DNA of 64,000 bases from Bacteroidota bacterium (GTDB lineage: Bacteria > Bacteroidota > Ignavibacteria > Ignavibacteriales > Melioribacteraceae), in NCBI GenBank assembly GCA_018818165.1, contig JAHISP010000071.1:282326-346325 (forward strand), written 5' to 3'. Of this stretch, positions 1 through 64,000 are shown in pieces; the stretch's first letter is position 1; each line of letters starts with the position of its first letter. The position numbers and the translations under genes were made by a program. The notes beneath the pieces were generated by a model, which saw only the letters and a program-made list of their open reading frames with translations, did not search any database and was not told the origin of the DNA.

Positions 1-218
1 AAAATAAAGATCAAGACAAAAAAGATGATCAGCAGAATCAAGATCAAAAAAATGATAAACAAGATGATCAGCAGAATCAAGAGAAGCAGCCTCCTCCAGA
101 AATATCTAAAGAGGAAGCACAACGCATTCTTAATGCATTAAAGGATGATGAAAAAGATTTGCAGAAAGAATTACGAAAGAAAAAGGGAAAAGCAGTAAAA
201 GTTGAGAAAGATTGGTAA
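1..218 (+). CDS. BatC-like TPR protein, C-terminal end only
   Basis: Reading frame open from the window edge (codons begin at base 3) to a TAA at 216-218. The visible 71 residues are a low-complexity Asp/Gln/Lys/Asn-rich linker followed by ISKEEAQRILNALKDDEK and a basic tail ending KVEKDW. That ending is typical of BatC-type TPR proteins of Bacteroidota, in which TPR repeats precede a charged linker and a short conserved C-terminal helix. batD and batE follow directly, which fits a bat (aerotolerance) operon whose upstream genes lie outside the window. The TPR part is not visible, so the call rests on tail and context. Confidence 0.75.
   Translation, partial: NKDQDKKDDQQNQDQKNDKQDDQQNQEKQPPPEISKEEAQRILNALKDDEKDLQKELRKKKGKAVKVEKDW
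24..82 (+). repeat. 39-bp in-frame direct repeat in batC linker
   Basis: The 20 bases beginning at 24 recur exactly beginning at 63, a 39-bp (13-codon) period. It encodes the repeated DDQQNQ linker segment and probably arose by slippage in low-complexity coding DNA. Confidence 0.7.
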
Positions 219-228
219 TTTTGTTGAT

Positions 229-2070
229 ATGGAAAAAATGAATTATAAATATAGTTTACTAGTGTTATTTCTATTCGTCTTTTTGAGTAGTGTTTTTGCT
301 CAAAAATTTGAAGTATCAGTGGATAAAACTACAGTTCAGCAGAATGAAAGATTCCAAGTCTATTTTACTTTTGATGGAGGTGATAGAACTTCGCTTCAAA
401 GTTTTAGACCACCAAATTTTAAGAATTTTAGTGTTTTAAGTGGTCCAAATCAATCATCCAGTATGAGCATTATTAATGGAAGTGTTTCATCCACAATTAC
501 TTATTCGTACATAGTTATTGGTCCAAATATTGGAGAATTTACTATTGAATCTGCATCAGTTGAACATAAAGGGAAGGTATATAGAACTGATGAATTAAAA
601 ATTAGTGTTGCAAAAGGAGCTACGAAAAGCAATAATGCAAAAACTAATAATCAATCAATGAGTACTGATGAATTACAAGAAAATGTTTTTATTAGAGCAA
701 TTGCGGATAAGTATAATGTTGTTAAAGGTGAACAAATAACTGTAACTTATAAATTGTATACTAAATTAAATATTTCATCTCCACAGATTTCCAAATTGCC
801 ACAATATAAAGGTTTTTGGGCTGAGGCTTTAGAAACTGGAAATAATATCCAATTTGAAGTTGAAATGTATGATGGAGTTCGTTATCGTTCGGCTGTGCTT
901 AAAAAGGTTGCACTATTTCCAACAAAATCTGGACAATTAACTGTTACACCTTTTGAGTTGGAAATTCCGGTAATTGTAAAAAAATCTCAGCGCAACAATG
1001 ATCCTTTCGATTCTTTTTTTAATGATTCATTTTTTGGCAGAACTGAAACCATACAGTTCAAAGCTATTTCAAATGATGTTGTAATTAATGTAAGTGATTT
1101 ACCTACTATTGGAATGCCAGAATCTTTTGCTGGTGCTGTTGGTGAATTTTCTTTTGAAGCAACTTTGGACAAAAACAAAGTTAAAGCAAATGAACCAGTT
1201 ACTCTTAAATTGGAAGTTAATGGAAAAGGAAATATTGAACTAATTGATTTACCCACAGTTAAACTTCCACCTGGATTTGAGCAGTATGATCCTAAATCAT
1301 TTAAAAATGTTAATAATAAAGGAGTTGTTTCTGGTACAAAAACAGAAGAATATTTAATTGTTCCTCGTGTTCCGGGAATTAAGGAAATTGAACCTATTAA
1401 GTTTAGTTATTTCAATCCAAGATTGAAAAAATATATTGAAGAAACATCCTCCAAATTTATAATTAATGTTGGAATTGGAGATAGCGAATATGCTTCTACA
1501 AATTCTGGATTTTCGAAAGAGGATGTAAAATTATTAAGCCAAGATATTCGTTTTATTCAAACGTCAAATTTTGAATTAGTTCCAAAAGAAACTGGAAATA
1601 TTATAAAATCGTGGTTTTGGGGAATGTTAATATTTCCATTGTTTGTTATGCTAATTACAATTGGAATTAAAAGACGTCAAGATAAATTAAGTGGAAATGT
1701 TCAACTTGTTAAATCGAGAAAGGCAGAAAAGAAAGCAAAATTAAGATTAAAATTTGCTCAAAAAGCTTTGGACGAAAATAATTTAGAAAAATATTACGAA
1801 GAAGTTTCAAAAGGCTTATTTGGTTATCTAGAAGATAAACTTCAACTGCAGAAAGCAGAATCATCAATTGAAAAAGTGTCATCTTTACTTGAGAAAAATG
1901 GAGTAAATAATGAACTTATTAAGCATGTTAAAGATATTCTAGAAAAATGTGAATTCTCAAGATTTGCACCACAAGCTCAAACAACAGAAATAGCTACAGA
2001 TTTATATAACGAAACTGTTAATATTATTGTAGAAATTGAAAATTTAGTAAATAGTAAAAAGAAAAAATAG
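229..2070 (+). CDS. batD: BatD oxygen-tolerance protein
   Basis: Large membrane-anchored periplasmic protein of the BatD family, which acts with the VWA proteins BatA/BatB and TPR proteins BatC/BatE in oxidative or envelope stress tolerance. A Sec signal peptide (MNYKYSLLVLF...SSVFAQ) is followed by several beta-rich domains, one transmembrane helix near residues 460-482 (WFWGMLIFPLFVMLITIGI) and a basic cytoplasmic helical tail. The frame stays open upstream to a TTG at 202, but that would overlap the batC stop and put charged residues before the signal peptide; the ATG at 229 or the one at 238 is preferred. It lies 10 bp after batC and 3 bp before batE, so the three are cotranscribed. Confidence 0.88.
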   Translation: MEKMNYKYSLLVLFLFVFLSSVFAQKFEVSVDKTTVQQNERFQVYFTFDGGDRTSLQSFRPPNFKNFSVLSGPNQSSSMSIINGSVSSTITYSYIVIGPNIGEFTIESASVEHKGKVYRTDELKISVAKGATKSNNAKTNNQSMSTDELQENVFIRAIADKYNVVKGEQITVTYKLYTKLNISSPQISKLPQYKGFWAEALETGNNIQFEVEMYDGVRYRSAVLKKVALFPTKSGQLTVTPFELEIPVIVKKSQRNNDPFDSFFNDSFFGRTETIQFKAISNDVVINVSDLPTIGMPESFAGAVGEFSFEATLDKNKVKANEPVTLKLEVNGKGNIELIDLPTVKLPPGFEQYDPKSFKNVNNKGVVSGTKTEEYLIVPRVPGIKEIEPIKFSYFNPRLKKYIEETSSKFIINVGIGDSEYASTNSGFSKEDVKLLSQDIRFIQTSNFELVPKETGNIIKSWFWGMLIFPLFVMLITIGIKRRQDKLSGNVQLVKSRKAEKKAKLRLKFAQKALDENNLEKYYEEVSKGLFGYLEDKLQLQKAESSIEKVSSLLEKNGVNNELIKHVKDILEKCEFSRFAPQAQTTEIATDLYNETVNIIVEIENLVNSKKKK

Positions 2071-2073
2071 ATT

Positions 2074-2826
2074 ATGCGATATCTTAGTTTAATAATATTG
2101 TTTATTTCCGCTAGCTTTATTTTGGGTTCGCAGACGGATGAAATAATGAATGAAGCAAATAATTTATATCAAAATAAACAATACCAGGAAGCAATTGAAA
2201 AATATAATTCAATTCTGGAATTGAATTATGAGTCATCTGTGCTTTATTATAATTTAGGAAATGCATATTTCCGTTCTGCACAAATTGGAAAAGCTATTTT
2301 AAATTACGAGCGTGCTTTAAAACTTGATCCAAATAACGAAGATTTATTATATAATTTATCAATTGTAAGATCGCGAACAACTGATAGAATTAAAGAAGTG
2401 CCCAAAATATTTATTGTTGAATGGTGGGAAATTCTAATTTCTTCACTCACTACTACAATGTGGCAAATCCTAGTTCTAGTTTTTTATCTAGTGTTAATAA
2501 GCAGCATTACTCTTTATTTTGTTACAAAATCTGGTACAACTCAGCGAATTACTGTTTTTACTTCGTTAATTGGATTTTCTGGAGCAATATTTTTATCACT
2601 AATTCTTTTTGCAAATGTTCAAAGAGAAACTTCAACTGAATTTGGAATTATTACAACTAATACAATTTCTGCAAAACAATCACCAAACGAATCTAGTGAT
2701 GACGTGTTTGTAATTCATGAGGGATTAAAAATAGATGTGCAAGATGAATTTAGTGATTGGTATAAAATTAAACTCTCCGACGGAAAAGTTGGCTGGCTTC
2801 CTAAAAATTCAATGGAAATAATCTAA
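2074..2826 (+). CDS. batE: BatE-like TPR and SH3-domain membrane protein
   Basis: Signal peptide (MRYLSLIILFISASFILGSQ), TPR repeats around residues 22-90 (EANNLYQNKQYQEAIEKYNSIL and YNLGNAYFRSAQIGKAILNYERALKLDPNN), two transmembrane helices near 128-150 and 158-182, and a bacterial SH3-like C-terminus ending WYKIKLSDGKVGWLPKNSMEII. This order is the usual BatE architecture: periplasmic TPRs, a membrane hairpin and an SH3 domain. It starts 3 bp after batD and is the last gene of the bat operon here. Proposed role is a scaffold in the Bat complex. Confidence 0.87.
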   Translation: MRYLSLIILFISASFILGSQTDEIMNEANNLYQNKQYQEAIEKYNSILELNYESSVLYYNLGNAYFRSAQIGKAILNYERALKLDPNNEDLLYNLSIVRSRTTDRIKEVPKIFIVEWWEILISSLTTTMWQILVLVFYLVLISSITLYFVTKSGTTQRITVFTSLIGFSGAIFLSLILFANVQRETSTEFGIITTNTISAKQSPNESSDDVFVIHEGLKIDVQDEFSDWYKIKLSDGKVGWLPKNSMEII

Positions 2827-2832
2827 ATTATA

Positions 2833-2961
2833 TTTTGATGTGCTAGAAATTTTGTGTGAAATTACAAAAGCCCAACTTCTGAAGTTGCAATGAATGTAAA
2901 AAAATTCCATTTTAATTAAAAATCTCTTGTGCAAGCAAGATTAAAAGTTGGGCTTTTCAAA
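2833..2961. repeat. Dispersed intergenic element, copy A
   Basis: A 13-bp inverted repeat (AAAAGCCCAACTT at 2866-2878, complement within 2943-2957) encloses about 65 bp. The left arm is followed by CTGAAGTT, so it is itself nearly palindromic. Bases before the arm (TTTTGA.GT.CTAGAAATTTT) and before the right arm (AAATCTCTT...GATT) also match a second copy at 55009-55138. It lies between batE and the M48 gene and could act as a terminator, a REP/MITE-like element or a structured RNA. Confidence 0.65.
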
Positions 2962-2981
2962 AAATGTAAGAGTTGACAATT

Positions 2982-4082
2982 ATGAGTAATATTAAAGCAA
3001 AAAGATATAACAACATTAAACTGGGAGTAAGTATTGGCAAAGGAATTTTCTCTTTTTTTGCAATAATTGCATTTGTCTATTTTGGATTTAGTAAACAACT
3101 TGAGAATTATTTAACTAGCTACACTGAAAATCAATATCTGCTTTTAATTCTATTTGTAATTGTTCTTGGATTTGCTTCATCAATAATTGATTTTCCCATT
3201 AAATACTATGTTGAGTTTTATCTTGAGCATAAATATGAGCTAAGTAATCAAACAATTCCTAAATGGCTTTGGGAGGATTTTAAAGGACTTTTGGTTGGCT
3301 CAGTTATTGGATTTCCTATTCTTCTGCTGTTTTATTGGGTAATGTTAACTTTTGGCTCCCTTTGGTGGCTTGTGTTTTCTGCGGCAATGTTTTTAATTTC
3401 GGTAGTTCTAGCGCAAATTGTACCAATAATTATTTTGCCAATCTTCTATAAAATTACTCCAATTGAAAATGAAGAAATAAAAAAACGAGTACTTCGCTTA
3501 GCGGAAGATGTTAAAATGAAAGTCGAAAATGTATTTCAGTTTAATATGAGTAAAAACACAAAAAAAGCAAATGCTGCTTTTACTGGACTTGGAAGGACAA
3601 AACGCATTATTCTTGGCGATACTTTAATAGAAAATTATACAGAAGATGAAATAGAAACAGTTTTAGCTCACGAGTTTGGTCACTACAAACACAAACACAT
3701 AATTAAAAATCTTTTTATTGGAACTCTTTTCAGTTTTCTAACATTTTTTTTAATTGCCAGTCTTTATAAACTTTCTCTTAGTTGGTTTGAATTTTCTAAA
3801 ATAACAGAAGTTTCGGCACTACCAATGCTTTCAATTTGGGCTATGTTAATAGGATTGCTTACAACTCCAATTGGTAATATAATTTCGCGCAAATTTGAAT
3901 ACCAAGCGGATGAATATGCTATTAAAACTACTGGTAAATCGGAAGCATTTATCAATACTCTAGAAAAGTTAAATGAACAGAACCTTGGAGACAAAGAACC
4001 TCATCCATTTGTTGAATGGTTTTTTTATAGCCATCCTTCAGTGAGGAAACGGAAAGATAGGATTTTGAAATTGGTTGATTAG
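2982..4082 (+). CDS. M48 family zinc metalloprotease (Ste24/CAAX-protease type)
   Basis: Integral membrane metalloprotease of about 366 residues. Several hydrophobic segments flank a classic HEFGH zinc motif (about residues 230-234, in LAHEFGHYKHKH) and the third zinc ligand region EYQADEYAI (about 306-314). The C-terminal HPSVRKRKDRI is also characteristic of M48A enzymes. In bacteria these proteases work in envelope quality control; the prenyl-CAAX substrate known in eukaryotes is not implied. Start chosen at the ATG preceded by TAAGAG; a TTG three codons upstream is also in frame. Probably monocistronic, since the next gene is convergent. Confidence 0.92.
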   Translation: MSNIKAKRYNNIKLGVSIGKGIFSFFAIIAFVYFGFSKQLENYLTSYTENQYLLLILFVIVLGFASSIIDFPIKYYVEFYLEHKYELSNQTIPKWLWEDFKGLLVGSVIGFPILLLFYWVMLTFGSLWWLVFSAAMFLISVVLAQIVPIIILPIFYKITPIENEEIKKRVLRLAEDVKMKVENVFQFNMSKNTKKANAAFTGLGRTKRIILGDTLIENYTEDEIETVLAHEFGHYKHKHIIKNLFIGTLFSFLTFFLIASLYKLSLSWFEFSKITEVSALPMLSIWAMLIGLLTTPIGNIISRKFEYQADEYAIKTTGKSEAFINTLEKLNEQNLGDKEPHPFVEWFFYSHPSVRKRKDRILKLVD

Positions 4083-4207
4083 TCCAATTAACTAGATTAT
4101 TTTCTATAGCATAGCTTATTTTAAGGATTGTGTTATAACTCTTTAAAATGTCAGTAAAAAAAGGCATATTAGTTTCCACAACGTTGCTACAATATAAGTC
4201 AATTTAG

Positions 4208-5323
4208 TTATTCTCTCTTCCTTTCTGCAATAATTTTTCTTGTTTTCTTCAACTCATCAACTAAAACATTTTCATGGGGGAGGTTTAGTTTGTATTGTGC
4301 TGCTAGTACTTTATTTGGTAATCCATCTAAAGAATATTTTGCAACCGTGTTGTCTTTTTCCGCGCAAAGAATTAAACCAACTGGCGGGTTTTCATCTTTG
4401 TTAGTCCAATGTTCTTTTGCATAATTTAAGTACATGTGCATTTGCCCAGCATCGGCGTGCGTAAACTTACCAACCTTTAAGTCAATAACAACAAGGCATC
4501 TTAGTTTTCTGTGGAAAAAGAGAAGGTCAATGCGGAACCATTCGTTACCAATTCTTAGTCGTTTTTGGCGCCCTATAAAAGCAAAATCGCTTCCTAATTC
4601 TAAAAGAAATTTTTCAAGATGAAGAATAAGAGCTTCTTCAAGTTCAGTTTCGGAGTATTCATCTTTAAGACCAAGAAACTCTAAAATATATGGGTCTTTA
4701 ATTTCTTCTTCTACGGTTACAATATCTTCTGGTTTTTGTACACTTCCATTTTCTAGCATCTTAGCTTTATTTTTAGAAAGGAGAGTTCTTTCATAAAATT
4801 GTGAGGAGATTTGTCTATCCAACTGCCTAACAGACCAACCATTACGAAGAGCTTCTGCTTCGTAAAACTCTCTTGCATTATTATCTTTAACTCTTCTGGT
4901 GAGAGCCACATAATGAGACCAAGCAAGGGGGAATTTAGTTGTTATATTCTGTAGTTCTAATTTCCGAGACGGTGTCTCGGATTTTACAACTTCAGAATTC
5001 CGAGAAAGTGTCTCGGAATTTCCTATCTCTCTATTATTTAAAAAGAATAAACGCATAGTTTCAAGATTATCAACAGAAAAACCTTTTCCAAAAAGTTGGT
5101 TTAAATCTTTAGATAACATTTTTAATGTCGCATTACCATATTTGGCATAATCTTTACCATGTTGTTCAAACTCAACAATTCTGTAACCAATCATCCAGTA
5201 AGTAGCTGTTAGGAGAGCATTTACAGTTCTTGCAGTCTCTTTTCGTGCAGATTCAAGCAACTGCGAAATATTACCAACTAATGATGAATAATTTTGCTGT
5301 AAAATGTTTTTATCTACTAGCAT
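4208..5323 (-). CDS. DUF1016/YhcG-family PD-(D/E)XK nuclease-like protein
   Basis: The N-terminal half (about residues 1-190) matches the DUF1016 N-terminal region, with NALLTATYWMIGYRIVEFEQ, YGNATLKMLSKDL and FPLAWSHYVALTRRV. The C-terminal half carries the PD-(D/E)XK core in WFRIDLLFFHRKLRCLVVIDLKVGKF, then HADAGQMHMYLNYAKE and PPVGLILCAEKD. Members are predicted nucleases, often carried with restriction-modification or other mobile defence genes, but none adjoins it here. A linker near residues 101-122 contains two palindromic coding units (SETLSRN and SETPSRK). Full length for the family. The biological role is unproven. Confidence 0.87.
   Translation of the reverse strand: MLVDKNILQQNYSSLVGNISQLLESARKETARTVNALLTATYWMIGYRIVEFEQHGKDYAKYGNATLKMLSKDLNQLFGKGFSVDNLETMRLFFLNNREIGNSETLSRNSEVVKSETPSRKLELQNITTKFPLAWSHYVALTRRVKDNNAREFYEAEALRNGWSVRQLDRQISSQFYERTLLSKNKAKMLENGSVQKPEDIVTVEEEIKDPYILEFLGLKDEYSETELEEALILHLEKFLLELGSDFAFIGRQKRLRIGNEWFRIDLLFFHRKLRCLVVIDLKVGKFTHADAGQMHMYLNYAKEHWTNKDENPPVGLILCAEKDNTVAKYSLDGLPNKVLAAQYKLNLPHENVLVDELKKTRKIIAERKRE
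4963..5019. repeat. Two palindromic units inside the DUF1016 gene
   Basis: TCCGAGAC at 4963-4970 pairs with GTCTCGGA at 4974-4981 (3-nt spacer). ATTCCGAGA at 4997-5005 pairs with TCTCGGAAT at 5011-5019 (5-nt spacer). Their centres are about 36 bp apart and both are in frame, encoding SETPSR and SETLSR in the variable linker between the two DUF1016 domains. Confidence 0.8.
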
Positions 5324-5446
5324 ATCTTTTTCCCCTTGTGTTCTTATGTCTTTGTGGCAATGGTCTTGTTTATTTTTGAGAGGCAGTTGTCAAAAGGAGA
5401 GCACAAATTTTGACAACGATAAAAATATCTCTGATAATTCTATATA

Positions 5447-6526
5447 TTACTCAAATAAATGTTTGAAAAATACATCCCAAAAAGGATTTGTTTTTTGATT
5501 TTCTTTTTTCTTATAAGTAGACCAAAATTTTTGAAAAGTCTGTGATTCCATTATTCCAACAGGTCCTTCATAAATTCCACCATCTTTCATGCCATCATAA
5601 ACTCTAATTGCTATTAAATTATTTTGATTTTCCTTCAAATCATATTTGCTTAAATAATAATACCTAAACTGTGAGTATTCAGTTCCTTTCAAAACTAAAT
5701 CTTCCATATCACCAGTTGCTCCAACTAGTTTTCCATTAATAAAAACTTCATCAATATCATCAATTTTACCTACAACAAGTACATATTTTTGGTTAGCACT
5801 TTTATTGAAATAGAACTCTTTTCGGTACCATGCAAAACCGTCATAATCGGCATATCCAATATCTCTCCAAAATCCGGGAACCATAATATTTTCCCATGAT
5901 TCTTTATCGATGTATTTCTTTTTCCAATCTAAATTATCACCTATCTTAAATTTCCAGTTGCCTGCCAAATCAATTACTAGCTTATAATCAGAAATATTTT
6001 TAAAAATTCCAATATCCCCAGATACTATACCGCCGTTAAGCTGTGAATCGTAAACTCTAATTGAAATCGTGTTTTTTTTATTAAAATCAATAATGTTTTT
6101 GGGAATAGCGTAAATTCTATTAGCATTAAAAGCAGTTAGATAATATGGAGGAAAAACTCCCGAGAACCCAATAAGAATTCCATTAATATACACTTCATCA
6201 ACATCATCAATATATCCAAGGCTCAAATAGAGATTTTCCTCCTTGTTATTGGGGGAAATTTCAAACTCAGTTCTATACCAGGCAAATCCATCATATCCGT
6301 AAAATCCATGATCTTCCCAATTAGAAGGGACAGGAATAGTTTCCCAATCTTTATCATTAAAAGCAGGAGAAGTCCAATTCATATTATCACCAATTGAAAA
6401 TTTCCATTCCTTTTTTAGATTTACCACTTTTTCTAAATCCTCTGCAAATAATATTAAGCCATTGCTAAAGCACATTATTAAAAACGTTACTGCTAGAATT
6501 CTATTTTTATGGTTACTATTTTTCAT
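5447..6526 (-). CDS. Secreted protein with two tandem glycosidase-type sugar-binding domains
   Basis: A signal peptide is followed by two homologous modules of about 155 residues, each with the jelly-roll fold signature of the N-terminal domain of GH2 beta-galactosidases. Module 1 has KEWKFSIGDNMNW, VPSNWEDHGFYGYDGFAWYRTEF, YIDDVDEVYINGILIG and ISIRVYDSQLNGGI. Module 2 repeats this as GNWKFKIGDNLDW, VPGFWRDIGYADYDGFAWYRKEF, KIDDIDEVFINGKLVG and IAIRVYDGMKDGGI. No catalytic TIM barrel follows, so it is probably a periplasmic or surface carbohydrate-binding protein, not an enzyme. It lies 20 bp after the small secreted gene on the same strand and is likely cotranscribed. Confidence 0.8.
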   Translation of the reverse strand: MKNSNHKNRILAVTFLIMCFSNGLILFAEDLEKVVNLKKEWKFSIGDNMNWTSPAFNDKDWETIPVPSNWEDHGFYGYDGFAWYRTEFEISPNNKEENLYLSLGYIDDVDEVYINGILIGFSGVFPPYYLTAFNANRIYAIPKNIIDFNKKNTISIRVYDSQLNGGIVSGDIGIFKNISDYKLVIDLAGNWKFKIGDNLDWKKKYIDKESWENIMVPGFWRDIGYADYDGFAWYRKEFYFNKSANQKYVLVVGKIDDIDEVFINGKLVGATGDMEDLVLKGTEYSQFRYYYLSKYDLKENQNNLIAIRVYDGMKDGGIYEGPVGIMESQTFQKFWSTYKKKENQKTNPFWDVFFKHLFE

Positions 6527-6546
6527 AATAGATATTTTTATGGATA

Positions 6547-6981
6547 TTACTTATTTGATAAATCTTCAAAATGTCTAAGATTACTTCCAGACTGAAGTTT
6601 ATAAATATCAACAATCATATTTAATGAAATATTTTCTAATATGCTCTTTTCATCAACATTTATTTCTTCAAGTGCTTTTTGATCACCAATCATATATAAC
6701 GCAAATGCTATAAGATTCTTTATGTCATCGTTTTTTTCAACTTTATATTTTGAAACAAGTAGTTCAGAGTTTTCACTAATTTGATAAAGAGCTGTAAATT
6801 GAATTGCACATATTTTTAATCCAATATTATTAGAGTTTATGCCGTTTTTTAGATTTCCAACATATCTGTCATATTTTGCCTTTTCAACTGTATTTCTTAA
6901 TTGGGCGAAATTTTGAGTTGAAAATGCAAATAGTAAAATAACTGTAAAAACTGTAACTAATTTTTTTGATGTCTGTTTCAT
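6547..6981 (-). CDS. Small secreted alpha-helical protein of unknown function
   Basis: 144 residues with a signal peptide (KKLVTVFTVILLFAFSTQNFAQ) and an all-helical mature part resembling HEAT-like or regulatory repeats (NIGLKICAIQFTALYQIS, DDIKNLIAFALYMIGDQKALEEI). The start has a good AAGGAGAAAA ribosome site. It heads a two-gene unit with the sugar-binding protein. Direct repeats of TTGTCA lie 62-98 bp upstream, next to an OmpR-type regulator gene, so control by that regulator is plausible. The family is not recognised. Confidence 0.7.
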   Translation of the reverse strand: MKQTSKKLVTVFTVILLFAFSTQNFAQLRNTVEKAKYDRYVGNLKNGINSNNIGLKICAIQFTALYQISENSELLVSKYKVEKNDDIKNLIAFALYMIGDQKALEEINVDEKSILENISLNMIVDIYKLQSGSNLRHFEDLSNK

Positions 6982-7042
6982 TTTATTTTCTCCTTAATAA
7001 TTAAAATCTACAATACAAAAGACGGATAATAGTCTGTTATAG

Positions 7043-7079
7043 TTGTCATTGTTAAGTAAGGAGTTGTCATAAATTGTCA
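7043..7079. promoter_or_regulatory. Helix-phased TTGTCA direct repeats, putative response-regulator site
   Basis: TTGTCA occurs at 7043-7048, 7064-7069 and 7074-7079, with a near match TTGTTA at 7049. Start-to-start distances are 21 and 10 bp, i.e. the same face of the helix. OmpR-family regulators typically bind such direct repeats, and one is encoded just beside the site. The downstream promoter would serve the minus-strand operon starting at 6981. Confidence 0.5.
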
Positions 7080-7171
7080 CAATAATAAATAAACATAAAA
7101 AAGATGCTAAAAAGTGTAGTTTTAATGAAACAAATTTCAATTAATAATTGAATATTATTAGATTTTATTAA

Positions 7172-7855
7172 CTAGACAGAAATCAATTTATAACCAATTC
7201 CGTGGATGGTTATAATCAATTTAGGGTTATTAGGGTCTGTTTCAATTTTGTTGCGCAATTTAAGAATAAAATTATCCACAGTTCTAGCAGTTGTAAAAAC
7301 ATCTTTTCCCCAAATTTTTTCTAAAAGCTGCTCTCGGCTAACTGTGTTATTTTTGTTAATCCACAAATGGTGAATAACTTCAAATTCTTTGTACGACATA
7401 TTAATTGGCTTTTGATTTTCAAAAACACTATAGCTGGTAAAATCGAAAGTAAGTCTTCCAATTTTAATTGTTTCCGAAAGTTGTTTTTGCATATTATTTC
7501 TGCGCAAAATAGCTTTTATTCTGGATAACAATTCTCGAACACTAAATGGTTTAGTAATATAATCATCTGCACCAAATTCCAATCCAAGTACCTTATCAAG
7601 CTCTTCTCCTTTTGCGGTTAAAAAAATAAGTGGAGTTTCGTTTCCCTCTGCACGTATTTTTTTGCAAACATCCAAACCAGAAATTTTAGGCATCATAACG
7701 TCAAGTATTATTAAATCAAAATTATTATTCGATATTTTTAATAAGCCTTGTTCACCATCTTCAGCAAGTTCAATTTCATAACCTTCAAATTCAAGATTAT
7801 CTTTTAAACCTAACCGCATTGCTGGCTCATCTTCGACTATAAGTATTCTTTTCAT
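7172..7855 (-). CDS. OmpR/PhoB-family response regulator
   Basis: Receiver domain (MKRILIVEDEP...) with the phospho-acceptor Asp52 in LIILDVMMP, switch residues in PLIFLTAKGEE and the conserved Lys in YITKPFSVREL. A C-terminal winged-helix DNA-binding domain follows (YKEFEVIHHLWINKNNTVSREQLLEKIWGKD, ARTVDNFILKLRNKIE, IHGIGYKLI). An upstream in-frame ATG at 7915 would add 20 residues overlapping the kinase gene; the ATG at 7855, preceded by AGG, begins the standard receiver fold and is preferred. It follows its kinase by about 20 bp and forms a two-component pair with it. Confidence 0.93.
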   Translation of the reverse strand: MKRILIVEDEPAMRLGLKDNLEFEGYEIELAEDGEQGLLKISNNNFDLIILDVMMPKISGLDVCKKIRAEGNETPLIFLTAKGEELDKVLGLEFGADDYITKPFSVRELLSRIKAILRRNNMQKQLSETIKIGRLTFDFTSYSVFENQKPINMSYKEFEVIHHLWINKNNTVSREQLLEKIWGKDVFTTARTVDNFILKLRNKIETDPNNPKLIITIHGIGYKLISV

Positions 7856-7874
7856 TGGGTGCCTATTCGTTTTT

Positions 7875-9410
7875 CTAATTTTTGGGTAATAGTATTCTAA
7901 AAATTGATCCTTCATTTATTGTACTAGTAAGAATAATATTTCCATTGTGTGCTTCAATGATACTTTTAACAATTGATAATCCCAATCCAGTACCTTTAGT
8001 ATCATGAATATTTCCAGTGGAAGCACGGAAAAATTTATCAAATATTTTCTTTTGCTCTTCTTTAGAAATACCAATTCCATAATCTTCAACTTCAAAGTAT
8101 ATAAAATTATTGTTTGATCCAGTTCTTATAGTTATCATTTTTTTATTGGAGGAATATTTAATTGCGTTATCAATAAGATTTATAATCGCTTCTGAAATTG
8201 CTTCTTTGTCACATTTAATTATGGATAAATCTTGTTTGTCAAATTCGCATGTAAATCCTTTGCTACTAAAATGATAATCATAAGTATCAAGAATCTGTTC
8301 TATTATTAGATTAATATCATTTCCTGAAAAATTATACTCTCTTTTGCCAGCTTCCATTTTAGAAAAATTTAATATAGAAGAAACCATTCGACTTAGCCTA
8401 TTTGTTTCTTGATGTATTATGGAATAGTATTCTTTCTTTTTCTCTTCCGATTTTATTCTGTCCATTTCTAACGTTTCCGAAAACATGCTTATTAGCGCAA
8501 GGGGAGTTTTTAGTTCGTGAGAAACATTTGACACAAAGTCTGATTTTAATTGGTTTAGTTTAATCTCTCTATTTATACTTCTGAAAACAAAAATTCCAGC
8601 AATTATTATTATAGCAAATGTTGCCAAAAGTAGAAACACATTATATCCAATTCTTTTGCCTGTTAGCTCGTCTATGGTTTCGCCTTTTAGAAGTATTCCC
8701 ATTTCATAAGAGGGAATTATCCACAGTGCTTTTTTTATAGCCGTACTTTTATTTTCAACATTTTCGCTTTGATAAATGGATGTACTATCAAGTCGATTTT
8801 TTACAAATAAAACAAATTTATCTTTTATTACTTCTTGAAATTTAGGTGCTAAAGTTTCATTTATAAATTCTTCCTTATTAAAAATAACACCAAAAATATT
8901 TTTCAAGTTTTGTGAATCTGGCAGTAAAAAAATAAGGCATTGTAAAGAATCGGAATAATTTAAATCAATAGGTTGAATTTTATTGTAACCTTGCTTGTTG
9001 TATTTTTTTAGTGACAAGGTAGATTTATTTATTTCTGGTCGTAATATTTCTAAATATTCTGAGTAAAACTCGTTATGTTCTATATTCTTTGTTAGTATTA
9101 ATGGTTTATCATCTGATAACACGAATAGACATTTGATAGTATTATTATTACTAAATAAATTTTCAATTTTTGTTTTACTACTTTCATTAGTATCTAATGA
9201 ATTTGAGGCATTAACTTGCCAACCCTTCACTACATCCTGAGAATATTGATTTATTGAAAATAATATGGCATCCAGCTGGTCATAATAAACATCTTGAATT
9301 ATTTTTTCATTTTCATTTATTGAAGTAATTTGAAAAATAATAAGTAAAAATGTTGGAAGAATAATGAGAACAGAAAGTCCAGCAAGTATTTGTTTAAGTG
9401 TTCTATTCAT
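7875..9410 (-). CDS. Membrane sensor histidine kinase
   Basis: 511 residues. Transmembrane helix 1 lies near 9-28, a periplasmic sensor region of about 230 residues follows, then helix 2 near 265-285 (VFLLLATFAIIIIAGIFVF). The HisKA dimerisation domain has phospho-acceptor His298 in SNVSHELKTPLALIS. The HATPase domain has N box LIDNAIKYSS, G1 VEDYGIGIS, F box FDKFFRA and G2 GTGLGLSIV. No HAMP domain is obvious. It is transcribed with the downstream OmpR-type regulator, which it presumably phosphorylates. The sensed signal is unknown. Confidence 0.93.
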   Translation of the reverse strand: MNRTLKQILAGLSVLIILPTFLLIIFQITSINENEKIIQDVYYDQLDAILFSINQYSQDVVKGWQVNASNSLDTNESSKTKIENLFSNNNTIKCLFVLSDDKPLILTKNIEHNEFYSEYLEILRPEINKSTLSLKKYNKQGYNKIQPIDLNYSDSLQCLIFLLPDSQNLKNIFGVIFNKEEFINETLAPKFQEVIKDKFVLFVKNRLDSTSIYQSENVENKSTAIKKALWIIPSYEMGILLKGETIDELTGKRIGYNVFLLLATFAIIIIAGIFVFRSINREIKLNQLKSDFVSNVSHELKTPLALISMFSETLEMDRIKSEEKKKEYYSIIHQETNRLSRMVSSILNFSKMEAGKREYNFSGNDINLIIEQILDTYDYHFSSKGFTCEFDKQDLSIIKCDKEAISEAIINLIDNAIKYSSNKKMITIRTGSNNNFIYFEVEDYGIGISKEEQKKIFDKFFRASTGNIHDTKGTGLGLSIVKSIIEAHNGNIILTSTINEGSIFRILLPKN

Positions 9411-9679
9411 TATTATATTTTTTGTTAATAGTTGACGAAGATAAATAAAAATATTGATTTAGGAAAATTATCAAAAGATTTGAAGCTATATTACTGATGT
9501 TTTATAGTAATTTAAAATTGAACACTAATGTTGAAATATCTCACCAAAGCAAAATTGTGTCAAAAATTTATTAAAAGTAAGCAAACTTGAATATTAGCAA
9601 TCTTTGTGTTTTCCCCTTTATAATTCCCCTATAATTGAATAATTTTGCAGTAACAAACTTAGAAATAATTAGGTAAAAA

Positions 9680-11230
9680 ATGAACCGACAAATATTGTGG
9701 GTAATTGTATTTTTTATAGGTGTAATCTTAAACTCTTGCTCTTTAGATAATAAAATTACAAATCCAACTACTCCTGATGATACAACCATACCTTATTTGC
9801 CATCACCAGCAAATGGTGTAAATAATATTTCAAGTTACCAACGACTTTCTTGGGAATGTTCCAAAGCGGTAAACTATACAATTTATCTGGATAAAGTAAC
9901 TCCTCCTATGCGAATTATAAAATCGAATACTTCAGATAAGTTTGCAGATATAATTGCCAGTGGAAATGGTGTTGTTTATTATTGGAAAGTGGTTGCAAAA
10001 TTTAGTGATGGTTCAACGAAAGAAGGTCCAATTTGGCATTTTACAACTAGCCAATCTGCTTCAACGCAACCTGGATATGTTCTTACTAACCATAGTATAA
10101 CTACAGCTACACCAAATATAGTTAAAATGCTATTTCAGGTAACTGATTTAGAAAATAAGGGTATTGACTATTTAACAATAAATGATTTTTTAATTTCCGA
10201 AGATGGTTATAGCGTTTCTAAGTATGAATCTAATATGGCTATTACAAAAAGAGAAAATAATCCATATCTAATTAAAACTGTTTTGATGTTAGATAATAGC
10301 ACAAGTATTAGTGACGATTTAAATAGTTTACAGCTTTTGAAAGATGCAGCTAAAAACTTTATTAATAATATGGCTACACAACAAGAAGTTGCGCTTTATA
10401 AATTTTCAAGTAATCCAGAACTAGTTTTAAATTTTACCAATGATAAAAATGCATTGAAAAATGCAATTGATAATATAGGAAGGGGATTTGCTTCTACCAA
10501 TTTATATGGTGCTGTAATTGAAGGCGTTTCGCAATGGACAGATATTATAAAGCCAGATAATATTGTTCAAGGTTCGCTAGTTTTATTCACAGATGGAAAT
10601 GATACACAAGGTAGCAAAACTTTGGCAGAAGCCCTTAATGCAATTGGAGAGAAAAAAGTTTATACTGTAGGACTTGGTTCTGAAATTGAACCCGAAATAT
10701 TAGCCCAAATTGGAAGGCAAGGTAATTATACAATTACAGAATTGAGCGAATTGAATCAAATATTTTTACAGATTCAACAAGAAATAGATGCATATGCAAA
10801 TAGTTTTTATTGGATGAAATACTCAAGTCCTAAACGTGGCAATAGTGAGCACACACTTGATTTATCAATTGTTGATAATCCAATTTATTCTGTGGCGGAA
10901 GGAACATTTAGTAGTGCCGGTTTCTTTGATCCTGCACCAGGTGTATACATTAACTCATCATTTGTAAAAACACTTGGAGATTCTGTGTTTACACTCGTTG
11001 CTGGTGGATATCCTGTTGAGTTGAACGCATTTTCGTACGGAGGCATTAAAACTCCAATTTATAACTGGGGTACAAATCCTATGTTGATTGTTGATGAGAT
11101 TAATCCTCCAGAAAATTCGCACGTAAAAATATCCGCTATTAATACAGCTACTGCTGGTGACGTAACACTTATAGTGGATGATATAGAAAATGGTTTTAGC
11201 AAAACTTTAAAATTTAAAATTAGCAAGTAA
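9680..11230 (+). CDS. Lipoprotein with von Willebrand factor A domain
   Basis: Lipoprotein signal with Cys20 (GVILNSC). Residues of about 35-125 resemble a fibronectin-III or Ig-like domain (PSPANGVNNISSYQRLSWECS, YYWKVVAKFSDGSTKEGPIWHFTT). A VWA domain from about 195 to 370 carries the MIDAS motif DNSTS (about 205-209), followed by FTDGNDTQGS and YTVGLGSEIEPEILAQIG. A beta-rich C-terminal region follows. VWA domains bind metal and mediate protein-protein contact. It is divergent from the histidine kinase gene and 9 bp upstream of gatC. Partner unknown. Confidence 0.85.
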   Translation: MNRQILWVIVFFIGVILNSCSLDNKITNPTTPDDTTIPYLPSPANGVNNISSYQRLSWECSKAVNYTIYLDKVTPPMRIIKSNTSDKFADIIASGNGVVYYWKVVAKFSDGSTKEGPIWHFTTSQSASTQPGYVLTNHSITTATPNIVKMLFQVTDLENKGIDYLTINDFLISEDGYSVSKYESNMAITKRENNPYLIKTVLMLDNSTSISDDLNSLQLLKDAAKNFINNMATQQEVALYKFSSNPELVLNFTNDKNALKNAIDNIGRGFASTNLYGAVIEGVSQWTDIIKPDNIVQGSLVLFTDGNDTQGSKTLAEALNAIGEKKVYTVGLGSEIEPEILAQIGRQGNYTITELSELNQIFLQIQQEIDAYANSFYWMKYSSPKRGNSEHTLDLSIVDNPIYSVAEGTFSSAGFFDPAPGVYINSSFVKTLGDSVFTLVAGGYPVELNAFSYGGIKTPIYNWGTNPMLIVDEINPPENSHVKISAINTATAGDVTLIVDDIENGFSKTLKFKISK

Positions 11231-11239
11231 GGATTTGAA

Positions 11240-11533
11240 ATGTCGGTTACAAAAAGTGAAGTTGAACATATTGCAAAATTAGCAAAACTTAAATTTAATG
11301 ATTATGAAATAGATGAATATACAACTCAATTGAATCAAATTTTAGAATATATAGATAAGTTAAATGAGTTAAACACTGAAAATGTTAAGCCTTTATCGCA
11401 TCCTATAGCTGGTGAAAATGTATTTAGAGAGGATGTACTAAAAGAATCAATTTCAACAGAAGATGCACTTAAAAATACATTAAATAAAAATGCTGAATAT
11501 TTCAAAGTTCCAAAAGTAATTAAATCAAATTAA
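11240..11533 (+). CDS. gatC: Asp-tRNA(Asn)/Glu-tRNA(Gln) amidotransferase subunit C
   Basis: 97 residues, the usual GatC length, with the family signature VTKSEVEHIAKLAKLKF, LNQILEYIDKLNELNTENVKPLSHP and a C-terminal FKVPKVI. GatC stabilises the GatCAB transamidase that makes Gln-tRNA or Asn-tRNA in organisms lacking one of the cognate synthetases. gatA and gatB are not in the window, so the complex is encoded at split loci. The next gene starts 6 bp downstream. Confidence 0.95.
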   Translation: MSVTKSEVEHIAKLAKLKFNDYEIDEYTTQLNQILEYIDKLNELNTENVKPLSHPIAGENVFREDVLKESISTEDALKNTLNKNAEYFKVPKVIKSN

Positions 11534-11539
11534 TATAAA

Positions 11540-12322
11540 ATGAATATTGTTGGAATAATTCCTGCTCGTTTTGCTTCTACAAGACTTTTGGGCAAACTCC
11601 TAGCTAATATTGGAGGAAAACCTGTAATTCAGCATACGTATGAAAATGCAAAAAAGTCAAAACTAATGAATGATGTTATTATTGCTGTTGATGATGAAAG
11701 GTTATATAAAGTTGTTCGAGGATTTGGAGCTAAAGCGCGCTTAACACCAAAGGAGTTTTTAACAAGTACCGAAAGAGTTTCTTACATCGCATCTGAAATA
11801 TCAGCCGATGTATTTCTAAATATCCCAGGTGCTCAACCATTTATAAATTCAAGAATGATAGATCAAGTAATTGAACCTCATCTTTTTGACCCGGAAATAT
11901 CAATAACTACATTGGCAAAAAAGATAAATTCCGTTGATGAACTTAAATCAACATCAATTCCTAAAGTTGTATTTGATTATAATAACTTTGCGCTTTATTT
12001 TTCTTATTCACCAATTCCGTATGTAAAAGACGCTAAGACAAATCTGGAAAAAATATTGAGTGCGGAAATATATAAACACATTGAAGTTTATGCGTATTCA
12101 AAAGAAGCAATTGAAATGATTAAAAAATTAACTCCAACTGATTTGGAACGCATCGAAAAACTGGAGCAATTAAGGTTGCTTGAACATGGATATAAAATTA
12201 AGATAGTTGTTACTGAAGAAGATTGTTTATCAATTAATACTCCAAATGATCTTGAAATAGCTCGAAAATATTTTGACAACAATATATATGAAGGTCGATA
12301 TGATTACTCCAAACAAATTTAG
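11540..12322 (+). CDS. KdsB-like CMP-Kdo synthetase homologue lacking metal ligands
   Basis: The overall match to 3-deoxy-manno-octulosonate cytidylyltransferase is clear: IPARFASTRLLGKLLANIGGKPVIQHTYENA, TSTERV, FALYFSYSPIPY, LEQLRLLEHGYKI. The family makes CMP-Kdo for the LPS core. However, the conserved QGDEP motif reads PGAQP, with Ala98 at the position of the Mg-binding Asp98 known in E. coli KdsB. The C-terminal VDTPEDLE motif reads INTPNDLE, with Asn233 replacing the second metal-ligand Asp, and the HQSGTER loop reads FLTSTER. It may be an inactive paralogue or a changed-specificity nucleotidyltransferase. The last 23 bases overlap the next gene. Confidence 0.8.
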   Translation: MNIVGIIPARFASTRLLGKLLANIGGKPVIQHTYENAKKSKLMNDVIIAVDDERLYKVVRGFGAKARLTPKEFLTSTERVSYIASEISADVFLNIPGAQPFINSRMIDQVIEPHLFDPEISITTLAKKINSVDELKSTSIPKVVFDYNNFALYFSYSPIPYVKDAKTNLEKILSAEIYKHIEVYAYSKEAIEMIKKLTPTDLERIEKLEQLRLLEHGYKIKIVVTEEDCLSINTPNDLEIARKYFDNNIYEGRYDYSKQI

Positions 12323-13259
12323 TATTGCAAATCTTCCTACACCAATTCAAAAAGTAGAATTTCGTGGGACCAAATTTTTAATTAAACGAGATGATTATAC
12401 AGGTACAGAATTATCGGGAAACAAAATTAGAAAATTGGATTACATTCTTGCTGATGTAAAAAAGAAGAAAGCGGATTATTTATTCACTTCTGGTGGTGAT
12501 CAATCAAACCATGCAAGAGCAACAGCTATTGCAGCTAGGCAAATTGGAGTAAAAACAAAATTGTTCCTCTGGGGAAGCGAGACAAATAACCCTGATGGTA
12601 ATCTATTTCTAAATCAATTGGTTGGAACTGAAATTGTTTACTTATCTAAAAAAGAATATGGTAATGTAAAAAATATTATGTTAGAGGATAGCAAAAAACT
12701 CCAAAAAGAAGGACACAAAGTATATATTGCTCCCTCGGGCGGTTCAACTCCACTGGGAATTTGGGGATATATAAATTTTATAAAAGAACTTGAGGAACAA
12801 AATCATCTATCTAAAGTAAAAGGAATTCTTTCTGCTTATGGAAGCGGTGGAACATCTGCTGGAATGTTGTTAGGCGCAGCAATGCTTGGTTCAAATGTAA
12901 AAATTTATGCAGTCAATGTTTTAGATAATCCCGAATTTGTACGTAATGCAATTATTAATTTAGTTGAAGACGCAATTATTGAGTTCAAGATAAATGTTGA
13001 GGTTAATTACAACAATCTTATTATATTAGATGGTTATTCCGAGGAAGGATACAAAAATATTTCGGATGAAAAATTGAAAGTGATAAAAGAGTTTTATCAA
13101 TCATCTGGAATTTTATTAGACCCAACCTATACCGGAAAAGCATTTTATGCTTATTATAAAAATTTTCTAGAAGGAAAGAAAAGTAGTAATGTTCTTTTCG
13201 TGCATACTGGAGGAATTTTTGGAGTATTTCCAAAACGAAAGAAGTATCTTGAGGCTTAA
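12300..13259 (+). CDS. D-cysteine desulfhydrase / ACC deaminase-family PLP enzyme
   Basis: Fold-type II PLP enzyme. The cofactor lysine sits in [17 protein letters not shown], followed by [22 protein letters not shown], the glycine-rich phosphate loop [15 protein letters not shown] and C-terminal [15 protein letters not shown]. Family members are D-cysteine desulfhydrase (pyruvate, H2S and ammonia products) or 1-aminocyclopropane-1-carboxylate deaminase; substrate cannot be told from motifs alone. Start set at the ATG preceded by GAAGG; an in-frame TTG nine codons upstream would deepen the overlap with kdsB. The next start is 2 bp downstream, so translation is probably coupled. Confidence 0.88.
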
Positions 13260-13261
13260 AC

Positions 13262-13675
13262 GTGAATGAAAAAATTAGAGTAATTGTAGCAAAATCTGGA
13301 TTAGATGGACATGATAGAGGAGCAAAAATTGTAGCTGCAGCTTTACGAGACGCAGGTATGGAAGTTATTTATACAGGATTGAGACAATCTGCCGAAATGA
13401 TTGTTGAAGCTGCAATTCAAGAAGATGTGCATGCAATTGGCATTAGCGTGCTTTCTGGTGCGCATAATACAATATTTAAAAAAATATTAACTCTTATGAA
13501 AGAAAAGGAAATGGATGATGTTCTTTTATTTGGTGGGGGAATTATTCCAGAAGATGATATTGCAAAACTTAAGGAATTAGGTGTTGGCGAGTTATTTACT
13601 CCTGGAGCTTCAACAACCCAAATTAGTAATTTTGTATTTAATTGGGTTAAAAATCATCCACGTAATTTGGTATAA
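13262..13675 (+). CDS. Cobalamin-binding protein, methylmalonyl-CoA mutase C-terminal type
   Basis: 137-residue stand-alone B12-binding domain with the DxHxxG cobalamin motif in [12 protein letters not shown], then LSGAHNTIF and [31 protein letters not shown]. It corresponds to the small subunit of two-part methylmalonyl-CoA or related acyl-CoA mutases. The large TIM-barrel subunit is not in the window. Start codon is GTG. Tightly packed with its neighbours (2 bp on each side), but no functional link with them is obvious. Confidence 0.92.
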
Positions 13676-13677
13676 TT

Positions 13678-14754
13678 GTGAGTGTTTTTTTGAGTAAAAC
13701 AAATATTAAGAGAATTCTTGCTATTGATTTGATGCGAGCTTTTGCCGTTTTTATGATGGTTCAAGGTCATACTGTGCATTCACTTTTGAATGTTTCATCA
13801 ATTAATACTAATTCTTTCGTTTTTCAAACATGGTTATTTTTTCGTGCTTTTACAGCACCCTTATTTATTTTTTCTTCTGGATTAGTTTTTTCATATTTGC
13901 TATTTCAAAAGAAATTTGACTTCAAAGCCAATTCAAGAATTTCTAAAGGAATTAATCGAGGAATAACACTGATTCTAATAGGTTATCTTCTTAGATTTCC
14001 AACAATTAAGATTTTTAACCTTTCGTATACAAGTCATTCACAATGGTTAACATTTTTTACAGTGGATGCTCTTCACCTTATTGGTGTTGGATTATTGCTT
14101 ATTATTTTAATAGCATATTTATCTGCAAAAATTCGAATTAATCCTATTATTTCCTTTGCGATTTTAACAATAATTGTATTTTTAGTTTCGCCTTTTATTA
14201 GTAAAATTGGCTGGAATAATAGCGATAATATTTTAATAGCGTCATATTTTACTTCAAAATTTGGCTCAATCTTTCCATTATTTCCTTATCTTGAATTTAT
14301 TTTTTTCGGTGCCATTTTCGGAATTATAATTGCGCAAAACCGTGAGCTCATTACAAAAAAGAAAATTCTTTTTGCATTATTTTTAGTTGGCAGTATTTTG
14401 TTCTACTTCTCACATTTAGTTGATTATGTTTATTTGGATTCATTTTTAAGATTTGGCGCAATTTTAATACTTTTTTCAGTATTTGGTTTTATTGGATCAC
14501 ACAGAAATTCATTACCGAGAATAGTTGAATCGTTTTCTAAAAATTCTTTATGGATTTACATTATTCATCTAATCATCTTGTATGGATCTCCCACTTCAAT
14601 TGGGCTAACTCATATTGTGGGTAATTTGTCCGCTGAATTAACAATATTTTTAGCCGTTTTTATGGTAATTTTAATGGCAATTATATCACTAGGAATTGAT
14701 AAATTGAGAGTAGGAAAGTTTAATTATTTTAGAAAGAATTTAGAATTGGAATAG
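13678..14754 (+). CDS. DUF1624/HGSNAT-type membrane acyltransferase
   Basis: 358-residue polytopic membrane protein with about ten hydrophobic segments. The N-terminal RILAIDLMRAFAVFMMVQGHTVHSL is the signature of the heparan-alpha-glucosaminide N-acetyltransferase/YeiB-like group (R-D-R-A then a conserved His in TM1). It likely transfers an acyl group across the inner membrane to a sugar or other envelope acceptor. GTG start. It sits in the run leading to LPS genes, but the acceptor is unknown. Confidence 0.8.
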   Translation: MSVFLSKTNIKRILAIDLMRAFAVFMMVQGHTVHSLLNVSSINTNSFVFQTWLFFRAFTAPLFIFSSGLVFSYLLFQKKFDFKANSRISKGINRGITLILIGYLLRFPTIKIFNLSYTSHSQWLTFFTVDALHLIGVGLLLIILIAYLSAKIRINPIISFAILTIIVFLVSPFISKIGWNNSDNILIASYFTSKFGSIFPLFPYLEFIFFGAIFGIIIAQNRELITKKKILFALFLVGSILFYFSHLVDYVYLDSFLRFGAILILFSVFGFIGSHRNSLPRIVESFSKNSLWIYIIHLIILYGSPTSIGLTHIVGNLSAELTIFLAVFMVILMAIISLGIDKLRVGKFNYFRKNLELE

Positions 14755-14762
14755 GCTAATTA

Positions 14763-15800
14763 ATGCGTGATTTACCAATAAGAGATCCAAATAGGTTAGA
14801 TGAAGAAGTTACCATTGAAAAAGCATTGCGCCCTAAAAGTTTTAGGGAGTTTAGTGGGCAGAAAAAAATTACGGATAATTTAAAAGTCTTTATTGGAGCT
14901 GCAAGAAAACGAGGTGAAAGCTTGGATCATGTTTTGCTTACTGGTCCTCCTGGATTAGGTAAAACAACACTTGCAAATATTATTGCTAACGAAATGGGAG
15001 TTAATTTAAAATTAACTTCAGGCCCAGTTCTTGAAAAACCTGGAGATTTGGCTGGAATTCTTACAAATTTGGAAGAAAACTCGGTGCTTTTTATTGATGA
15101 AATACACAGATTAAGTCCGGTTGTGGAGGAATATTTATATTCCGCAATGGAAGACTATAAATTGGATATCATGATTGATACTGGACCAAACGCTAGAAGT
15201 GTTCAAATAAAACTTCCTCAATATACATTAATTGGCGCCACTACTCGGGCAGGTTTACTTACTGCTCCTTTGCGCGATCGGTTTGGAATAAAATTTAGAT
15301 TGGACTATTATGATAGTTCACTTCTCAAAAATATTGTTGAGCGTTCTGCTAACTTATTGAATGTGCCTATTGATGAAAATGCAGCTTTGGAGCTTGCAAA
15401 ACGTTCCCGTGGAACTCCGAGAATTGCAAATAGGTTGTTAAGACGTACTCGTGATTTTTCAGATTTTGAAGATAAAACTATCATTGATATTGCTACAACT
15501 CAAAAAGCATTAAAAGCTCTGGAAGTTGATGCAGATGGTTTGGATGAAATGGATAAGGAAATTATACTTTCCATAATTGAACGCTTTAATGGTGGACCAG
15601 TTGGTTTAAGTACTCTTGCAGTTAGTGTTAACGAAGATGCTGGCACAATAGAAGAGGTTTATGAACCATTCTTAATCCAACAAGGTTTTATTCAAAGAAC
15701 ACCTCGAGGAAGGGAAGCTACCGATTTAGCTTATAAACGATTTAATAAAAAACGAACAAAGCGTGGACTAAATCAGGAAGATTTATTTGAGGGAGAATAA
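14763..15800 (+). CDS. ruvB: Holliday junction branch-migration helicase RuvB
   Basis: 345 residues, normal RuvB length. The N-terminus has [13 protein letters not shown]; Walker A is GPPGLGKTT (about 61-69), Walker B FIDEIHRL, sensor 1 [20 protein letters not shown], arginine finger region [19 protein letters not shown], and the C-terminal winged helix ends [17 protein letters not shown]. RuvB is the ring ATPase that drives branch migration with RuvA and RuvC, which are elsewhere. The KdsC-like frame begins directly after the stop. Confidence 0.97.
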
Positions 15801-15802
15801 TT

Positions 15803-16288
15803 ATTTTACTTGATAAAAACATAAAACATAAAATTAGTGAAATTAAAATATTCCTATTTGATTTAGATGGTGTATTAATTCTTCGGAAGGATAGAAACGA
15901 AGAAGAACTTCTAAACTGCATGGAAGAATTTACACAAAAACTAAAACTTAAAAATTATTACGCTGGGGTTATTACTCAGCGAAAAGATGATGAATTGACA
16001 AAAAAATTAGCATCTATTAATAATTGTATTGTTGTTACATGTTCATTTAATAAAGTTGGAAGTGTTGAAAATATTCTAAAACCACTTAATTTAGAATTTT
16101 CTAATGTTTTATATATTGGAGACGATATGCTTGATATTCCATTACTGCAAAAAGCTGGAATTGCTATTGCACCTAGTAGTGCTAGACGTGAAGTAAAACG
16201 TGTTGTGGATTTCACTATTGATATAAATTTGAATGGGAGTATTCTGCATTCTGTTCTTGAAATGATTGACAAGTTAAGCCATGAATAA
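15803..16288 (+). CDS. KdsC-like HAD phosphatase with no standard start codon
   Basis: HAD-superfamily C0-type phosphatase resembling KdsC (Kdo-8-phosphate phosphatase). Motif I is FLFDLDGVL, motif II GVITQR, motif III Lys in FNKVGSVENIL, motif IV YIGDDMLDIPLL. The flap between motifs I and II is shorter than in typical KdsC. The frame from base 15791 to the first ATG (15920) has no ATG, GTG or TTG, yet motif I lies before that ATG, so a start there would remove the catalytic Asp. Either an ATT near 15800-15803 is used, 7-10 bases after GGGAG, or a TTG at 15810 was put out of frame by an indel in the following A runs. Overlaps lptC. Confidence 0.7.
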   Translation: MLLDKNIKHKISEIKIFLFDLDGVLILRKDRNEEELLNCMEEFTQKLKLKNYYAGVITQRKDDELTKKLASINNCIVVTCSFNKVGSVENILKPLNLEFSNVLYIGDDMLDIPLLQKAGIAIAPSSARREVKRVVDFTIDINLNGSILHSVLEMIDKLSHE

Positions 16289-16838
16289 ACTCGCAAATAA
16301 ATACTATTTCTGCTTTCTTATAACAGTCTTAATATTTTCGTGTAATAACGAAAATATTAAACCCAAAGTTGATTTAACTCTGGAGGAGGAAAATATTCCG
16401 ATCCTTGAAAGTTGGAACTCAAAAATGTTATTCACTGAGGATGGAAATTTGAAGGCAATTCTTTATACAGATTATCTTGAAGCATATAATGAACCAAAAG
16501 AAAAATTATTGAAAAATGTTAAGGTTGAGTTCTTTAATTCAAAAGGCAAAAAAACTTCGCAGTTAACATCCAAAAGAGGCAGAATTGATGAAATTACTAA
16601 TGATATGTATGCACTTGATAATGTTGTGGCTACAAATGATAGTTCAAATGTGAAGTTAGAAACAGAAGAGTTAATGTGGAGAAAATTGGACGAAAAAATT
16701 GTAAGTGATAAGTTTGTTCGTATCACAACACCAACTGAATTAATTGAAGGATTTGGATTAGTTTCTGATCAACATATTAGAAATTATGTAATAAAAAATG
16801 TAACATACCAAACCACTACATCCAAAGCTCAAAAATGA
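16281..16838 (+). CDS. lptC: LptC-like LPS export lipoprotein
   Basis: 185 residues with lipobox Cys21 (VLIFSC). The mature part matches the LptC beta-jellyroll: LESWNSKMLFTEDGNLKAILYTDYLEAY, VEFFNSKGKKTSQLTSKRGRIDEITNDMYALDNVVATN and LWRKLDEKIVSD-type strand repeats. LptC links the LptBFG transporter to the periplasmic LptA bridge. Its ATG overlaps the KdsC-like stop and its end overlaps the OstA start by 4 bp (ATGA), fitting an LPS transport operon. Confidence 0.88.
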   Translation: MNKLANKYYFCFLITVLIFSCNNENIKPKVDLTLEEENIPILESWNSKMLFTEDGNLKAILYTDYLEAYNEPKEKLLKNVKVEFFNSKGKKTSQLTSKRGRIDEITNDMYALDNVVATNDSSNVKLETEELMWRKLDEKIVSDKFVRITTPTELIEGFGLVSDQHIRNYVIKNVTYQTTTSKAQK

Positions 16839-18184
16839 AAAAAATATTTTTAATTGCATTTATATTAACGGCTACACTTTTTGCTCAAGATAAATCTGAT
16901 ATTATAAGAGTTATTGGAGAATCACTTATTGGAAAAACCGAAAATGGAATAAGCTTTCGCGAAGTAATTGGTAACGTTGTTATGACTCAAGGAAATGTGC
17001 GAGTAACTTGTAATAAAGCAATTCAAAATTTGACTAACAATAATGCAGAACTAATTGGAAATGTTGTTGTAATGCAAGATTCAATTACTATTCACTCAGA
17101 AAAGGGTTACTACTTTGGTAACGAAAAGTATGTTTATTCTAATAAACATTTAACACTTGAAGATGGACATGTTGAACTTACTGCGGATTCTGGTTACTAT
17201 TACTTTGATTTGAAAAAATCAATTTTTAATTCAAATGTTAAACTGGTTGATTCAGTAAATATATTAAATTCAAACAAACTGACATATTTTAATGATAATC
17301 AAAAAGTAATTGCTGTTGGAAAAGTAAATATATCTGATGAGGAATCATCTATATTTTGTGATAGTTTAATTCACTTTAGAGAGCAAAAAAAATCTAATGC
17401 TTATAACAATGTTAAAATTGTTAACGAAAAACAACAGCTTACTATAATTGGAGAAGAGTTAGTTGATGAAGGAATGAACAATTATACTCGTATTACTGGA
17501 AATCCACTTCTAACAAAAATTGATACTACCGAAAGCGGAAAAGAAGATACGCTTTTTATACGAGCTAAAGTCTTTGAGGCAAAAGAGGATTCTGTTAAAA
17601 CGCTTTTGGCAATTGATTCTGTTAAAATTATTAGAGGTGATTTATTTTCTGTTAACAATTATGCAATACTTTATAGAGACGAAAATAGATTGATGACAAA
17701 GAAAATGAAAGGTGATAAAAATTCCCCAATTCTTTGGTTTACAAATTCTCAACTTGTTGGTGATTCAATAAATATATTTTTATCAAACAGTAAACTTGAT
17801 TCAATACAGATTAGAAATGATGCGACAATTCTTTCAAAGAATAAAAATTATGAATATCGTTACGAGCAAATTTCGGGCGATAAAATAAATATGTATTTTA
17901 GAGATGGAAAATTGAAATTAACCAATGTAGATGGTGGAGTTTTAAGCATTTATTTTATGTATGAAAAAAATGAACCAAATGGGCTTATAAAATCGAGCTC
18001 AAACAAAGCCAAAATGATGTTTGAAAATAATGAGGTGGTAAATGTTTCTATGTATGAAGCTGTTCAAAGTGAATATCATCCAGAAAAATTAGTAAAGGGG
18101 AATGAGCTAGATTTTACTATCCCTACATTTATTATTTATAAAAATAAACCTATGAAAGCAGAATTGATTCAGAGGAGTAAATAG
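16835..18184 (+). CDS. OstA/LptA-like LPS transport protein
   Basis: Signal peptide (MKKIFLIAFILTATLFAQ) then repeated OstA-type beta strands throughout: EVIGNVVMTQGNVRVTCNKAIQNLTNNNAELIGNVVVMQDSITIHSEKGYYFGNEKYVY, LKKSIFNSNVKLVDS and SSIFCDSLIHF. At 449 residues it is far longer than E. coli LptA, with several OstA units in tandem, as is common in Bacteroidota. Probable role is the periplasmic bridge carrying LPS from LptC to LptD. It overlaps lptC by 4 bp and ends immediately before the lptB start codon. Confidence 0.85.
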   Translation: MKKIFLIAFILTATLFAQDKSDIIRVIGESLIGKTENGISFREVIGNVVMTQGNVRVTCNKAIQNLTNNNAELIGNVVVMQDSITIHSEKGYYFGNEKYVYSNKHLTLEDGHVELTADSGYYYFDLKKSIFNSNVKLVDSVNILNSNKLTYFNDNQKVIAVGKVNISDEESSIFCDSLIHFREQKKSNAYNNVKIVNEKQQLTIIGEELVDEGMNNYTRITGNPLLTKIDTTESGKEDTLFIRAKVFEAKEDSVKTLLAIDSVKIIRGDLFSVNNYAILYRDENRLMTKKMKGDKNSPILWFTNSQLVGDSINIFLSNSKLDSIQIRNDATILSKNKNYEYRYEQISGDKINMYFRDGKLKLTNVDGGVLSIYFMYEKNEPNGLIKSSSNKAKMMFENNEVVNVSMYEAVQSEYHPEKLVKGNELDFTIPTFIIYKNKPMKAELIQRSK

Positions 18185-18925
18185 ATGTCCAAAATATTAA
18201 CATTAAGAAGTGAAGATTTAGTTAAGGCATATAAAAAAAGGACAGTTGTTGATAAAGTTTCAGTAAGTGTTAACCAAGGTGAAGTTGTGGGTTTACTAGG
18301 ACCAAATGGTGCTGGAAAAACAACAACATTTTATATGATTGTTGGAATGATAAAACCTAAAAGTGGTAAAGTCTTTTTAGATGAAACGGAAATATCTTCA
18401 GAGCCAATGTACAAAAGAGCAAAAATGGGTATTGGATATTTACCCCAAGAAGCATCGGTGTTTAGAAGATTAACAGTTGAAGATAATATTATGGCAATCC
18501 TTCAACTTATAAAAATGGACGATTCCAAACGAAAAGAGAAAATGGAATCTCTTCTGGAAGAACTAAACATTACTCATATTCGCAAAAGTAAAGGATTTCA
18601 ACTAAGTGGCGGTGAAAGAAGGAGAACAGAAATTGCTCGCGCTTTAGCTAGTGACCCAAAATTTATTCTTCTTGATGAACCATTTGCTGGTGTTGACCCA
18701 ATTGCTGTGGAAGATATTATGACGATTGTTGCAAACCTAAAACATAAAGGCATTGGAATTTTAATAACCGATCATAATGTTCACGAAACACTTGGCATTG
18801 TTGACCGTGGTTATATTCTGATAAATGGAAAATTATTTAGAGATGGAACAGCTAGTACTTTAGCTGAAGATGAAGATGTAAGAAAGCTTTATCTTGGCGA
18901 AAATTTTAAGCTAGAAAGATATTAG
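18185..18925 (+). CDS. lptB: LPS export ABC transporter ATPase LptB
   Basis: 246 residues. Walker A is [16 protein letters not shown] (about 39), Q loop [21 protein letters not shown] signature LSGGERRR, Walker [16 protein letters not shown] and switch His in [10 protein letters not shown]. The sequence is very close to LptB across phyla. It powers extraction of LPS with LptF/LptG, which are elsewhere. The ATG directly abuts the OstA stop, so the two are translationally coupled. Confidence 0.96.
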
Positions 18926-18949
18926 TAACAATAACAAAAAAGGAAAAAC

Positions 18950-19411
18950 ATGAATCTATACTCAATATATATAACATTACATATAATTTTTGCTGGCATT
19001 TGGCTTGCATTTTTTGCAGTGGAATTTATTCTGCGGGGAAAAATAAATAAAGGAATTGCTGTAAAAGAAAATGTTTCAAATTACTTAATGTTTACAAATG
19101 TTTTTGGAATAGCCGGTTCAATAGGTATTTTAATTACAGGAATACTGCTTGTCCTAAATTCTGGATACGGATTTTTTGACATGACAAGCAATCATTGGTT
19201 AGCAGCAAAGCAAATTATCTTAGTTGCTATATTAGGATTTACTGGTGGAATGGTTATTCCTGCTGCAAAAAAAATAAGAAAAGAGCTTGAAAATAATGTT
19301 GATACCTTGTCACAAGGAAATCTTAATAAAATATTTAAGGTTAATTTGATAATAAACATTTTGGTTCTTATAAATATTCTATTTGCAATCACTCATAGGT
19401 TCTATTCTTAA
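18950..19411 (+). CDS. Small four-helix membrane protein
   Basis: 153 residues with four predicted transmembrane helices (IYITLHIIFAGIWLAFFAVEFIL, VFGIAGSIGILITGILLVL, IILVAILGFTGGMVIPAA, VNLIINILVLINILFAI). The His in the first helix and the overall pattern resemble DUF2269/CopD-like membrane proteins, but this is weak. RBS AAAGGAAAAA precedes the ATG. It follows lptB by 24 bp and is the last gene before a strong hairpin. Function unknown. Confidence 0.7.
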   Translation: MNLYSIYITLHIIFAGIWLAFFAVEFILRGKINKGIAVKENVSNYLMFTNVFGIAGSIGILITGILLVLNSGYGFFDMTSNHWLAAKQIILVAILGFTGGMVIPAAKKIRKELENNVDTLSQGNLNKIFKVNLIINILVLINILFAITHRFYS

Positions 19412-19449
19412 TATTTATTGGGAATATATTTAGGTAATCTATTTAAATT

Positions 19450-19488
19450 TTCTATTTGGGATAAAATTTGTTTTTATCCCAAATAGAA
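19450..19488. terminator. 17-bp perfect hairpin after the lpt gene run
   Basis: TTCTATTTGGGATAAAA (19450-19466) pairs perfectly with 19472-19488 across a 5-base loop. No U tract follows on either strand, so it may work as a bidirectional terminator or a stability hairpin. It lies between the plus-strand lpt run and the minus-strand efflux operon. Confidence 0.6.
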
Positions 19489-19802
19489 TTCGGGGTTTAG
19501 CGTTTTCCATTTTTTATTAAAGTTAGTGTGGTTTATAATCACTTGCCAAACAATCCAAAAGAAGTTTTCCTTTTTATTTAGTTTTAAAATTGAAGTTAAA
19601 AATGAAATTATATCCCAGTAATGCGTTTTCGTGTAAATTCATTTTCAATTAAATGCGCTAAACGTTTCTAATTCTTTCGCTCACATCAAATAAAGGTTTA
19701 GTGAATTTTCCCACAACAAATAAATTGAACCAAAAAATTTGGGCATAAATATTTTTGCTACCATTATTTTATTTACTTGGTTTACAATATTCCAATTATT
19801 TT
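19489..19802. other. Gene-free stretch, nothing recognised
   Basis: No ORF with coding character, hairpin or repeat was seen between the hairpin and the patatin relic. It is AT-rich with scattered stops in all frames. It may contain further decayed parts of the gene represented by the adjoining patatin fragment, but no convincing protein match was found. Confidence 0.5.
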
Positions 19803-19965
19803 GTACTCATGCATGAAGCATATAATCGACCAATCAAAGCACCGATGCAATAATATTAATTGGAATTATATTTTCTTCTAATACCTTTATAGCTCCAATA
19901 TGAGCAAGATCTCTGGCACCATCTATCCCAAGGACTAATGCAATTTTCTCTTTATTGATATCCAT
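19803..19965 (-). pseudogene. Relic of a patatin-like phospholipase N-terminus
   Basis: From an ATG at 19965 the minus strand reads KIALVLGIDGARDLAHIGAIKVLEENIIPINIIAS, then a stop. A frame change gives GALIGRLYASCMST. This matches the N-terminus of patatin-like phospholipases (ALVLGGGGARGLAHIGVLKVLEE...GTSMGALIGALYASG). The oxyanion motif is damaged (GIDGARD), the GTSMG nucleophile segment is lost by a small deletion, and nothing recognisable follows. Clearly non-functional. Confidence 0.72.
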
Positions 19966-19971
19966 TTTTTA

Positions 19972-21318
19972 CTATCTTCCAGTAACTTGTAAATAAGTTG
20001 TTTTCTTAACAATGTAATTTGCTTTTGCATCAATCAACTGATCCTCTGTTTGCTGGAGCAGAGCCTGCGCTTCAAGTAAATCAGAAGTCGTGATTAGTCC
20101 ATTTTTATAGCTATCATTATTTACTTTATAATTTTCTTCAGCCTGTACTTTTGATTCTTCGCTCAACAAATATTGCTTGTAAGAGTCGGTTAAATCCTGC
20201 CATGCTTTTTCCATCTGGAGAACTAACAGTTCAGAATTGTTTTTGAAATTGTTTTCCGCAATCTCCTCTTTGATGCTGCGCTCTTCAAGCTCGTGGGAGC
20301 CGCCCCACCAATTGGAGATTGGAATTGATACGGTACCGAAAACCATTCCGAGTGTTCTGCCTTTGCCTTCATCAAATTTCATGTACATCCCGTTTACACC
20401 GATTCCAGCCTGCGGTAAATATTCACCGAGTTTCATATTCGTTTTAAGTTCTTCTGCTCTAACGGATAATTCGAGAAGACTGTATTCATTCCGGTTTTTC
20501 AAAGCATCCGTGTTATCAATAAGAAGACTCTGCGGAAGCTCGCCGATTGCCAGTTCATCCCGCAAAACCAAAGTGGAATCGTAAGGAATACCGATATGCT
20601 GGCAGAAAGCCATCGTAGCAAGTTTAGTCCCGTTTTCGAGTTTGGATTTGTTTAGAAGTACCTCGCTCAATTTCAATTTTACTTTCAACAAATCGTTTTT
20701 CATTACAAGTCCGGATTTGAATGCATCTTCAACCTGGATTAATAAACGGTTCAACAGAGCTTCATACTTTTCAATTGTAATGTGTTTTTCTTCGAGCGAA
20801 ACAATCTGCCAATATTGCTCTTCGGTTTTTTGAAGGATTTCATTTTGTGTCATTTTACCTTTTAACTCGCTCGCTTCTTCGCCGAGTGAGGCAAGTTTAT
20901 TTCCATTGATTATTCTGCCGCCGGCAAATATAGGCTGCATAACATTGATATAACCAATTGTTCCTTTCTTAAGCAGTTCCATTGTTCCGCCGGGGAAATA
21001 TGCAAACTGAGTTGCGGTAGCAAGATTTGCCGGATTACCATCATAGACGGGAAGGTTCCCGCCGGGAGTTTCCATTTCCATTAAACTTTTTTGAGCTTCG
21101 AACATAAATCCGCCTGCACTTATATTCGGGAAGTAGTATGTGAAAGCGGAATTTTTTATTTGACGAGAAGCATCAACTTCTAATTTGCTGTTCTTACTTT
21201 CCGTATTGTTCTGCAAAGCAAACTGCTTGCTTTCTTCGAGCGTTATTACTTTTTGCGCAGAAACATAATTGATACTTAAGAGTATCATCACGAGAATAAA
21301 TAGATTTATATTTTTCAT
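19972..21318 (-). CDS. TolC-family outer membrane efflux protein (efflux system 1)
   Basis: 448 residues: signal peptide (NLFILVMILLSINYVSAQ), then two outer-membrane-efflux repeats rich in long helices, with ITLEESKQFALQNNTESKNSKLEV at the start and EENYKVNNDSYKNGLITTSDLLEAQALLQQTEDQLIDAKANYIVKKTTYLQVTGR at the end. It forms the outer membrane channel of a tripartite pump. It overlaps the RND gene by 4 bp and is the last gene of the operon. Base composition is richer in GC than its neighbours (32 of 60 bases are G or C in 20281-20340), hinting at recent transfer. Confidence 0.92.
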   Translation of the reverse strand: MKNINLFILVMILLSINYVSAQKVITLEESKQFALQNNTESKNSKLEVDASRQIKNSAFTYYFPNISAGGFMFEAQKSLMEMETPGGNLPVYDGNPANLATATQFAYFPGGTMELLKKGTIGYINVMQPIFAGGRIINGNKLASLGEEASELKGKMTQNEILQKTEEQYWQIVSLEEKHITIEKYEALLNRLLIQVEDAFKSGLVMKNDLLKVKLKLSEVLLNKSKLENGTKLATMAFCQHIGIPYDSTLVLRDELAIGELPQSLLIDNTDALKNRNEYSLLELSVRAEELKTNMKLGEYLPQAGIGVNGMYMKFDEGKGRTLGMVFGTVSIPISNWWGGSHELEERSIKEEIAENNFKNNSELLVLQMEKAWQDLTDSYKQYLLSEESKVQAEENYKVNNDSYKNGLITTSDLLEAQALLQQTEDQLIDAKANYIVKKTTYLQVTGR

Positions 21319-24300
21319 GCTAATTCAGCCTCCTCAACTTTGTCAAAATCTTTTCTGTGGAATAAATAATAAAGAACCGGAAGAACTATAAGCGAGAGTA
21401 TCAATCCGAAGGTCAACCCAAAACAAATTACAGCACCAAGCGGACCCCATAGCGGTGAGCCGCTTATAATCATTGGGATAACGCCAACTGCCGCAGCCGC
21501 GGATGTTAAAAATATTGGGCGCATTCTTCTTTTTGCCGATGAGATTGCCGCTTCTTCAAGTGAATGACCGTGTTCTCTGCGAAGTTCCTCGGCATACGAG
21601 ACATAAATAATTCCGTTACGCACTACAATTCCCATCAAACTGATTATCCCAATTAATGCAGTTACACCGAAAGGATAGCCGGTTATCTTCACTCCCAGTG
21701 CCGCACCGAAAATACTTAGCGGCATCGTCATCATAATAAGAAGAGATGTTTTTGTGTTTCTGAATTGGACTAACAAAATGATGAAAATGATTGCAATAGT
21801 AATTCCCATTGCATAATAAATTGGCGTCACTTCCTCATTGTTCATTTCATATTCGCCACCATAATTTATTTCAACGCCATGCGGCAATTTCATATTTTCA
21901 ATTATCGGTTTTGCTTTGCTAAATATATCGGCTGCATAAATACCTCTCTCGACATCTACCATCACAGTTATCGTGCGGACTCCGTTTCGTCTGGCTATTT
22001 CTCCTTCAGTCCATTCTTGTTTTAAATCAGCCAGCTGTCTTACTTGCACTGATGAAACCAAAAACGGCGAGGTTACATATTGATTCATAATATCATCAAC
22101 ACTGGTTTTTACTTTTTTATCAACTCTTAAATTCACATTTACCGGATAATCATTTTCCCAAATAGTTGAAACCGGAAAACCTTTTGTTCCAACCATCAGC
22201 GAATAATCAAGAATTGTTTTTGAATAACCGAGCCGGCTTGCTTCGTCTTGTTTAATATCTAATCTTACTGATTGAAGCGGCTGTTCATAATCAGTTCTAA
22301 CCCATTTAGCACCTTCAATTTCGCGCATTATACCCGAGACTTGTGCAGCAACTGTTTTTATTGTGGAAATACTATCACCAGAAATTTTAATTTCAATTGG
22401 CGCTTTACTGGAAGCCATTTCAAGCTGTTTCCATTTAATATGCGCATTCGGATTTGAGTCGCTGTATTTATTACTGTATTCATCAAGTATTTCTTTTGTT
22501 GCTTCACTTGATTCCGTTATTACAAGTAACTGCCCAAAATGTTTTGCCGGAAAATTAGGCGCGTAAAGTGAGTTGAATCTTGGCGAGCTTGTTCCTACAA
22601 ATGCGGCTACTTCTTTTACACGTGAATCTTTACTTAACATATTTTCAATTTCTTTCAATACCGAGTCGGTTTGCTTTAATGAACTTCCAACCGGCAGCGA
22701 AACTTCAACCGCGAATTGATTGCGTTCAAAAAACGGAAATGGCTGTTGTGGAGTTATCATCATTATTAATAAGCCAAATAAAAATGACGCGGCTCCAACA
22801 ATTACAACAGTCTTTTTCTTCTTGAATGATTTTTCTAAAGCTTTATCATAAAAAGATTGAAGCCATTTTAAGAACGCCGCCTTTTTACCTTTGTTATTTT
22901 CTGAATTGATGCCTTGTTTAATAAAGATAAAACACATTAATGGAACCAAAACTACAGCTACTATAAGCGAGACTAAAAGAGCAAAAGCAACTGTTTGAGG
23001 TAATGATTTAATAAAATCGCCCGCAAGACCGGTCATCATCATTGCCATTGGCGCAAAAGAGAATATAAGAATTAAGGTTGCAGAAAAAACCGAGCCAAAA
23101 AGATCAGTCACGCTTTGCGAAGCGGCATCGTGAGGCGATATGCCGTGATCAAGTTTTTCTACATAATTATCTATTATAACTATAGCGTTATCTACCACCA
23201 TTCCAAGAACAATTATTAAACCGGCAAGCGATACAGTTTGAAGATCCATTCCGGTTGCCCACATTATTCCTAGTGTAATTAATATGGATATAGGAATTGC
23301 GGAGGCAGCAACTAGAGCTACTCTTCTTGGCAGCAAAAGAATTGTTACCAAGATAACCGAGAATATTGCAAGACCGAATTCTTTAAGAAAATTTAGAATT
23401 GATTTTGAAACGAAACTCGGCATATCGGAAATTAGTCCAACATGAACATCGGAAGGAATCTCAGACTGAAATTTTTCTATTTCTTTTTTTACTTCATCGC
23501 CGTATTGAACAATGTTATTACCGGGAAGCATCTCTAACGAGACGATTAAACATTTTTTACCGTTAAGCCGTATGTATGAATCCGGCTCTGCATATTCACG
23601 AACAACTTTTCCAACATCTTTAACCCGGACAACATTTCCCATTGGATCAGAATAAATAATTTGATTTGCTATATCACTTTCTGTTTTGTAACCAGATGGA
23701 ATGTGAATCGGGCGAATAAATCTTCCATCATCAATATCGCCGGTATAGTTTATCATTCCCTGTGGTTTTAATGCGGTTAAAACCATCAATGGTTTGATCC
23801 CGTAATTTGTAAGCTTAGAGTCGTCTATGTAAACATTGATTTCTTCTTTCTGCAGACCAAAATGTTTTACTCTTGATGTCGCCTGTATCTTGCGAACATT
23901 GTCTTCAAATTTTTCGACATATCTTTCAAGTTCTTTATATGTTTTCGTTTCAGATTCAACTGCAAGCAACACGGCAGATGTGTTTCCAAAATCATCATTC
24001 GCGTATAAAGACATTACTCCGGATGGAAGTTCTCCCTTAAATTCATCTAACCCGTGCTTAAGTTTTGCCCAGAACGCTTTTGGATCTTTTTCCTTTTTAT
24101 TTACTTCTACATAAATAACCATCACATTTTCTTTAGAGATGGAATGGGTTTTCTTTTTATCAACGGATTCAAACTGGAATAAATAGTTTTCAATCTTTTT
24201 GGTTAGCTGTTCTTCCACTTGCTCGGAAGTTGCGCCCGGGAATATTCCAATTATTAATCCCTGCCGTATTTTAAATTCCGGAAACTCATCACGCGGCATT

Positions 24301-24404
24301 TCTATCAGTGCCGCTACTCCAAATAATACCAGTATACTTGTGGTAACAATTATTAATTGTTTATACCGGAGAATTATTTCTATTAGAGACCTTTTCGTTT
24401 TCAT
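21315..24404 (-). CDS. RND efflux transporter permease (efflux system 1)
   Basis: About 1029 residues with two halves of six transmembrane helices and large periplasmic loops, typical of AcrB-like RND pumps. TM4 carries LGMVVDNAIVIIDN, with Asp405 and Asn406 at the place of the AcrB Asp407/Asp408 pair. TM10 carries LMGIVVRNGIIYV, with Arg where AcrB has Lys940, so a charged relay is partly preserved. The ATG at 24404, 9 bases after GGGGA, is preferred to a GTG at 24419 that overlaps the previous stop. Substrate cannot be told from sequence. Confidence 0.94.
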   Translation of the reverse strand: MKTKRSLIEIILRYKQLIIVTTSILVLFGVAALIEMPRDEFPEFKIRQGLIIGIFPGATSEQVEEQLTKKIENYLFQFESVDKKKTHSISKENVMVIYVEVNKKEKDPKAFWAKLKHGLDEFKGELPSGVMSLYANDDFGNTSAVLLAVESETKTYKELERYVEKFEDNVRKIQATSRVKHFGLQKEEINVYIDDSKLTNYGIKPLMVLTALKPQGMINYTGDIDDGRFIRPIHIPSGYKTESDIANQIIYSDPMGNVVRVKDVGKVVREYAEPDSYIRLNGKKCLIVSLEMLPGNNIVQYGDEVKKEIEKFQSEIPSDVHVGLISDMPSFVSKSILNFLKEFGLAIFSVILVTILLLPRRVALVAASAIPISILITLGIMWATGMDLQTVSLAGLIIVLGMVVDNAIVIIDNYVEKLDHGISPHDAASQSVTDLFGSVFSATLILIFSFAPMAMMMTGLAGDFIKSLPQTVAFALLVSLIVAVVLVPLMCFIFIKQGINSENNKGKKAAFLKWLQSFYDKALEKSFKKKKTVVIVGAASFLFGLLIMMITPQQPFPFFERNQFAVEVSLPVGSSLKQTDSVLKEIENMLSKDSRVKEVAAFVGTSSPRFNSLYAPNFPAKHFGQLLVITESSEATKEILDEYSNKYSDSNPNAHIKWKQLEMASSKAPIEIKISGDSISTIKTVAAQVSGIMREIEGAKWVRTDYEQPLQSVRLDIKQDEASRLGYSKTILDYSLMVGTKGFPVSTIWENDYPVNVNLRVDKKVKTSVDDIMNQYVTSPFLVSSVQVRQLADLKQEWTEGEIARRNGVRTITVMVDVERGIYAADIFSKAKPIIENMKLPHGVEINYGGEYEMNNEEVTPIYYAMGITIAIIFIILLVQFRNTKTSLLIMMTMPLSIFGAALGVKITGYPFGVTALIGIISLMGIVVRNGIIYVSYAEELRREHGHSLEEAAISSAKRRMRPIFLTSAAAAVGVIPMIISGSPLWGPLGAVICFGLTFGLILSLIVLPVLYYLFHRKDFDKVEEAELA

Positions 24405-24418
24405 AAATATATTCCCCA

Positions 24419-25465
24419 CTAATTACTTTTAACTATTTGTATTAAAGAATTATCAACAAGTTTCTGCTGACCCGTAACCACAATTTGTTCTCCTTCATTT
24501 AATCCGCTTGTCACTTCTACACCATTTCTTAAAAGTCTTCCGGTCATTACATGTTTTCTTACAGCTTTATTTTGATTTACCACGTAAACAAAATTGTTCC
24601 CCTTTTCATCAACCAATACTGCTCTGCTTGGGACCAACAATCCCGAAGCTACATTTTGCTTATTAATTAAAACGTTACAAATCATTCCCGGTTTCATTTC
24701 ATAGTTTCTATTTACAATACCTATTTTGATTTTATATGTGTGAGCTAGTGGATCAGCCATAACACCTATCTCCTCAACCGTTCCAGTGAACTCAGCATTA
24801 TTCAATGCTGCGATTGTAATATTCGCTTTCTCTCCCTTTTTAATTGATGCGATTTCGTTTTCGGCTACCGGCACACGTGCAAATACTTTTTCTATCTTTA
24901 CAATATTGATAGATGTTAAATTCGGTATCGCAGCCATTCCCGGTTCTATTGCTCGTTTACCCACAACACCATCAACCGGCGAGTAAAGGTTACAATCGTC
25001 TAAATTCTTTTTCGCAATTAATGTTGCAGATTTAGCTTGTTGAAGTCCGGTTTCAACTTCCACTAATTTTATTTCCGGAAGGTTGCCGTTTTTATACATC
25101 GGCAATAAGCGTTTATATGCGTCCTCAGCTTGTTTCTGAGTTGCCAAAGACATTTCGTAAGCGTTTTTATAGCTCTCATTATTTATTACTGCAAGAATCT
25201 GTCCCTTCTTAACAAAGTCTCCTTCCGAAACGAGAACTTTTGATACACTTCCAATTGTTGAAAAACTTAATGGAATCGATTCGGATTCTTCGATTGTTCC
25301 GCTATAGGCAATTGCTTCACTTCCATTTATTTTTTTTGCTTGTTCAACTTCTACTTTAATTTCGGTATTATTTAGTGTGCTTTCTGTTTTACCATCAGAA
25401 CAGCTCTGTAAAAAATAGCCAGTGCATGCAATGAGTAGATAAGTTAAGATTTTGTTTGTTTTCAT
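24419..25465 (-). CDS. RND periplasmic adaptor (membrane fusion protein), efflux system 1
   Basis: Lipoprotein signal with Cys22 (YFLQSC). It has the lipoyl/barrel-sandwich halves (VSKVLVSEGDFVKKGQILAVIN and LYSPVDGVVGKRAIEPGMAAI), a helical hairpin between them, a beta-barrel (VARVPVAENEIASIKKGEKANI) and a C-terminal membrane-proximal region (VLVDEKGNNFVYVVNQNKAVRKHVMTG). It bridges the RND pump and the TolC-like channel. First gene of the efflux operon; a TetR-type operator lies 19 bp upstream of its ATG. Confidence 0.94.
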   Translation of the reverse strand: MKTNKILTYLLIACTGYFLQSCSDGKTESTLNNTEIKVEVEQAKKINGSEAIAYSGTIEESESIPLSFSTIGSVSKVLVSEGDFVKKGQILAVINNESYKNAYEMSLATQKQAEDAYKRLLPMYKNGNLPEIKLVEVETGLQQAKSATLIAKKNLDDCNLYSPVDGVVGKRAIEPGMAAIPNLTSINIVKIEKVFARVPVAENEIASIKKGEKANITIAALNNAEFTGTVEEIGVMADPLAHTYKIKIGIVNRNYEMKPGMICNVLINKQNVASGLLVPSRAVLVDEKGNNFVYVVNQNKAVRKHVMTGRLLRNGVEVTSGLNEGEQIVVTGQQKLVDNSLIQIVKSN

Positions 25466-25483
25466 TTTATTCCTTTTAGTTAA

Positions 25484-25509
25484 TTAGACAATATTTGTTT
25501 TTGGGTCGA
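25484..25509. promoter_or_regulatory. Putative TetR operator O1 (efflux system 1)
   Basis: TTAGAC-N15-GTCGA, an imperfect inverted repeat of T(A/C)GAC half-sites, just upstream of the adaptor gene. The same half-sites with the identical 21-bp start-to-start spacing recur at 25611 and 26241. Confidence 0.65.
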
Positions 25510-25610
25510 AATCAGTTTAAAAAATTTTACATCATATTGGAAATGAATCTTGTACCAACTATGAGTGGACAATTTGAGATTCTGTTTGTTTTCATTTTTT
25601 GTTTAGCCTA

Positions 25611-25636
25611 TTAGACGATATATGTTTTTTAGTCGA
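25611..25636. promoter_or_regulatory. Putative TetR operator O2 (efflux system 1)
   Basis: Second TTAGAC-N15-GTCGA site, in the duplicated promoter copy between the tetR stop and the adaptor gene, 16 bp ahead of the vestigial ATG. Confidence 0.6.
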
Positions 25637-25653
25637 TTCCCGCATAAAAAATT

Positions 25654-26226
25654 TTAGAATCCTTCAGCTATCACTCTTGTTGCAATATCTATCATTTCGT
25701 TATCATCATTATCAAAGAAGAGATATATAGATAATCCGCTGATCATTCCAACAATTACACTTGCAAATTTATTTATCTCTGTATCTTTGATATAATTAAA
25801 TTCTCCTGCTATATGTCCTTCTTTCAGAATTTCAATAATAATTGCTTTTTCTCTATCATTTAGTAGTTTAGAGGTTCTTGCGATAAACTCTTGATTTCCT
25901 TTTATCTCCCCGGAAACTAAAGAATAGAGACTAACAGATTTTTTTATTTCTTTCAACATTGTTTCTATATACTTTTTTAATTTCTCTTTCGAAGAAATTA
26001 AATCAACAGTAGAAGATTTTGCTTTGTGAATAATGTTACTAAGTTCAACTTGTACCAATAATTCAAAAATCTCATCTTTACTTTTAAAATAATAATAAAG
26101 CGTACTTTTTCCTTTTCCGGCTTCATGAGCTATGTCTTCCATAGTTGTCTTATTTAAACCCCATTTTTGAAAGACTCGCTTTGCAGCCTCAAGGATTGCG
26201 CTTTTTACTTCTTCATCTTTATTCAT
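25654..26226 (-). CDS. TetR-family repressor of efflux system 1
   Basis: 190 residues. The N-terminal helix-turn-helix is typical of TetR (ILEAAKRVFQKWGLNKTTMEDIAHEAGKGKSTLYYYFKSKDEIFELLV). A variable helical ligand-binding region follows. Sited at the head of the efflux cluster, with the same putative operator in front of it and in front of the adaptor gene, so it likely represses both itself and the pump until an inducing substrate binds. Confidence 0.92.
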   Translation of the reverse strand: MNKDEEVKSAILEAAKRVFQKWGLNKTTMEDIAHEAGKGKSTLYYYFKSKDEIFELLVQVELSNIIHKAKSSTVDLISSKEKLKKYIETMLKEIKKSVSLYSLVSGEIKGNQEFIARTSKLLNDREKAIIIEILKEGHIAGEFNYIKDTEINKFASVIVGMISGLSIYLFFDNDDNEMIDIATRVIAEGF

Positions 26227-26240
26227 AATATTTATCCTTA

Positions 26241-26266
26241 TTAGACGTTTTTCGTTTTACGGTCGA
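26241..26266. promoter_or_regulatory. Putative TetR operator O3 (autoregulatory)
   Basis: Third TTAGAC-N15-GTCGA site, 15 bp upstream of the tetR start codon of efflux system 1. Conserved half-sites and spacing across three positions argue for a real operator. Confidence 0.65.
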
Positions 26267-26396
26267 AACATAATATATTTTTAAATATGATGCAAGCAAA
26301 AAAATATATGGATTAAATATTTTGGTATGTTACTAATGTATTTAATCCTAATCTGTTCAATTTGACCGAATAAAAATATTTATACTTTCTTGAATT

Positions 26397-27173
26397 TTAT
26401 CTCATCATAAATTCAGATTCTAAATCCAAATACTCATTTAGCGAATTTTTATAACGATATAACAATTTTTTTGTGCTTTGCACAACATTTAGACTTACTT
26501 TACAAATTTGAGTAGCTTCATCTTTTGCTCTCTCTATAAATTCGGAGTCATCATAAAAATCATTTATCAATCCTAATTTTTTAAGTTCTGTTGCTGGTAA
26601 CTTTGTACCTCTGAATAGAAGTTCTGCTACTTTAGACTGGCCGAGATAATTTGGCAGAAAGAAGGGTAATGCTCCACTTGGGTGAAGTCTGTATTTTATA
26701 TGTGAGAGAATAAAATTTGTATTAGCTGAAGCAAAACGAAAATCAGCAGCAAGTGAAAGTCCAAAAAATGGTGAAACAATATCTCCATTTATTGCAATTA
26801 CTATTATTTTCCTAAAAGAAATAACTTTTCGTATTAAGTTACCCAAAATAGTTATTTCACGTGCACGTATTTCATTTTTAACAAATCGAGAAATTTCTTT
26901 TGGATTTTCACTGTCAAATTCATCGCCAATGATATCTTTCAAAAAATTGACATAAGCATTTTCAGACATAGCTTCTTTTTCATTTAAAACTAAAACGCCC
27001 CTTACTTCCAATGATTTTTCAACTTTATCAAACCATGGAATAATATCTAGATTTCTGGTTATTGAAGAAACACTATTAAAGGCATTTCCTTTAATGGTTA
27101 AAACAGCTATATCATTTTCAACAATACATTGGAATTCATTATTACTGAATTCGATGTCTTTTAATCCATTCAT
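26397..27173 (-). CDS. Crotonase (enoyl-CoA hydratase/isomerase) superfamily protein
   Basis: 258 residues with the crotonase core: IVIAINGDIVSPFFGLSLAADFRFASANTNFILSHIKYRLHPSGALPFFLPNYLGQSKVAELLFRGTKLPATELKKLGLINDFYDD. The oxyanion-hole glycines usually seen as GxAxGGG are replaced by GDIVSPFFG, and the catalytic Glu positions of true enoyl-CoA hydratases are not evident, so the reaction is uncertain. Good AGGAGA ribosome site. It follows the RND gene of efflux system 2 by 74 bp, separated by a hairpin, and may be the last gene of that operon. The pairing is unusual. Confidence 0.82.
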   Translation of the reverse strand: MNGLKDIEFSNNEFQCIVENDIAVLTIKGNAFNSVSSITRNLDIIPWFDKVEKSLEVRGVLVLNEKEAMSENAYVNFLKDIIGDEFDSENPKEISRFVKNEIRAREITILGNLIRKVISFRKIIVIAINGDIVSPFFGLSLAADFRFASANTNFILSHIKYRLHPSGALPFFLPNYLGQSKVAELLFRGTKLPATELKKLGLINDFYDDSEFIERAKDEATQICKVSLNVVQSTKKLLYRYKNSLNEYLDLESEFMMR

Positions 27174-27196
27174 TGTGTTCTCCTATTTTTTAATTA

Positions 27197-27222
27197 GAGG
27201 TGCCATTATAATAAGGCACCTC
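27197..27222. terminator. Hairpin between RND pump and crotonase genes
   Basis: GAGGTGCC (27197-27204) pairs with GGCACCTC (27215-27222) over a 10-base loop. On the minus strand no strong U tract follows, so it may attenuate or stabilise the RNA and need not end transcription. Confidence 0.5.
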
Positions 27223-27247
27223 AAAAAATATTTAACTATTCATTGAC

Positions 27248-30200
27248 TTACTTCTTTTTTCTATCTTCAAATATGTAGTAGAATGCTGGAATAACAAATA
27301 GTGTTAACACTGTGGATACAAGTAAACCTCCAATGGAAACAACGCCAAGTGGTTGTCGCATTTCAACACCAGAAGAACCAATACCAATTGCTAGAGGTAA
27401 CATACCTAAAATAATTGCTAATGTTGACATAATAATTGGCTTCAATTTTTGTGGACACGCTTCAATAAGTGCATCTTTTACACTCATATTTTGTTCGCGC
27501 ACAAGTTGATTTGTATAATCAAGCATTAGAATTGCGTTATTCACAACAATACCAATAAGCATTATTATAGCCATCAATGATGTTATTGCAAAAGAAATAT
27601 CAGTGTAGTATAAGGAAGCAAGTACACCAATAATAGCAAGCGGAACAGTAAGCAAAATAAATATTGGTTGAACAAAACTTTCAAGAATAGCTGCCAAAAG
27701 CATATACGTTAAAAGCATAGCTAACATAAATGCAAAAGACATATCACTTACCATTTCATTCATCATTTCTGCTGTACCAGACCATTTAATTTTGTATCCA
27801 GCAGGGAAGTCAATATCTTCCATCCGTTTATCAATTTCACTTGTAATATTTCCCATTGGTACACCAGGAGCAGGGGAGCCGGTAAATTGAATTGTTACGT
27901 ATTTATCACGATGTAAAATTTTTGAATAACTCTTTGTAAAATTAATTTCTGCTAATTGTGCAATTCTATAAACATTTCCATTTCTTGATGGTATTGAAAT
28001 TTTACCAATTTTTTCTGGAGTATCAACAGAAGCATCATTCATTGTTACAGTTATATCGTACTCTTCACCATTTTCCAAATATTTTGAAGCTGTAATTCCT
28101 TCAAGAGCAGAACGCACAGTAATCGCAATTTCTTGTGCTGTAATTCCGCTTTCGCTTAGTTTTTTTCTGTCGGGAATTATTGTTATTTCAGGTTTTCCTT
28201 CTCGTGAACTCTGATCTAGATTTATGAGTCCTGGAATATCTTTTATTTTAGCAAAAATTTCATTTTTTAGTTTATCTAACTCTTCTAAATCTTGTCCCAT
28301 TAAAAAGAACTGAATTGGTGAACCACCACCTCCAAATGATTTGTAATCCACAGTTATCAATCGGGCATTTGGAATTTCAGAAAGATCTTTTACGAAAGCA
28401 GAAATATAATAATTTAGGTCATTCTCTCTTTGATCAGCCAATACAAAATTTATATCCATACGTGCAACATTTGTTCCAGTATTAACATCAGTTATTTTAC
28501 CAAGCTCTGTAACAATGCTTTTTATTCCAGGATAGTTTTTAATTTTATCTTCCATAGATTTAAGCACATCTCCAGTTTCATGAAGATTATATTCTTGAGG
28601 AAGTTCAACAGTAATTTGTAACAATCCATTATCTGATTGAGGCATCATATCAAAACCAATTTTAGGTCCATAATACATAACAGAAAGAATAAAAAGCACA
28701 AATGATATTACAATAATTCCAAAACTTACAAATTTGTTTTTTAATGATTTAGTAAGAATACTTCTATAAAAGTTATCCCATATCAAATAAAATTTGTCAG
28801 CTTTCATAGCAAGTTTATTAACTTTTCCATCTTTTCTAATCATTAAGGAAGCTAGCATTGGTGTTAAAGTAAAAGAAAACAATAGTGAAAATAATGTTGA
28901 AAAAGCAGCAGCAAGTGCCATTTCCTTCATAAACATTCCAACCATAGAAGACATATTTGCAATTGGGAGAAATACCACAACGTTTGTTAAAGTAGCAGCA
29001 ATTACTGCAATAGAAACTTCAGTTGTACCTTTTAGTGAGGCTTCTTTTGGAGAATTTCCCATATCCTTGTGTCTAAAAATATTTTCCAGAACAACAACAG
29101 AGTTTGAAACAAGCACACCAACCGAAACAGATATTCCCATAAGTGACATCATATTCAAACTCATATCAAACCACTGGAATAAAAGAAAAGTAGAAATTAT
29201 AGATGCAGGCATTGAAAGAGCTACAATAATTGTTGAGCGAATATTGAACAAAAACAAGAAAAGTATAAGTGAAGTTAAAAGAACACCAAGTGAAATATTG
29301 CTAGTTGTATCTTCAACAGAGCTGCGAGTAAAAACTGAGTTATCACTTACTATTTTAAGTGTTAGTCCTTCTGGTAATGATTTAATAATATCTGGCAATG
29401 CGGCATTTACAGCATCCGACACTTCAACCTCATTGCCATCAGAACTTTTAATAATTGAAAGACGAACCGCATTTGAATCTGAAATACCAGATTCGCTATC
29501 AAAAAATACCACTCGTTTACGAATTTCTTTTCCACCATCGTCAACATTTGCTATTTGAGCAAGTCTTTTATCACCAAAAGCTGTTGGTATTTCAAGATTT
29601 TTTAGTTCATTAATATTTTGGAATTTACCTTTAACGCGAACCGAATATTCCTGATCAGATAATTTAAATGTACCACTTGGTAAGTCAATATTTTGTGCTC
29701 CAAGCAATCCAATCATTTGCGGAAGAGAGATGAAATTTTCGTAAACAACTTTATTATTAAAAGCTACTCTAATTTCTCTTTCTTGACCACCACTAATTTT
29801 TACATCCGCAACACCATTTATTTGAGATAATCTATCTTTCAATTTTGTTGAGGCAATATGGTATAATTCCCGTGAATCTTGATCTCCACTTAAAACTAAA
29901 TCCATTATTGGAGCGGCATTAATATCAATTTTTTGAATAATTGGCTTTTTTGCATCATCGGGAAGATCATTTAAAATTTGATCCACTTTATCTTTAACTT
30001 CTTGATTTGCAACATCAACATCTTTTGCTAAATCAAATTCTAAAAAAGTAATTGCGGCTCCATCCATGTTATATGATTCTATTCTTTTTATCTGACTTAT
30101 TGTTGAAACAGCATCTTCTATTTTTTTAGTAATTAAAGTTTCTGTTTCTTTTGGACCAGCACCAGGATAAATTGTTGTAACTGTTACATATGGAATTTCC

Positions 30201-30319
30201 ACTTTGGGCATATTATTTAGATTCAACGTATTGAATGCTAAACCACCAAAGAGAATAAAGACAGCCAATACTACGGTAGTAAGTACTGGACGATCAATTG
30301 AAAGTTTTATTAAATTCAT
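27248..30319 (-). CDS. RND efflux transporter permease lacking the usual proton-relay residues (efflux system 2)
   Basis: 1023 residues, full RND length, starting MNLIKLSIDRPVLTTVVLAVFILFGGLAF with the usual porter motifs (YPGAGPKETETLITKKIEDAVSTI) and twelve hydrophobic segments. In TM4 the segment reads ISVSVGVLVSNSVVVLENI, with Ser405-Asn406 at the Asp407-Asp408 position of AcrB. In TM10 LIGIVVNNAILMLDY has Asn for Lys940. The buried charges that carry protons in AcrB are therefore absent. Adaptor and channel genes lie immediately upstream in the operon. Confidence 0.93.
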   Translation of the reverse strand: MNLIKLSIDRPVLTTVVLAVFILFGGLAFNTLNLNNMPKVEIPYVTVTTIYPGAGPKETETLITKKIEDAVSTISQIKRIESYNMDGAAITFLEFDLAKDVDVANQEVKDKVDQILNDLPDDAKKPIIQKIDINAAPIMDLVLSGDQDSRELYHIASTKLKDRLSQINGVADVKISGGQEREIRVAFNNKVVYENFISLPQMIGLLGAQNIDLPSGTFKLSDQEYSVRVKGKFQNINELKNLEIPTAFGDKRLAQIANVDDGGKEIRKRVVFFDSESGISDSNAVRLSIIKSSDGNEVEVSDAVNAALPDIIKSLPEGLTLKIVSDNSVFTRSSVEDTTSNISLGVLLTSLILFLFLFNIRSTIIVALSMPASIISTFLLFQWFDMSLNMMSLMGISVSVGVLVSNSVVVLENIFRHKDMGNSPKEASLKGTTEVSIAVIAATLTNVVVFLPIANMSSMVGMFMKEMALAAAFSTLFSLLFSFTLTPMLASLMIRKDGKVNKLAMKADKFYLIWDNFYRSILTKSLKNKFVSFGIIVISFVLFILSVMYYGPKIGFDMMPQSDNGLLQITVELPQEYNLHETGDVLKSMEDKIKNYPGIKSIVTELGKITDVNTGTNVARMDINFVLADQRENDLNYYISAFVKDLSEIPNARLITVDYKSFGGGGSPIQFFLMGQDLEELDKLKNEIFAKIKDIPGLINLDQSSREGKPEITIIPDRKKLSESGITAQEIAITVRSALEGITASKYLENGEEYDITVTMNDASVDTPEKIGKISIPSRNGNVYRIAQLAEINFTKSYSKILHRDKYVTIQFTGSPAPGVPMGNITSEIDKRMEDIDFPAGYKIKWSGTAEMMNEMVSDMSFAFMLAMLLTYMLLAAILESFVQPIFILLTVPLAIIGVLASLYYTDISFAITSLMAIIMLIGIVVNNAILMLDYTNQLVREQNMSVKDALIEACPQKLKPIIMSTLAIILGMLPLAIGIGSSGVEMRQPLGVVSIGGLLVSTVLTLFVIPAFYYIFEDRKKK

Positions 30320-30329
30320 ATTGTCTCCT

Positions 30330-31463
30330 TTACTTAACCACTTTTATTTTGGAACCGTCTATTAAACGCACAATTCCTTTAATAATCAGTGAATCATCTA
30401 ATTTTAAGCCATCCTTTATTTCATAATCAATTCCATTATCATTGGAAATTGTTATATAGTTTTTAACAGCTTTATCACCGTTTGCAACAAAAACATATTT
30501 TTTGCCATTATCGTCTTTTAGCAAATTACGAGAAATAGTAATTGCCTCATCATTTTTGTATGTTATAATTTTAACATCCGCAGTTGTTCCAGCAAGAATT
30601 TCTCTTTTACTATTATCAAATACTAAATCGGCATAAAATGATTTTGTCATTGGGTTTACACTAAGTGACAATTCAGAAACTTTTCCAGTAAACGATTTGC
30701 CACCAACTGTTGCAATTGCTTCCATTCCAATTTTAATCTGCATCCTTTCAGAATCAGAAAGCAAAACTCTAATTTTCATTTTATTTAAAGTTGCAATTGT
30801 AAATAATGATGTTCTATCTTTTACATTATCACCAACATGAACCATTATATCTGTTATTGTTCCATCATATGGTGCATCAAGTTTTAACATATCTTTCATT
30901 GTTTGGTAATTTCTTTTAGCAACTACATATTGAGTTTCAACACCGTCAAATTGAGCTTGCGCTATTTCACCTTTTTCATGAAGAGCTTTCATACGTTCAT
31001 AAGTTTTTTCTGAGTTTTCATAAGCTGATTGTGCTTGTTGATATTGCGAAGCTGGCGAATCTTCTGGAAATTGAATAATAACATCATTTTTCTTAACAAA
31101 ATCACCTGGTTTTGCATTTATTTTTTCAATTCTGCCACCAATCATTGCACCAATAATTGTTTCTTTTTCACCACTAAATTTTCCGTAATATGTTAAATAT
31201 TTTACAAATTCTTTTTTAGATACTTTTTCTACAGCTACTGGAATTCCTTCTTCCTTTTGAATTTGCTCCATGCTTTTCGATTCTTTTATTTCCTCACTTG
31301 AACATCCTGTAAATCCTACAATAGTAAATAGAAATACTACTGTGAAATAGAATAAATATTTCATTCCATGTTTCATCTGTTTATAACTATTTGTTTTTGT
31401 CAGATGGAACTCGCAATTATAATCATTTTCTTGTGTGTAAGTGATTTTGTGCACTCGTTTCAT
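30330..31463 (-). CDS. RND periplasmic adaptor (membrane fusion protein), efflux system 2
   Basis: Membrane fusion protein with barrel-sandwich halves (KINAKPGDFVKKNDVIIQF, LDAPYDGTITDIMVHVGDNVKD), a helical hairpin (QYQQAQSAYENSEKTYERMKALHEKGEIAQAQFDGVETQYVVAKRNYQ) and a C-terminal beta domain. The lipoprotein signal (YLFYFTVVFLFTIVGFTGC) begins only after about 33 polar residues if the first ATG is used. That ATG has a strong AAAGGA site, whereas an internal ATG at 31364 would give a standard signal peptide. It lies 10 bp before the RND gene. Confidence 0.9.
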   Translation of the reverse strand: MKRVHKITYTQENDYNCEFHLTKTNSYKQMKHGMKYLFYFTVVFLFTIVGFTGCSSEEIKESKSMEQIQKEEGIPVAVEKVSKKEFVKYLTYYGKFSGEKETIIGAMIGGRIEKINAKPGDFVKKNDVIIQFPEDSPASQYQQAQSAYENSEKTYERMKALHEKGEIAQAQFDGVETQYVVAKRNYQTMKDMLKLDAPYDGTITDIMVHVGDNVKDRTSLFTIATLNKMKIRVLLSDSERMQIKIGMEAIATVGGKSFTGKVSELSLSVNPMTKSFYADLVFDNSKREILAGTTADVKIITYKNDEAITISRNLLKDDNGKKYVFVANGDKAVKNYITISNDNGIDYEIKDGLKLDDSLIIKGIVRLIDGSKIKVVK

Positions 31464-31499
31464 AATTTTTCCTTTATTTTTAATATTTAATTTTATTAA

Positions 31500-32936
31500 C
31501 TAATTTTCTAAATAATCTGATACAAAATCGTAGTATTGTTCATCTACACGTCCAACTAAATTATAAAGTGCAGCTTTTGCAACAAGATAATCATGAACAG
31601 CGTTTGTAAAATTAATTTTAGATTCACTCAATGATACATCGGCATCTTTAACTTCCAACTCGCTTCCTACACCTTCTCTATATCTGTCTTCTGCAATTTT
31701 ATAAGCTCTTTCAGCTAAAGAAATATTTCTTTTCATTGCGTCAATTTGTTTTTTAATTCTAGTTAAATCATTTAATTTTGAATTTACTTGCAATTCAGTT
31801 GCATCCGTTAAGCTTTTAATTTGCTCTTCTGTTTGTTTTGAAACAATTATGTCTTGCTCAACTTTATTTTGAGTTCTTCCACCTTGAAAGAGATTCATTG
31901 AAAAACTTAAACCAACTATAGCGGATGAATAATTATTAAACTTCCATTCTTCACCTGAGCCTGCATATGTATAATTGCCAAATGCGGCAATTGTTGGCCA
32001 GTAACCGCCTCTATCAATTGCTGTAAATTCTTTATCCAATTGGCTTTTAATTTTAAGTGTGCTCAAAGTAAGATTATAATTTTTTGCCTCAATAATTAAT
32101 TCATCTATTGATGGTAACACTTCTTCTTCATAAACCATTTCGCCAATTACTTCAATATTTTGGTCTTGCGGAAAATTTAGCAATATTTTAAGTCCATTAG
32201 TTGCATCAGTATTTGCATTTTCTAACTGTGATAATATTGGTCTAATATTTTCGACTAATACTTCAACTTGCATTTCTGCAAACTCAGAAACTAAACCCTG
32301 CGCTCTCATTGCTTTAATATTACTTAAATGATCGTTTGCATTTGTAAATCGTGATTTAGCTATATTATATAAATCTCGTGTTAACAACACACCGTAATAT
32401 GCTTTTTTTATATCAAGAACAGTTTTTGATATTGTTCCTTTCAAATTTTCAATTGCTAGATTTTTATATATTTGAGAAGCCCCAATTCCAGTAAATACTG
32501 CAGAATTAAATAGTATTTGAGTTACTTGAGCTTCTGCTTGAAAGTTATTGGCTTGAGCAAAAGTTTGTAGTTTAAAATCCATTGGCAAATATTTATTATC
32601 GTCACGTGGAATTATACCTTCATCAAACAAAACACTGTAAGTTGAATTATTTAACATTGCATAAAAATCTGGGAAGGCTGTTTTAGGTTTTTCAAGGAAA
32701 TGTGTAAATCCTCCAGTAATATCTAATGAAGGTAAAGCATAACCAAATGCTTCAGAAACGGCAGCATCTGCTTTTCTAACTTCCATTTTTGAAATTTCAA
32801 TTTCTCTGTTATTTTGAAGAGCTATTTGAATTGCTTCTCCAAGAGTAATCTGAGTTTTTTGCCCAAATATTTGTGTTAAACTCAGCAAAACTCCAATCAA
32901 TATTAGTTTAATTTTCATAGTACAATAACACTCCAT
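31500..32936 (-). CDS. TolC-family outer membrane efflux protein (efflux system 2)
   Basis: About 478 residues with a signal peptide (KIKLILIGVLLSLTQIFGQ) and the paired efflux-protein repeats: ITLGEAIQIALQNNREIEISKMEV near the start and AYKIAEDRYREGVGSELEVKDADVSLSESKINFTNAVHDYLVAKAALYNLVG near the end. The first ATG overlaps the tetR stop as TAATG, suggesting coupled translation. An ATG six codons in (32918), preceded by GGAG, is the alternative. Unlike system 1, here the channel gene comes first after the regulator. Confidence 0.92.
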   Translation of the reverse strand: MECYCTMKIKLILIGVLLSLTQIFGQKTQITLGEAIQIALQNNREIEISKMEVRKADAAVSEAFGYALPSLDITGGFTHFLEKPKTAFPDFYAMLNNSTYSVLFDEGIIPRDDNKYLPMDFKLQTFAQANNFQAEAQVTQILFNSAVFTGIGASQIYKNLAIENLKGTISKTVLDIKKAYYGVLLTRDLYNIAKSRFTNANDHLSNIKAMRAQGLVSEFAEMQVEVLVENIRPILSQLENANTDATNGLKILLNFPQDQNIEVIGEMVYEEEVLPSIDELIIEAKNYNLTLSTLKIKSQLDKEFTAIDRGGYWPTIAAFGNYTYAGSGEEWKFNNYSSAIVGLSFSMNLFQGGRTQNKVEQDIIVSKQTEEQIKSLTDATELQVNSKLNDLTRIKKQIDAMKRNISLAERAYKIAEDRYREGVGSELEVKDADVSLSESKINFTNAVHDYLVAKAALYNLVGRVDEQYYDFVSDYLEN

Positions 32937-33553
32937 TATTTTTTATTTAATTTTATTCCATTTATTATATAATTTATTAATCGCTCAACCATTAGTGATA
33001 TATTTTCAAAATCAACTTCATGGACAAACTCAGCATTAGAATCTGTATAATGACTTCTAAATATTGCAGGTACTAGGTACTCAATATCTTTTGCAACAAT
33101 TTTTGTGTCATGTTTAATAAATAATCCAGATTCAACACCTTCAATTAAAATTGCTTCAATTACTTTGCATTCATTATTCTGTAAATCTTGAAATTCATTT
33201 TTTATTACCTTGCTTAATTCAATAAATGCACTAAGTTTAACAGTATAACTTAATGTTCGTTCACGAATAAATAAGGCTAAACTCTTTATTACTTTTAAAA
33301 TTTTTTGATCAGCTGGTAGGTTCTCCAAAATAATTTTATCCAAATATTGGATATGATCCTTTATTTCTTCCTCAATAAGTTCTCTGAAAAGTGCTTCTTT
33401 ACTCTCAAAATAATAATAAAGGGAATTTTTTTTCATCCCAAGCATATTGGCAATATCTTCCAAAGTTGTTTTAGAGTATCCATAAGCAGCAAAGGATTTA
33501 ATTCCTGCAGCTTTTATTTCGTCTCTTTTCTTATCAAACTTATTTATTTTCAT
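32936..33553 (-). CDS. TetR-family regulator of efflux system 2
   Basis: 205 residues with the TetR helix-turn-helix (EIKAAGIKSFAAYGYSKTTLEDIANMLGMKKNSLYYYFESKEALFRELI) and a helical effector domain. It is the first gene of the second efflux operon, overlapping the TolC-like start by one base. A 10-bp perfect inverted repeat 4 bp upstream of its ATG is the probable operator, so it should repress the whole operon including itself. It is distinct from the first regulator and the two operators do not resemble each other. Confidence 0.92.
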   Translation of the reverse strand: MKINKFDKKRDEIKAAGIKSFAAYGYSKTTLEDIANMLGMKKNSLYYYFESKEALFRELIEEEIKDHIQYLDKIILENLPADQKILKVIKSLALFIRERTLSYTVKLSAFIELSKVIKNEFQDLQNNECKVIEAILIEGVESGLFIKHDTKIVAKDIEYLVPAIFRSHYTDSNAEFVHEVDFENISLMVERLINYIINGIKLNKK

Positions 33554-33556
33554 GAT

Positions 33557-33583
33557 TTCGAACTTTTGTTATTAAAGTTCGAA
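33557..33583. promoter_or_regulatory. Putative TetR operator (efflux system 2)
   Basis: Perfect inverted repeat TTCGAACTTT-N7-AAAGTTCGAA, total 27 bp, placed immediately upstream of the second tetR gene where a repressor would block transcription or early elongation. Confidence 0.7.
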
Positions 33584-33682
33584 AATTAAAAAAATCTAAT
33601 CGTTTTATCAAGAGAAATTCTAATCACCATTTTTGATTTGATTATTATTTTTATGGAAAATTTCAAAAAGTAAAAATAATAT

Positions 33683-34417
33683 TTATCTGATAACTTCTTT
33701 TAGCTTGATATAACCATTTTTGCTAACTGGAAGTTTTTCTCCGCTCTTTAGAATAACAATATGGCTATCTTTTTCGAGAAGTGATATCTCTTTTATTTCA
33801 TTTAGATTAACAATATATGAGCGATGAATTCTAATGAATGAATCGGGGAGATGTTCTTCATAATATTTCATTCTATTTTGCTTTAAAAATGAACCTTCTG
33901 TACTGATAATATTTACATAATCATCTTGAGCTTCAAGATATTTAATATTATCAATTGGAAGTACTACAATTTTATTGCCCTTTTTTACAACAATTCTGCT
34001 CAATTTTTCATCTGATTGAATAAAATTTGAATGGCTTAAAATATGTTTATCGTTATTATTTGAATTACCAATTTTTTCAATCACCTTGTTTACAGCCTCG
34101 GCAAATCTCTCTCGCGAAAACGGTTTTAGTAGATAATCAACAGCATTAACTTCAAAAGCTTTTAGCGCATATTGGTCATAAGCAGTAGTGAAAATAATAT
34201 TATGTGGATTTTCTAATAGCTCCAACATTTCAAATCCAGTTAATTTTGGCATTTGAATATCTAGGAATATTAAATCAGGATTGTGTTCGTTTATTGACTT
34301 AATTCCTTCAAACCCATTATCGCATTCATCAACTATTTCGATGTTATCAAATGATTGTAGAAAATTTCTAATCAAATCTCTGGCTAGCTTTTCATCATCT
34401 ATTATTATTGTTTTCAT
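33683..34417 (-). CDS. LytTR-type response regulator
   Basis: 244 residues. Receiver domain (MKTIIIDDEKLARDLIRNFL) with phospho-acceptor Asp in DLIFLDIQMPKLTGFEML, Thr in IIFTTAYDQYA and Lys in YLLKPFSRERFAEAV. A LytTR DNA-binding domain follows (NIKYLEAQDDYVNIISTEGSFL, FIRIHRSYIVNLNEIKEI). It works with the adjacent LytS-like kinase. LytTR proteins bind paired direct repeats about 21 bp apart; such a pair lies upstream of the first gene of this cluster. Confidence 0.94.
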   Translation of the reverse strand: MKTIIIDDEKLARDLIRNFLQSFDNIEIVDECDNGFEGIKSINEHNPDLIFLDIQMPKLTGFEMLELLENPHNIIFTTAYDQYALKAFEVNAVDYLLKPFSRERFAEAVNKVIEKIGNSNNNDKHILSHSNFIQSDEKLSRIVVKKGNKIVVLPIDNIKYLEAQDDYVNIISTEGSFLKQNRMKYYEEHLPDSFIRIHRSYIVNLNEIKEISLLEKDSHIVILKSGEKLPVSKNGYIKLKEVIR

Positions 34418-34466
34418 AAATTATACTTCTTTCTTAATTCGAAATATTACTTAATTGAATGCAAAA

Positions 34467-35507
34467 TCATTCAACGGGAATTAATAAAATAACAGTAAAA
34501 ATATTATCTAATTTTTTAATGGAAATCAAATTGGGTTTATTATAAATCAGTTTCAGCCTACTATTAATATTTTGAAGACCAATACCTTCACCACGTTTAT
34601 TGCTAAATGTTGAATCAAAATTGTTTGAAATTGTAATTTCTAGATAGTTTTCTTTGCGCTTGCAATTAAAATCAATATGTATTGTATCGCTACTTTCATA
34701 AACTCCATGTTTTACACAATTTTCAATTAATGGTTGTAAAATCATATTTGGAATTTGTATGTTTTTGCAGTCTTCTGACAAATTAAGTGCAAATTCCAAC
34801 CGATTTCCAAATCTAATTTTTTCAATTTTTAGATAAAGATTAATGTTTTTTAATTCTTCTTCTAGCGATACTTTTTTAACATCATTTCCAGCAAGGATTT
34901 TTCGCAAAAATTCGGATAAATTTATTGACATTTCCTGAGCTTTTTCTGGATTAGAAATTGTAAGAGATGAAATTGAATTGAGCGAATTAAAAATAAAATG
35001 TGGGTTAATTTGATATTTTAACGATTTCAATTCAGCTTCGGCAATTAGTGAATTAAGTTTAGATTCACCAATTACTTTTTCGGTTAAATTATTATAAAAA
35101 ATAACTACATAATTAGAAATAATTATAATCACTATACATAACGTTCCTATTGAAAATCTTAACACTAAAGTTGAGATATAAAATAATTCGTAGTTAGGAT
35201 TTAGAAAAATCATAACAAAATATGAAAAAAAGATTGAAATTATAGAAGTGATTATTGCAATTAGTAAATTATAAACTAAAAGATTTGTAAGTGAATAATT
35301 TTCAATATTTAAATAATTAGCTGGATACCACAAGCTAAAGGCAATTAAAATAAAAATACCACTGGTAATAAGTGAATCAATAAAAGCGATTTCAAATTCA
35401 ATATTTTCAATAAAATGTAGTAAAAGGAAGAAGAAAAATCCAACAACTCCAATTATCACATTTAATGTATTTCTATAGTTAATATTTTTTGATATAATAT
35501 TTCGCAT
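34467..35507 (-). CDS. LytS-like membrane histidine kinase
   Basis: 346 residues. Four predicted transmembrane helices in the first 145 residues are followed by a His_kinase domain with phospho-acceptor His in YQINPHFIFNSLNSISSL and an HATPase domain with PLIENCVKHGVYE and GEGIGLQNINSRL. No separate sensor domain is present, so sensing probably takes place in the membrane. It pairs with the LytTR regulator 49 bp downstream and follows two LiaF-like genes, forming a four-gene unit. Confidence 0.93.
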   Translation of the reverse strand: MRNIISKNINYRNTLNVIIGVVGFFFFLLLHFIENIEFEIAFIDSLITSGIFILIAFSLWYPANYLNIENYSLTNLLVYNLLIAIITSIISIFFSYFVMIFLNPNYELFYISTLVLRFSIGTLCIVIIIISNYVVIFYNNLTEKVIGESKLNSLIAEAELKSLKYQINPHFIFNSLNSISSLTISNPEKAQEMSINLSEFLRKILAGNDVKKVSLEEELKNINLYLKIEKIRFGNRLEFALNLSEDCKNIQIPNMILQPLIENCVKHGVYESSDTIHIDFNCKRKENYLEITISNNFDSTFSNKRGEGIGLQNINSRLKLIYNKPNLISIKKLDNIFTVILLIPVE

Positions 35508-35512
35508 TCAAA

Positions 35513-36226
35513 TTAGTAAGTTTTCAAACTGCATCCGCCAAAAATGACAGCACCTTTTATAATTAAAACTTTATTACTTTCATAAACTTGGTTCACATTA
35601 ATTATTCTCTTATCATCAACACCACCAAAAATTGAAGTTGCATTAACAATTACTTTCCAATCTCGAGGGACTATAACTTCAACACCACCAAATATTGCAA
35701 CTATTTCAAGGGAATTAGTACCTTCGGCAAGATTTGCTTGATGTAAATCTAGTTGTGTTCCACCTAGAATTACAGTTACTTTTCCCCCTTTAAAACTTTG
35801 TGAATTTATTGATTTATTGCCATTTCCAAAGATTGAAACATCGTCAATATAATCTAAATCAATTGTGCTGCTTTTTTCACTTCCAATTTTGAACGAGTTA
35901 TGGTCATTATCCTTTCGTTTAAATATTATATAAATACCAAAAATAATTAGAAGAATTGGCCAGTACTCATAAAAGTAATATTTTATAGGAATATCAGAAT
36001 ATCGCGATAAAAACCAAAATCCACCGACGCCAACAAATACAAGACCAAGAAAACTATCATTGTGGTTTAATAGAATAAGTACCCCGACTATCATCAAAAT
36101 TCCAGGAATTGAAAAAATATAATGTGTAAAATGAAAAGGAAGACCAAATAAATTTCCACTAAATGCAAAAAGTCCTATTAGAATTAGCAGCACCCCTGCA
36201 ATAACCTTTGAATCGTTGTTTCTCAT
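35513..36226 (-). CDS. LiaF-like membrane protein, paralogue 1
   Basis: About 237 residues. The N-terminal half has four hydrophobic segments with DUF5668-type glycine-rich stretches (VIAGVLLILIGLFAFSG, WPILLIIFGIYIIF). The C-terminal half is the beta-helical cell-wall-active-antibiotics-response/LiaF domain with repeated IFGG units (DDVSIFGNGNKSI, IFGGVEVIVPRDWKVIVNATSIFGG, IKGAVIFGGCSLK). LiaF-like proteins modulate LytS/LiaS-type kinases. Start set at the ATG preceded by AGGAGA; the frame extends 16 codons further upstream. It has a paralogue directly upstream. Confidence 0.85.
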   Translation of the reverse strand: MRNNDSKVIAGVLLILIGLFAFSGNLFGLPFHFTHYIFSIPGILMIVGVLILLNHNDSFLGLVFVGVGGFWFLSRYSDIPIKYYFYEYWPILLIIFGIYIIFKRKDNDHNSFKIGSEKSSTIDLDYIDDVSIFGNGNKSINSQSFKGGKVTVILGGTQLDLHQANLAEGTNSLEIVAIFGGVEVIVPRDWKVIVNATSIFGGVDDKRIINVNQVYESNKVLIIKGAVIFGGCSLKTY

Positions 36227-36236
36227 TTTCTTTCTC

Positions 36237-36911
36237 CTAAAATTTAATATAATTTTTAAGTTCGCCACCACCAAATATGGTTATTCCAGTAATAATTAAA
36301 GTTTTGGAATCATCAAAAACTTGATTTTGCTGAATTATCCTTTTGTCTTTAAAACTACCAAAAATTGGAGTTATTTCAATTTTTACATTCCAATTGCTAG
36401 GTACCTTCATATTTGTTCCACCAAACATAAAAAATATTTCAAGTCTGTTAATTCCTTCTGCTAAATTTGAATCCATCAAATCAATTTCAGAACCACCAAA
36501 AATTGCAGTTAAATTTCCACCTCTAAAATTGTCTATTTGAATAGATTTTGTAGCTCCACCAAATATAGAAACATCATTTATCATTTCGTTTGGATTGTAT
36601 TCATGCATTTTTTCACTATTTAAACTGATTTTTTTATTTCTAAATATTACATAAGCACCTAAAGCAATAAGCAGAATTGGCCAAATATCGGGAACCCAAC
36701 AAAGACCACCAATAACAACTAAGGTTAATCCTACTGATTTGTTAGAATTAAAATAAATGATAGTACCAATTAAAATTAAAAACGTCTGCCACCTAAAAAT
36801 TAACTCCCAAAACTCATAAGGGAATAATCCAAAGTTTTTTAGTAAAAATAGCGAGCCAACAAGAATTACAATAACTCCTACAATTGTATTTGGTTTAAAT
36901 TTAGGTTCCAT
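36237..36911 (-). CDS. LiaF-like membrane protein, paralogue 2
   Basis: 224 residues with the same plan as its neighbour: hydrophobic segments (TIVGVIVILVGSLFLLKNFG, IWPILLIALGAYVIF) then a LiaF-type beta domain with NDVSIFGGATKSIQIDNFRGG, LTAIFGGSEIDLMDSNLAEGINRLEIFFMFGG and ITGITIFGGGELKNY. It heads the cluster that includes the LytS/LytTR pair and is probably their regulator or target. A pair of direct repeats typical of LytTR sites lies 57-87 bp upstream of its start. Confidence 0.85.
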   Translation of the reverse strand: MEPKFKPNTIVGVIVILVGSLFLLKNFGLFPYEFWELIFRWQTFLILIGTIIYFNSNKSVGLTLVVIGGLCWVPDIWPILLIALGAYVIFRNKKISLNSEKMHEYNPNEMINDVSIFGGATKSIQIDNFRGGNLTAIFGGSEIDLMDSNLAEGINRLEIFFMFGGTNMKVPSNWNVKIEITPIFGSFKDKRIIQQNQVFDDSKTLIITGITIFGGGELKNYIKF

Positions 36912-36967
36912 CTTTTTTCCTATTTATTATAGTGCAACTTAAAATAATACAATATAATTTGGAACTA

Positions 36968-36998
36968 ATAATCGGTGAATGGAAGTTATAATTCGGTA
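36968..36998. promoter_or_regulatory. Paired direct repeats, putative LytTR binding site
   Basis: On the minus strand ACCGA occurs twice, at 36976-36972 and 36997-36993, exactly 21 bp apart and each followed by an AT-rich ATTAT. LytTR regulators such as AgrA bind two roughly 9-bp direct repeats separated by 12-13 bp, giving this spacing. It lies in the divergent region between the LiaF-like operon and rmuC. Confidence 0.45.
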
Positions 36999-37093
36999 GA
37001 GTCTGAAAATATTCTGCTAAGTTAAATGTTAATTGATATGTGAATTTTGTATTTTACCAAAAGTATTTTTAATGATAAAATATCTGGAATTAA

Positions 37094-38497
37094 ATGATAT
37101 CAGAAATAAGTTTAATGTTTGGGTTAATACTTGGCGTTATAATTTCGTTTGCAATTACCAAATTATTAATGAAAAATAAAGTAGAATTAGCAAAAGCAAA
37201 CATTGAAAATGAAAAAAAAGAACAATTATTAATATTAGAAAGAGAAAACTCACAGCTTAAAGAAAGGACTTCCAGAATTGGCGACCTTGAGAATGAAATT
37301 GCGCTTATTAATGAAAAGTTAAATAATAAGATTAATGAAAAAACTGATTTAATAAAGAAAATTGCAGAACTTGAAACTTCGCTTGAAAATGAAAGAGAAG
37401 GCACAATTGAGAAATTAAAGTTGCTTGAAAATTCTAAGACGGAATTAGTTAACCAATTCAAAAATTTATCAAATGAAATTCTTGAAGAAAAAAGTAGAAA
37501 ATTTACCGAAACAAACAAAGAAAATATTGATGGAATTTTGGCTCCGCTTAAAAAGGAGTTTGTTGATTTTAAGCAAAGAGTTAATGATGTGTATAAAAAT
37601 GACTCTGATGATAGAACAGCGCTAAAAACCCAAATTGATGGATTAAAAGAATTAAACGAAAAGTTGGGTAAAGAAGCGTTGAATTTAACAAATGCTTTAA
37701 AAGGTGATTCACAAAAACAAGGTGCTTGGGGTGAAGTAATTCTTGAACGCGTTCTGGAAGAATCGGGCTTGCAAAATGGAAGAGAATATGAAACTCAATT
37801 ATCGTTCACAGATGAAGATAGAAAACGTAAACGCCCTGATGCAATTGTTCATTTGCCAAATAATAAAGATGTAATTATTGATTCAAAAGTTTCAATTGTT
37901 GCATATCAAAATTATTACAAAACAGAGGATTTATCTGAGAAAGAACAATATTTGAGGGAGCATTTGCAGAGTATTAAAAACCATATAAAGGGATTAAGTC
38001 TTAAAAATTATGATGATATTGAAGAAATTAAATCTCTGGATTATGTTTTAATGTTTATTCCAATTGAATCGGCTTTTATGCTTGCAATGGAAAATAATAG
38101 AGAATTATTTAGCGAAGCCTTTGAAAAAAACATTGTAATTGTTACTCCAAGTACTTTATTAGTAACTCTTAAAACTATACAAAATATTTGGCGTTACGAA
38201 AAGCAGAATAAAAATTCTCAAGAAATTGCAAAAAGAGCTGGTGATTTACATGATAAATTTGTGACATTTACCACTTCACTTCTTGAAATTGGAACAAATT
38301 TGGATAAAGCAAAACTATCATTTGAAACTTCAATGAATAGATTAAAAACTGGCAAAGGAAATTTAATTTCACAAGCGCAAAAAATTAAGAGTCTTGGAAT
38401 AAAATCAAAAAAAGATTTTTCAGAATTTTTAATTGAAGAATCGGATGACGGTTTATTATTAGATTTTAATAACGATGAAGAAACCATAAATGAATAA
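37094..38497 (+). CDS. rmuC: RmuC-family DNA recombination protein
   Basis: 467 residues. An N-terminal membrane helix (SLMFGLILGVIISFAITKLLM) and a long charged coiled coil (about residues 30-210) precede the RmuC nuclease-fold domain: SQKQGAWGEVILERVLEESGLQNGREYETQ, RPDAIVHLPNNKDVIIDSKVSIVAYQNYY, DYVLMFIPIESAFMLA and IVTPSTLLVTLKTI. RmuC limits rearrangements at inverted repeats in E. coli. It overlaps the following acylase gene by 8 bp. Confidence 0.95.
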   Translation: MISEISLMFGLILGVIISFAITKLLMKNKVELAKANIENEKKEQLLILERENSQLKERTSRIGDLENEIALINEKLNNKINEKTDLIKKIAELETSLENEREGTIEKLKLLENSKTELVNQFKNLSNEILEEKSRKFTETNKENIDGILAPLKKEFVDFKQRVNDVYKNDSDDRTALKTQIDGLKELNEKLGKEALNLTNALKGDSQKQGAWGEVILERVLEESGLQNGREYETQLSFTDEDRKRKRPDAIVHLPNNKDVIIDSKVSIVAYQNYYKTEDLSEKEQYLREHLQSIKNHIKGLSLKNYDDIEEIKSLDYVLMFIPIESAFMLAMENNRELFSEAFEKNIVIVTPSTLLVTLKTIQNIWRYEKQNKNSQEIAKRAGDLHDKFVTFTTSLLEIGTNLDKAKLSFETSMNRLKTGKGNLISQAQKIKSLGIKSKKDFSEFLIEESDDGLLLDFNNDEETINE

Positions 38498-40913
38498 GTA
38501 TTTGAAAATTGGAATAGGTTTATTTGTTACAATTTTGGCTTTATTAGCTGTAATTATTGTAATATCCTATTTTGTATTAGAAGCTAAAATTCCAGAATAT
38601 AATGGTTTAGTTAATGTATCTGGAATTTCGAACGAAGTTAAAATTTATCGTGATAAGCATGCAATTCCTTTTATTATTGCTGAGGATGAATTTGATGCAG
38701 TTTTTGCGCTTGGTTATGTTCATGCGCAAGAAAGACTTTTCCAAATGGATCTTTCGCGCAGAGCAGGTGAAGGAAGACTTAGTGAAATATTTGGAAACAC
38801 AACAATTGCATTTGATAAAATGTTTCGCACAATTGGAATTTTTAAATTGGTTGAGGAAACATTTTCACAGTCAAATCCACTTTCAATTAAATATCTTGAA
38901 ACATATTCCGCTGGGGTTAATTCTTATATAAAAGAAGCAAAAGGGAATTACACTTTTGAGTTTGATGTTCTGGGTTATGAACCCGAACTTTGGAAGCCTG
39001 AACACAGTCTTGTTTTAGCTAAATTAATGGCGTGGGAATTGAATATAAGCTGGTGGACAGACATGGCGTTTTCTCATCTTGTTCAAAAACTTGGAGAAGA
39101 TAAAGTAAAAGAAATTCTTCCAGATTTTGATGAAAATGCTCCAACAATAATTCCACAATATTTAATATCAGCTACTTCTTTGGAGCCGGATTTCTACCAA
39201 GTAGATAAAGATTTTCGTGAATTCATGGGTTTTGTTGGTACTCATATTGGCTCAAATAATTGGGTTGTAAATAGTAAAAAATCGAAAAGTGGAGCTGTTA
39301 TAATTGCAAACGATCCGCACTTGGCGTTCCAAGCACCTGGTAAATTTATGTTCTCGGTAATCAGAAGTAATGGATGGAACGGTGAGGGGTTTTCAATTCC
39401 AGGTTTACCATCCTTTATTATTGGGAAAAACCAAAATATTGCTTGGGTTCTAACAAATGTAATGGCTGATGATTCAGATTTTTATATTGAAAAGTTTGAT
39501 TCCTCTGAAACAAAATATTTTGTGGATAATGAATGGAAAAATCTTAAAATTTATGAAGACACAATTCTTGTAAAAGACTCTGAGCCAATAATTTATTCAA
39601 TAAAGAAAAATCATCGTGGTCCTATAATTTCGGATATACACCCTTTTAATTCGAAGCAGACTATTGATAAAAATAGCAAAGCAAATATAAGCATGCGGTG
39701 GACTGCATTAGATAAAACGGAAGAAATATTTGCAATGCTTTCAATTAATAAAGCTAAAAAATGGGATGAATTTGAAAAAGGTGTTGAATATTTTACAGCT
39801 CCAGGGCAAAATTTTGTTTATGGTGATAAAGATGGAAATATTGGATATATCTGCGGAGCAAAACTTCCAATTCGCAATTCAGTTAGTCCAACATTGGTAT
39901 TTGATGGAACAACAACCGATAATGATTGGCAGGGATTTGTACCATTTGAAAAAATGCCAAAGTTATTTAATCCAACTAATAATTTTATAGCATCAGCAAA
40001 TAACAAAACCATTAACGATTTTCCATATCATATATCCAATTTGTGGGAGCCAGCTTCAAGAATTGAAAGAATTACCGAACTTCTAAACGCTAAGGAAAAA
40101 CATTCATCTGCAGATTTTAAAAAATATCAACACGATTTTTATTCCCATTACGCAAAAGATATAACTCCATTTATTATAGAGGCTTTTGAAAATTCTAATC
40201 TGAAAGACAAAAATTTAAAGACAGCATTAAGCTTGCTTAGCCAATGGGATTTTGTGATAGATATGAAAAGTCAAGCACCAACAATTTTTAACGAATTTTT
40301 CCAGAAGTTGATGTTAAATATTTTCAAAGACGAAATGGGGGAAGATATTTTTGAAGAATATATTTTTGTTGCAAATGTGCCTTATAGGAAAGTTAGAGAA
40401 TTGTTAGACGATAGAAATTCGGAATGGTGGGATAATGTACTTACTGAAAATCATGAGTCTAGCAATGAAATAATTAGAAAAAGTTTGGTTGATGCGCTTT
40501 CATCGCTTGAGGAAAAATTAGGGACTGATATCGCTTTCTGGCAATGGAAGGAATTACATACTGTAACTTTCAAACACATGTTCACATACGCATCGCCAAT
40601 GCTGGGTAGAATTCTTAATATAGGACCATTTCCAATTGGTGGAGACGGAACAACAATATTTAATACTGAATATTCTTTTGTAACTCCTTATGAAAACAAA
40701 TTAGGTCCGGCACTAAGGTTTATTTTTGATTTTGCAAAGCCTGATGAAGTAAATATTATTCTGCCAACTGGAGAATCGGGATATTTTATGAGCAAACATT
40801 ATAGTGACATGACAAAATACTGGCTAAATGGAGAGTATTTAAAGATAAATATAAATACTACCAATATTGAAAGTAGAAATTATGATTTGTTGAAATTAAG
40901 TAAAGAAAAATAG
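38490..40913 (+). CDS. S45 (penicillin acylase-type) Ntn-hydrolase
   Basis: 807 residues with an N-terminal hydrophobic anchor, alpha-chain region (SNEVKIYRDKHAIPFIIAEDEFDAVFALGYVHAQERLFQMDLSRRAGEGRLSEIFG) and the autoprocessing site in THIGSNNWVV, where Ser255 becomes the beta-chain N-terminal nucleophile. Conserved Asn residues follow in IANDPHLAFQAP and FIASANNK. Family members cleave amide bonds of acylated compounds including beta-lactams and homoserine lactones; the natural substrate here is unknown. Translation likely coupled to rmuC. Confidence 0.93.
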   Translation: MNKYLKIGIGLFVTILALLAVIIVISYFVLEAKIPEYNGLVNVSGISNEVKIYRDKHAIPFIIAEDEFDAVFALGYVHAQERLFQMDLSRRAGEGRLSEIFGNTTIAFDKMFRTIGIFKLVEETFSQSNPLSIKYLETYSAGVNSYIKEAKGNYTFEFDVLGYEPELWKPEHSLVLAKLMAWELNISWWTDMAFSHLVQKLGEDKVKEILPDFDENAPTIIPQYLISATSLEPDFYQVDKDFREFMGFVGTHIGSNNWVVNSKKSKSGAVIIANDPHLAFQAPGKFMFSVIRSNGWNGEGFSIPGLPSFIIGKNQNIAWVLTNVMADDSDFYIEKFDSSETKYFVDNEWKNLKIYEDTILVKDSEPIIYSIKKNHRGPIISDIHPFNSKQTIDKNSKANISMRWTALDKTEEIFAMLSINKAKKWDEFEKGVEYFTAPGQNFVYGDKDGNIGYICGAKLPIRNSVSPTLVFDGTTTDNDWQGFVPFEKMPKLFNPTNNFIASANNKTINDFPYHISNLWEPASRIERITELLNAKEKHSSADFKKYQHDFYSHYAKDITPFIIEAFENSNLKDKNLKTALSLLSQWDFVIDMKSQAPTIFNEFFQKLMLNIFKDEMGEDIFEEYIFVANVPYRKVRELLDDRNSEWWDNVLTENHESSNEIIRKSLVDALSSLEEKLGTDIAFWQWKELHTVTFKHMFTYASPMLGRILNIGPFPIGGDGTTIFNTEYSFVTPYENKLGPALRFIFDFAKPDEVNIILPTGESGYFMSKHYSDMTKYWLNGEYLKININTTNIESRNYDLLKLSKEK

Positions 40914-41050
40914 ATAACAATGGAAATGAGATTAGAAAATGGTAAATTTACTATTCAAAAAATAATATAAAATCTTAATACAAAATATATAGAAGAATTA
41001 TAAAGTTATTAAATATAATACTGGCAAAACACTAAAAGAATGAGATAAAA

Positions 41051-42004
41051 ATGAGAGTTACAGAACACTTATATAAAGCTAATGAAACACTAATTAGTTT
41101 TGAAATTATTCCCCCCAAACGAGGTGGTGATATTAAGCAATTACTTGGCGTTTTGGAAGATTTAGTTAAATTTAATCCACCTTTTATTGATATTACAAGC
41201 CATGCAGCCGAAGTACTTTATGAGGAGACTTCCAACGGCGGATTTAATATGAAAATTAAGCGAAAACGCCCAGGAACATTAGGTATTTGTGCACTAATCC
41301 AAAATAAATATAGTATTGATGCTGTTCCTCATGTAATATGTAATGGATTTACTAAAGAGGAAACTGAAGATTTTCTTATTGAGCTTCACTATTTGGGAAT
41401 TGATAATGTTCTTGCTGTTCGTGGTGATGATAGTGGTTACAAAAAACCAATAAAATTTGGACGTTCAACAAATAATTATGCAGAAGATTTAGTTAAACAA
41501 ATTTATAAAATGAATAATGGTATTTATGTTGAGGATACTTTGCTTGATGCAGAAAAAACTAATTTTTGCGTTGGTGTTGGTGGATATCCAGAAAAACATT
41601 TTGAAGCTCCAAACATGGATGTTGATATTAAATATGCAAAAGAAAAAGTAGACGCTGGTGCAGAATATATTGTAACTCAAATGTTTTTTGATAATAAACA
41701 TTATTATGAATATGTTGAAAAATGCAGAGCTGCTGGAATTGAGGTGCCAATAATTCCAGGACTCAAAATGATTACAGGCAAAAACCAGTTAACTTCGCTG
41801 CCCAAAAATTTTCATATTGATTTGCCAAGTGAATTAGTAAATGAAATTTCAGAAGCTAAACAAGAACATATTATTGAGATTGGAGTTAATTGGACTGCAA
41901 AACAAGTTGAGGATTTACTTAACAATAGTTCTCCTGCAATTCATTTTTATATTATGCAAAACTCAAATCCAATAAATTTATTAATGAAGAAATTAAATTT
42001 ATAG
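41051..42004 (+). CDS. metF: Methylenetetrahydrofolate reductase
   Basis: 317 residues with the MetF TIM barrel: FEIIPPKRGGDIKQLLGVLEDLVKFNPPFIDITSHAAE, HVICNGFTKEETEDFLIELHYLGIDNVLAVRGDD, VGGYPEKHFEAPNMDVDIKYAKEKVDAGAEYIVTQMFFD and VPIIPGLKMITGKNQL. It reduces 5,10-methylene-THF to 5-methyl-THF for methionine synthesis, using FAD. About 137 bp of AT-rich DNA before it holds no recognised riboswitch. The oxidoreductase gene follows 13 bp downstream. Confidence 0.95.
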   Translation: MRVTEHLYKANETLISFEIIPPKRGGDIKQLLGVLEDLVKFNPPFIDITSHAAEVLYEETSNGGFNMKIKRKRPGTLGICALIQNKYSIDAVPHVICNGFTKEETEDFLIELHYLGIDNVLAVRGDDSGYKKPIKFGRSTNNYAEDLVKQIYKMNNGIYVEDTLLDAEKTNFCVGVGGYPEKHFEAPNMDVDIKYAKEKVDAGAEYIVTQMFFDNKHYYEYVEKCRAAGIEVPIIPGLKMITGKNQLTSLPKNFHIDLPSELVNEISEAKQEHIIEIGVNWTAKQVEDLLNNSSPAIHFYIMQNSNPINLLMKKLNL

Positions 42005-42017
42005 TATAGGAAAAAGA

Positions 42018-43010
42018 TTGAATACTATCAGATTAAGAAAGCAAATACCACGAAAATTAAAATGGGGTGTTGTTGGTTGTGGTAATTTTTTAGAAAACAC
42101 ATTTTTGCCAGCATTTCAACATCTTAAAAAAAGTAAATTGGTTTCTGTTTATAGTTCTAATATGCAAAGAGCAGCATTTATTAAAAAGAAATTTAATGCA
42201 GAAAATAGTTTTAATGACTATAAACAGTTTTTAAGCAGTGATATTGATGTAGTCTATATTTCTAGTAAAAATTCTGACCATTATCAGCAAGTAATTGATG
42301 CTGCCAATGCTGGTAAGCATATTCTATGCGAAAAACCACTTTCAATTACATTTGAGCAAGCAAAAGAGATGGTTGAAGTTTGTGAAAAGAACAAAGTAAT
42401 TCTTACTTTAAATTACGTTATGCGACATCATCCCATAATTAAGAAAACCAAAGAGTTCATAGATAGTAAACTGATTGGGAAAATAGTATCAATTTCTGCA
42501 AAATTTAATTATGACTATCAGCCAAATGATAATTTTAGATTTAAAATTAGTGATAGTGGCGGCGGGGCTTTGCGTGATCTTGGCACTCACATGATAGATT
42601 TATTGAGATATCTTGGCGGTGAGTTAAATATAGTTGGTGGTGCTGTTGATAATGTAATTTATGATAGTAAAGTAGATGATTTTGCTGCAGCTCTTGTTAA
42701 ATTTGATAATGGTGGATATGGCGATTTTAATGTTTCGTTCAATGTTAGCGAACCAGTAAATAGAATTGAAATTCTTGGTCATAAAGGAACTATTGTTATT
42801 GACAATATGATTGGAAAAAGAAATTCTGCATCAAAAATGATAATTAGTTTAAAGAATGAAGGTAAAAAAGCATTTAGACGAAGAGCTAATAGACAACTAT
42901 TTTTATTAAGAGATGTTCAGCATGCATTTTTGAAAAATGAATCCCCACTAATTACGGCTCATGATGGGTTAATTAATATGGAATTAATGACTAAACTTGA
43001 AATGAAATGA
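42018..43010 (+). CDS. Gfo/Idh/MocA-family NAD(P)-dependent oxidoreductase
   Basis: 330 residues. N-terminal Rossmann fold (KWGVVGCGNFLENTFLPAFQHLKKSKLVSVYS) with the EKP motif in HILCEKPLSITFEQAKEMVE. The C-terminal sheet domain has GGGALRDLGTHMIDLLRYLGG, where the Asp/His are catalytic in relatives. Family members oxidise or reduce sugars and cyclitols; the substrate is not predictable. Start is TTG preceded by AGGAAAA. Its stop overlaps a 34-codon ORF that leads to ddl. Confidence 0.9.
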   Translation: MNTIRLRKQIPRKLKWGVVGCGNFLENTFLPAFQHLKKSKLVSVYSSNMQRAAFIKKKFNAENSFNDYKQFLSSDIDVVYISSKNSDHYQQVIDAANAGKHILCEKPLSITFEQAKEMVEVCEKNKVILTLNYVMRHHPIIKKTKEFIDSKLIGKIVSISAKFNYDYQPNDNFRFKISDSGGGALRDLGTHMIDLLRYLGGELNIVGGAVDNVIYDSKVDDFAAALVKFDNGGYGDFNVSFNVSEPVNRIEILGHKGTIVIDNMIGKRNSASKMIISLKNEGKKAFRRRANRQLFLLRDVQHAFLKNESPLITAHDGLINMELMTKLEMK

Positions 43011-43111
43011 ATCTGAAAAAACTTACTAATAATCAAATATCTAAGTTATACTCTATTGCAGAGAATACTTTCGGAATAAAAACTGATGACAATAATAAGG
43101 TAACAACATAA
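43007..43111 (+). CDS. Possible 34-residue peptide between oxidoreductase and ddl
   Basis: ATG overlaps the upstream stop as ATGA, and its TAA is followed at once by the ddl ATG, so it exactly fills the gap in the gene run. The sequence MNLKKLTNNQISKLYSIAENTFG continues to KVTT; no domain recognised. It could be a real small protein or a translational relay. No strong ribosome site is seen. Confidence 0.35.
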   Translation: MNLKKLTNNQISKLYSIAENTFGIKTDDNNKVTT

Positions 43112-44122
43112 ATGGTAAATAGTGAAATTACGGTTGGACTTTTATTAGGCGGTGCTTCTGCCGAACGAGCAGTTTCAAAACACTCAGCAGAAGGAGTTTT
43201 AAAAGCTCTTAATACTCTTGGATATAAAGTTAAATTAATTGATCCTGCATATGGCAATAATCAACCTATGAATGAAAGTGAATATTTTGCAGAATGCGAT
43301 TGCTTTCCAATTTCTTCATCAAATTATGTTGATATAATAAACTCTAATTATTTGGATGATGTAGATATTATTTTTAATGCTCTTCATGGTACTTGGGGTG
43401 AGGACGGAAAAGTTCAAGCTCTATTAGAATTTAAAAATATTCCATATACAGGTTCCGGAATTTTGGCCTCTGCTGCTTCAATGGATAAACATATTACAAA
43501 AAGTATTATTAAACATAGTGGTGTTAATACTCCAGATTGGATTTTAGTTAAGAAAAATACTTTTAGATTTGATGAAGTTAAAAGTATAATTGATGAAAAA
43601 TATAGTTTCCCACTTGTGGTTAAACCAAATGATCAAGGTTCAGCAATTGGTCTCTCAATTTGTAACACGCCTTTGGAATTAGAAAAAGGAATATCATTTG
43701 CATTCCAATTTTCTCAAAATGTATTAGTTGAACAATATATTGGAGGTTTTGAAGTTACAGTAGGCATTATTGACAACCATGTTTTACCAATAATAGAAAT
43801 TAAACCTAAACATTCTTTTTACGACTACGAATGTAAATACACATCTGGCATGAGTGAATACGAAGTTCCAGCAAAATTTCCGAAAAAAGTTTGCGAGCTT
43901 TTACAAAGCCAAGCGCTGCTTGCTTATAACTCCGTTGGGTGTCAAAATTATGGAAGAATAGATTTTAGGATGGACAAAGAATATAACCCATTTTGTCTTG
44001 AAATAAATACGCTTCCTGGATTGACAAGTACAAGTCTGCTACCGAAAGCTGCAAAAGCGGATGGCATTAGTTTTGAAGAATTGATAGATAAAATTATTAA
44101 AAATTCCTTTGTGTATTTATGA
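43112..44122 (+). CDS. ddl: D-alanine-D-alanine ligase
   Basis: 336 residues, ATP-grasp ligase. The N-terminal motif is VGLLLGGASAERAVSKHSAEGVLKAL, followed by FNALHGTWGEDGKVQALLEFKNIPYTGSGILASAASMDKHITK, FPLVVKPNDQGSAIGLS, VLVEQYIGGFEVTVGI and the metal-binding GRIDFRMDKEYNPFCLEINTLPGLTSTSLLP. It makes the D-Ala-D-Ala dipeptide for peptidoglycan. A septum protein gene follows with a 4-bp overlap, a cell-wall/division pairing. Confidence 0.95.
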   Translation: MVNSEITVGLLLGGASAERAVSKHSAEGVLKALNTLGYKVKLIDPAYGNNQPMNESEYFAECDCFPISSSNYVDIINSNYLDDVDIIFNALHGTWGEDGKVQALLEFKNIPYTGSGILASAASMDKHITKSIIKHSGVNTPDWILVKKNTFRFDEVKSIIDEKYSFPLVVKPNDQGSAIGLSICNTPLELEKGISFAFQFSQNVLVEQYIGGFEVTVGIIDNHVLPIIEIKPKHSFYDYECKYTSGMSEYEVPAKFPKKVCELLQSQALLAYNSVGCQNYGRIDFRMDKEYNPFCLEINTLPGLTSTSLLPKAAKADGISFEELIDKIIKNSFVYL

Positions 44123-44400
44123 ATAAGGAGAAATATCTTAAAATAGTCTATTTAGTATTTGCTTTAATTATTCTCGTTTTTCTTTTTATAAATGATAACG
44201 GAGTTCTAAAATATTTTAGCTTAAAAAAAGAAATAAATGAATTAGAAGAAAAAATTGGTTCTACAAAAATTGAAATTGAAAAGCTAAATTCAGAAATAGA
44301 TTCACTTCAAAATAGTGATGTTAAAATTGAACAAGTTGCACGCAATAAATATCAAATGAAGCATGAGGATGAAATTCCTGTAAAAATAAATAAGCAATAA
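44119..44400 (+). CDS. FtsB/DivIC-like septum formation protein
   Basis: 93 residues: one N-terminal transmembrane helix (IVYLVFALIILVFLFIN), then a leucine-rich coiled coil (SLKKEINELEEKIGSTKIEIEKLNSEIDSLQN) and the conserved C-terminal IEQVARNKYQMKHEDEIPVKI. This is the normal size and plan of the FtsB/DivIC family, which joins FtsL and DivIB/FtsQ at the division site. It overlaps ddl by 4 bp. Confidence 0.9.
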   Translation: MNKEKYLKIVYLVFALIILVFLFINDNGVLKYFSLKKEINELEEKIGSTKIEIEKLNSEIDSLQNSDVKIEQVARNKYQMKHEDEIPVKINKQ

Positions 44401-44405
44401 ATAAA

Positions 44406-45710
44406 TTGAAAAAAGTTATTCAAATACCACAAATTCCTTTATCCGAAAGGATTCGTCCTCAAACGTTAGAAACATTCTTTGGTCAAAAAAAACTTGTTGG
44501 CTCCGACAAACCAATTGGAGCAATGATAGAAAATGATTCAATTAGCTCCATGATATTTTGGGGACCACCAGGAACTGGTAAAACAACACTTGCAAAAATA
44601 ATATCTGCAAAAACATCATCAGAATTTTTTCAATTAAATGCTGTTTCCTCTGGAGTTAAAGAAGTTCGTGAAGTTATTAAAATTGCAAAACAGAATTTAC
44701 TTTATAATAAAAAGACAATATTATTTATTGATGAAATCCATCGGTTCAATAAATCACAACAAGATGCACTGCTAAATTCTGTTGAATCTGGTGAGATTAC
44801 ACTCATTGGTGCAACCACCGAAAATCCATCTTTTGAAGTAATACCAGCCCTAAGATCACGCGCAAGAGTTTATATTTTAGAAGCACTTTCTGCTGAGGAT
44901 CTAAAATCAATTATACAAAGAGCTATTAAAGAGGATGAATTTCTTAGTTCACTGCCAATAAAATCTGTTGATGAAAATTTTCTAATTTATGTTTCTGGAG
45001 GAGATTCTCGCATTCTCTTAAATGTTCTAGAAGATTCTGTTAAATATTTACTTCATAAAGATGAAATTGTTATTACTAAAGAAGTGATTGAAAATATTAT
45101 CCAACAGAAAAATGTTTTGTATGATAAAGATGGCGAAGAGCATTATAACATTATTTCTGCATTTATTAAAAGTGTTCGTGGAAGTGACCCAGACGCTGCA
45201 ATATATTGGATGGCGCGAATGCTTGAAGGTGGTGAGGACCCATTATTTATTGCAAGACGTTTAGTAATTTTAGCATCCGAAGATATTGGAAATGCTTCAC
45301 CTAATGGGTTAGTTTTGGCTGAGGCAGCGTTTAGTGCTGTTCATAAAATTGGGATGCCAGAAGCCAGGATTATTCTTTCGCAATGTGTAACTTATTTAGC
45401 CTCATCACCCAAGAGCAATGCTGCTTATCTTGCAATAAAACAAGCTGAACAAGACGTGAAACAGAATCCTCTATATCCAGTACCACTTCATTTAAGAAAT
45501 GCACCTACAAGTTTAATGAAATCAATTGGGTATGGAAAGGAATACAAATATCCACACGATTTTGAGAATAATTTTATACCTCAAAATTATTTTCCATCTG
45601 AAATGAAAAAATCTCAATATTATTTTCCCACAGAAAATGGACAAGAAAAAAATTTAAAAGAGAGATTACAATTAGTATGGAAGGGTATAAAAAATTATTC
45701 AAAAAAATAG
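44406..45710 (+). CDS. rarA: RarA/MgsA replication-associated AAA+ ATPase
   Basis: 434 residues. N-terminal [22 protein letters not shown], Walker [15 protein letters not shown], Walker [20 protein letters not shown], sensor 1 [24 protein letters not shown], and a C-terminal tetramerisation part with [50 protein letters not shown]. It acts at stalled replication forks with SSB. TTG start. Convergent with dprA with only one base between. Confidence 0.96.
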
Positions 45711-45711
45711 A

Positions 45712-46833
45712 TTATATCTTTTTGAATAACTTGCCTGGTAATTGCTGAACCACACCCTGAAATTCTAATGTTAAGAGGTTTACTAAAGTATCTGAAATTG
45801 ATAATGCAGAATCAAGTGCAATTTTATCAATTTGCTTTGGAAAAACTTCTAAGGCTTCATAAGTCTTTTCTTCAAACAATGATAAATTTAGTTTTGGTTT
45901 AGGAATATTGTTACCAACAATTGGTTTTAGTTTTAATTTTAATTCATTTAATATATCATCAGGCTCAAAAACTAGCTTTGCGCCATTTCTTTGAATTAAT
46001 ATATTTGTTCCGTTGCTTTGTTCACTTGTTATATTTCCTGGGATTGCAAAGACCTCTTTATTTTGGTCAATAGCAAATTTAGCTGTTTGCATTGCACCGC
46101 CATTTTCTCTTGTTTCAATTACCAAAGTTCCAAGAGATAGCCCAGCTATAATTCTATTTCTTTTTGGAAAATTTTGGGCATCAGGTTTTGTACCTAGTGG
46201 AAATTCAGAAATTATTGCTCCATTTTCAATAATTTCATTAAATAGCATTTTATTTTCTGGAGGATAAATAACATCTAACCCAGAACCAATAACTGCTATA
46301 GTTCTTCCACTTGCTTTGATGGCTGCTTTATGAGCAACCGAGTCAATTCCCCTTGCCATTCCACTAATTATGGTGATATTTTGTTTTGCTAATTCGGAAG
46401 AAAAACGATTTGTAACTAATTTTCCATAATCTGTATTCTTTCGAGTTCCAACTATGGATATTGATTGCTCATCTTCAAATTTGTAATTCCCTAATACATA
46501 AAGGATTATTGGAGGGTAAAAAATATTTTTTAGTGGTTGCGGATAATCATCGTCCCAATATGTAATAGCTTGCCCACCAAGGTTAATCAAGGTTTCAAGT
46601 TCTGCTTCGTATTTATATTTTGATTCACTAAAATCTTTTATAGTATTTGAAACCTTAGTGGCAAGATCATGATTAAGTTGGTCTATTGATTTTAACTGGT
46701 CGTAATTAGAATTATAAACGTCACTAATACTACCAAAAGTTTCGGCTAACCGTAATAACTTAATTATTCCAATACCTTCAGTATCTAATAGAGACCGAAT
46801 TTTTAAGTAATTCTCAATTCTATTTGAATTCAA
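45712..46833 (-). CDS. dprA: DNA processing protein DprA
   Basis: 373 residues. A helical N-terminal region precedes the Rossmann-like DprA domain: YPQPLKNIFYPPIILYVLGN, ISIVGTRKNTDYGKLVTNRFSSELAKQNITIISGMARGIDSVAHKAAIKASGRTIAVIGSGLDVIYPPEN, ISEFPLGTKPDAQNFPKRNRIIAGLS and ETRENGGAMQTAKFAIDQNKEVFAIPG. A C-terminal winged helix follows (KIALDSALSISDTLVNLLTLEFQGVVQQLPG). It loads RecA on incoming single-stranded DNA in natural transformation. Confidence 0.96.
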   Translation of the reverse strand: MNSNRIENYLKIRSLLDTEGIGIIKLLRLAETFGSISDVYNSNYDQLKSIDQLNHDLATKVSNTIKDFSESKYKYEAELETLINLGGQAITYWDDDYPQPLKNIFYPPIILYVLGNYKFEDEQSISIVGTRKNTDYGKLVTNRFSSELAKQNITIISGMARGIDSVAHKAAIKASGRTIAVIGSGLDVIYPPENKMLFNEIIENGAIISEFPLGTKPDAQNFPKRNRIIAGLSLGTLVIETRENGGAMQTAKFAIDQNKEVFAIPGNITSEQSNGTNILIQRNGAKLVFEPDDILNELKLKLKPIVGNNIPKPKLNLSLFEEKTYEALEVFPKQIDKIALDSALSISDTLVNLLTLEFQGVVQQLPGKLFKKI

Positions 46834-46872
46834 ATTGCCCTACCATTAATTGAATTATATAAAGTATAGCAC

Positions 46873-47115
46873 CTATTTATCAGTTCTTTTCTTATAAAAT
46901 ATAGCTAGTGGAAAGAGGACTAAATAAGCAACCAATAGAATTATTGGCGAAAGTGAAAGCGATAAAGAATTATCCCATTTACCTTGAGCCATTACTATAT
47001 ATCCAATTATCAAAAAGATTATTCCAATAGCGAGGAAAATATAATTTTCTCTTTTCCAGTAATTTGAAAAGGGTGAAATAAATCCAGTCTTTTTTTGTCT
47101 TTGCATTTTTGCCAT
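46873..47115 (-). CDS. DUF3098-like small membrane protein
   Basis: About 80 residues with two transmembrane helices and the pattern ISPFSNYWKRENYIFLAIGIIFLIIGYIVMAQG...LSPIILLVAYLVLFPLAIFYKKR. This resembles DUF3098 proteins of Bacteroidota, which often follow ftsX, though ftsX is not here. The frame runs upstream to 47178 but passes through a terminator-like hairpin, so the ATG at 47115 is preferred; one at 47106 is also possible. Confidence 0.7.
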   Translation of the reverse strand: MAKMQRQKKTGFISPFSNYWKRENYIFLAIGIIFLIIGYIVMAQGKWDNSLSLSLSPIILLVAYLVLFPLAIFYKKRTDK

Positions 47116-47143
47116 AATACCATTCTCATCAAAAATTAAAAAA

Positions 47144-47170
47144 GCCCAGTATCGGGGGGGAATACTGGGC
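47144..47170 (-). terminator. Rho-independent terminator with C-rich loop
   Basis: GCCCAGTAT (47144-47152) pairs with ATACTGGGC (47162-47170). On the minus strand the loop is a run of C residues and the stem is followed by TTTTTT. It would end transcription of the short helical protein gene upstream and insulate the DUF3098-like gene. Confidence 0.75.
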
Positions 47171-47255
47171 GGGAACACTATTTATAAAAACAAATAACTT
47201 TTAAACAGTGATAATACAATATATAATTTGCTGCCTTTTATGTCAAGAATATTAT

Positions 47256-47498
47256 TCACTGGTAAACAATCTTACGTATTGTATCAAACTGTAAGTAAGG
47301 ATATTCTTCTCTAATTAAATCAATTGCAACTGAAGCTCTAATTTTATTTTGCCTAAGTTCCTTAAATTTATGTTTAATTAAATAATCTCTAACGGATTTT
47401 TCATTAATCAATCCTTTAGTCTGAAGCAAAATGTATGTATTGTCATTTATAAGCTCTGAAAGAGGATTAGAACTATTGTTTTTATATTGTGAATTCAT
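47256..47498 (-). CDS. Small helical protein of unknown function
   Basis: 80 residues, charged and mostly helical (SELINDNTYILLQTKGLINEKSVRDYLIKHKFKELRQNKIRASVAIDLIREEYPYLQFDTIRKIVYQ). The ATG at 47498 follows a strong GGGGGGAA ribosome site. The open frame continues upstream to 47693, but that part lacks coding character and a ribosome site. The C-terminal YPYLQFDTIRKIVY looks like a conserved motif, possibly winged-helix-like, but the family is not recognised. A terminator follows. Confidence 0.65.
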   Translation of the reverse strand: MNSQYKNNSSNPLSELINDNTYILLQTKGLINEKSVRDYLIKHKFKELRQNKIRASVAIDLIREEYPYLQFDTIRKIVYQ

Positions 47499-47883
47499 TG
47501 GTTCCCCCCAATAAGTCAAAATTTTTATATAATTAATATTTAGCGTACTAGTTATTTTGAACATTATTAAAAACAAAAAGTTCCTTACATTTAAATCAGG
47601 AAAATATTGAAAATTAGTATCATGGAGTAAATAATTAATACTACTTTTATAAACGCTGCTGTTGTGCCAATTTTCCCTGCCGTCAAGTGCCACTCCTCGA
47701 CATGTTTTGAAAGTATATAATCTTATTTATTTGTATGCAATTTATGGGACTGAGAAATAGAAAAAATTTAATCGAAGAGCAATTTTACATCGATAAAACA
47801 ATCGTAAAAAACTTCACAAAAGTTTTATTAATTGAGTGGAATAGAAGTAGTTAAATAATTATTTAGTGGTAAATGGAATTGAA

Positions 47884-48969
47884 ATGAAGAATAAAACAAA
47901 GCAAAACTACTATTTCCGGTCTTTTTTCGTAATTGGGGTTTTTCTATTTAGTTTACTCTTTTTGTATTGTACTAATCATCCTGTAACCCATGAAGATAAC
48001 GAGAAGCCTAAACGAAATTTTTCTTGGTCAATAGACACTCTCAAATATCCTGGTAGCTATCAAACCTTAATGAGAAACATCTGGGGTGCATCACACGATG
48101 ATATATACATAGTGGGACATAATTCTAGTGGCTTCGGTAAAATGTACCATTACAATGGTGAGAATTGGGAAGCAGTAAAACTAACACAAGGCCAAGGAGG
48201 TCCAATACTTGGACCAATCGATTTAAATTATATATTTGGTTTAGATTCACAGCATATTTGGGCTACAGGAGAAAGATATTTTTGGAATCCTCTTGAAGGT
48301 GGAACATATACCGATAGTTGTATGATTGTTTTTTTCGATGGTATCACCTGGATTGATCAACCTGTTCATGGAAGCCGAAGTATATCAAGTTTATGGGCTC
48401 ATGACCCCCAAAATGCCTGGGCAACGAGCTATGACGGCTTAATCTATTACTATAATGGTATTTCCTGGGAGAAATCAACTGAATTTGAGGATGTTCAATT
48501 TGCTTCAATTTATGGTAGCTCTCCAACTAATATTTTTGCAATAGGAAGCAAATTTGATACAATGCCGTACGATTCTGTACTTAATTATGTTTTTTATTAT
48601 AACGGTAATGTTTGGTCAAAAATTGATTCACTATATGAACATATTCCTCCCTATACCAGAAACAGTATATGGTTATTAAACGATAATGATGTTTATATAG
48701 CAGGTTGGGGAGTTTTTAAGAAAAACAATGGTGGCTGGAGCAGAATATTTAATGAAGATGCGTGGATTTCAAAAGTTAGAGGAACAGCAAACAATAATCT
48801 TTTTGCAGTAGGCGCTGAATCGAGAATATTTCACTATAACGGAAATGACTGGTATCGGTATGATCAATTTACAAGCCCATATGCAATAACGGGTGTCTGG
48901 GCAGATGGAAATGAAGTAATTGCCTTAGGAAACGATGGATTTGTTTCCTACGTGTTTCATGGCAAATAG
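47884..48969 (+). CDS. Probable lipoprotein with beta-propeller-like W/G repeats
   Basis: 361 residues. A hydrophobic N-terminus ending FLYCTN may be a lipoprotein signal. The rest is a series of about 45-residue repeats with a common pattern: IWGASHDDIYIVGHN...MYHYNGENWEAVKL, LWAHDPQNAWATSYDG-LIYYYNGISWEKS, IYGSSPTNIFAIGS...YYNGNVWSKI and VRGTANNNLFAVGAESRIFHYNGNDWYRY. Such repeats suggest a beta-propeller at the cell surface. The ATG is preceded by GGAA; an in-frame GTG lies six codons upstream. Function unknown. Confidence 0.72.
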   Translation: MKNKTKQNYYFRSFFVIGVFLFSLLFLYCTNHPVTHEDNEKPKRNFSWSIDTLKYPGSYQTLMRNIWGASHDDIYIVGHNSSGFGKMYHYNGENWEAVKLTQGQGGPILGPIDLNYIFGLDSQHIWATGERYFWNPLEGGTYTDSCMIVFFDGITWIDQPVHGSRSISSLWAHDPQNAWATSYDGLIYYYNGISWEKSTEFEDVQFASIYGSSPTNIFAIGSKFDTMPYDSVLNYVFYYNGNVWSKIDSLYEHIPPYTRNSIWLLNDNDVYIAGWGVFKKNNGGWSRIFNEDAWISKVRGTANNNLFAVGAESRIFHYNGNDWYRYDQFTSPYAITGVWADGNEVIALGNDGFVSYVFHGK

Positions 48970-48995
48970 AATATATTACTAAATTGCCATGCTGT

Positions 48996-49205
48996 CATAA
49001 TGTCACAGAAAAGTCAAATCATACTCTCGGAGAATCAATCGAGATTCTTTTAGAGTATAATTACACTCTCAGAGAGTCAAAGTTGACTTTAATAGAACTA
49101 AATCATATTCTCCGAAAGTCAACGTATATTCTAAAAGAATCGTGCTACACTCTAGTAAAGTCTAAAGAGTTTCTCTAAGTATCGAAGTTGGTTCTAAAAG
49201 AAACA
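48996..49205. repeat. 21-bp tandem repeat array with dyad units and heptad coding potential
   Basis: Ten degenerate units of exactly 21 bp run without gaps; the clearest are at 49017, 49059, 49101 and 49143. Each has a 6-1-6 imperfect palindrome, such as ACTCTC-A-GAGAGT at 49067-49079. Units are also in frame with an open frame from a TTG at 48984 to 49178, giving heptads NHTLGES, NYTLRES, NHILRKS, TYILKES and CYTLVKS. A stop falls in the ninth unit although the repeats continue. It has no ribosome site. The remaining DNA to 49405 shows nothing recognisable. Confidence 0.8.
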
Positions 49206-49405
49206 AATAATATATCCATTACTACCAAATTGTTTTTAGATATATGCTATTCCAATATATTGCTTCAGCAAATGGCGCTTTGTGATAACGTTTGATGTTT
49301 TTGTGACAATCCAACCATTTCTTAATAAGTAATTAAAACGGTGTACTAAAAAATCCGGATTCGTTTTTACATGGAAATGTTACTAAGAATGGTTTAAGTT
49401 TGCAT

Positions 49406-49747
49406 ATGAAAAAGAACAAACTACTTACAATGCCAAATAAAAGTACAAATCAAATAAAACATATACATTGCAGTAATTCCGCATGTAATAAAATATTTCT
49501 AATAAATAGTAAAGAAGTTGAGTTTGGCAATGGAGTTAATCTTTGTCCTGAATGTTTTGCAAAGCCTAAAACGCATCATACAATTGAATGTGCAAGTTGT
49601 TTGTCTATAATTGATTTTCTTCCAACAGAATATGGCGAAGCGGTTTCAACGTATTACTCCCATAAATGTACTTTTTGCGACGGCACTGTTGACGACGAAG
49701 TACTTGTAAGTAAAATAAATTTAGTTGAAACATATATTCACTGCTAG
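49406..49747 (+). CDS. Small zinc-ribbon protein
   Basis: About 113 residues with four paired cysteine knuckles: HCSNSACNK, LCPECFAK, ECASCLSII and KCTFCDG. They are arranged as two probable zinc ribbons, each binding one metal ion. No catalytic domain is present, so a nucleic-acid or protein-binding role is likely but unproven. Starts are uncertain: TTG at 49400, ATG at 49406 or ATG at 49430, none with a strong ribosome site. It stands alone between the repeat array and the first S46 peptidase. Confidence 0.65.
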   Translation: MKKNKLLTMPNKSTNQIKHIHCSNSACNKIFLINSKEVEFGNGVNLCPECFAKPKTHHTIECASCLSIIDFLPTEYGEAVSTYYSHKCTFCDGTVDDEVLVSKINLVETYIHC

Positions 49748-49816
49748 AAAAAAATTGCTAATCAAAACCCACCTAACTATCTTTATCCATTATTTTTTTT
49801 AACTTTAGGATATAAA

Positions 49817-52024
49817 ATGAAGAATTTCCAGACGCTATTAATCACTTCAATTTTATTATTTCTTGTTGGATGTTCTTCTTCGCAAGATATAGTAAATCAA
49901 AAAGCAAATTACATGTATTTTAATCCAGATACTGTTCAATCACATCAGTTCGATACTGGTAAGATGTGGACTTTTGAGGACGCACCAGTTGATTATTTTA
50001 ATAAAACTTATTCATTTAAACCAGATGCAGCTTGGTTGGAGCATGTTCAAAAATCTTCGCTTAAATTTGCAACTTGGTGTTCATCATCATTCGTTTCTGA
50101 AGATGGTTTAATTATGACAAATCACCATTGTGTTGATTTTATTACTGAAAGATACGAGCAAGAAGGTGAAGACCTTCAAAAAAATGGTTTTTACGCGCCA
50201 ACACTTGCAGATGAGCGCAAAGTTCCAAATTTATTTGTTGACCAATTAGTTTTTACAGAAGATGTTACTAAGGAAATATTTGCGTCAATTGATTCAGGTA
50301 AAAATGAAACAGAAAAAGCAAAACTATTGCGCAATAAAGTAAAAGAATTAGAAAAAAAATATTCTGACGAGAAAGGATTAATTTGTAAAGTTACCTCACT
50401 TTATCAGGGTGGTAAGTATTCACTTTATGGATACAAACGCTTCAAAGATGTTAGAGCAGTTTACGTTAACGAAGGACGTATGGGGCTTTATGGCGGCGAC
50501 CCCGATAATTTTACATATCCTCGCTACAATCCAGACTTTGCATTTATGCGTGTTTATGATGATGAAGGAAATCCATTAAAAACTGATAATTATTTCAAAT
50601 TTAGTAAAAACGGTGCTGAAGAAAACGAACCAATTTTTGTTGTTGGAAATCCTGGTTCAACTTTTAGACTTAAAACAATGTCGCAATTAGAATATATGCG
50701 TGATTTTACTTATCGTAATTTAAATTTTTTCACTAATGGAAAAGTAAAATATTATAGTGAATTAATTAAAGAAGATACTGCAAACGCACGAAAGTACGAA
50801 GACCAAATGCTTTTTGTTGGAAATGGAGCAAAAGTTTTCAAATATAGTTATCAGTTTTTAATTGACCAATACTCAATGGCGCGCAAAGCAGATTTTGAAA
50901 AGAAATTTAAAGAAGCTGTTAAAGGCGATGAAAAATTAAACAAACTTTACGGACATCTTTGGGATGGAATTGAAGATGTGAACAATGAATATAGAGAATA
51001 TGCAGCTGAAATTGCGGCTTACACAATTTCAAAAAGAACTAGTTCTGATTATTTTTTAATTGCTCAAGAACTAATCAATTTTGCACGCGAACTTCAAAAA
51101 CCCGAAGAAGAGAGAAGCGAAGCATATAAGGGAACAAAACTTGATTCTACAATTCAAGCTATTTATCCAGAAGATTTAAATGTAATTGAAACCGATAAAG
51201 AGCTTGCATTGCAAGCAGATTATATGATGCTAAATCTTGGTGTAAATAATCCCTTAATGCAAAAGACATTTGGGGGAAATAAAGGTGATGCAGCTGTTAA
51301 ATTTATTAAAAATAATTCTGTAATTACTGTTGCTAGTGGAGTTGAAGCATTAGCAAAAAAAGGAGCTGATGCAATTCTTAGTTCCAACGATTCTTTCATT
51401 AACTTTATTCTTAATACTGAAAATCAGTTGGAAAAATTAAAAGCAAATCAAATGTCAGCTAAGGAAACTGAGAAAGTTTTAGAGAATGAATTAGGTAGGG
51501 CTTTGTTTGAAGTTTATGGAACCACAATTCCACCAGATGCAACATTTACTCCTAGAATTAGTGATGGACAATTGAAAACCTACGAATACAATGGAACTAT
51601 TGCTCCAGTTGAAACTACATTTTATGGGATGTACGATAGATACTATTCGAACGATAAAAAATATCCTTGGGGATTACCAGAACGTTGGTTGCATCCTAAA
51701 GAAGGATTTGATATGAGCACACAATATAATTTTATTTCCACAAATGATATTACTGGCGGTAGTTCTGGAAGTGCGGTTATAAACAAGGAAGGCGAAATTA
51801 TTGGCGCCGCTTTTGATGGAAATATTGAATCAATTCCCGGTAACTATTTATACAATCCTTCAGATAACAGAATGGTTTCTGTGTCATCAAAAGCAATGCT
51901 GCAAATATTAAGATATATTGGTGGTGCTGAAAGAATTGCAGACGAACTTGAAGCTGGTAAAATTCCAGAAAAATATAAAGTTGTTGAAGAAACTAAAGAA
52001 GTAGAAGAAGTTCTTGGTAAATAA
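49817..52024 (+). CDS. S46 dipeptidyl-peptidase (DPP7/DPP11 family), lipoprotein
   Basis: 735 residues with a lipobox (LLFLVGCSSS). Trypsin-like fold with catalytic His in LIMTNHHCVDF, the GGDPDNFTYPRYNPDFAFMRVYD segment and nucleophile Ser652 in ITGGSSGSAVIN. FDGN follows the nucleophile; in characterised DPP7 a Gly near this place goes with hydrophobic P1 preference, whereas DPP11 has Arg, so DPP7-like specificity is inferred. It releases dipeptides from the N-terminus of peptides in the periplasm. A second S46 gene lies 3.3 kb downstream. The GGSSGS motif differs slightly from the usual GGNSGS. Confidence 0.94.
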   Translation: MKNFQTLLITSILLFLVGCSSSQDIVNQKANYMYFNPDTVQSHQFDTGKMWTFEDAPVDYFNKTYSFKPDAAWLEHVQKSSLKFATWCSSSFVSEDGLIMTNHHCVDFITERYEQEGEDLQKNGFYAPTLADERKVPNLFVDQLVFTEDVTKEIFASIDSGKNETEKAKLLRNKVKELEKKYSDEKGLICKVTSLYQGGKYSLYGYKRFKDVRAVYVNEGRMGLYGGDPDNFTYPRYNPDFAFMRVYDDEGNPLKTDNYFKFSKNGAEENEPIFVVGNPGSTFRLKTMSQLEYMRDFTYRNLNFFTNGKVKYYSELIKEDTANARKYEDQMLFVGNGAKVFKYSYQFLIDQYSMARKADFEKKFKEAVKGDEKLNKLYGHLWDGIEDVNNEYREYAAEIAAYTISKRTSSDYFLIAQELINFARELQKPEEERSEAYKGTKLDSTIQAIYPEDLNVIETDKELALQADYMMLNLGVNNPLMQKTFGGNKGDAAVKFIKNNSVITVASGVEALAKKGADAILSSNDSFINFILNTENQLEKLKANQMSAKETEKVLENELGRALFEVYGTTIPPDATFTPRISDGQLKTYEYNGTIAPVETTFYGMYDRYYSNDKKYPWGLPERWLHPKEGFDMSTQYNFISTNDITGGSSGSAVINKEGEIIGAAFDGNIESIPGNYLYNPSDNRMVSVSSKAMLQILRYIGGAERIADELEAGKIPEKYKVVEETKEVEEVLGK

Positions 52025-52039
52025 TTAGTAAGCAAAAAA

Positions 52040-52070
52040 AACTTCCAAGTTGTTAAAAACCTTGGAGGTT
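52040..52070. repeat. REP hairpin 1 (degenerate)
   Basis: AACTTCCAAG (52040-52049) pairs with CTTGGAGGTT (52061-52070), one G-T mismatch. It is a diverged member of the CCTCCGAGG hairpin family around the RAYT gene and is followed by TGGCTTTT. Confidence 0.75.
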
Positions 52071-52082
52071 TGGCTTTTGCAG

Positions 52083-52232
52083 ATTGGGAAATCTCTATAC
52101 AAAAGATTTACTAAATATGAGGCATGGAAAGTTAACAGACATTAACGAGGTTAAATAGTTTTTTCAATCGGAAGAACAAATGGTCAAGTTTTTAACAGAT
52201 AGCAAAATTAAAGTTGATTATGAATTCTAAAA
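52083..52232 (+). pseudogene. Decayed copy of the RAYT 3' end (tail copy 1)
   Basis: Aligns with the last 150 bp or so of the RAYT gene: DW(E) then, after a frame change, LYTKDLLNMRHGKLTDINEVK, an in-frame TAG, and FFQSEEQMVKFLTDSKIKV ending DYEF. It lies between REP hairpins 1 and 2 and cannot be translated as one protein. Confidence 0.8.
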
Positions 52233-52239
52233 ACTAAAA

Positions 52240-52270
52240 AACCTCCGAGGTTTCAAAAACCTCGGAGGTT
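52240..52270. repeat. REP hairpin 2
   Basis: Perfect 13-bp stem, AACCTCCGAGGTT (52240-52252) with its complement at 52258-52270, 5-base loop. Each arm is itself nearly palindromic. It lies 40 bp before the RAYT start and is followed by TGGCTTT. Confidence 0.9.
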
Positions 52271-52309
52271 TGGCTTTAAATTGATTTACCAAAAACAAAA
52301 AGAAATAAA

Positions 52310-52822
52310 ATGGATAAACCAAGAGAATATTACAAAAATACTTATCACCACCTATATAATCGTGGTGCTAACAAAGATGCAATATTTTTTGATAAAGAAA
52401 GCTATCTCTATTTCCTTAAAAGACTAAAACACTATAAAAATGAATTTCAAATAGATGTTTTAGCCTACTGTTTAATGCCAAACCACTTTCACCTTTTTGT
52501 TAAACAGAAAACTGAAGACTTGTTAATTTCCAAATTTATTTCTGCATTGCTTAACTCTTATGTAAAATCCATAAATAAAAAGTTCAATAAAAGTGGTACT
52601 TTATTTCAAAGTAAAACTAAAAGTAAACCAATTACTGATGAACACTATTTTGTATGCATAATAAAATATATTCTTGAAAACCCAGTTAAAGCAAAACTGG
52701 TGAAAAGCATTTCGGATTGGGAATACTCCAATGCAAAAGATTTATTAAACTTAAGAAATGGAAATATAACTGACATTATTGAAGTTAAATCTTTTTTTTC
52801 AATCAGAAGACCAAATGATTAA
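52310..52822 (+). CDS. REP-associated tyrosine transposase (RAYT, Y1_Tnp/HUH), frameshifted tail
   Basis: 170 residues of the IS200-related RAYT group. HUH motif His59-Phe-His61 is in LAYCLMPNHFHLFVK. The likely catalytic Tyr84 is in LLNSYVKSINKKFNKSGTLFQSKTKSK, and C-terminal VCIIKYILENPVKAKLV matches the family. Such proteins cut single-stranded REP hairpins. A run of eight T at 52792-52799 shifts the frame compared with flanking copies, so the protein ends SFFSIRRPND instead of SFFQSEDQMIKFLTDSKIKV-DYEF (which would end at 52865). All catalytic motifs precede the shift, so activity may remain. Flanked on both sides by matching REP hairpins. Confidence 0.9.
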   Translation: MDKPREYYKNTYHHLYNRGANKDAIFFDKESYLYFLKRLKHYKNEFQIDVLAYCLMPNHFHLFVKQKTEDLLISKFISALLNSYVKSINKKFNKSGTLFQSKTKSKPITDEHYFVCIIKYILENPVKAKLVKSISDWEYSNAKDLLNLRNGNITDIIEVKSFFSIRRPND

Positions 52823-52867
52823 GTTTTTAACAGATAGTAAAATTAAAGTTGATTATGAATTCTAAAA

Positions 52868-52898
52868 AACCTCCGAGGTTTCCAAAACCTCGAAGGTT
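52868..52898. repeat. REP hairpin 3
   Basis: AACCTCCGAGGTT (52868-52880) pairs with AACCTCGAAGGTT (52886-52898), one mismatch. It begins 2 bp after the ancestral stop codon of the RAYT tail. Confidence 0.88.
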
Positions 52899-52910
52899 AA
52901 TCTTTGCGGA

Positions 52911-52992
52911 GTAGTTAAATCGTTTTTTCAATCAGACGAACAAATGATCAAGTTTTTAACAGATAGCAATATTAAAGTCGATTATGAATTCT
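52911..52992 (+). pseudogene. RAYT tail copy 2 (detached 3' end)
   Basis: Encodes VVKSFFQSDEQMIKFLTDSN then IKVDYEF and a stop, in one frame, matching the unshifted end of the RAYT gene. It has no start or upstream domain. REP hairpin 4 begins a few bases after its stop, the same arrangement as at the gene itself. Confidence 0.82.
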
Positions 52993-52997
52993 AAAAA

Positions 52998-53028
52998 AAC
53001 CTCCGAGGTTTCCAAAACCTCGGAGGTT
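52998..53028. repeat. REP hairpin 4
   Basis: Perfect 13-bp stem, AACCTCCGAGGTT (52998-53010) with complement at 53016-53028, 5-base loop, then GGTTTTTT. From here to the end of the 5'-nucleotidase gene nothing else is recognised. Confidence 0.9.
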
Positions 53029-53132
53029 TGGTTTTTTGCTGAGGTTTCATTGTCTTTCAATTTTCATGGCAAATGAAATAAACTCTATCAGCGTAAGTCA
53101 TAATAATCATAAAGATCTGCGTTCCTATTTGT

Positions 53133-54908
53133 TTAATCCTTAAACATCAACTTACTATCTTTTTCCGTTCCAAGTTTAGCCCATTCTTCAGGAATAATTT
53201 TCCAGTTATTATCAGTTTTGGGATTAACTGTCCCTTCTTTTTCAATCCATTTCATCATATAAAAGCGTAAATCTTTATCGGTAGAAGTAATAATTCGTGA
53301 TGCTAATTCTGTTTGTGGAATTTTTGCTCCAAGAGTTAAATGTCCACCACCGCCATTTCCACGATACGAATTTAGTGCAACTTTGTACATTTTATTTAAA
53401 TCAAATTTGTTGCCATTTGTCATTGCCGTAATTGTAACTCTTTCTCCAATTGGTTTGGAAACATCAACTGTGTAATTTATTCCAGTAGCGGATTCAAAAT
53501 TGTAAAATCTTTCCTCCAGCATTGGCGAGTTTGAACGTTCTGACCATTTCAAATTTCCACTTTCATCTTTTACAAATTTCAACAAATCATCATTTTCATC
53601 TTTCATTTGGTTAAACCAAATTCCACTGCTATACTCCAAAATATCTTTTACTTCTTTTCCAGAAAGACTAATTGTATAAAGTAGATTTTCATATTTGTAA
53701 AGTTTGAACATATCTTTTACAAATATTTTACCCTTTTCAATTTTGGTGCTAAAAGTTAAGGGAGCCGCAAAAGAAATATCAGCATTAGTGATATCAAGTT
53801 GAATATGGTGAATTAAATCAACAAAAGGTGAATCACCAAAAAGAGATTCACGCGATGAAATTGTTTCAGTAAAAACTCCAATTTCTTTGGAAACATATTC
53901 TTTTACAATCTCAAATTGAGGATTAAAAGTTTTAATAAAATCTGCATCTGGTTTGTAGTTTTTTGAATCAAGCAAAGTGCCAGTTAATTCCTTCTCCCAT
54001 TTTTTTGTTTTTGGATTTAAGGTCATATTTATTTTTACTTCAGCAAAAGTACGCGCTGAGCTTGTTCCACCAATTAAAAGGACTTTATTGCTATCTGAAT
54101 TATTTACAAAAATATTCCAACCTTGATGATCGTGCCCAGTGAAAACAACATCAAAACCGGGAACCTGTTCAGCCACTAATCTAGTAGCATTTTCATTTTT
54201 ATAAGTTGCAATTGTCTGTCCATTGTAATTTGGGTCGCCGCCCGCGTGAAAAAGTCCAACAATAATTTCTGGTTTTTCATTTCCTTTAATAATTGGAATC
54301 CACGTTTTTGCAGTCTCAATCATATCGTCAAATCGCATTCCTTCCCAAATCTTTTGAGGCAACCAATTTGGAATAGCTGGAGTGGTTAATCCAAGAACCG
54401 CAATCTTAATTCCTTTCCGTTCAATAATTGTATATGGTTTAAAATATGGCTTTTGCGTTTTTACATCCACCGAGTTAGCGGAAAGCCAAGGAAAATTTAA
54501 TTGAGTTACAAAACTATCGTAAACTGGATGCCCAGTTTCAATATCATGATTTCCAACAGAACCCGCATCATATTTCATGTAATTCATAACATCGGCATAA
54601 AGATGAGACGAGTTTGGTTCTTCAAAATTATAATAATAAACGGCTGGAGTTCCTTGCAAAATATCACCATTGCTTAGTAAAACTAATTCTTGTGTACTAT
54701 CCGCTCGTTGTTCATTTAAATAGCTTTGAACCTGCGCAAGTGAATGATCTTGCGGTTTCATATCCATAAAATTATATGGATATATTGCTCCGTGTGTATC
54801 TGTTGTTTCAACAATTTTCAGTTTTAACGTTTGTCCAATTAAAACTGAAAACGAAATTGTAATTATTAAAAAAGTAGTTACTAATATTTTATTTATAGAT
54901 CTGTACAT
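53133..54908 (-). CDS. Secreted 5'-nucleotidase / 2',3'-cyclic phosphodiesterase family protein
   Basis: 591 residues with a signal peptide (LVTTFLIITISFSVLIGQ). The metallophosphatase domain has KIVETTDTHGAIYP, LLSNGDILQGTP, SVGNHDIE, GLFHAGGD and VFTGHDHQ, which bind two metals. The C-terminal 5'-nucleotidase domain has DISFAAPLTF and the substrate loop NSYRGNGGGGH. It hydrolyses nucleotides in the periplasm, supplying nucleosides and phosphate. It lies between two S46 peptidases in opposite orientation, suggesting a nutrient-scavenging neighbourhood. Confidence 0.94.
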   Translation of the reverse strand: MYRSINKILVTTFLIITISFSVLIGQTLKLKIVETTDTHGAIYPYNFMDMKPQDHSLAQVQSYLNEQRADSTQELVLLSNGDILQGTPAVYYYNFEEPNSSHLYADVMNYMKYDAGSVGNHDIETGHPVYDSFVTQLNFPWLSANSVDVKTQKPYFKPYTIIERKGIKIAVLGLTTPAIPNWLPQKIWEGMRFDDMIETAKTWIPIIKGNEKPEIIVGLFHAGGDPNYNGQTIATYKNENATRLVAEQVPGFDVVFTGHDHQGWNIFVNNSDSNKVLLIGGTSSARTFAEVKINMTLNPKTKKWEKELTGTLLDSKNYKPDADFIKTFNPQFEIVKEYVSKEIGVFTETISSRESLFGDSPFVDLIHHIQLDITNADISFAAPLTFSTKIEKGKIFVKDMFKLYKYENLLYTISLSGKEVKDILEYSSGIWFNQMKDENDDLLKFVKDESGNLKWSERSNSPMLEERFYNFESATGINYTVDVSKPIGERVTITAMTNGNKFDLNKMYKVALNSYRGNGGGGHLTLGAKIPQTELASRIITSTDKDLRFYMMKWIEKEGTVNPKTDNNWKIIPEEWAKLGTEKDSKLMFKD

Positions 54909-55286
54909 TTATTCTCCATTATTAAAACGTTATAAATAGTAAGCAATATTATTAAAAAGAGAATCTAATTGAAAATATTATTTTACCGAAATATTCATGC
55001 TAAATTTTTTTTGAGGTACTAGAAATTTTTTGGAATTCCAAAAGCCCAACTTTTGAAGTTTAAAAGATTGCAAAAACAAACAATCTTAAAAATATAAATC
55101 TCTTTTCTATTGATGATTAAAAGTTGGGCTTTTTCAAACTAACATTCATTATATAGCTTTAATGTTGTTATTTTTAATTACAGAACAGCGCATCAAAAAA
55201 ACATATAGTCAAAATTCCAACCAAAGATTAATACTAAAAAAAACTATATTTATAATTAAATCTTATAAAATATTTTGGACTTAAAA
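54909..55286. other. Divergent intergenic region
   Basis: 378 bp between the 5'-nucleotidase (leftward) and the second S46 peptidase (rightward). It must hold both promoters. The only structure seen is the repeated element copy B; no operator could be assigned and no gene is present. Confidence 0.6.
55009..55138. repeat. Dispersed intergenic element, copy B
   Basis: Second copy of the element at 2833-2961. A 15-bp perfect inverted repeat AAAAGCCCAACTTTT (55040-55054) with complement at 55119-55133 encloses 64 bp, which also holds an inner inverted repeat AAGATTG/CAATCTT. The flank CTAGAAATTTT before the left arm is shared with copy A. Confidence 0.7.
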
Positions 55287-57419
55287 ATGCGATTACTTAA
55301 AACTCTATTGTTATCTCTAGTATTGATGATAACTGCAAATGCTCAAACTGGTTTGTACAAGCCAATTGATATTGACACAGTAAAATATTCGTTAAATGAT
55401 TTTGGAAAAATGTGGACTTTCGATGATGTTCCAGTTGGAATGTTTGGAAACAAATATGGATTTGAACCATCTTTTGAATGGTTAGCTAATGTTCAGAAAT
55501 CGGCACTTCAGTTTGGTGGCGGATGTTCGGCTGCATTTGTTTCTGAAGATGGTTTGATTATGACCAACCACCATTGTGGACGCGGACAGTTAACCTCTCT
55601 GCAAGATGATGGTGAAAATTGGTTGCGCGATGGTTTTTATGCCGAAACTATTGATGAAGAAAGAGTTGTGCCAAATTTATCTGTAGACCAGTTAATTAAA
55701 ATTGTTGATGTTACAGATGAAATAAAAGAAGAAATGGCAAAAGGGGAAAGTGATAAGGAAAAAATAGCTTTACGTGATTCAATTGAAGCAAGATTTGTGA
55801 GAGACGCAGAAGCTGAAAGTGGATTAGTTTGCAAAGTGGTAACACTTTATAAAGGCGAAAAATATTCACTCTATTACTATAAACGCTATAGCGATATTCG
55901 CTTAGTTATGGCTCCAGATTTTCAAATAGCTGCAACAGGCTGGGATTGGGACAATTTTACATATCCACGTTACGAACTGGATTTTATGTTTTATCGTGCT
56001 TTCGAAAATGGCAATCCAGTAAAAACAGAGCATCATTTTACTTGGAGCGAAAAAGGTGCAAACGAAGGTGAACCAATTTTTGTTGTTGGAAGACCTGGAA
56101 GTACTGACCGTCTTCTTTCGGTTTCAAATCTTGAATACTTGCGAGATGTAGTTTATACAAATCGCCTTGCTTTGTATGAGGAACTTTATCAAGTGTATTT
56201 TGAGTTGTTCAATAAATATCCAGAACGTGAATCAGAATTACTAAATGATGTTATGGGTTATGGCAACGGAAGAAAATCTTATGCTGGAAGATTATACGGA
56301 TTGAGCAAACCTGAATTAATGGCAAAGAAAATGAGTTTCGAAAATGAGTTGCGAGCAAAAGTCAATGAATCTCCAGAATTATCCGAAAAATATAAAAATC
56401 TTTGGAATGATATTGATAAAGTAATTTCTGAATTAAGAAAGACATCATCTGAATATTACGGTTATCAGCCACAGAGAAGGGGAGCTTCTGCTTATTTTAA
56501 AATAGCATACTCAATTATAGATTATGCTGAGGAAATGAAAAAAGAAGAAGTTGATAGAAGTCCGCTCTATCAAAAGGAGAATTTGCAAAATACAATAAAA
56601 AATATTTTTCCTGATTCGATAGATGTTGAGTTTAACAATTTGTTAATCCGTGCTCATGCAAATACAGTAACAAGTATTCTTGGAAAAGATGATGAATTGC
56701 TGAAAATGCTTTATGATGGCAAAACTGGAAATGAAGCGGTTGAGTTTGCCTTGAGCAATTCTCAAATTACTACAAAAGAAAAAGTTGACATATTCTTAGC
56801 TTTAACTCCCGATGCAATTCTTAATTCCAGTGATTCATTTATTCAATTCATTATTAATTCGCAAGCTATTTATGAAAAACTTGAAGTTAAAAGAGAAGAG
56901 TTGAACAACAAACTGACAATTTTAAATCAAAAATTGGGTGAAGCTGTTTTTGATGTTTTTGGTGATAATATTTCTCCAGATGCTTCTCTCACTTTACGAA
57001 TTTCTGATGGAGTTATTAAAGGCTACGAATATAACGGCACAATTGCTCCAGCTAAAACTACGTTTTATGGATTGTGGGATAGATACATTTCATTTGGAAA
57101 GAAAACATATCCTTGGGGCTTGCATCCACGATGGCAAACTCCTCCAGCGGAATTGGATTTGTCAATCCCAATCGGTTTTGCTTCCACAAACGATATTGTT
57201 GGTGGAAATTCTGGAAGCTCAATAATTAATAAAAATATGGAAGTAGTTGGATTAGCACACGATGGAAATCTTGAATCACTCGCTGGTCATTTCATCTTTG
57301 ATGAAACCAACAACCGCACTGTTGCAAGTGATTCGTGGGGAATTATGGAAGCTCTAAAATATATTTATAAAACTGATAGACTTGTAAATGAATTATTGGA
57401 AAGTAAAATTGTTAAATAA
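55287..57419 (+). CDS. S46 dipeptidyl-peptidase (DPP7/DPP11 family), second copy
   Basis: 710 residues with a cleavable signal peptide (MRLLKTLLLSLVLMITANAQ), unlike the lipoprotein paralogue upstream. Catalytic His is in LIMTNHHCGRG, then TGWDWDNFTYPRYELDFMFYRAF, and nucleophile Ser644 is in IVGGNSGSSIIN. HDGN follows the nucleophile, again DPP7-like (Gly, inferred hydrophobic P1). Start set at the ATG; a TTG four codons upstream is in frame. It lies 21 bp before the asparagine-synthetase-like gene and is probably cotranscribed with it. Confidence 0.94.
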   Translation: MRLLKTLLLSLVLMITANAQTGLYKPIDIDTVKYSLNDFGKMWTFDDVPVGMFGNKYGFEPSFEWLANVQKSALQFGGGCSAAFVSEDGLIMTNHHCGRGQLTSLQDDGENWLRDGFYAETIDEERVVPNLSVDQLIKIVDVTDEIKEEMAKGESDKEKIALRDSIEARFVRDAEAESGLVCKVVTLYKGEKYSLYYYKRYSDIRLVMAPDFQIAATGWDWDNFTYPRYELDFMFYRAFENGNPVKTEHHFTWSEKGANEGEPIFVVGRPGSTDRLLSVSNLEYLRDVVYTNRLALYEELYQVYFELFNKYPERESELLNDVMGYGNGRKSYAGRLYGLSKPELMAKKMSFENELRAKVNESPELSEKYKNLWNDIDKVISELRKTSSEYYGYQPQRRGASAYFKIAYSIIDYAEEMKKEEVDRSPLYQKENLQNTIKNIFPDSIDVEFNNLLIRAHANTVTSILGKDDELLKMLYDGKTGNEAVEFALSNSQITTKEKVDIFLALTPDAILNSSDSFIQFIINSQAIYEKLEVKREELNNKLTILNQKLGEAVFDVFGDNISPDASLTLRISDGVIKGYEYNGTIAPAKTTFYGLWDRYISFGKKTYPWGLHPRWQTPPAELDLSIPIGFASTNDIVGGNSGSSIINKNMEVVGLAHDGNLESLAGHFIFDETNNRTVASDSWGIMEALKYIYKTDRLVNELLESKIVK

Positions 57420-57440
57420 TAGAAAATTGAGGGTAATATT

Positions 57441-59165
57441 ATGAGTTGGTTATTAGGTGAAGTTGTAAAAGGCAAAAACAAGTTTTCTGATTTTAACAAA
57501 ATCAGCAATGAGAAAGTATTCCATTCATTCTCAAACAATAACATAAATCTTGTTTCGGGAGGTAATTCCAGAAATCTCTATTCTTTTAATATTTCCAATA
57601 GAAATATCTTTGTTGCTGGTATTGGCATTGATAATTCTGGTGGAATTAATAAAGTAATGGATAAAAAGGATTGGGAGATTTCACTTAAAAAAGGAATTGA
57701 GAAAACTCTTAATCTGGATGGACATTATGTTATCATTATTGTTGAAGATACAAAAGTTGAAATATTTACTGATAAATTAGGGCTCAGGGATATATACATT
57801 AGAGAGTTGGATGATAGAATAATATTTTCAACCAAAATAAAATTACTGACATACTTTGGCAACCTTGAAATCAATTTTGCTGAGTTTAGCAGCAGGTGGT
57901 TACTATTTAATCAAATTTCTCAAGAGAGTGTTTTCAAAGATTGTAAGCGGTTGGTTGCTGGAAAATCAGCAAGTATAAATATTGATGAAAATTGCAAAGT
58001 AACTTATGGTTATAACAATTTCGAGTTTTCTGAAAAGCCATTTGATTCCGCAGAATATGAATCTAGATTAACCTCTTTGGTAAATCTAAATATTTCTAAA
58101 TCGGAAAAACTATCTTTGTCCTTGTCTGGAGGAATGGATTCGAGAGTGATTCTATCAATTTTGCTAAAGAATAGAAAAGAATTTTTTGAAACACATTCTT
58201 TTGGTAATCCAAGTCATCCCGATAGTCAAGTTGCAAAACAAATTACGGATAAATTGAATATCCAGCATCATCAATATAATTCCACAAATGATGTTGTAGA
58301 TGATTTAATAATGGATATTGAAAATTATACTACAGAAACAGTAGTAAACAATGCAGCATCTGCAATAATGCAATTAAAAAATTATAAATATCTTTCAGAA
58401 AGAAATCTTGTGGTTATAGATGGTGGTTTCGGCGAAATATGGAGAAGAGAGTTCTTTTATAAGTTGCTTATTAAAGGAAGGAAAGCTTTGTTAAGTGGAA
58501 ATATTGACGAGATAATTTCATACTTAACTTTGCCACGAGCTGATATATTTTCTGAAGATGTTATTCTGGAAATGAAGAATGGTGTGAAAAATCAGTTATC
58601 AAATATTTTTGATTTGCTTCCCAAAATAAATAAAAACAACATTGAAGATTGGCTTGACCATTTTGCATTATTAACAAGATTACCAAATTATTACTCCCAC
58701 GAGCAAACACGGTTAGATGAAATGATAACAGCAGTAATGCCTTTTGTTCAACAAAGCTTAATCTCAAATTTATTTGGAGTTGAAATTAGAGAGAGGAAAA
58801 ATGGACGATTGTTTAAAAAGATTATTAAACGAAACTCCTCAGAACTTACAGATTATGATTTAGTAAAAGGCACCACGAAACATCCATATTATTTGAATTC
58901 TTTGCAATCGAGATTGTGGTCAATAATGATTAAAAAACTGGGCAAAGATAATAGAGGAGTGAGTAATACAGATATTCTGTTGAAATTACTGAAGGAGTAT
59001 ATCTATGATAATATAAACTCAAAAAGTATTACTGAATCATCTATTTATGATAAAACAAAAATTCAGAATTTGGTAAATGATTACTACAGTGGCACTCAAA
59101 AAAATGGTTATTCTGTAGATTGGTTATTGGCATTTATTTTATTCAATCGGTCTATGTCTAGATAG
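57441..59165 (+). CDS. Asparagine-synthetase-like ATP-pyrophosphatase without glutaminase Cys
   Basis: 574 residues. The N-terminal 180 residues keep the fold signature of a class II glutamine amidotransferase (LNLDGHYVIIIVEDTKVEIFTDKLGLRDIYIRELDDRIIFSTKIKLL), but the protein starts MSWLLG, with no Cys at position 2, so glutamine hydrolysis is unlikely. The synthetase half has the PP-loop SLSGGMDSR (about 229-235) and later VVIDGGFGEIWRREF. Similar architectures include lasso-peptide cyclases and beta-lactam synthetases, which activate a carboxylate for amide formation; the actual substrate is unknown. Good GAGGG ribosome site. Confidence 0.85.
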   Translation: MSWLLGEVVKGKNKFSDFNKISNEKVFHSFSNNNINLVSGGNSRNLYSFNISNRNIFVAGIGIDNSGGINKVMDKKDWEISLKKGIEKTLNLDGHYVIIIVEDTKVEIFTDKLGLRDIYIRELDDRIIFSTKIKLLTYFGNLEINFAEFSSRWLLFNQISQESVFKDCKRLVAGKSASINIDENCKVTYGYNNFEFSEKPFDSAEYESRLTSLVNLNISKSEKLSLSLSGGMDSRVILSILLKNRKEFFETHSFGNPSHPDSQVAKQITDKLNIQHHQYNSTNDVVDDLIMDIENYTTETVVNNAASAIMQLKNYKYLSERNLVVIDGGFGEIWRREFFYKLLIKGRKALLSGNIDEIISYLTLPRADIFSEDVILEMKNGVKNQLSNIFDLLPKINKNNIEDWLDHFALLTRLPNYYSHEQTRLDEMITAVMPFVQQSLISNLFGVEIRERKNGRLFKKIIKRNSSELTDYDLVKGTTKHPYYLNSLQSRLWSIMIKKLGKDNRGVSNTDILLKLLKEYIYDNINSKSITESSIYDKTKIQNLVNDYYSGTQKNGYSVDWLLAFILFNRSMSR

Positions 59166-59279
59166 TAGTTTATAAAACGCATTTTTTACAAAAGATAATT
59201 TTGACTTTTTTGTCATAATAAATTAAGTTTGAAGCTTAAGACAATAGAACAAAGTTTTTTTCCTACATCGGAGGAATTA

Positions 59280-60398
59280 ATGCATTATAAAAAGTTGTAT
59301 CTACTGCTATACCTCATCAATTTATTTTTTCTATCCTTAATAAATAACCTAAATGCTCAGATATTTCAATCAGATAACCAAGATTGGAGTGTTGAAATTA
59401 AATACATTGAACCTGGAACAGTTAATTTATACGCTAGTACATCAGACGATTCAAAAATAATTGGGCATTATTATTACCTCGACAAAATATTAGTAATCAC
59501 TGATAAAAACGACTACGTAAAGTTTGGATGGGCAAAAGTTATATATCCCAAAGAAGGGTTTTTGATTGAGAAAAACCTAATTACAACCGAGAAGAAAAGA
59601 GAATTAGATATAAGATATAAAAATAATCCAGATGAAATATTTACTTCGCAAAGTTGGCAGCCATACATTATTAAATGTGACAAAGACTTTTCTTTTGTGA
59701 AAAAAGAAAACGATTTTAATTACGAAAACATTGGTATCCTAAGAGAAGGGGATGAAGTTCTTTGTATTTCAAGTGATGGTATACAAAATAAAGAATGGAT
59801 TAAAATTGTTTATCCTAAACAAGGATACGTCTTTTCTGAAGAACTTGCACTGACTTCAAGTAAATTTATTTTAGGAATTGGAGCATCTTACGGATTCTTA
59901 AATATTCCATATGAGAAAGAATTGGAGAACTATAAAAATCCAATTGGGGGTTTTATTGAGTTAACAAAAAGTAATTGGGATTTTCTTTTTAGAATTGGAT
60001 ATACAAACTATCAGTCACATTTGAAGGAATATATTTTGAAGAACGAAATATTTTTCCTTCATATTCAGTATTCACTTTTCCGATTTATAAATAATCACTT
60101 TCGTATTTATGCTCTTATTGGGGGCGGGTATTGGCAATCCAAATTTCAATTTACAAAATACCCAACCCTTACTAGCTATTATCCTGAGGAAAGTAATAAA
60201 GGCTTTGGATACTACTTGGGTGGAGGTATTGAATATACATTGTCCAACTTTTTCTTAGGAATTCAGTATTCTTTTTTGGGAACAGAAGAAGCAAAGTTTG
60301 GACCTGATCCTATTGATGGAGAATTTACAAATCAATACAAACTCTTTATTGGCTCCAATCAAATAGAAGTTAATTTAGGATATAGATTTGAATTTTAA
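59280..60398 (+). CDS. Outer-membrane protein with SH3-like domains and a beta-barrel
   Basis: About 372 residues. A perfect GGAGG site precedes the ATG by 6 bases. Signal peptide (LLLYLINLFFLSLINNLNAQ), then two SH3-like modules (VEIKYIEPGTVNLYASTSDDSKIIGHYYYLDKILV...GWAKVIYPKEGFLIEKNLI and YIIKCDKDFSFVKKENDF...EWIKIVYPKQGYVFSEELAL). A C-terminal domain of amphipathic strands ends in Phe (YRFEF), typical of outer membrane beta-barrels. It probably sits in the outer membrane with periplasmic SH3 domains. An upstream TTG at 59229 is unlikely to be the start. Confidence 0.75.
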   Translation: MHYKKLYLLLYLINLFFLSLINNLNAQIFQSDNQDWSVEIKYIEPGTVNLYASTSDDSKIIGHYYYLDKILVITDKNDYVKFGWAKVIYPKEGFLIEKNLITTEKKRELDIRYKNNPDEIFTSQSWQPYIIKCDKDFSFVKKENDFNYENIGILREGDEVLCISSDGIQNKEWIKIVYPKQGYVFSEELALTSSKFILGIGASYGFLNIPYEKELENYKNPIGGFIELTKSNWDFLFRIGYTNYQSHLKEYILKNEIFFLHIQYSLFRFINNHFRIYALIGGGYWQSKFQFTKYPTLTSYYPEESNKGFGYYLGGGIEYTLSNFFLGIQYSFLGTEEAKFGPDPIDGEFTNQYKLFIGSNQIEVNLGYRFEF

Positions 60399-60418
60399 TA
60401 AATAGTGGGGTGACAAAT

Positions 60419-62086
60419 ATGTCAACCAATAAAAAATACTTTCTAAATATAATTGCATTATTATCAATTACAATAATTGCAGTTCAATGTACAAAAGAAA
60501 ATTTTGTAGAACCACCTGATCCGTTTGAAATCCAAAAACTAGATCCAAACCCAGAAGTGCTTACGCTTGGAGAAGGAAAGAACGCTATAACTTTAAAAAC
60601 AAACCAGACTAATATTATTAATACTAAAAATGGAAAAAGAATAAAAGGTAGTCTATATGTTGAAAACGAAAAATATGGTGATATTAGGTTATCAAATGGT
60701 GATTTCGAATTAATTGAAGATAGTTCTACTGGGCTATATTTTACAGGATTTAAGGGAGAGTCCATAATTACCTTGCCTCAAGAAGGACTGATGAAGAATT
60801 TTGAAATTCCAGGATTAACGGCGGCTCCAATTGGATTTAAGAAAGGTACTGAATTTGAAACAGGACCTTATGCATGGCCAGTAAATGAAAACAGATACTA
60901 TTTCTATTATGAAAATCTAAATCCTTTTCCAATAAACATGACAAGCTCCGCATTAGAAAATATTAAAAAGATTGCAATTGATCCAACGGATCCGTTTTTC
61001 TTTATTTCTGGAGATTTAACTGGAACTCCACTTGGTGATATAAGTGACGCTGGTATTGCAATATCAGCACAAGGTTTAATTCCTTTTATTCCCAAAGTGA
61101 GTTTATATGATTTCCCAATGAGTTCATTTTACGGTAATCTATACATAACTGGCAATGTTCCTCTTGGAAAGTACCCAGCATCGTTTACTGGCGAAACAGT
61201 TCTCTCTTTCGATTCAGATAATAATGAAGATAGCGAACTTTTCTTTTCTGGAAAGTCTGCTGATTTTATTCTTGGTCTCAATGGAACTGTTTATTTTGAG
61301 CACGAAACCCTTGAATGGATGGGAATAAGTGTGGAATTAGGAAATGCTACATTGGAATATTCAATGAATCGTTCAGGAGATACAGAATTAAGATTTGCTG
61401 GCGAAAGAAAGGATATAAAAGTAAGTGATTTTATTAATGAAGTTATTGGCAAAGACTATGACTTTCTTGACTATTTAAAACCTAGTTCAACAGATATGGA
61501 GTTTTTTGGAGCAATTGGTACAGAGTTATCAATCTGGGAAATGGGTTTCAGAATGGAAACGAAACTCGATCTTCCTGGTTTTTCATCAATTGATATGGGG
61601 CATGCGTACTTATATATAAATCCAGACAGAATGAAATTTGATGGTTATGCTGTTCTAGCAGGCTTTAGTGGAGTTGGTGTTAAGGGAAATGTGAATTTTA
61701 ATAACGGGCATTTTGTTTTAACAGGATATGTGAAAAGTGGTTTTTCTGCAAGTTGCTGTAAGCTTTCAATTAGTTATAGTTTAGCAATGGATGTTACGCT
61801 TAAGTATGATGGGGATGTAACTTTTAGTGCAAAAGTTCAATTAAAAGGTAAAGCCTGTTTTGGAAAGCTTTGTGCAAGTATTTCTATTAAAGCCAGCGTT
61901 TCAATCTCTTCCAACGGTAGTTATAAAATTTGTTTCTCCGTTGGAATTGGAGCTTTAGGTTTTGATGTATGTATTGATAAAAAAGCACTTGCAAATGGAC
62001 AATATCAAGAGGTAATGACTTACGATGAAATTCCTCTTGAGTATGTTCCAATGGAAAATAGGTTTGAGTCATACGAGTGTGATTAA
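60419..62086 (+). CDS. Large cysteine-containing beta-rich lipoprotein, unknown family
   Basis: About 555 residues with lipobox Cys in IIAVQCTKEN. The mature protein is rich in Gly, Ser and alternating hydrophobic residues, suggesting extended beta structure (LFFSGKSADFILGLNGTVYFEHETLEWMGISVELGNATLEYSMNRSGDTELRFAGE). The last 120 residues hold seven cysteines (SCCK, KACFGKLCAS, YKICFS, FDVCID, ESYECD), so disulfides are likely. Start chosen at the ATG after GGGGTGA; a GTG three codons upstream is in frame. No family recognised. Confidence 0.72.
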   Translation: MSTNKKYFLNIIALLSITIIAVQCTKENFVEPPDPFEIQKLDPNPEVLTLGEGKNAITLKTNQTNIINTKNGKRIKGSLYVENEKYGDIRLSNGDFELIEDSSTGLYFTGFKGESIITLPQEGLMKNFEIPGLTAAPIGFKKGTEFETGPYAWPVNENRYYFYYENLNPFPINMTSSALENIKKIAIDPTDPFFFISGDLTGTPLGDISDAGIAISAQGLIPFIPKVSLYDFPMSSFYGNLYITGNVPLGKYPASFTGETVLSFDSDNNEDSELFFSGKSADFILGLNGTVYFEHETLEWMGISVELGNATLEYSMNRSGDTELRFAGERKDIKVSDFINEVIGKDYDFLDYLKPSSTDMEFFGAIGTELSIWEMGFRMETKLDLPGFSSIDMGHAYLYINPDRMKFDGYAVLAGFSGVGVKGNVNFNNGHFVLTGYVKSGFSASCCKLSISYSLAMDVTLKYDGDVTFSAKVQLKGKACFGKLCASISIKASVSISSNGSYKICFSVGIGALGFDVCIDKKALANGQYQEVMTYDEIPLEYVPMENRFESYECD

Positions 62087-62113
62087 TTTAATTGCATTTA
62101 CTAAAATGTTGTA

Positions 62114-62134
62114 GCACAGAATAGTATTCTGTGC
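62114..62134. promoter_or_regulatory. Perfect 21-nt palindrome ahead of a lipoprotein gene
   Basis: GCACAGAATA, a central G, and the exact complement. It lies 20 bp upstream of the next start codon and 28 bp after the previous stop. It could be an operator, a REP-type palindrome or a short hairpin; there is no U tract. Confidence 0.5.
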
Positions 62135-62153
62135 ATACAAATTTGGAGAAAAA

Positions 62154-63461
62154 ATGAAAAATATATTTATTCTAATTTCAACCCTAATATTTATAACATT
62201 AATGTTGTCATGTAATACCGTTGAAGATGAACCAAACTACACATATTCCATTGATTCTGTCTGGTGGTCAGATCCAATTGACGGAAATGCTGATGGATAT
62301 GCCAAATTTGAGCGCTTGAATTTTAATGTTCATCTAAAAGAGAATACATCACAAAAAGTTAATGGACGAGTTTACTATAAACTAAAAGAGGCTTCCAATT
62401 TTTCATTTTATGCTTTTTCGGAAGATAAGAGAATAATTGGAGAAAATGCTGATAATAACTTTTTTGTTTCAATCGGAAACCCAAATAAAGAGCTTCAACG
62501 AGGAATTTATGATTTTACAATTGAAATTTTTCAAAATAATCAGTCCGATATTAAGGCAGAACCAGATTCATTACATTTAGAGATTCTTAGTAATAAACAA
62601 TTTGAACAATCAGCTAATGATAATACTTTTACGCTTAATATTAGCTGGGCTGACCAGTATGATAGGACCGGAAATGGATATAACCGCAGAGCATCCATGG
62701 TAATTGATGTTAACAATAGTGAAGACATAACAAGAAATCTAGATGCAAGGATTTATTATAAGAGGAGTGAAAATAATGAGTTCCAATTCTATAAAGAAAG
62801 ACTAAACTTTCAGATAAATGGTGATTCAGATAAGGACACAATTATTATTCCAGTTGGTGCATCAAACAATACATTGGAAGGCGAAACTGAGCTTGAAGAA
62901 TATGAGTTTATAAAACTTGAATATGGAAAGTATGATTTTAGAGTTGAATTAACTGAAGCTGGCAAAGATAATTTACTTGCTTTTGAAGATATGGAAAATG
63001 ATATGTTGAAGGAACAAAAATTTGAATCAGAAGATGAGGATAGTTACTATTTTACAATTTCAAATATTTGGTGGTCTGATTCAACTGATCTGGATGGAGA
63101 CTTATACACTGCAGCAAGAAAAATCCACGTAGATGTTGATGTTGATAAACAAGTAGAGCAAACCTTATATGCAAAAGTTTATATGAGACTGCATGAAGAT
63201 GACCCAGATTCTACTGACTATAATATAAAATATGATTCTACTTCAAATTTTAAAATTTTTGGTTCTGACGTTGATCCTTTTTCCATTTGGATTGGGAAAA
63301 AATCAGCAGTGTTAGATAGCAATAAGTATGATTTATTAATTTCATTATATAGTTATTCTAAAAAAGATACTATTGATATTGTTGAGGCTACAATTAGTGG
63401 ATTTTCTAACACTGTATTAGCAAATCAGACTTTTGAAACGGCTTCACAAGATTCATTATAA
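62154..63461 (+). CDS. Lipoprotein with three tandem WW/DxDG-type repeats
   Basis: 435 residues with lipobox Cys in TLMLSCNTV. Three homologous modules of about 140 residues begin YTYSIDSVWWSDPIDGNADGYAKFERLNFNVHL, FTLNISWADQYDRTGNGYNRRASMVIDV and YYFTISNIWWSDSTDLDGDLYTAARKIHVDVDV. Acidic D-x-D-G-x loops suggest calcium binding, and the beta pattern suggests a surface-exposed Ig-like or jelly-roll fold. It lies between another large lipoprotein and a truncated secreted protein, all on the same strand. Function unknown. Confidence 0.75.
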   Translation: MKNIFILISTLIFITLMLSCNTVEDEPNYTYSIDSVWWSDPIDGNADGYAKFERLNFNVHLKENTSQKVNGRVYYKLKEASNFSFYAFSEDKRIIGENADNNFFVSIGNPNKELQRGIYDFTIEIFQNNQSDIKAEPDSLHLEILSNKQFEQSANDNTFTLNISWADQYDRTGNGYNRRASMVIDVNNSEDITRNLDARIYYKRSENNEFQFYKERLNFQINGDSDKDTIIIPVGASNNTLEGETELEEYEFIKLEYGKYDFRVELTEAGKDNLLAFEDMENDMLKEQKFESEDEDSYYFTISNIWWSDSTDLDGDLYTAARKIHVDVDVDKQVEQTLYAKVYMRLHEDDPDSTDYNIKYDSTSNFKIFGSDVDPFSIWIGKKSAVLDSNKYDLLISLYSYSKKDTIDIVEATISGFSNTVLANQTFETASQDSL

Positions 63462-63499
63462 GTTATATAAATGTGTTGGAGAAAAAGGAAAAATTACAC

Positions 63500-64000
63500 A
63501 TGAAAAAATTATTATATATTTTTTTAATAACAGTTACACCTATTATTGCTCAAGTGGAAAGGGATGAACTGTTTAATGAAGTTGAAATGATTCTTGATAA
63601 AGCAAAATTTGATAATGCGGATTTGCTGTGTAAAGAGAGTTATAATACAGCTTTGGGTTACTACTTATCTGCAAAGGAATTAAATAGCAAAAGTGAATTG
63701 CCATTAAAAATTAGAGAAGAACTTGAAAATTCAATTACATATTTAACAAAAATGAATAATGGGATTGAAGGCAAAATGGAGTTATTTTCTTCAACAATTG
63801 AACAACGAAATGGCGCCTTGGCTAGTGATGCAAATAAATATGCTAAGTATTTCTGGAACCTTGGAGAAATGAAATTAAATGAGGCTCTTAATGAATATGA
63901 TGACGGTAATTTAGAACAAACAAAGAAATATCTTAATACAACAGATGACTATTATTCCACAGCAAAGTTATATAGCAGCAAGGCTAAAAAACTTACTGAT
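63500..64000 (+). CDS. Secreted helical-repeat protein, truncated by window end
   Basis: ATG after AAAGGAAAAA; open to the window edge (167 codons seen). A signal peptide (KKLLYIFLITVTPIIAQ) is followed by helical segments with Ala/Tyr patterning (CKESYNTALGYYLSAKELN, YAKYFWNLGEMKLNEALNEYDDGNLEQTKKYLNTTDDYYSTAKLYSSKAKKL), reminiscent of TPR or DUF4398 domains that often precede OmpA-type peptidoglycan-binding domains. The C-terminus is not visible. Confidence 0.7.
   Translation, partial: MKKLLYIFLITVTPIIAQVERDELFNEVEMILDKAKFDNADLLCKESYNTALGYYLSAKELNSKSELPLKIREELENSITYLTKMNNGIEGKMELFSSTIEQRNGALASDANKYAKYFWNLGEMKLNEALNEYDDGNLEQTKKYLNTTDDYYSTAKLYSSKAKKLTD

Follow-up and report, generated by a model that had tools for sequence, protein, structure and literature searches.

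Introduction

MITE- and PATE-like elements are internal deletion derivatives of IS200/IS605. Beside e14-type prophages, the 3' end of icd is supplied by the incoming element, and the native end stays behind as a remnant.

According to a section of PMC6006769, Bacteroidetes RAYTs (subclass 2.6) are accompanied by atypical hairpins without GT[AG]G, and a passage of PMC8266576 describes most tnpA-REP/RAYT genes as single copy, with no evidence of mobility. For rhs loci (in the cited part of PMC2935791) and T6SS effectors (in that of PMC5361080), arrays are reported in which old 3' ends have been moved to the downstream side of the intact gene, and the same parts attribute this displacement to recombination with incoming DNA bearing a homologous segment.

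The window, i.e., the whole 64,000-nucleotide stretch of DNA analyzed here, contains a RAYT gene accompanied by REP hairpins and by two detached copies of the gene's own 3' end. The origin of these detached ends was examined in the window, in its genome, and in related genomes.

Materials and Methods

The left and right flanks of 33 RAYT loci were compared with hairpins masked, using 200 shuffles for each locus. Truncated, decayed, or hairpin-less loci (e.g., L127, L132, L141-L143, L152-L154, and L160) were left out of this test. An unmasked comparison gave some repeat in 24 of 35 loci, chiefly hairpins and spacers, and the masked test was used instead. A set of 164 genomes from the order was searched with profiles of the last 55 and the first 55 residues of the RAYT. 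Detached pieces were counted from the match lists, with the contig-end pieces G118:C279 and G161:C36 left out.

Results

Organization of the array

The array follows the order S46 peptidase gene, hairpin A, T1, hairpin B, RAYT, hairpin C, T3, and hairpin D, with a convergent 5'-nucleotidase gene on its far side (Table 1). An earlier sequence-only reading had described four hairpins alternating with three versions of the RAYT tail, and this layout was confirmed by folding and repeat comparison. A hairpin was indeed found close behind the stop of each tail, with gaps of 8 nt (T1), 1 nt (T2), and 2 nt (T3). The further claim that the gene itself constitutes one of the three tail versions held at the DNA level, where T2 is present, but not for the annotated ORF, whose stop lies 44 nt short of hairpin C.

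Table 1. Positions of the array features and of the upstream gene in the window.
Feature	Position	Strand	Basis
S46 peptidase gene, immediately upstream of the array	49817-52024	+	PF10459, 3.1e-166; G004 comparison
Hairpin A, decayed	52039-52071	+	-7.2 kcal/mol; 7/200 shuffles fold equally well
T1, detached decayed RAYT 3' end, ~51 codons, in-frame TAG	52077-52233	+	Repeat comparison, codon comparison
Hairpin B, left hairpin of the RAYT unit	52239-52271	+	-16.8 kcal/mol; 0/200 shuffles
RAYT (Y1 HUH transposase) ORF, 170 aa	52310-52822	+	PF01797, 4.8e-9; NF047646, 73.4 bits
T2, 3' end of the gene itself at DNA level, not in the ORF frame	52785-52865	+	Repeat comparison
Hairpin C, right hairpin of the RAYT unit	52867-52898	+	One mismatch, -10.6 kcal/mol; 0/200 shuffles
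T3, detached RAYT 3' end, 26 codons + stop, frame intact	52914-52994	+	Repeat comparison, codon comparison
Hairpin D	52997-53029	+	-16.8 kcal/mol; 0/200 shuffles

A single hairpin pattern was found at 28 sites of the genome, including A-D of the window, and at none in a reversed control. With respect to the GTAG/GTGG foot of REPs, neither GTAG nor CTAC was present at the feet of hairpins A-D. A candidate fourth, decayed tail after hairpin D was dropped, as its local score was reached by 24 of 2000 shuffles. Seven of 25 scanned hairpin sites fall within long ORFs, in frame and at the same place ahead of a YRLKQ motif (L037 2345, 4960, 7753, and 16940; L038 111 and 1274; L047 1103). These ORFs span 277-1989 aa, some of them truncated where the stretch ends. 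At six of these seven, a VAQISNL stretch is located upstream, which may be a second palindrome.

The RAYT gene and its intact relative

The window RAYT contains a Y1_Tnp domain (PF01797, 36.8 bits against a cut-off of 23), and its HUH motif and tyrosine region were read from the sequence as NHFH and YILENP. The curated cut-off of 80 for NF047646 (REP-associated tyrosine transposase) was missed both by this protein, with 73.4 bits, and by the RAYT on contig C92 of the same genome, with 70.2 bits. The gene is flanked by hairpins B and C, whose family also occurs dispersed in the genome.

At a T run near 52791 (region 52788-52800), the ORF departs from the frame of its relatives, which is why it ends short of hairpin C. 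The departure could reflect a mutation, a base-calling error, or slippage. The RAYT of G111 leaves the frame at the same T run. The C92 copy is intact at 184 aa, with 83% protein identity to the window RAYT, and it is by this intact end that T2 can be seen in the window DNA although absent from the ORF end. A PDB sequence search with the C92 RAYT gave no matches at E 0.01, and no orthologue of the peptidase upstream of it was found in the genus (best 43% identity). On the contig of this second copy, two near-identical hairpin neighborhoods were observed 295 bp apart (L035 1262 and 1557).

Relationships among the tails

Over 84 nt, identity to T1 was 87% for T2 and 93% for T3 in the repeat search, and a further 68 nt common to T1 and the RAYT gene showed 78% identity. 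Pairwise distances were 8/83 for each pair of T1, T2, and T3, and 6, 10, and 11 differences in another alignment. At the few informative sites available, T1 and T3 agreed against T2 and C92 in three of three, as would be expected if both stem from older copies. In the tail tree, T1, T3, and the tails of two other genomes were split from T2, C92, and the tail of a third (77/87), and T1 and T3 did not form a pair of their own. Synonymous to nonsynonymous nucleotide differences over 21 codons were small in number, with 2:3 for T1-T3, 3:3 for T2-T3, and 2:3 for T1-T2.

Distribution of tails and hairpins in the genome

The sequence-only reading had further regarded the tail plus REP, rather than the REP alone, as the mobile unit. 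This was not borne out when the 119-bp unit (52911-53029) was searched against the 4.9-Mb genome. Only 4 of 39 match rows carried the tail (40 of 63 candidates scored), all at RAYT genes, namely T1, T2, and T3 at the window locus and the C92 gene's own 3' end. The other 35 rows were essentially hairpin only, consisting of the hairpin with at most 16 nt before it at 21 further sites and on the reverse strand of B, C, and D, and no dispersed tail units were among them. A genome-wide search with a tail profile returned the same four tails and one weak match (E 0.06). Among 44 flanks of 22 hairpins of this genome (fetched stretches), the C92 gene's own end alone beat all 200 shuffles. In this genome, dispersal was seen for the hairpins but not for the tails.

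About 10 nt resembling the last bases of the tail stand directly before the left hairpin of the C92 copy. A possible tail remnant before the hairpin at C22:95 kb was equaled by 20 of 200 shuffles and was dropped. Across the phylum, the tail search matched 17 of 395 genomes, with no new detached tail among the matches listed. The idea that a gene's 3' end travels along with the hairpin failed as a dispersed module. It holds in a wider sense, for a gene end accompanying the hairpin-RAYT unit, as the second RAYT copy of G048 has about 90 bp of a host-gene end at its left.

The site in a genome of the same genus

The corresponding gap of G004, bounded by the orthologous gene pair, contains one lone hairpin, followed by CTTTTGCA. 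Hairpin A aligns with this lone hairpin, and CTTTTGCA stands behind both, which indicates that the site behind the S46 gene carried a REP in both lineages. Hairpin A probably represents the REP that was resident here earlier. The window RAYT had no match in G004 at E 0.001 (genome 90% complete). Loss of the RAYT in G004 is as possible as its gain in the window lineage, and the lone hairpin could be a deletion product.

In G128 and BMS3Abin04, a repeat starting AACCTTGTATGTT accompanies RAYT loci, and it was also observed at the orthologous S46 site in G002. It is located downstream of the RAYT in L128, upstream of it in L079, and downstream of S46 in L081.

Detached RAYT pieces in other genomes

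Away from contig edges, detached tails were represented by T1, T3, and those of G019 and G001. The G019 unit stands alone and consists of RAYT codons 80-184 between two hairpins. The lone tail of G001 comprises 31 codons, with no REP hairpin on its left side and one hairpin 70 nt past its stop. A tRNA noted by eye beside it was discarded, as ARAGORN found none in that stretch.

Detached heads were also observed. In G128, a 280-bp head is located between two hairpins ahead of the full RAYT, and head plus hairpin repeat nearly in tandem (94% alike, with a period of 288). In G080, a head of about 130 bp including the leader (80%) likewise lies between hairpins. Tail-specific retention was ruled out by these heads, and there was no clear preference for tails among the detached pieces.

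Gene ends repeated across RAYT units

With hairpins masked, a repeat at 0/200 shuffles was found between the flanks of 7 of the 33 loci (the window, L050, L136, L139, L157, and both G048 copies) and of none of the remaining 26. The repeats of L050 and L157 are hairpin spacers. In the window, G076, G090, and both G048 copies, the repeated segment is the 3' end of the upstream gene, which in the window is the RAYT itself. In G076, G090, and G048, the second copy of this end sits just past the right hairpin.

In G090 (L136), 60 bp of the methylmalonyl-CoA mutase end are repeated with two differences, and 19 of 19 codons encode the same amino acid. In G048, a closed genome, two RAYT copies that are near-identical from hairpin to hairpin occur at two loci. 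Both are distantly related to the window gene, have hairpins of a different family, and bear the same in-frame stop. The end of an alpha-2-macroglobulin-like gene is repeated over 30 bp at 1.80 Mb and over 93 bp at 1.86 Mb. At 1.80 Mb, the RAYT copy follows the full macroglobulin gene, and at 1.86 Mb, it has just ~90 bp of the gene end at its left. For the RAYT copies on C75 and C41 of G128, the match starts exactly at the 5' foot of the hairpin, and the C41 copy is decayed.

The RAYT match begins 30-91 nt past the stop of a same-strand gene in 15 of 35 loci, a count that excludes the short repeat ORF of L050 and the truncated L143. The genes comM, mutase, and hisS each recur upstream of RAYTs in two genera. 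RAYTs were seen behind methylmalonyl-CoA mutase in three genomes (L213, L210, and L214) and behind hisS in two (L212 and L215). Since protein identity reaches 81-84% among the mutase-associated RAYTs and 71% among the hisS-associated ones, their recurrence behind these genes is possibly due to inheritance.

The comM array of G076

In G076 (L139), complete comM is followed by a hairpin, the RAYT, a hairpin, a comM end, a KilA-N ORF, a second comM end, a 262-aa ORF, and a third comM end. Dissociated 3' ends downstream of an intact gene, as in rhs-type arrays, were thus found for comM in this genome. The KilA-N ORF is split over two frames, the third comM end is decayed, and the 262-aa ORF gave no Pfam match. 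On the reverse strand of L209 (G076:C320), a comM 3' end copy stands behind each of the single ORFs (RAYT, KilA-N, and 262-aa).

The first displaced end spans about 160 bp and is 88% alike to the attached end. Divergence from the attached end rises along the array, with 9.8, 17.3, and 28.5%. Between the attached and the first displaced end, 15 nucleotide differences were counted in 53 codons, 15 of them synonymous and none nonsynonymous. Counts against the second displaced end were 20:6 and 15:5 (synonymous:nonsynonymous). As a copy free of selection would change amino acids, the all-synonymous differences suggest that both ends evolved as working gene ends, and one of the two was probably brought in from outside, judging from these codons. 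The tree of comM ends was mostly unresolved.

In G128, two 76-bp comM ends, both with in-frame stops, were found, together with a 177-aa comM C-terminal frame farther on the same contig. In G076 and G128, comM ends also stand behind non-RAYT ORFs. A short comM C-terminal frame (166-225 aa) besides full-length comM was noted in G056, G053, G047, G102, and G128, which suggests that insertions at comM are frequent in this order.

Discussion

The reading we favor, to which nearly an even chance is given, is that T1 and T3 were once the 3' ends of older RAYTs and were displaced as recombination recurred at a single spot. A REP hairpin would first have stood directly behind the S46 gene, as seen in the window and in G004, and a RAYT unit would have arrived at that hairpin. 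A newer RAYT may then have recombined in within the RAYT sequence, its right side joining upstream of the old gene's 3' end, so that the old end, T3 with hairpin D, was shifted downstream. This step is suggested by G076, G090, and G048, where the ends of comM, the mutase gene, and the macroglobulin gene, respectively, are arranged alike. T1 would stem from another old copy that kept its 3' end and lost its front part beside hairpin A. The hairpins would have spread separately as REPs, since they occur dispersed without tails. Displacement of this kind requires neither RAYT activity nor a tail and REP moved by the RAYT. Against it, T1 sits upstream of the gene, which is not given by displacement alone, and the clear synonymous signal comes from one locus only, G076. 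The tail tree, which gives no T1-T3 pair, the equal tail distances in one alignment, and the 26 of 33 loci without such a flank repeat also weigh against it.

Local tandem duplication, in which recombination or slippage at the hairpins copied the hairpin-RAYT-hairpin unit and deletions starting beside a hairpin then trimmed one end of each extra copy, with no need for outside transfer, is a serious possibility, although a doubtful one. It fits fragments that have a hairpin at either side (window, G128, G080, and G019), that come from both gene ends, and that in G128 still form a near tandem. The local position of all tails but one in this genome and the equal distances of the three tails in one alignment point the same way. 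However, T1 groups with T3 and not with T2 at the few informative sites, and duplication leaves unaccounted for both the host-gene 3' ends past the right hairpin in G076, G090, and G048 and the all-synonymous divergence of the nearest G076 comM ends.

It is rather improbable that the hairpin-RAYT-hairpin units are integrative cassettes landed by the REP transposase behind stop codons, each carrying or copying the last 60-190 bp of its target, with an older RAYT as the target in the window. If so, displaced gene ends would accumulate as a record of arrivals. Likewise unlikely is an insertion of the unit behind stop codons during which the copy of the target gene's 3' end, as an attachment-like segment, is made or brought along by the RAYT. 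The 15 loci with a RAYT match shortly past a same-strand stop, the recurrence of comM, mutase, and hisS, the near-identical G048 copies at two loci, one of them with its piece of host-gene end, and the match starting at the hairpin foot in G128 are consistent with such insertion. The stop shared by the G048 copies weakens the cassette readings, and, together with the decay of C41, it means that these copies may not have been moved by their own protein. Moreover, comM ends behind non-RAYT ORFs and comM C-terminal frames in many genomes argue that a general process suffices, and the recurrence behind mutase and hisS may be inheritance.

A small non-autonomous MITE-like element of tail plus REP mobilized by the RAYT is highly improbable, since the hairpin before each tail and within 8 nt after it, the G019 unit, the G001 tail with its following hairpin, and the tail-like bases before the left C92 hairpin are outweighed by the confinement of tails to RAYT genes, the detached heads, and the failure of every other tested hairpin flank to beat its shuffles, and the dispersed form is refuted for this genome by match rows, tail profile, and hairpin flanks.

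Near-identical copies in a closed genome, matches starting at the hairpin foot, and displaced host-gene ends may together be read as the trace of RAYT arrival. Displaced ends are also an ordinary source of gene-end and REP pairs that could otherwise be mistaken for a new mobile module.

Compared with MITE- and PATE-like elements, G019, T1, and T3 share terminal hairpins around a shortened gene remnant, but the shortened form lacks dispersed copies in this genome. The e14/icd case is similar in that an incoming element would supply the gene 3' end and leave the native end behind; no integrase was found among the few proteins scanned.

As in REPtrons, in the cited parts of PMC6006769 and PMC8266576, a Y1 transposase gene lies between hairpins of a family that is also found singly genome-wide. 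In contrast to that description, the window genome has two related RAYT copies (83% protein identity) and G048 two near-identical ones, and detached gene ends stand beside the window unit. Because the GTAG foot is absent and one curated cut-off was missed, the window unit is RAYT-like rather than a canonical GTAG REPtron.

With the rhs and T6SS arrays, as described in the cited parts of PMC2935791 and PMC5361080, the comM array of G076 shares the picture of sequential displacement. The ends described here differ in that they adjoin REP hairpins and come from transposase or housekeeping genes, not toxins. Relative to rhs as presented there, the displaced ends of the window are homologous to the present end (tails 87-93% alike), not unrelated to it, and T1 lies upstream of the gene. 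T3 with hairpin D lies downstream of the RAYT, whose own frame is altered. By analogy, the window tails would behave as displaced rhs tips do, while standing outside that system.
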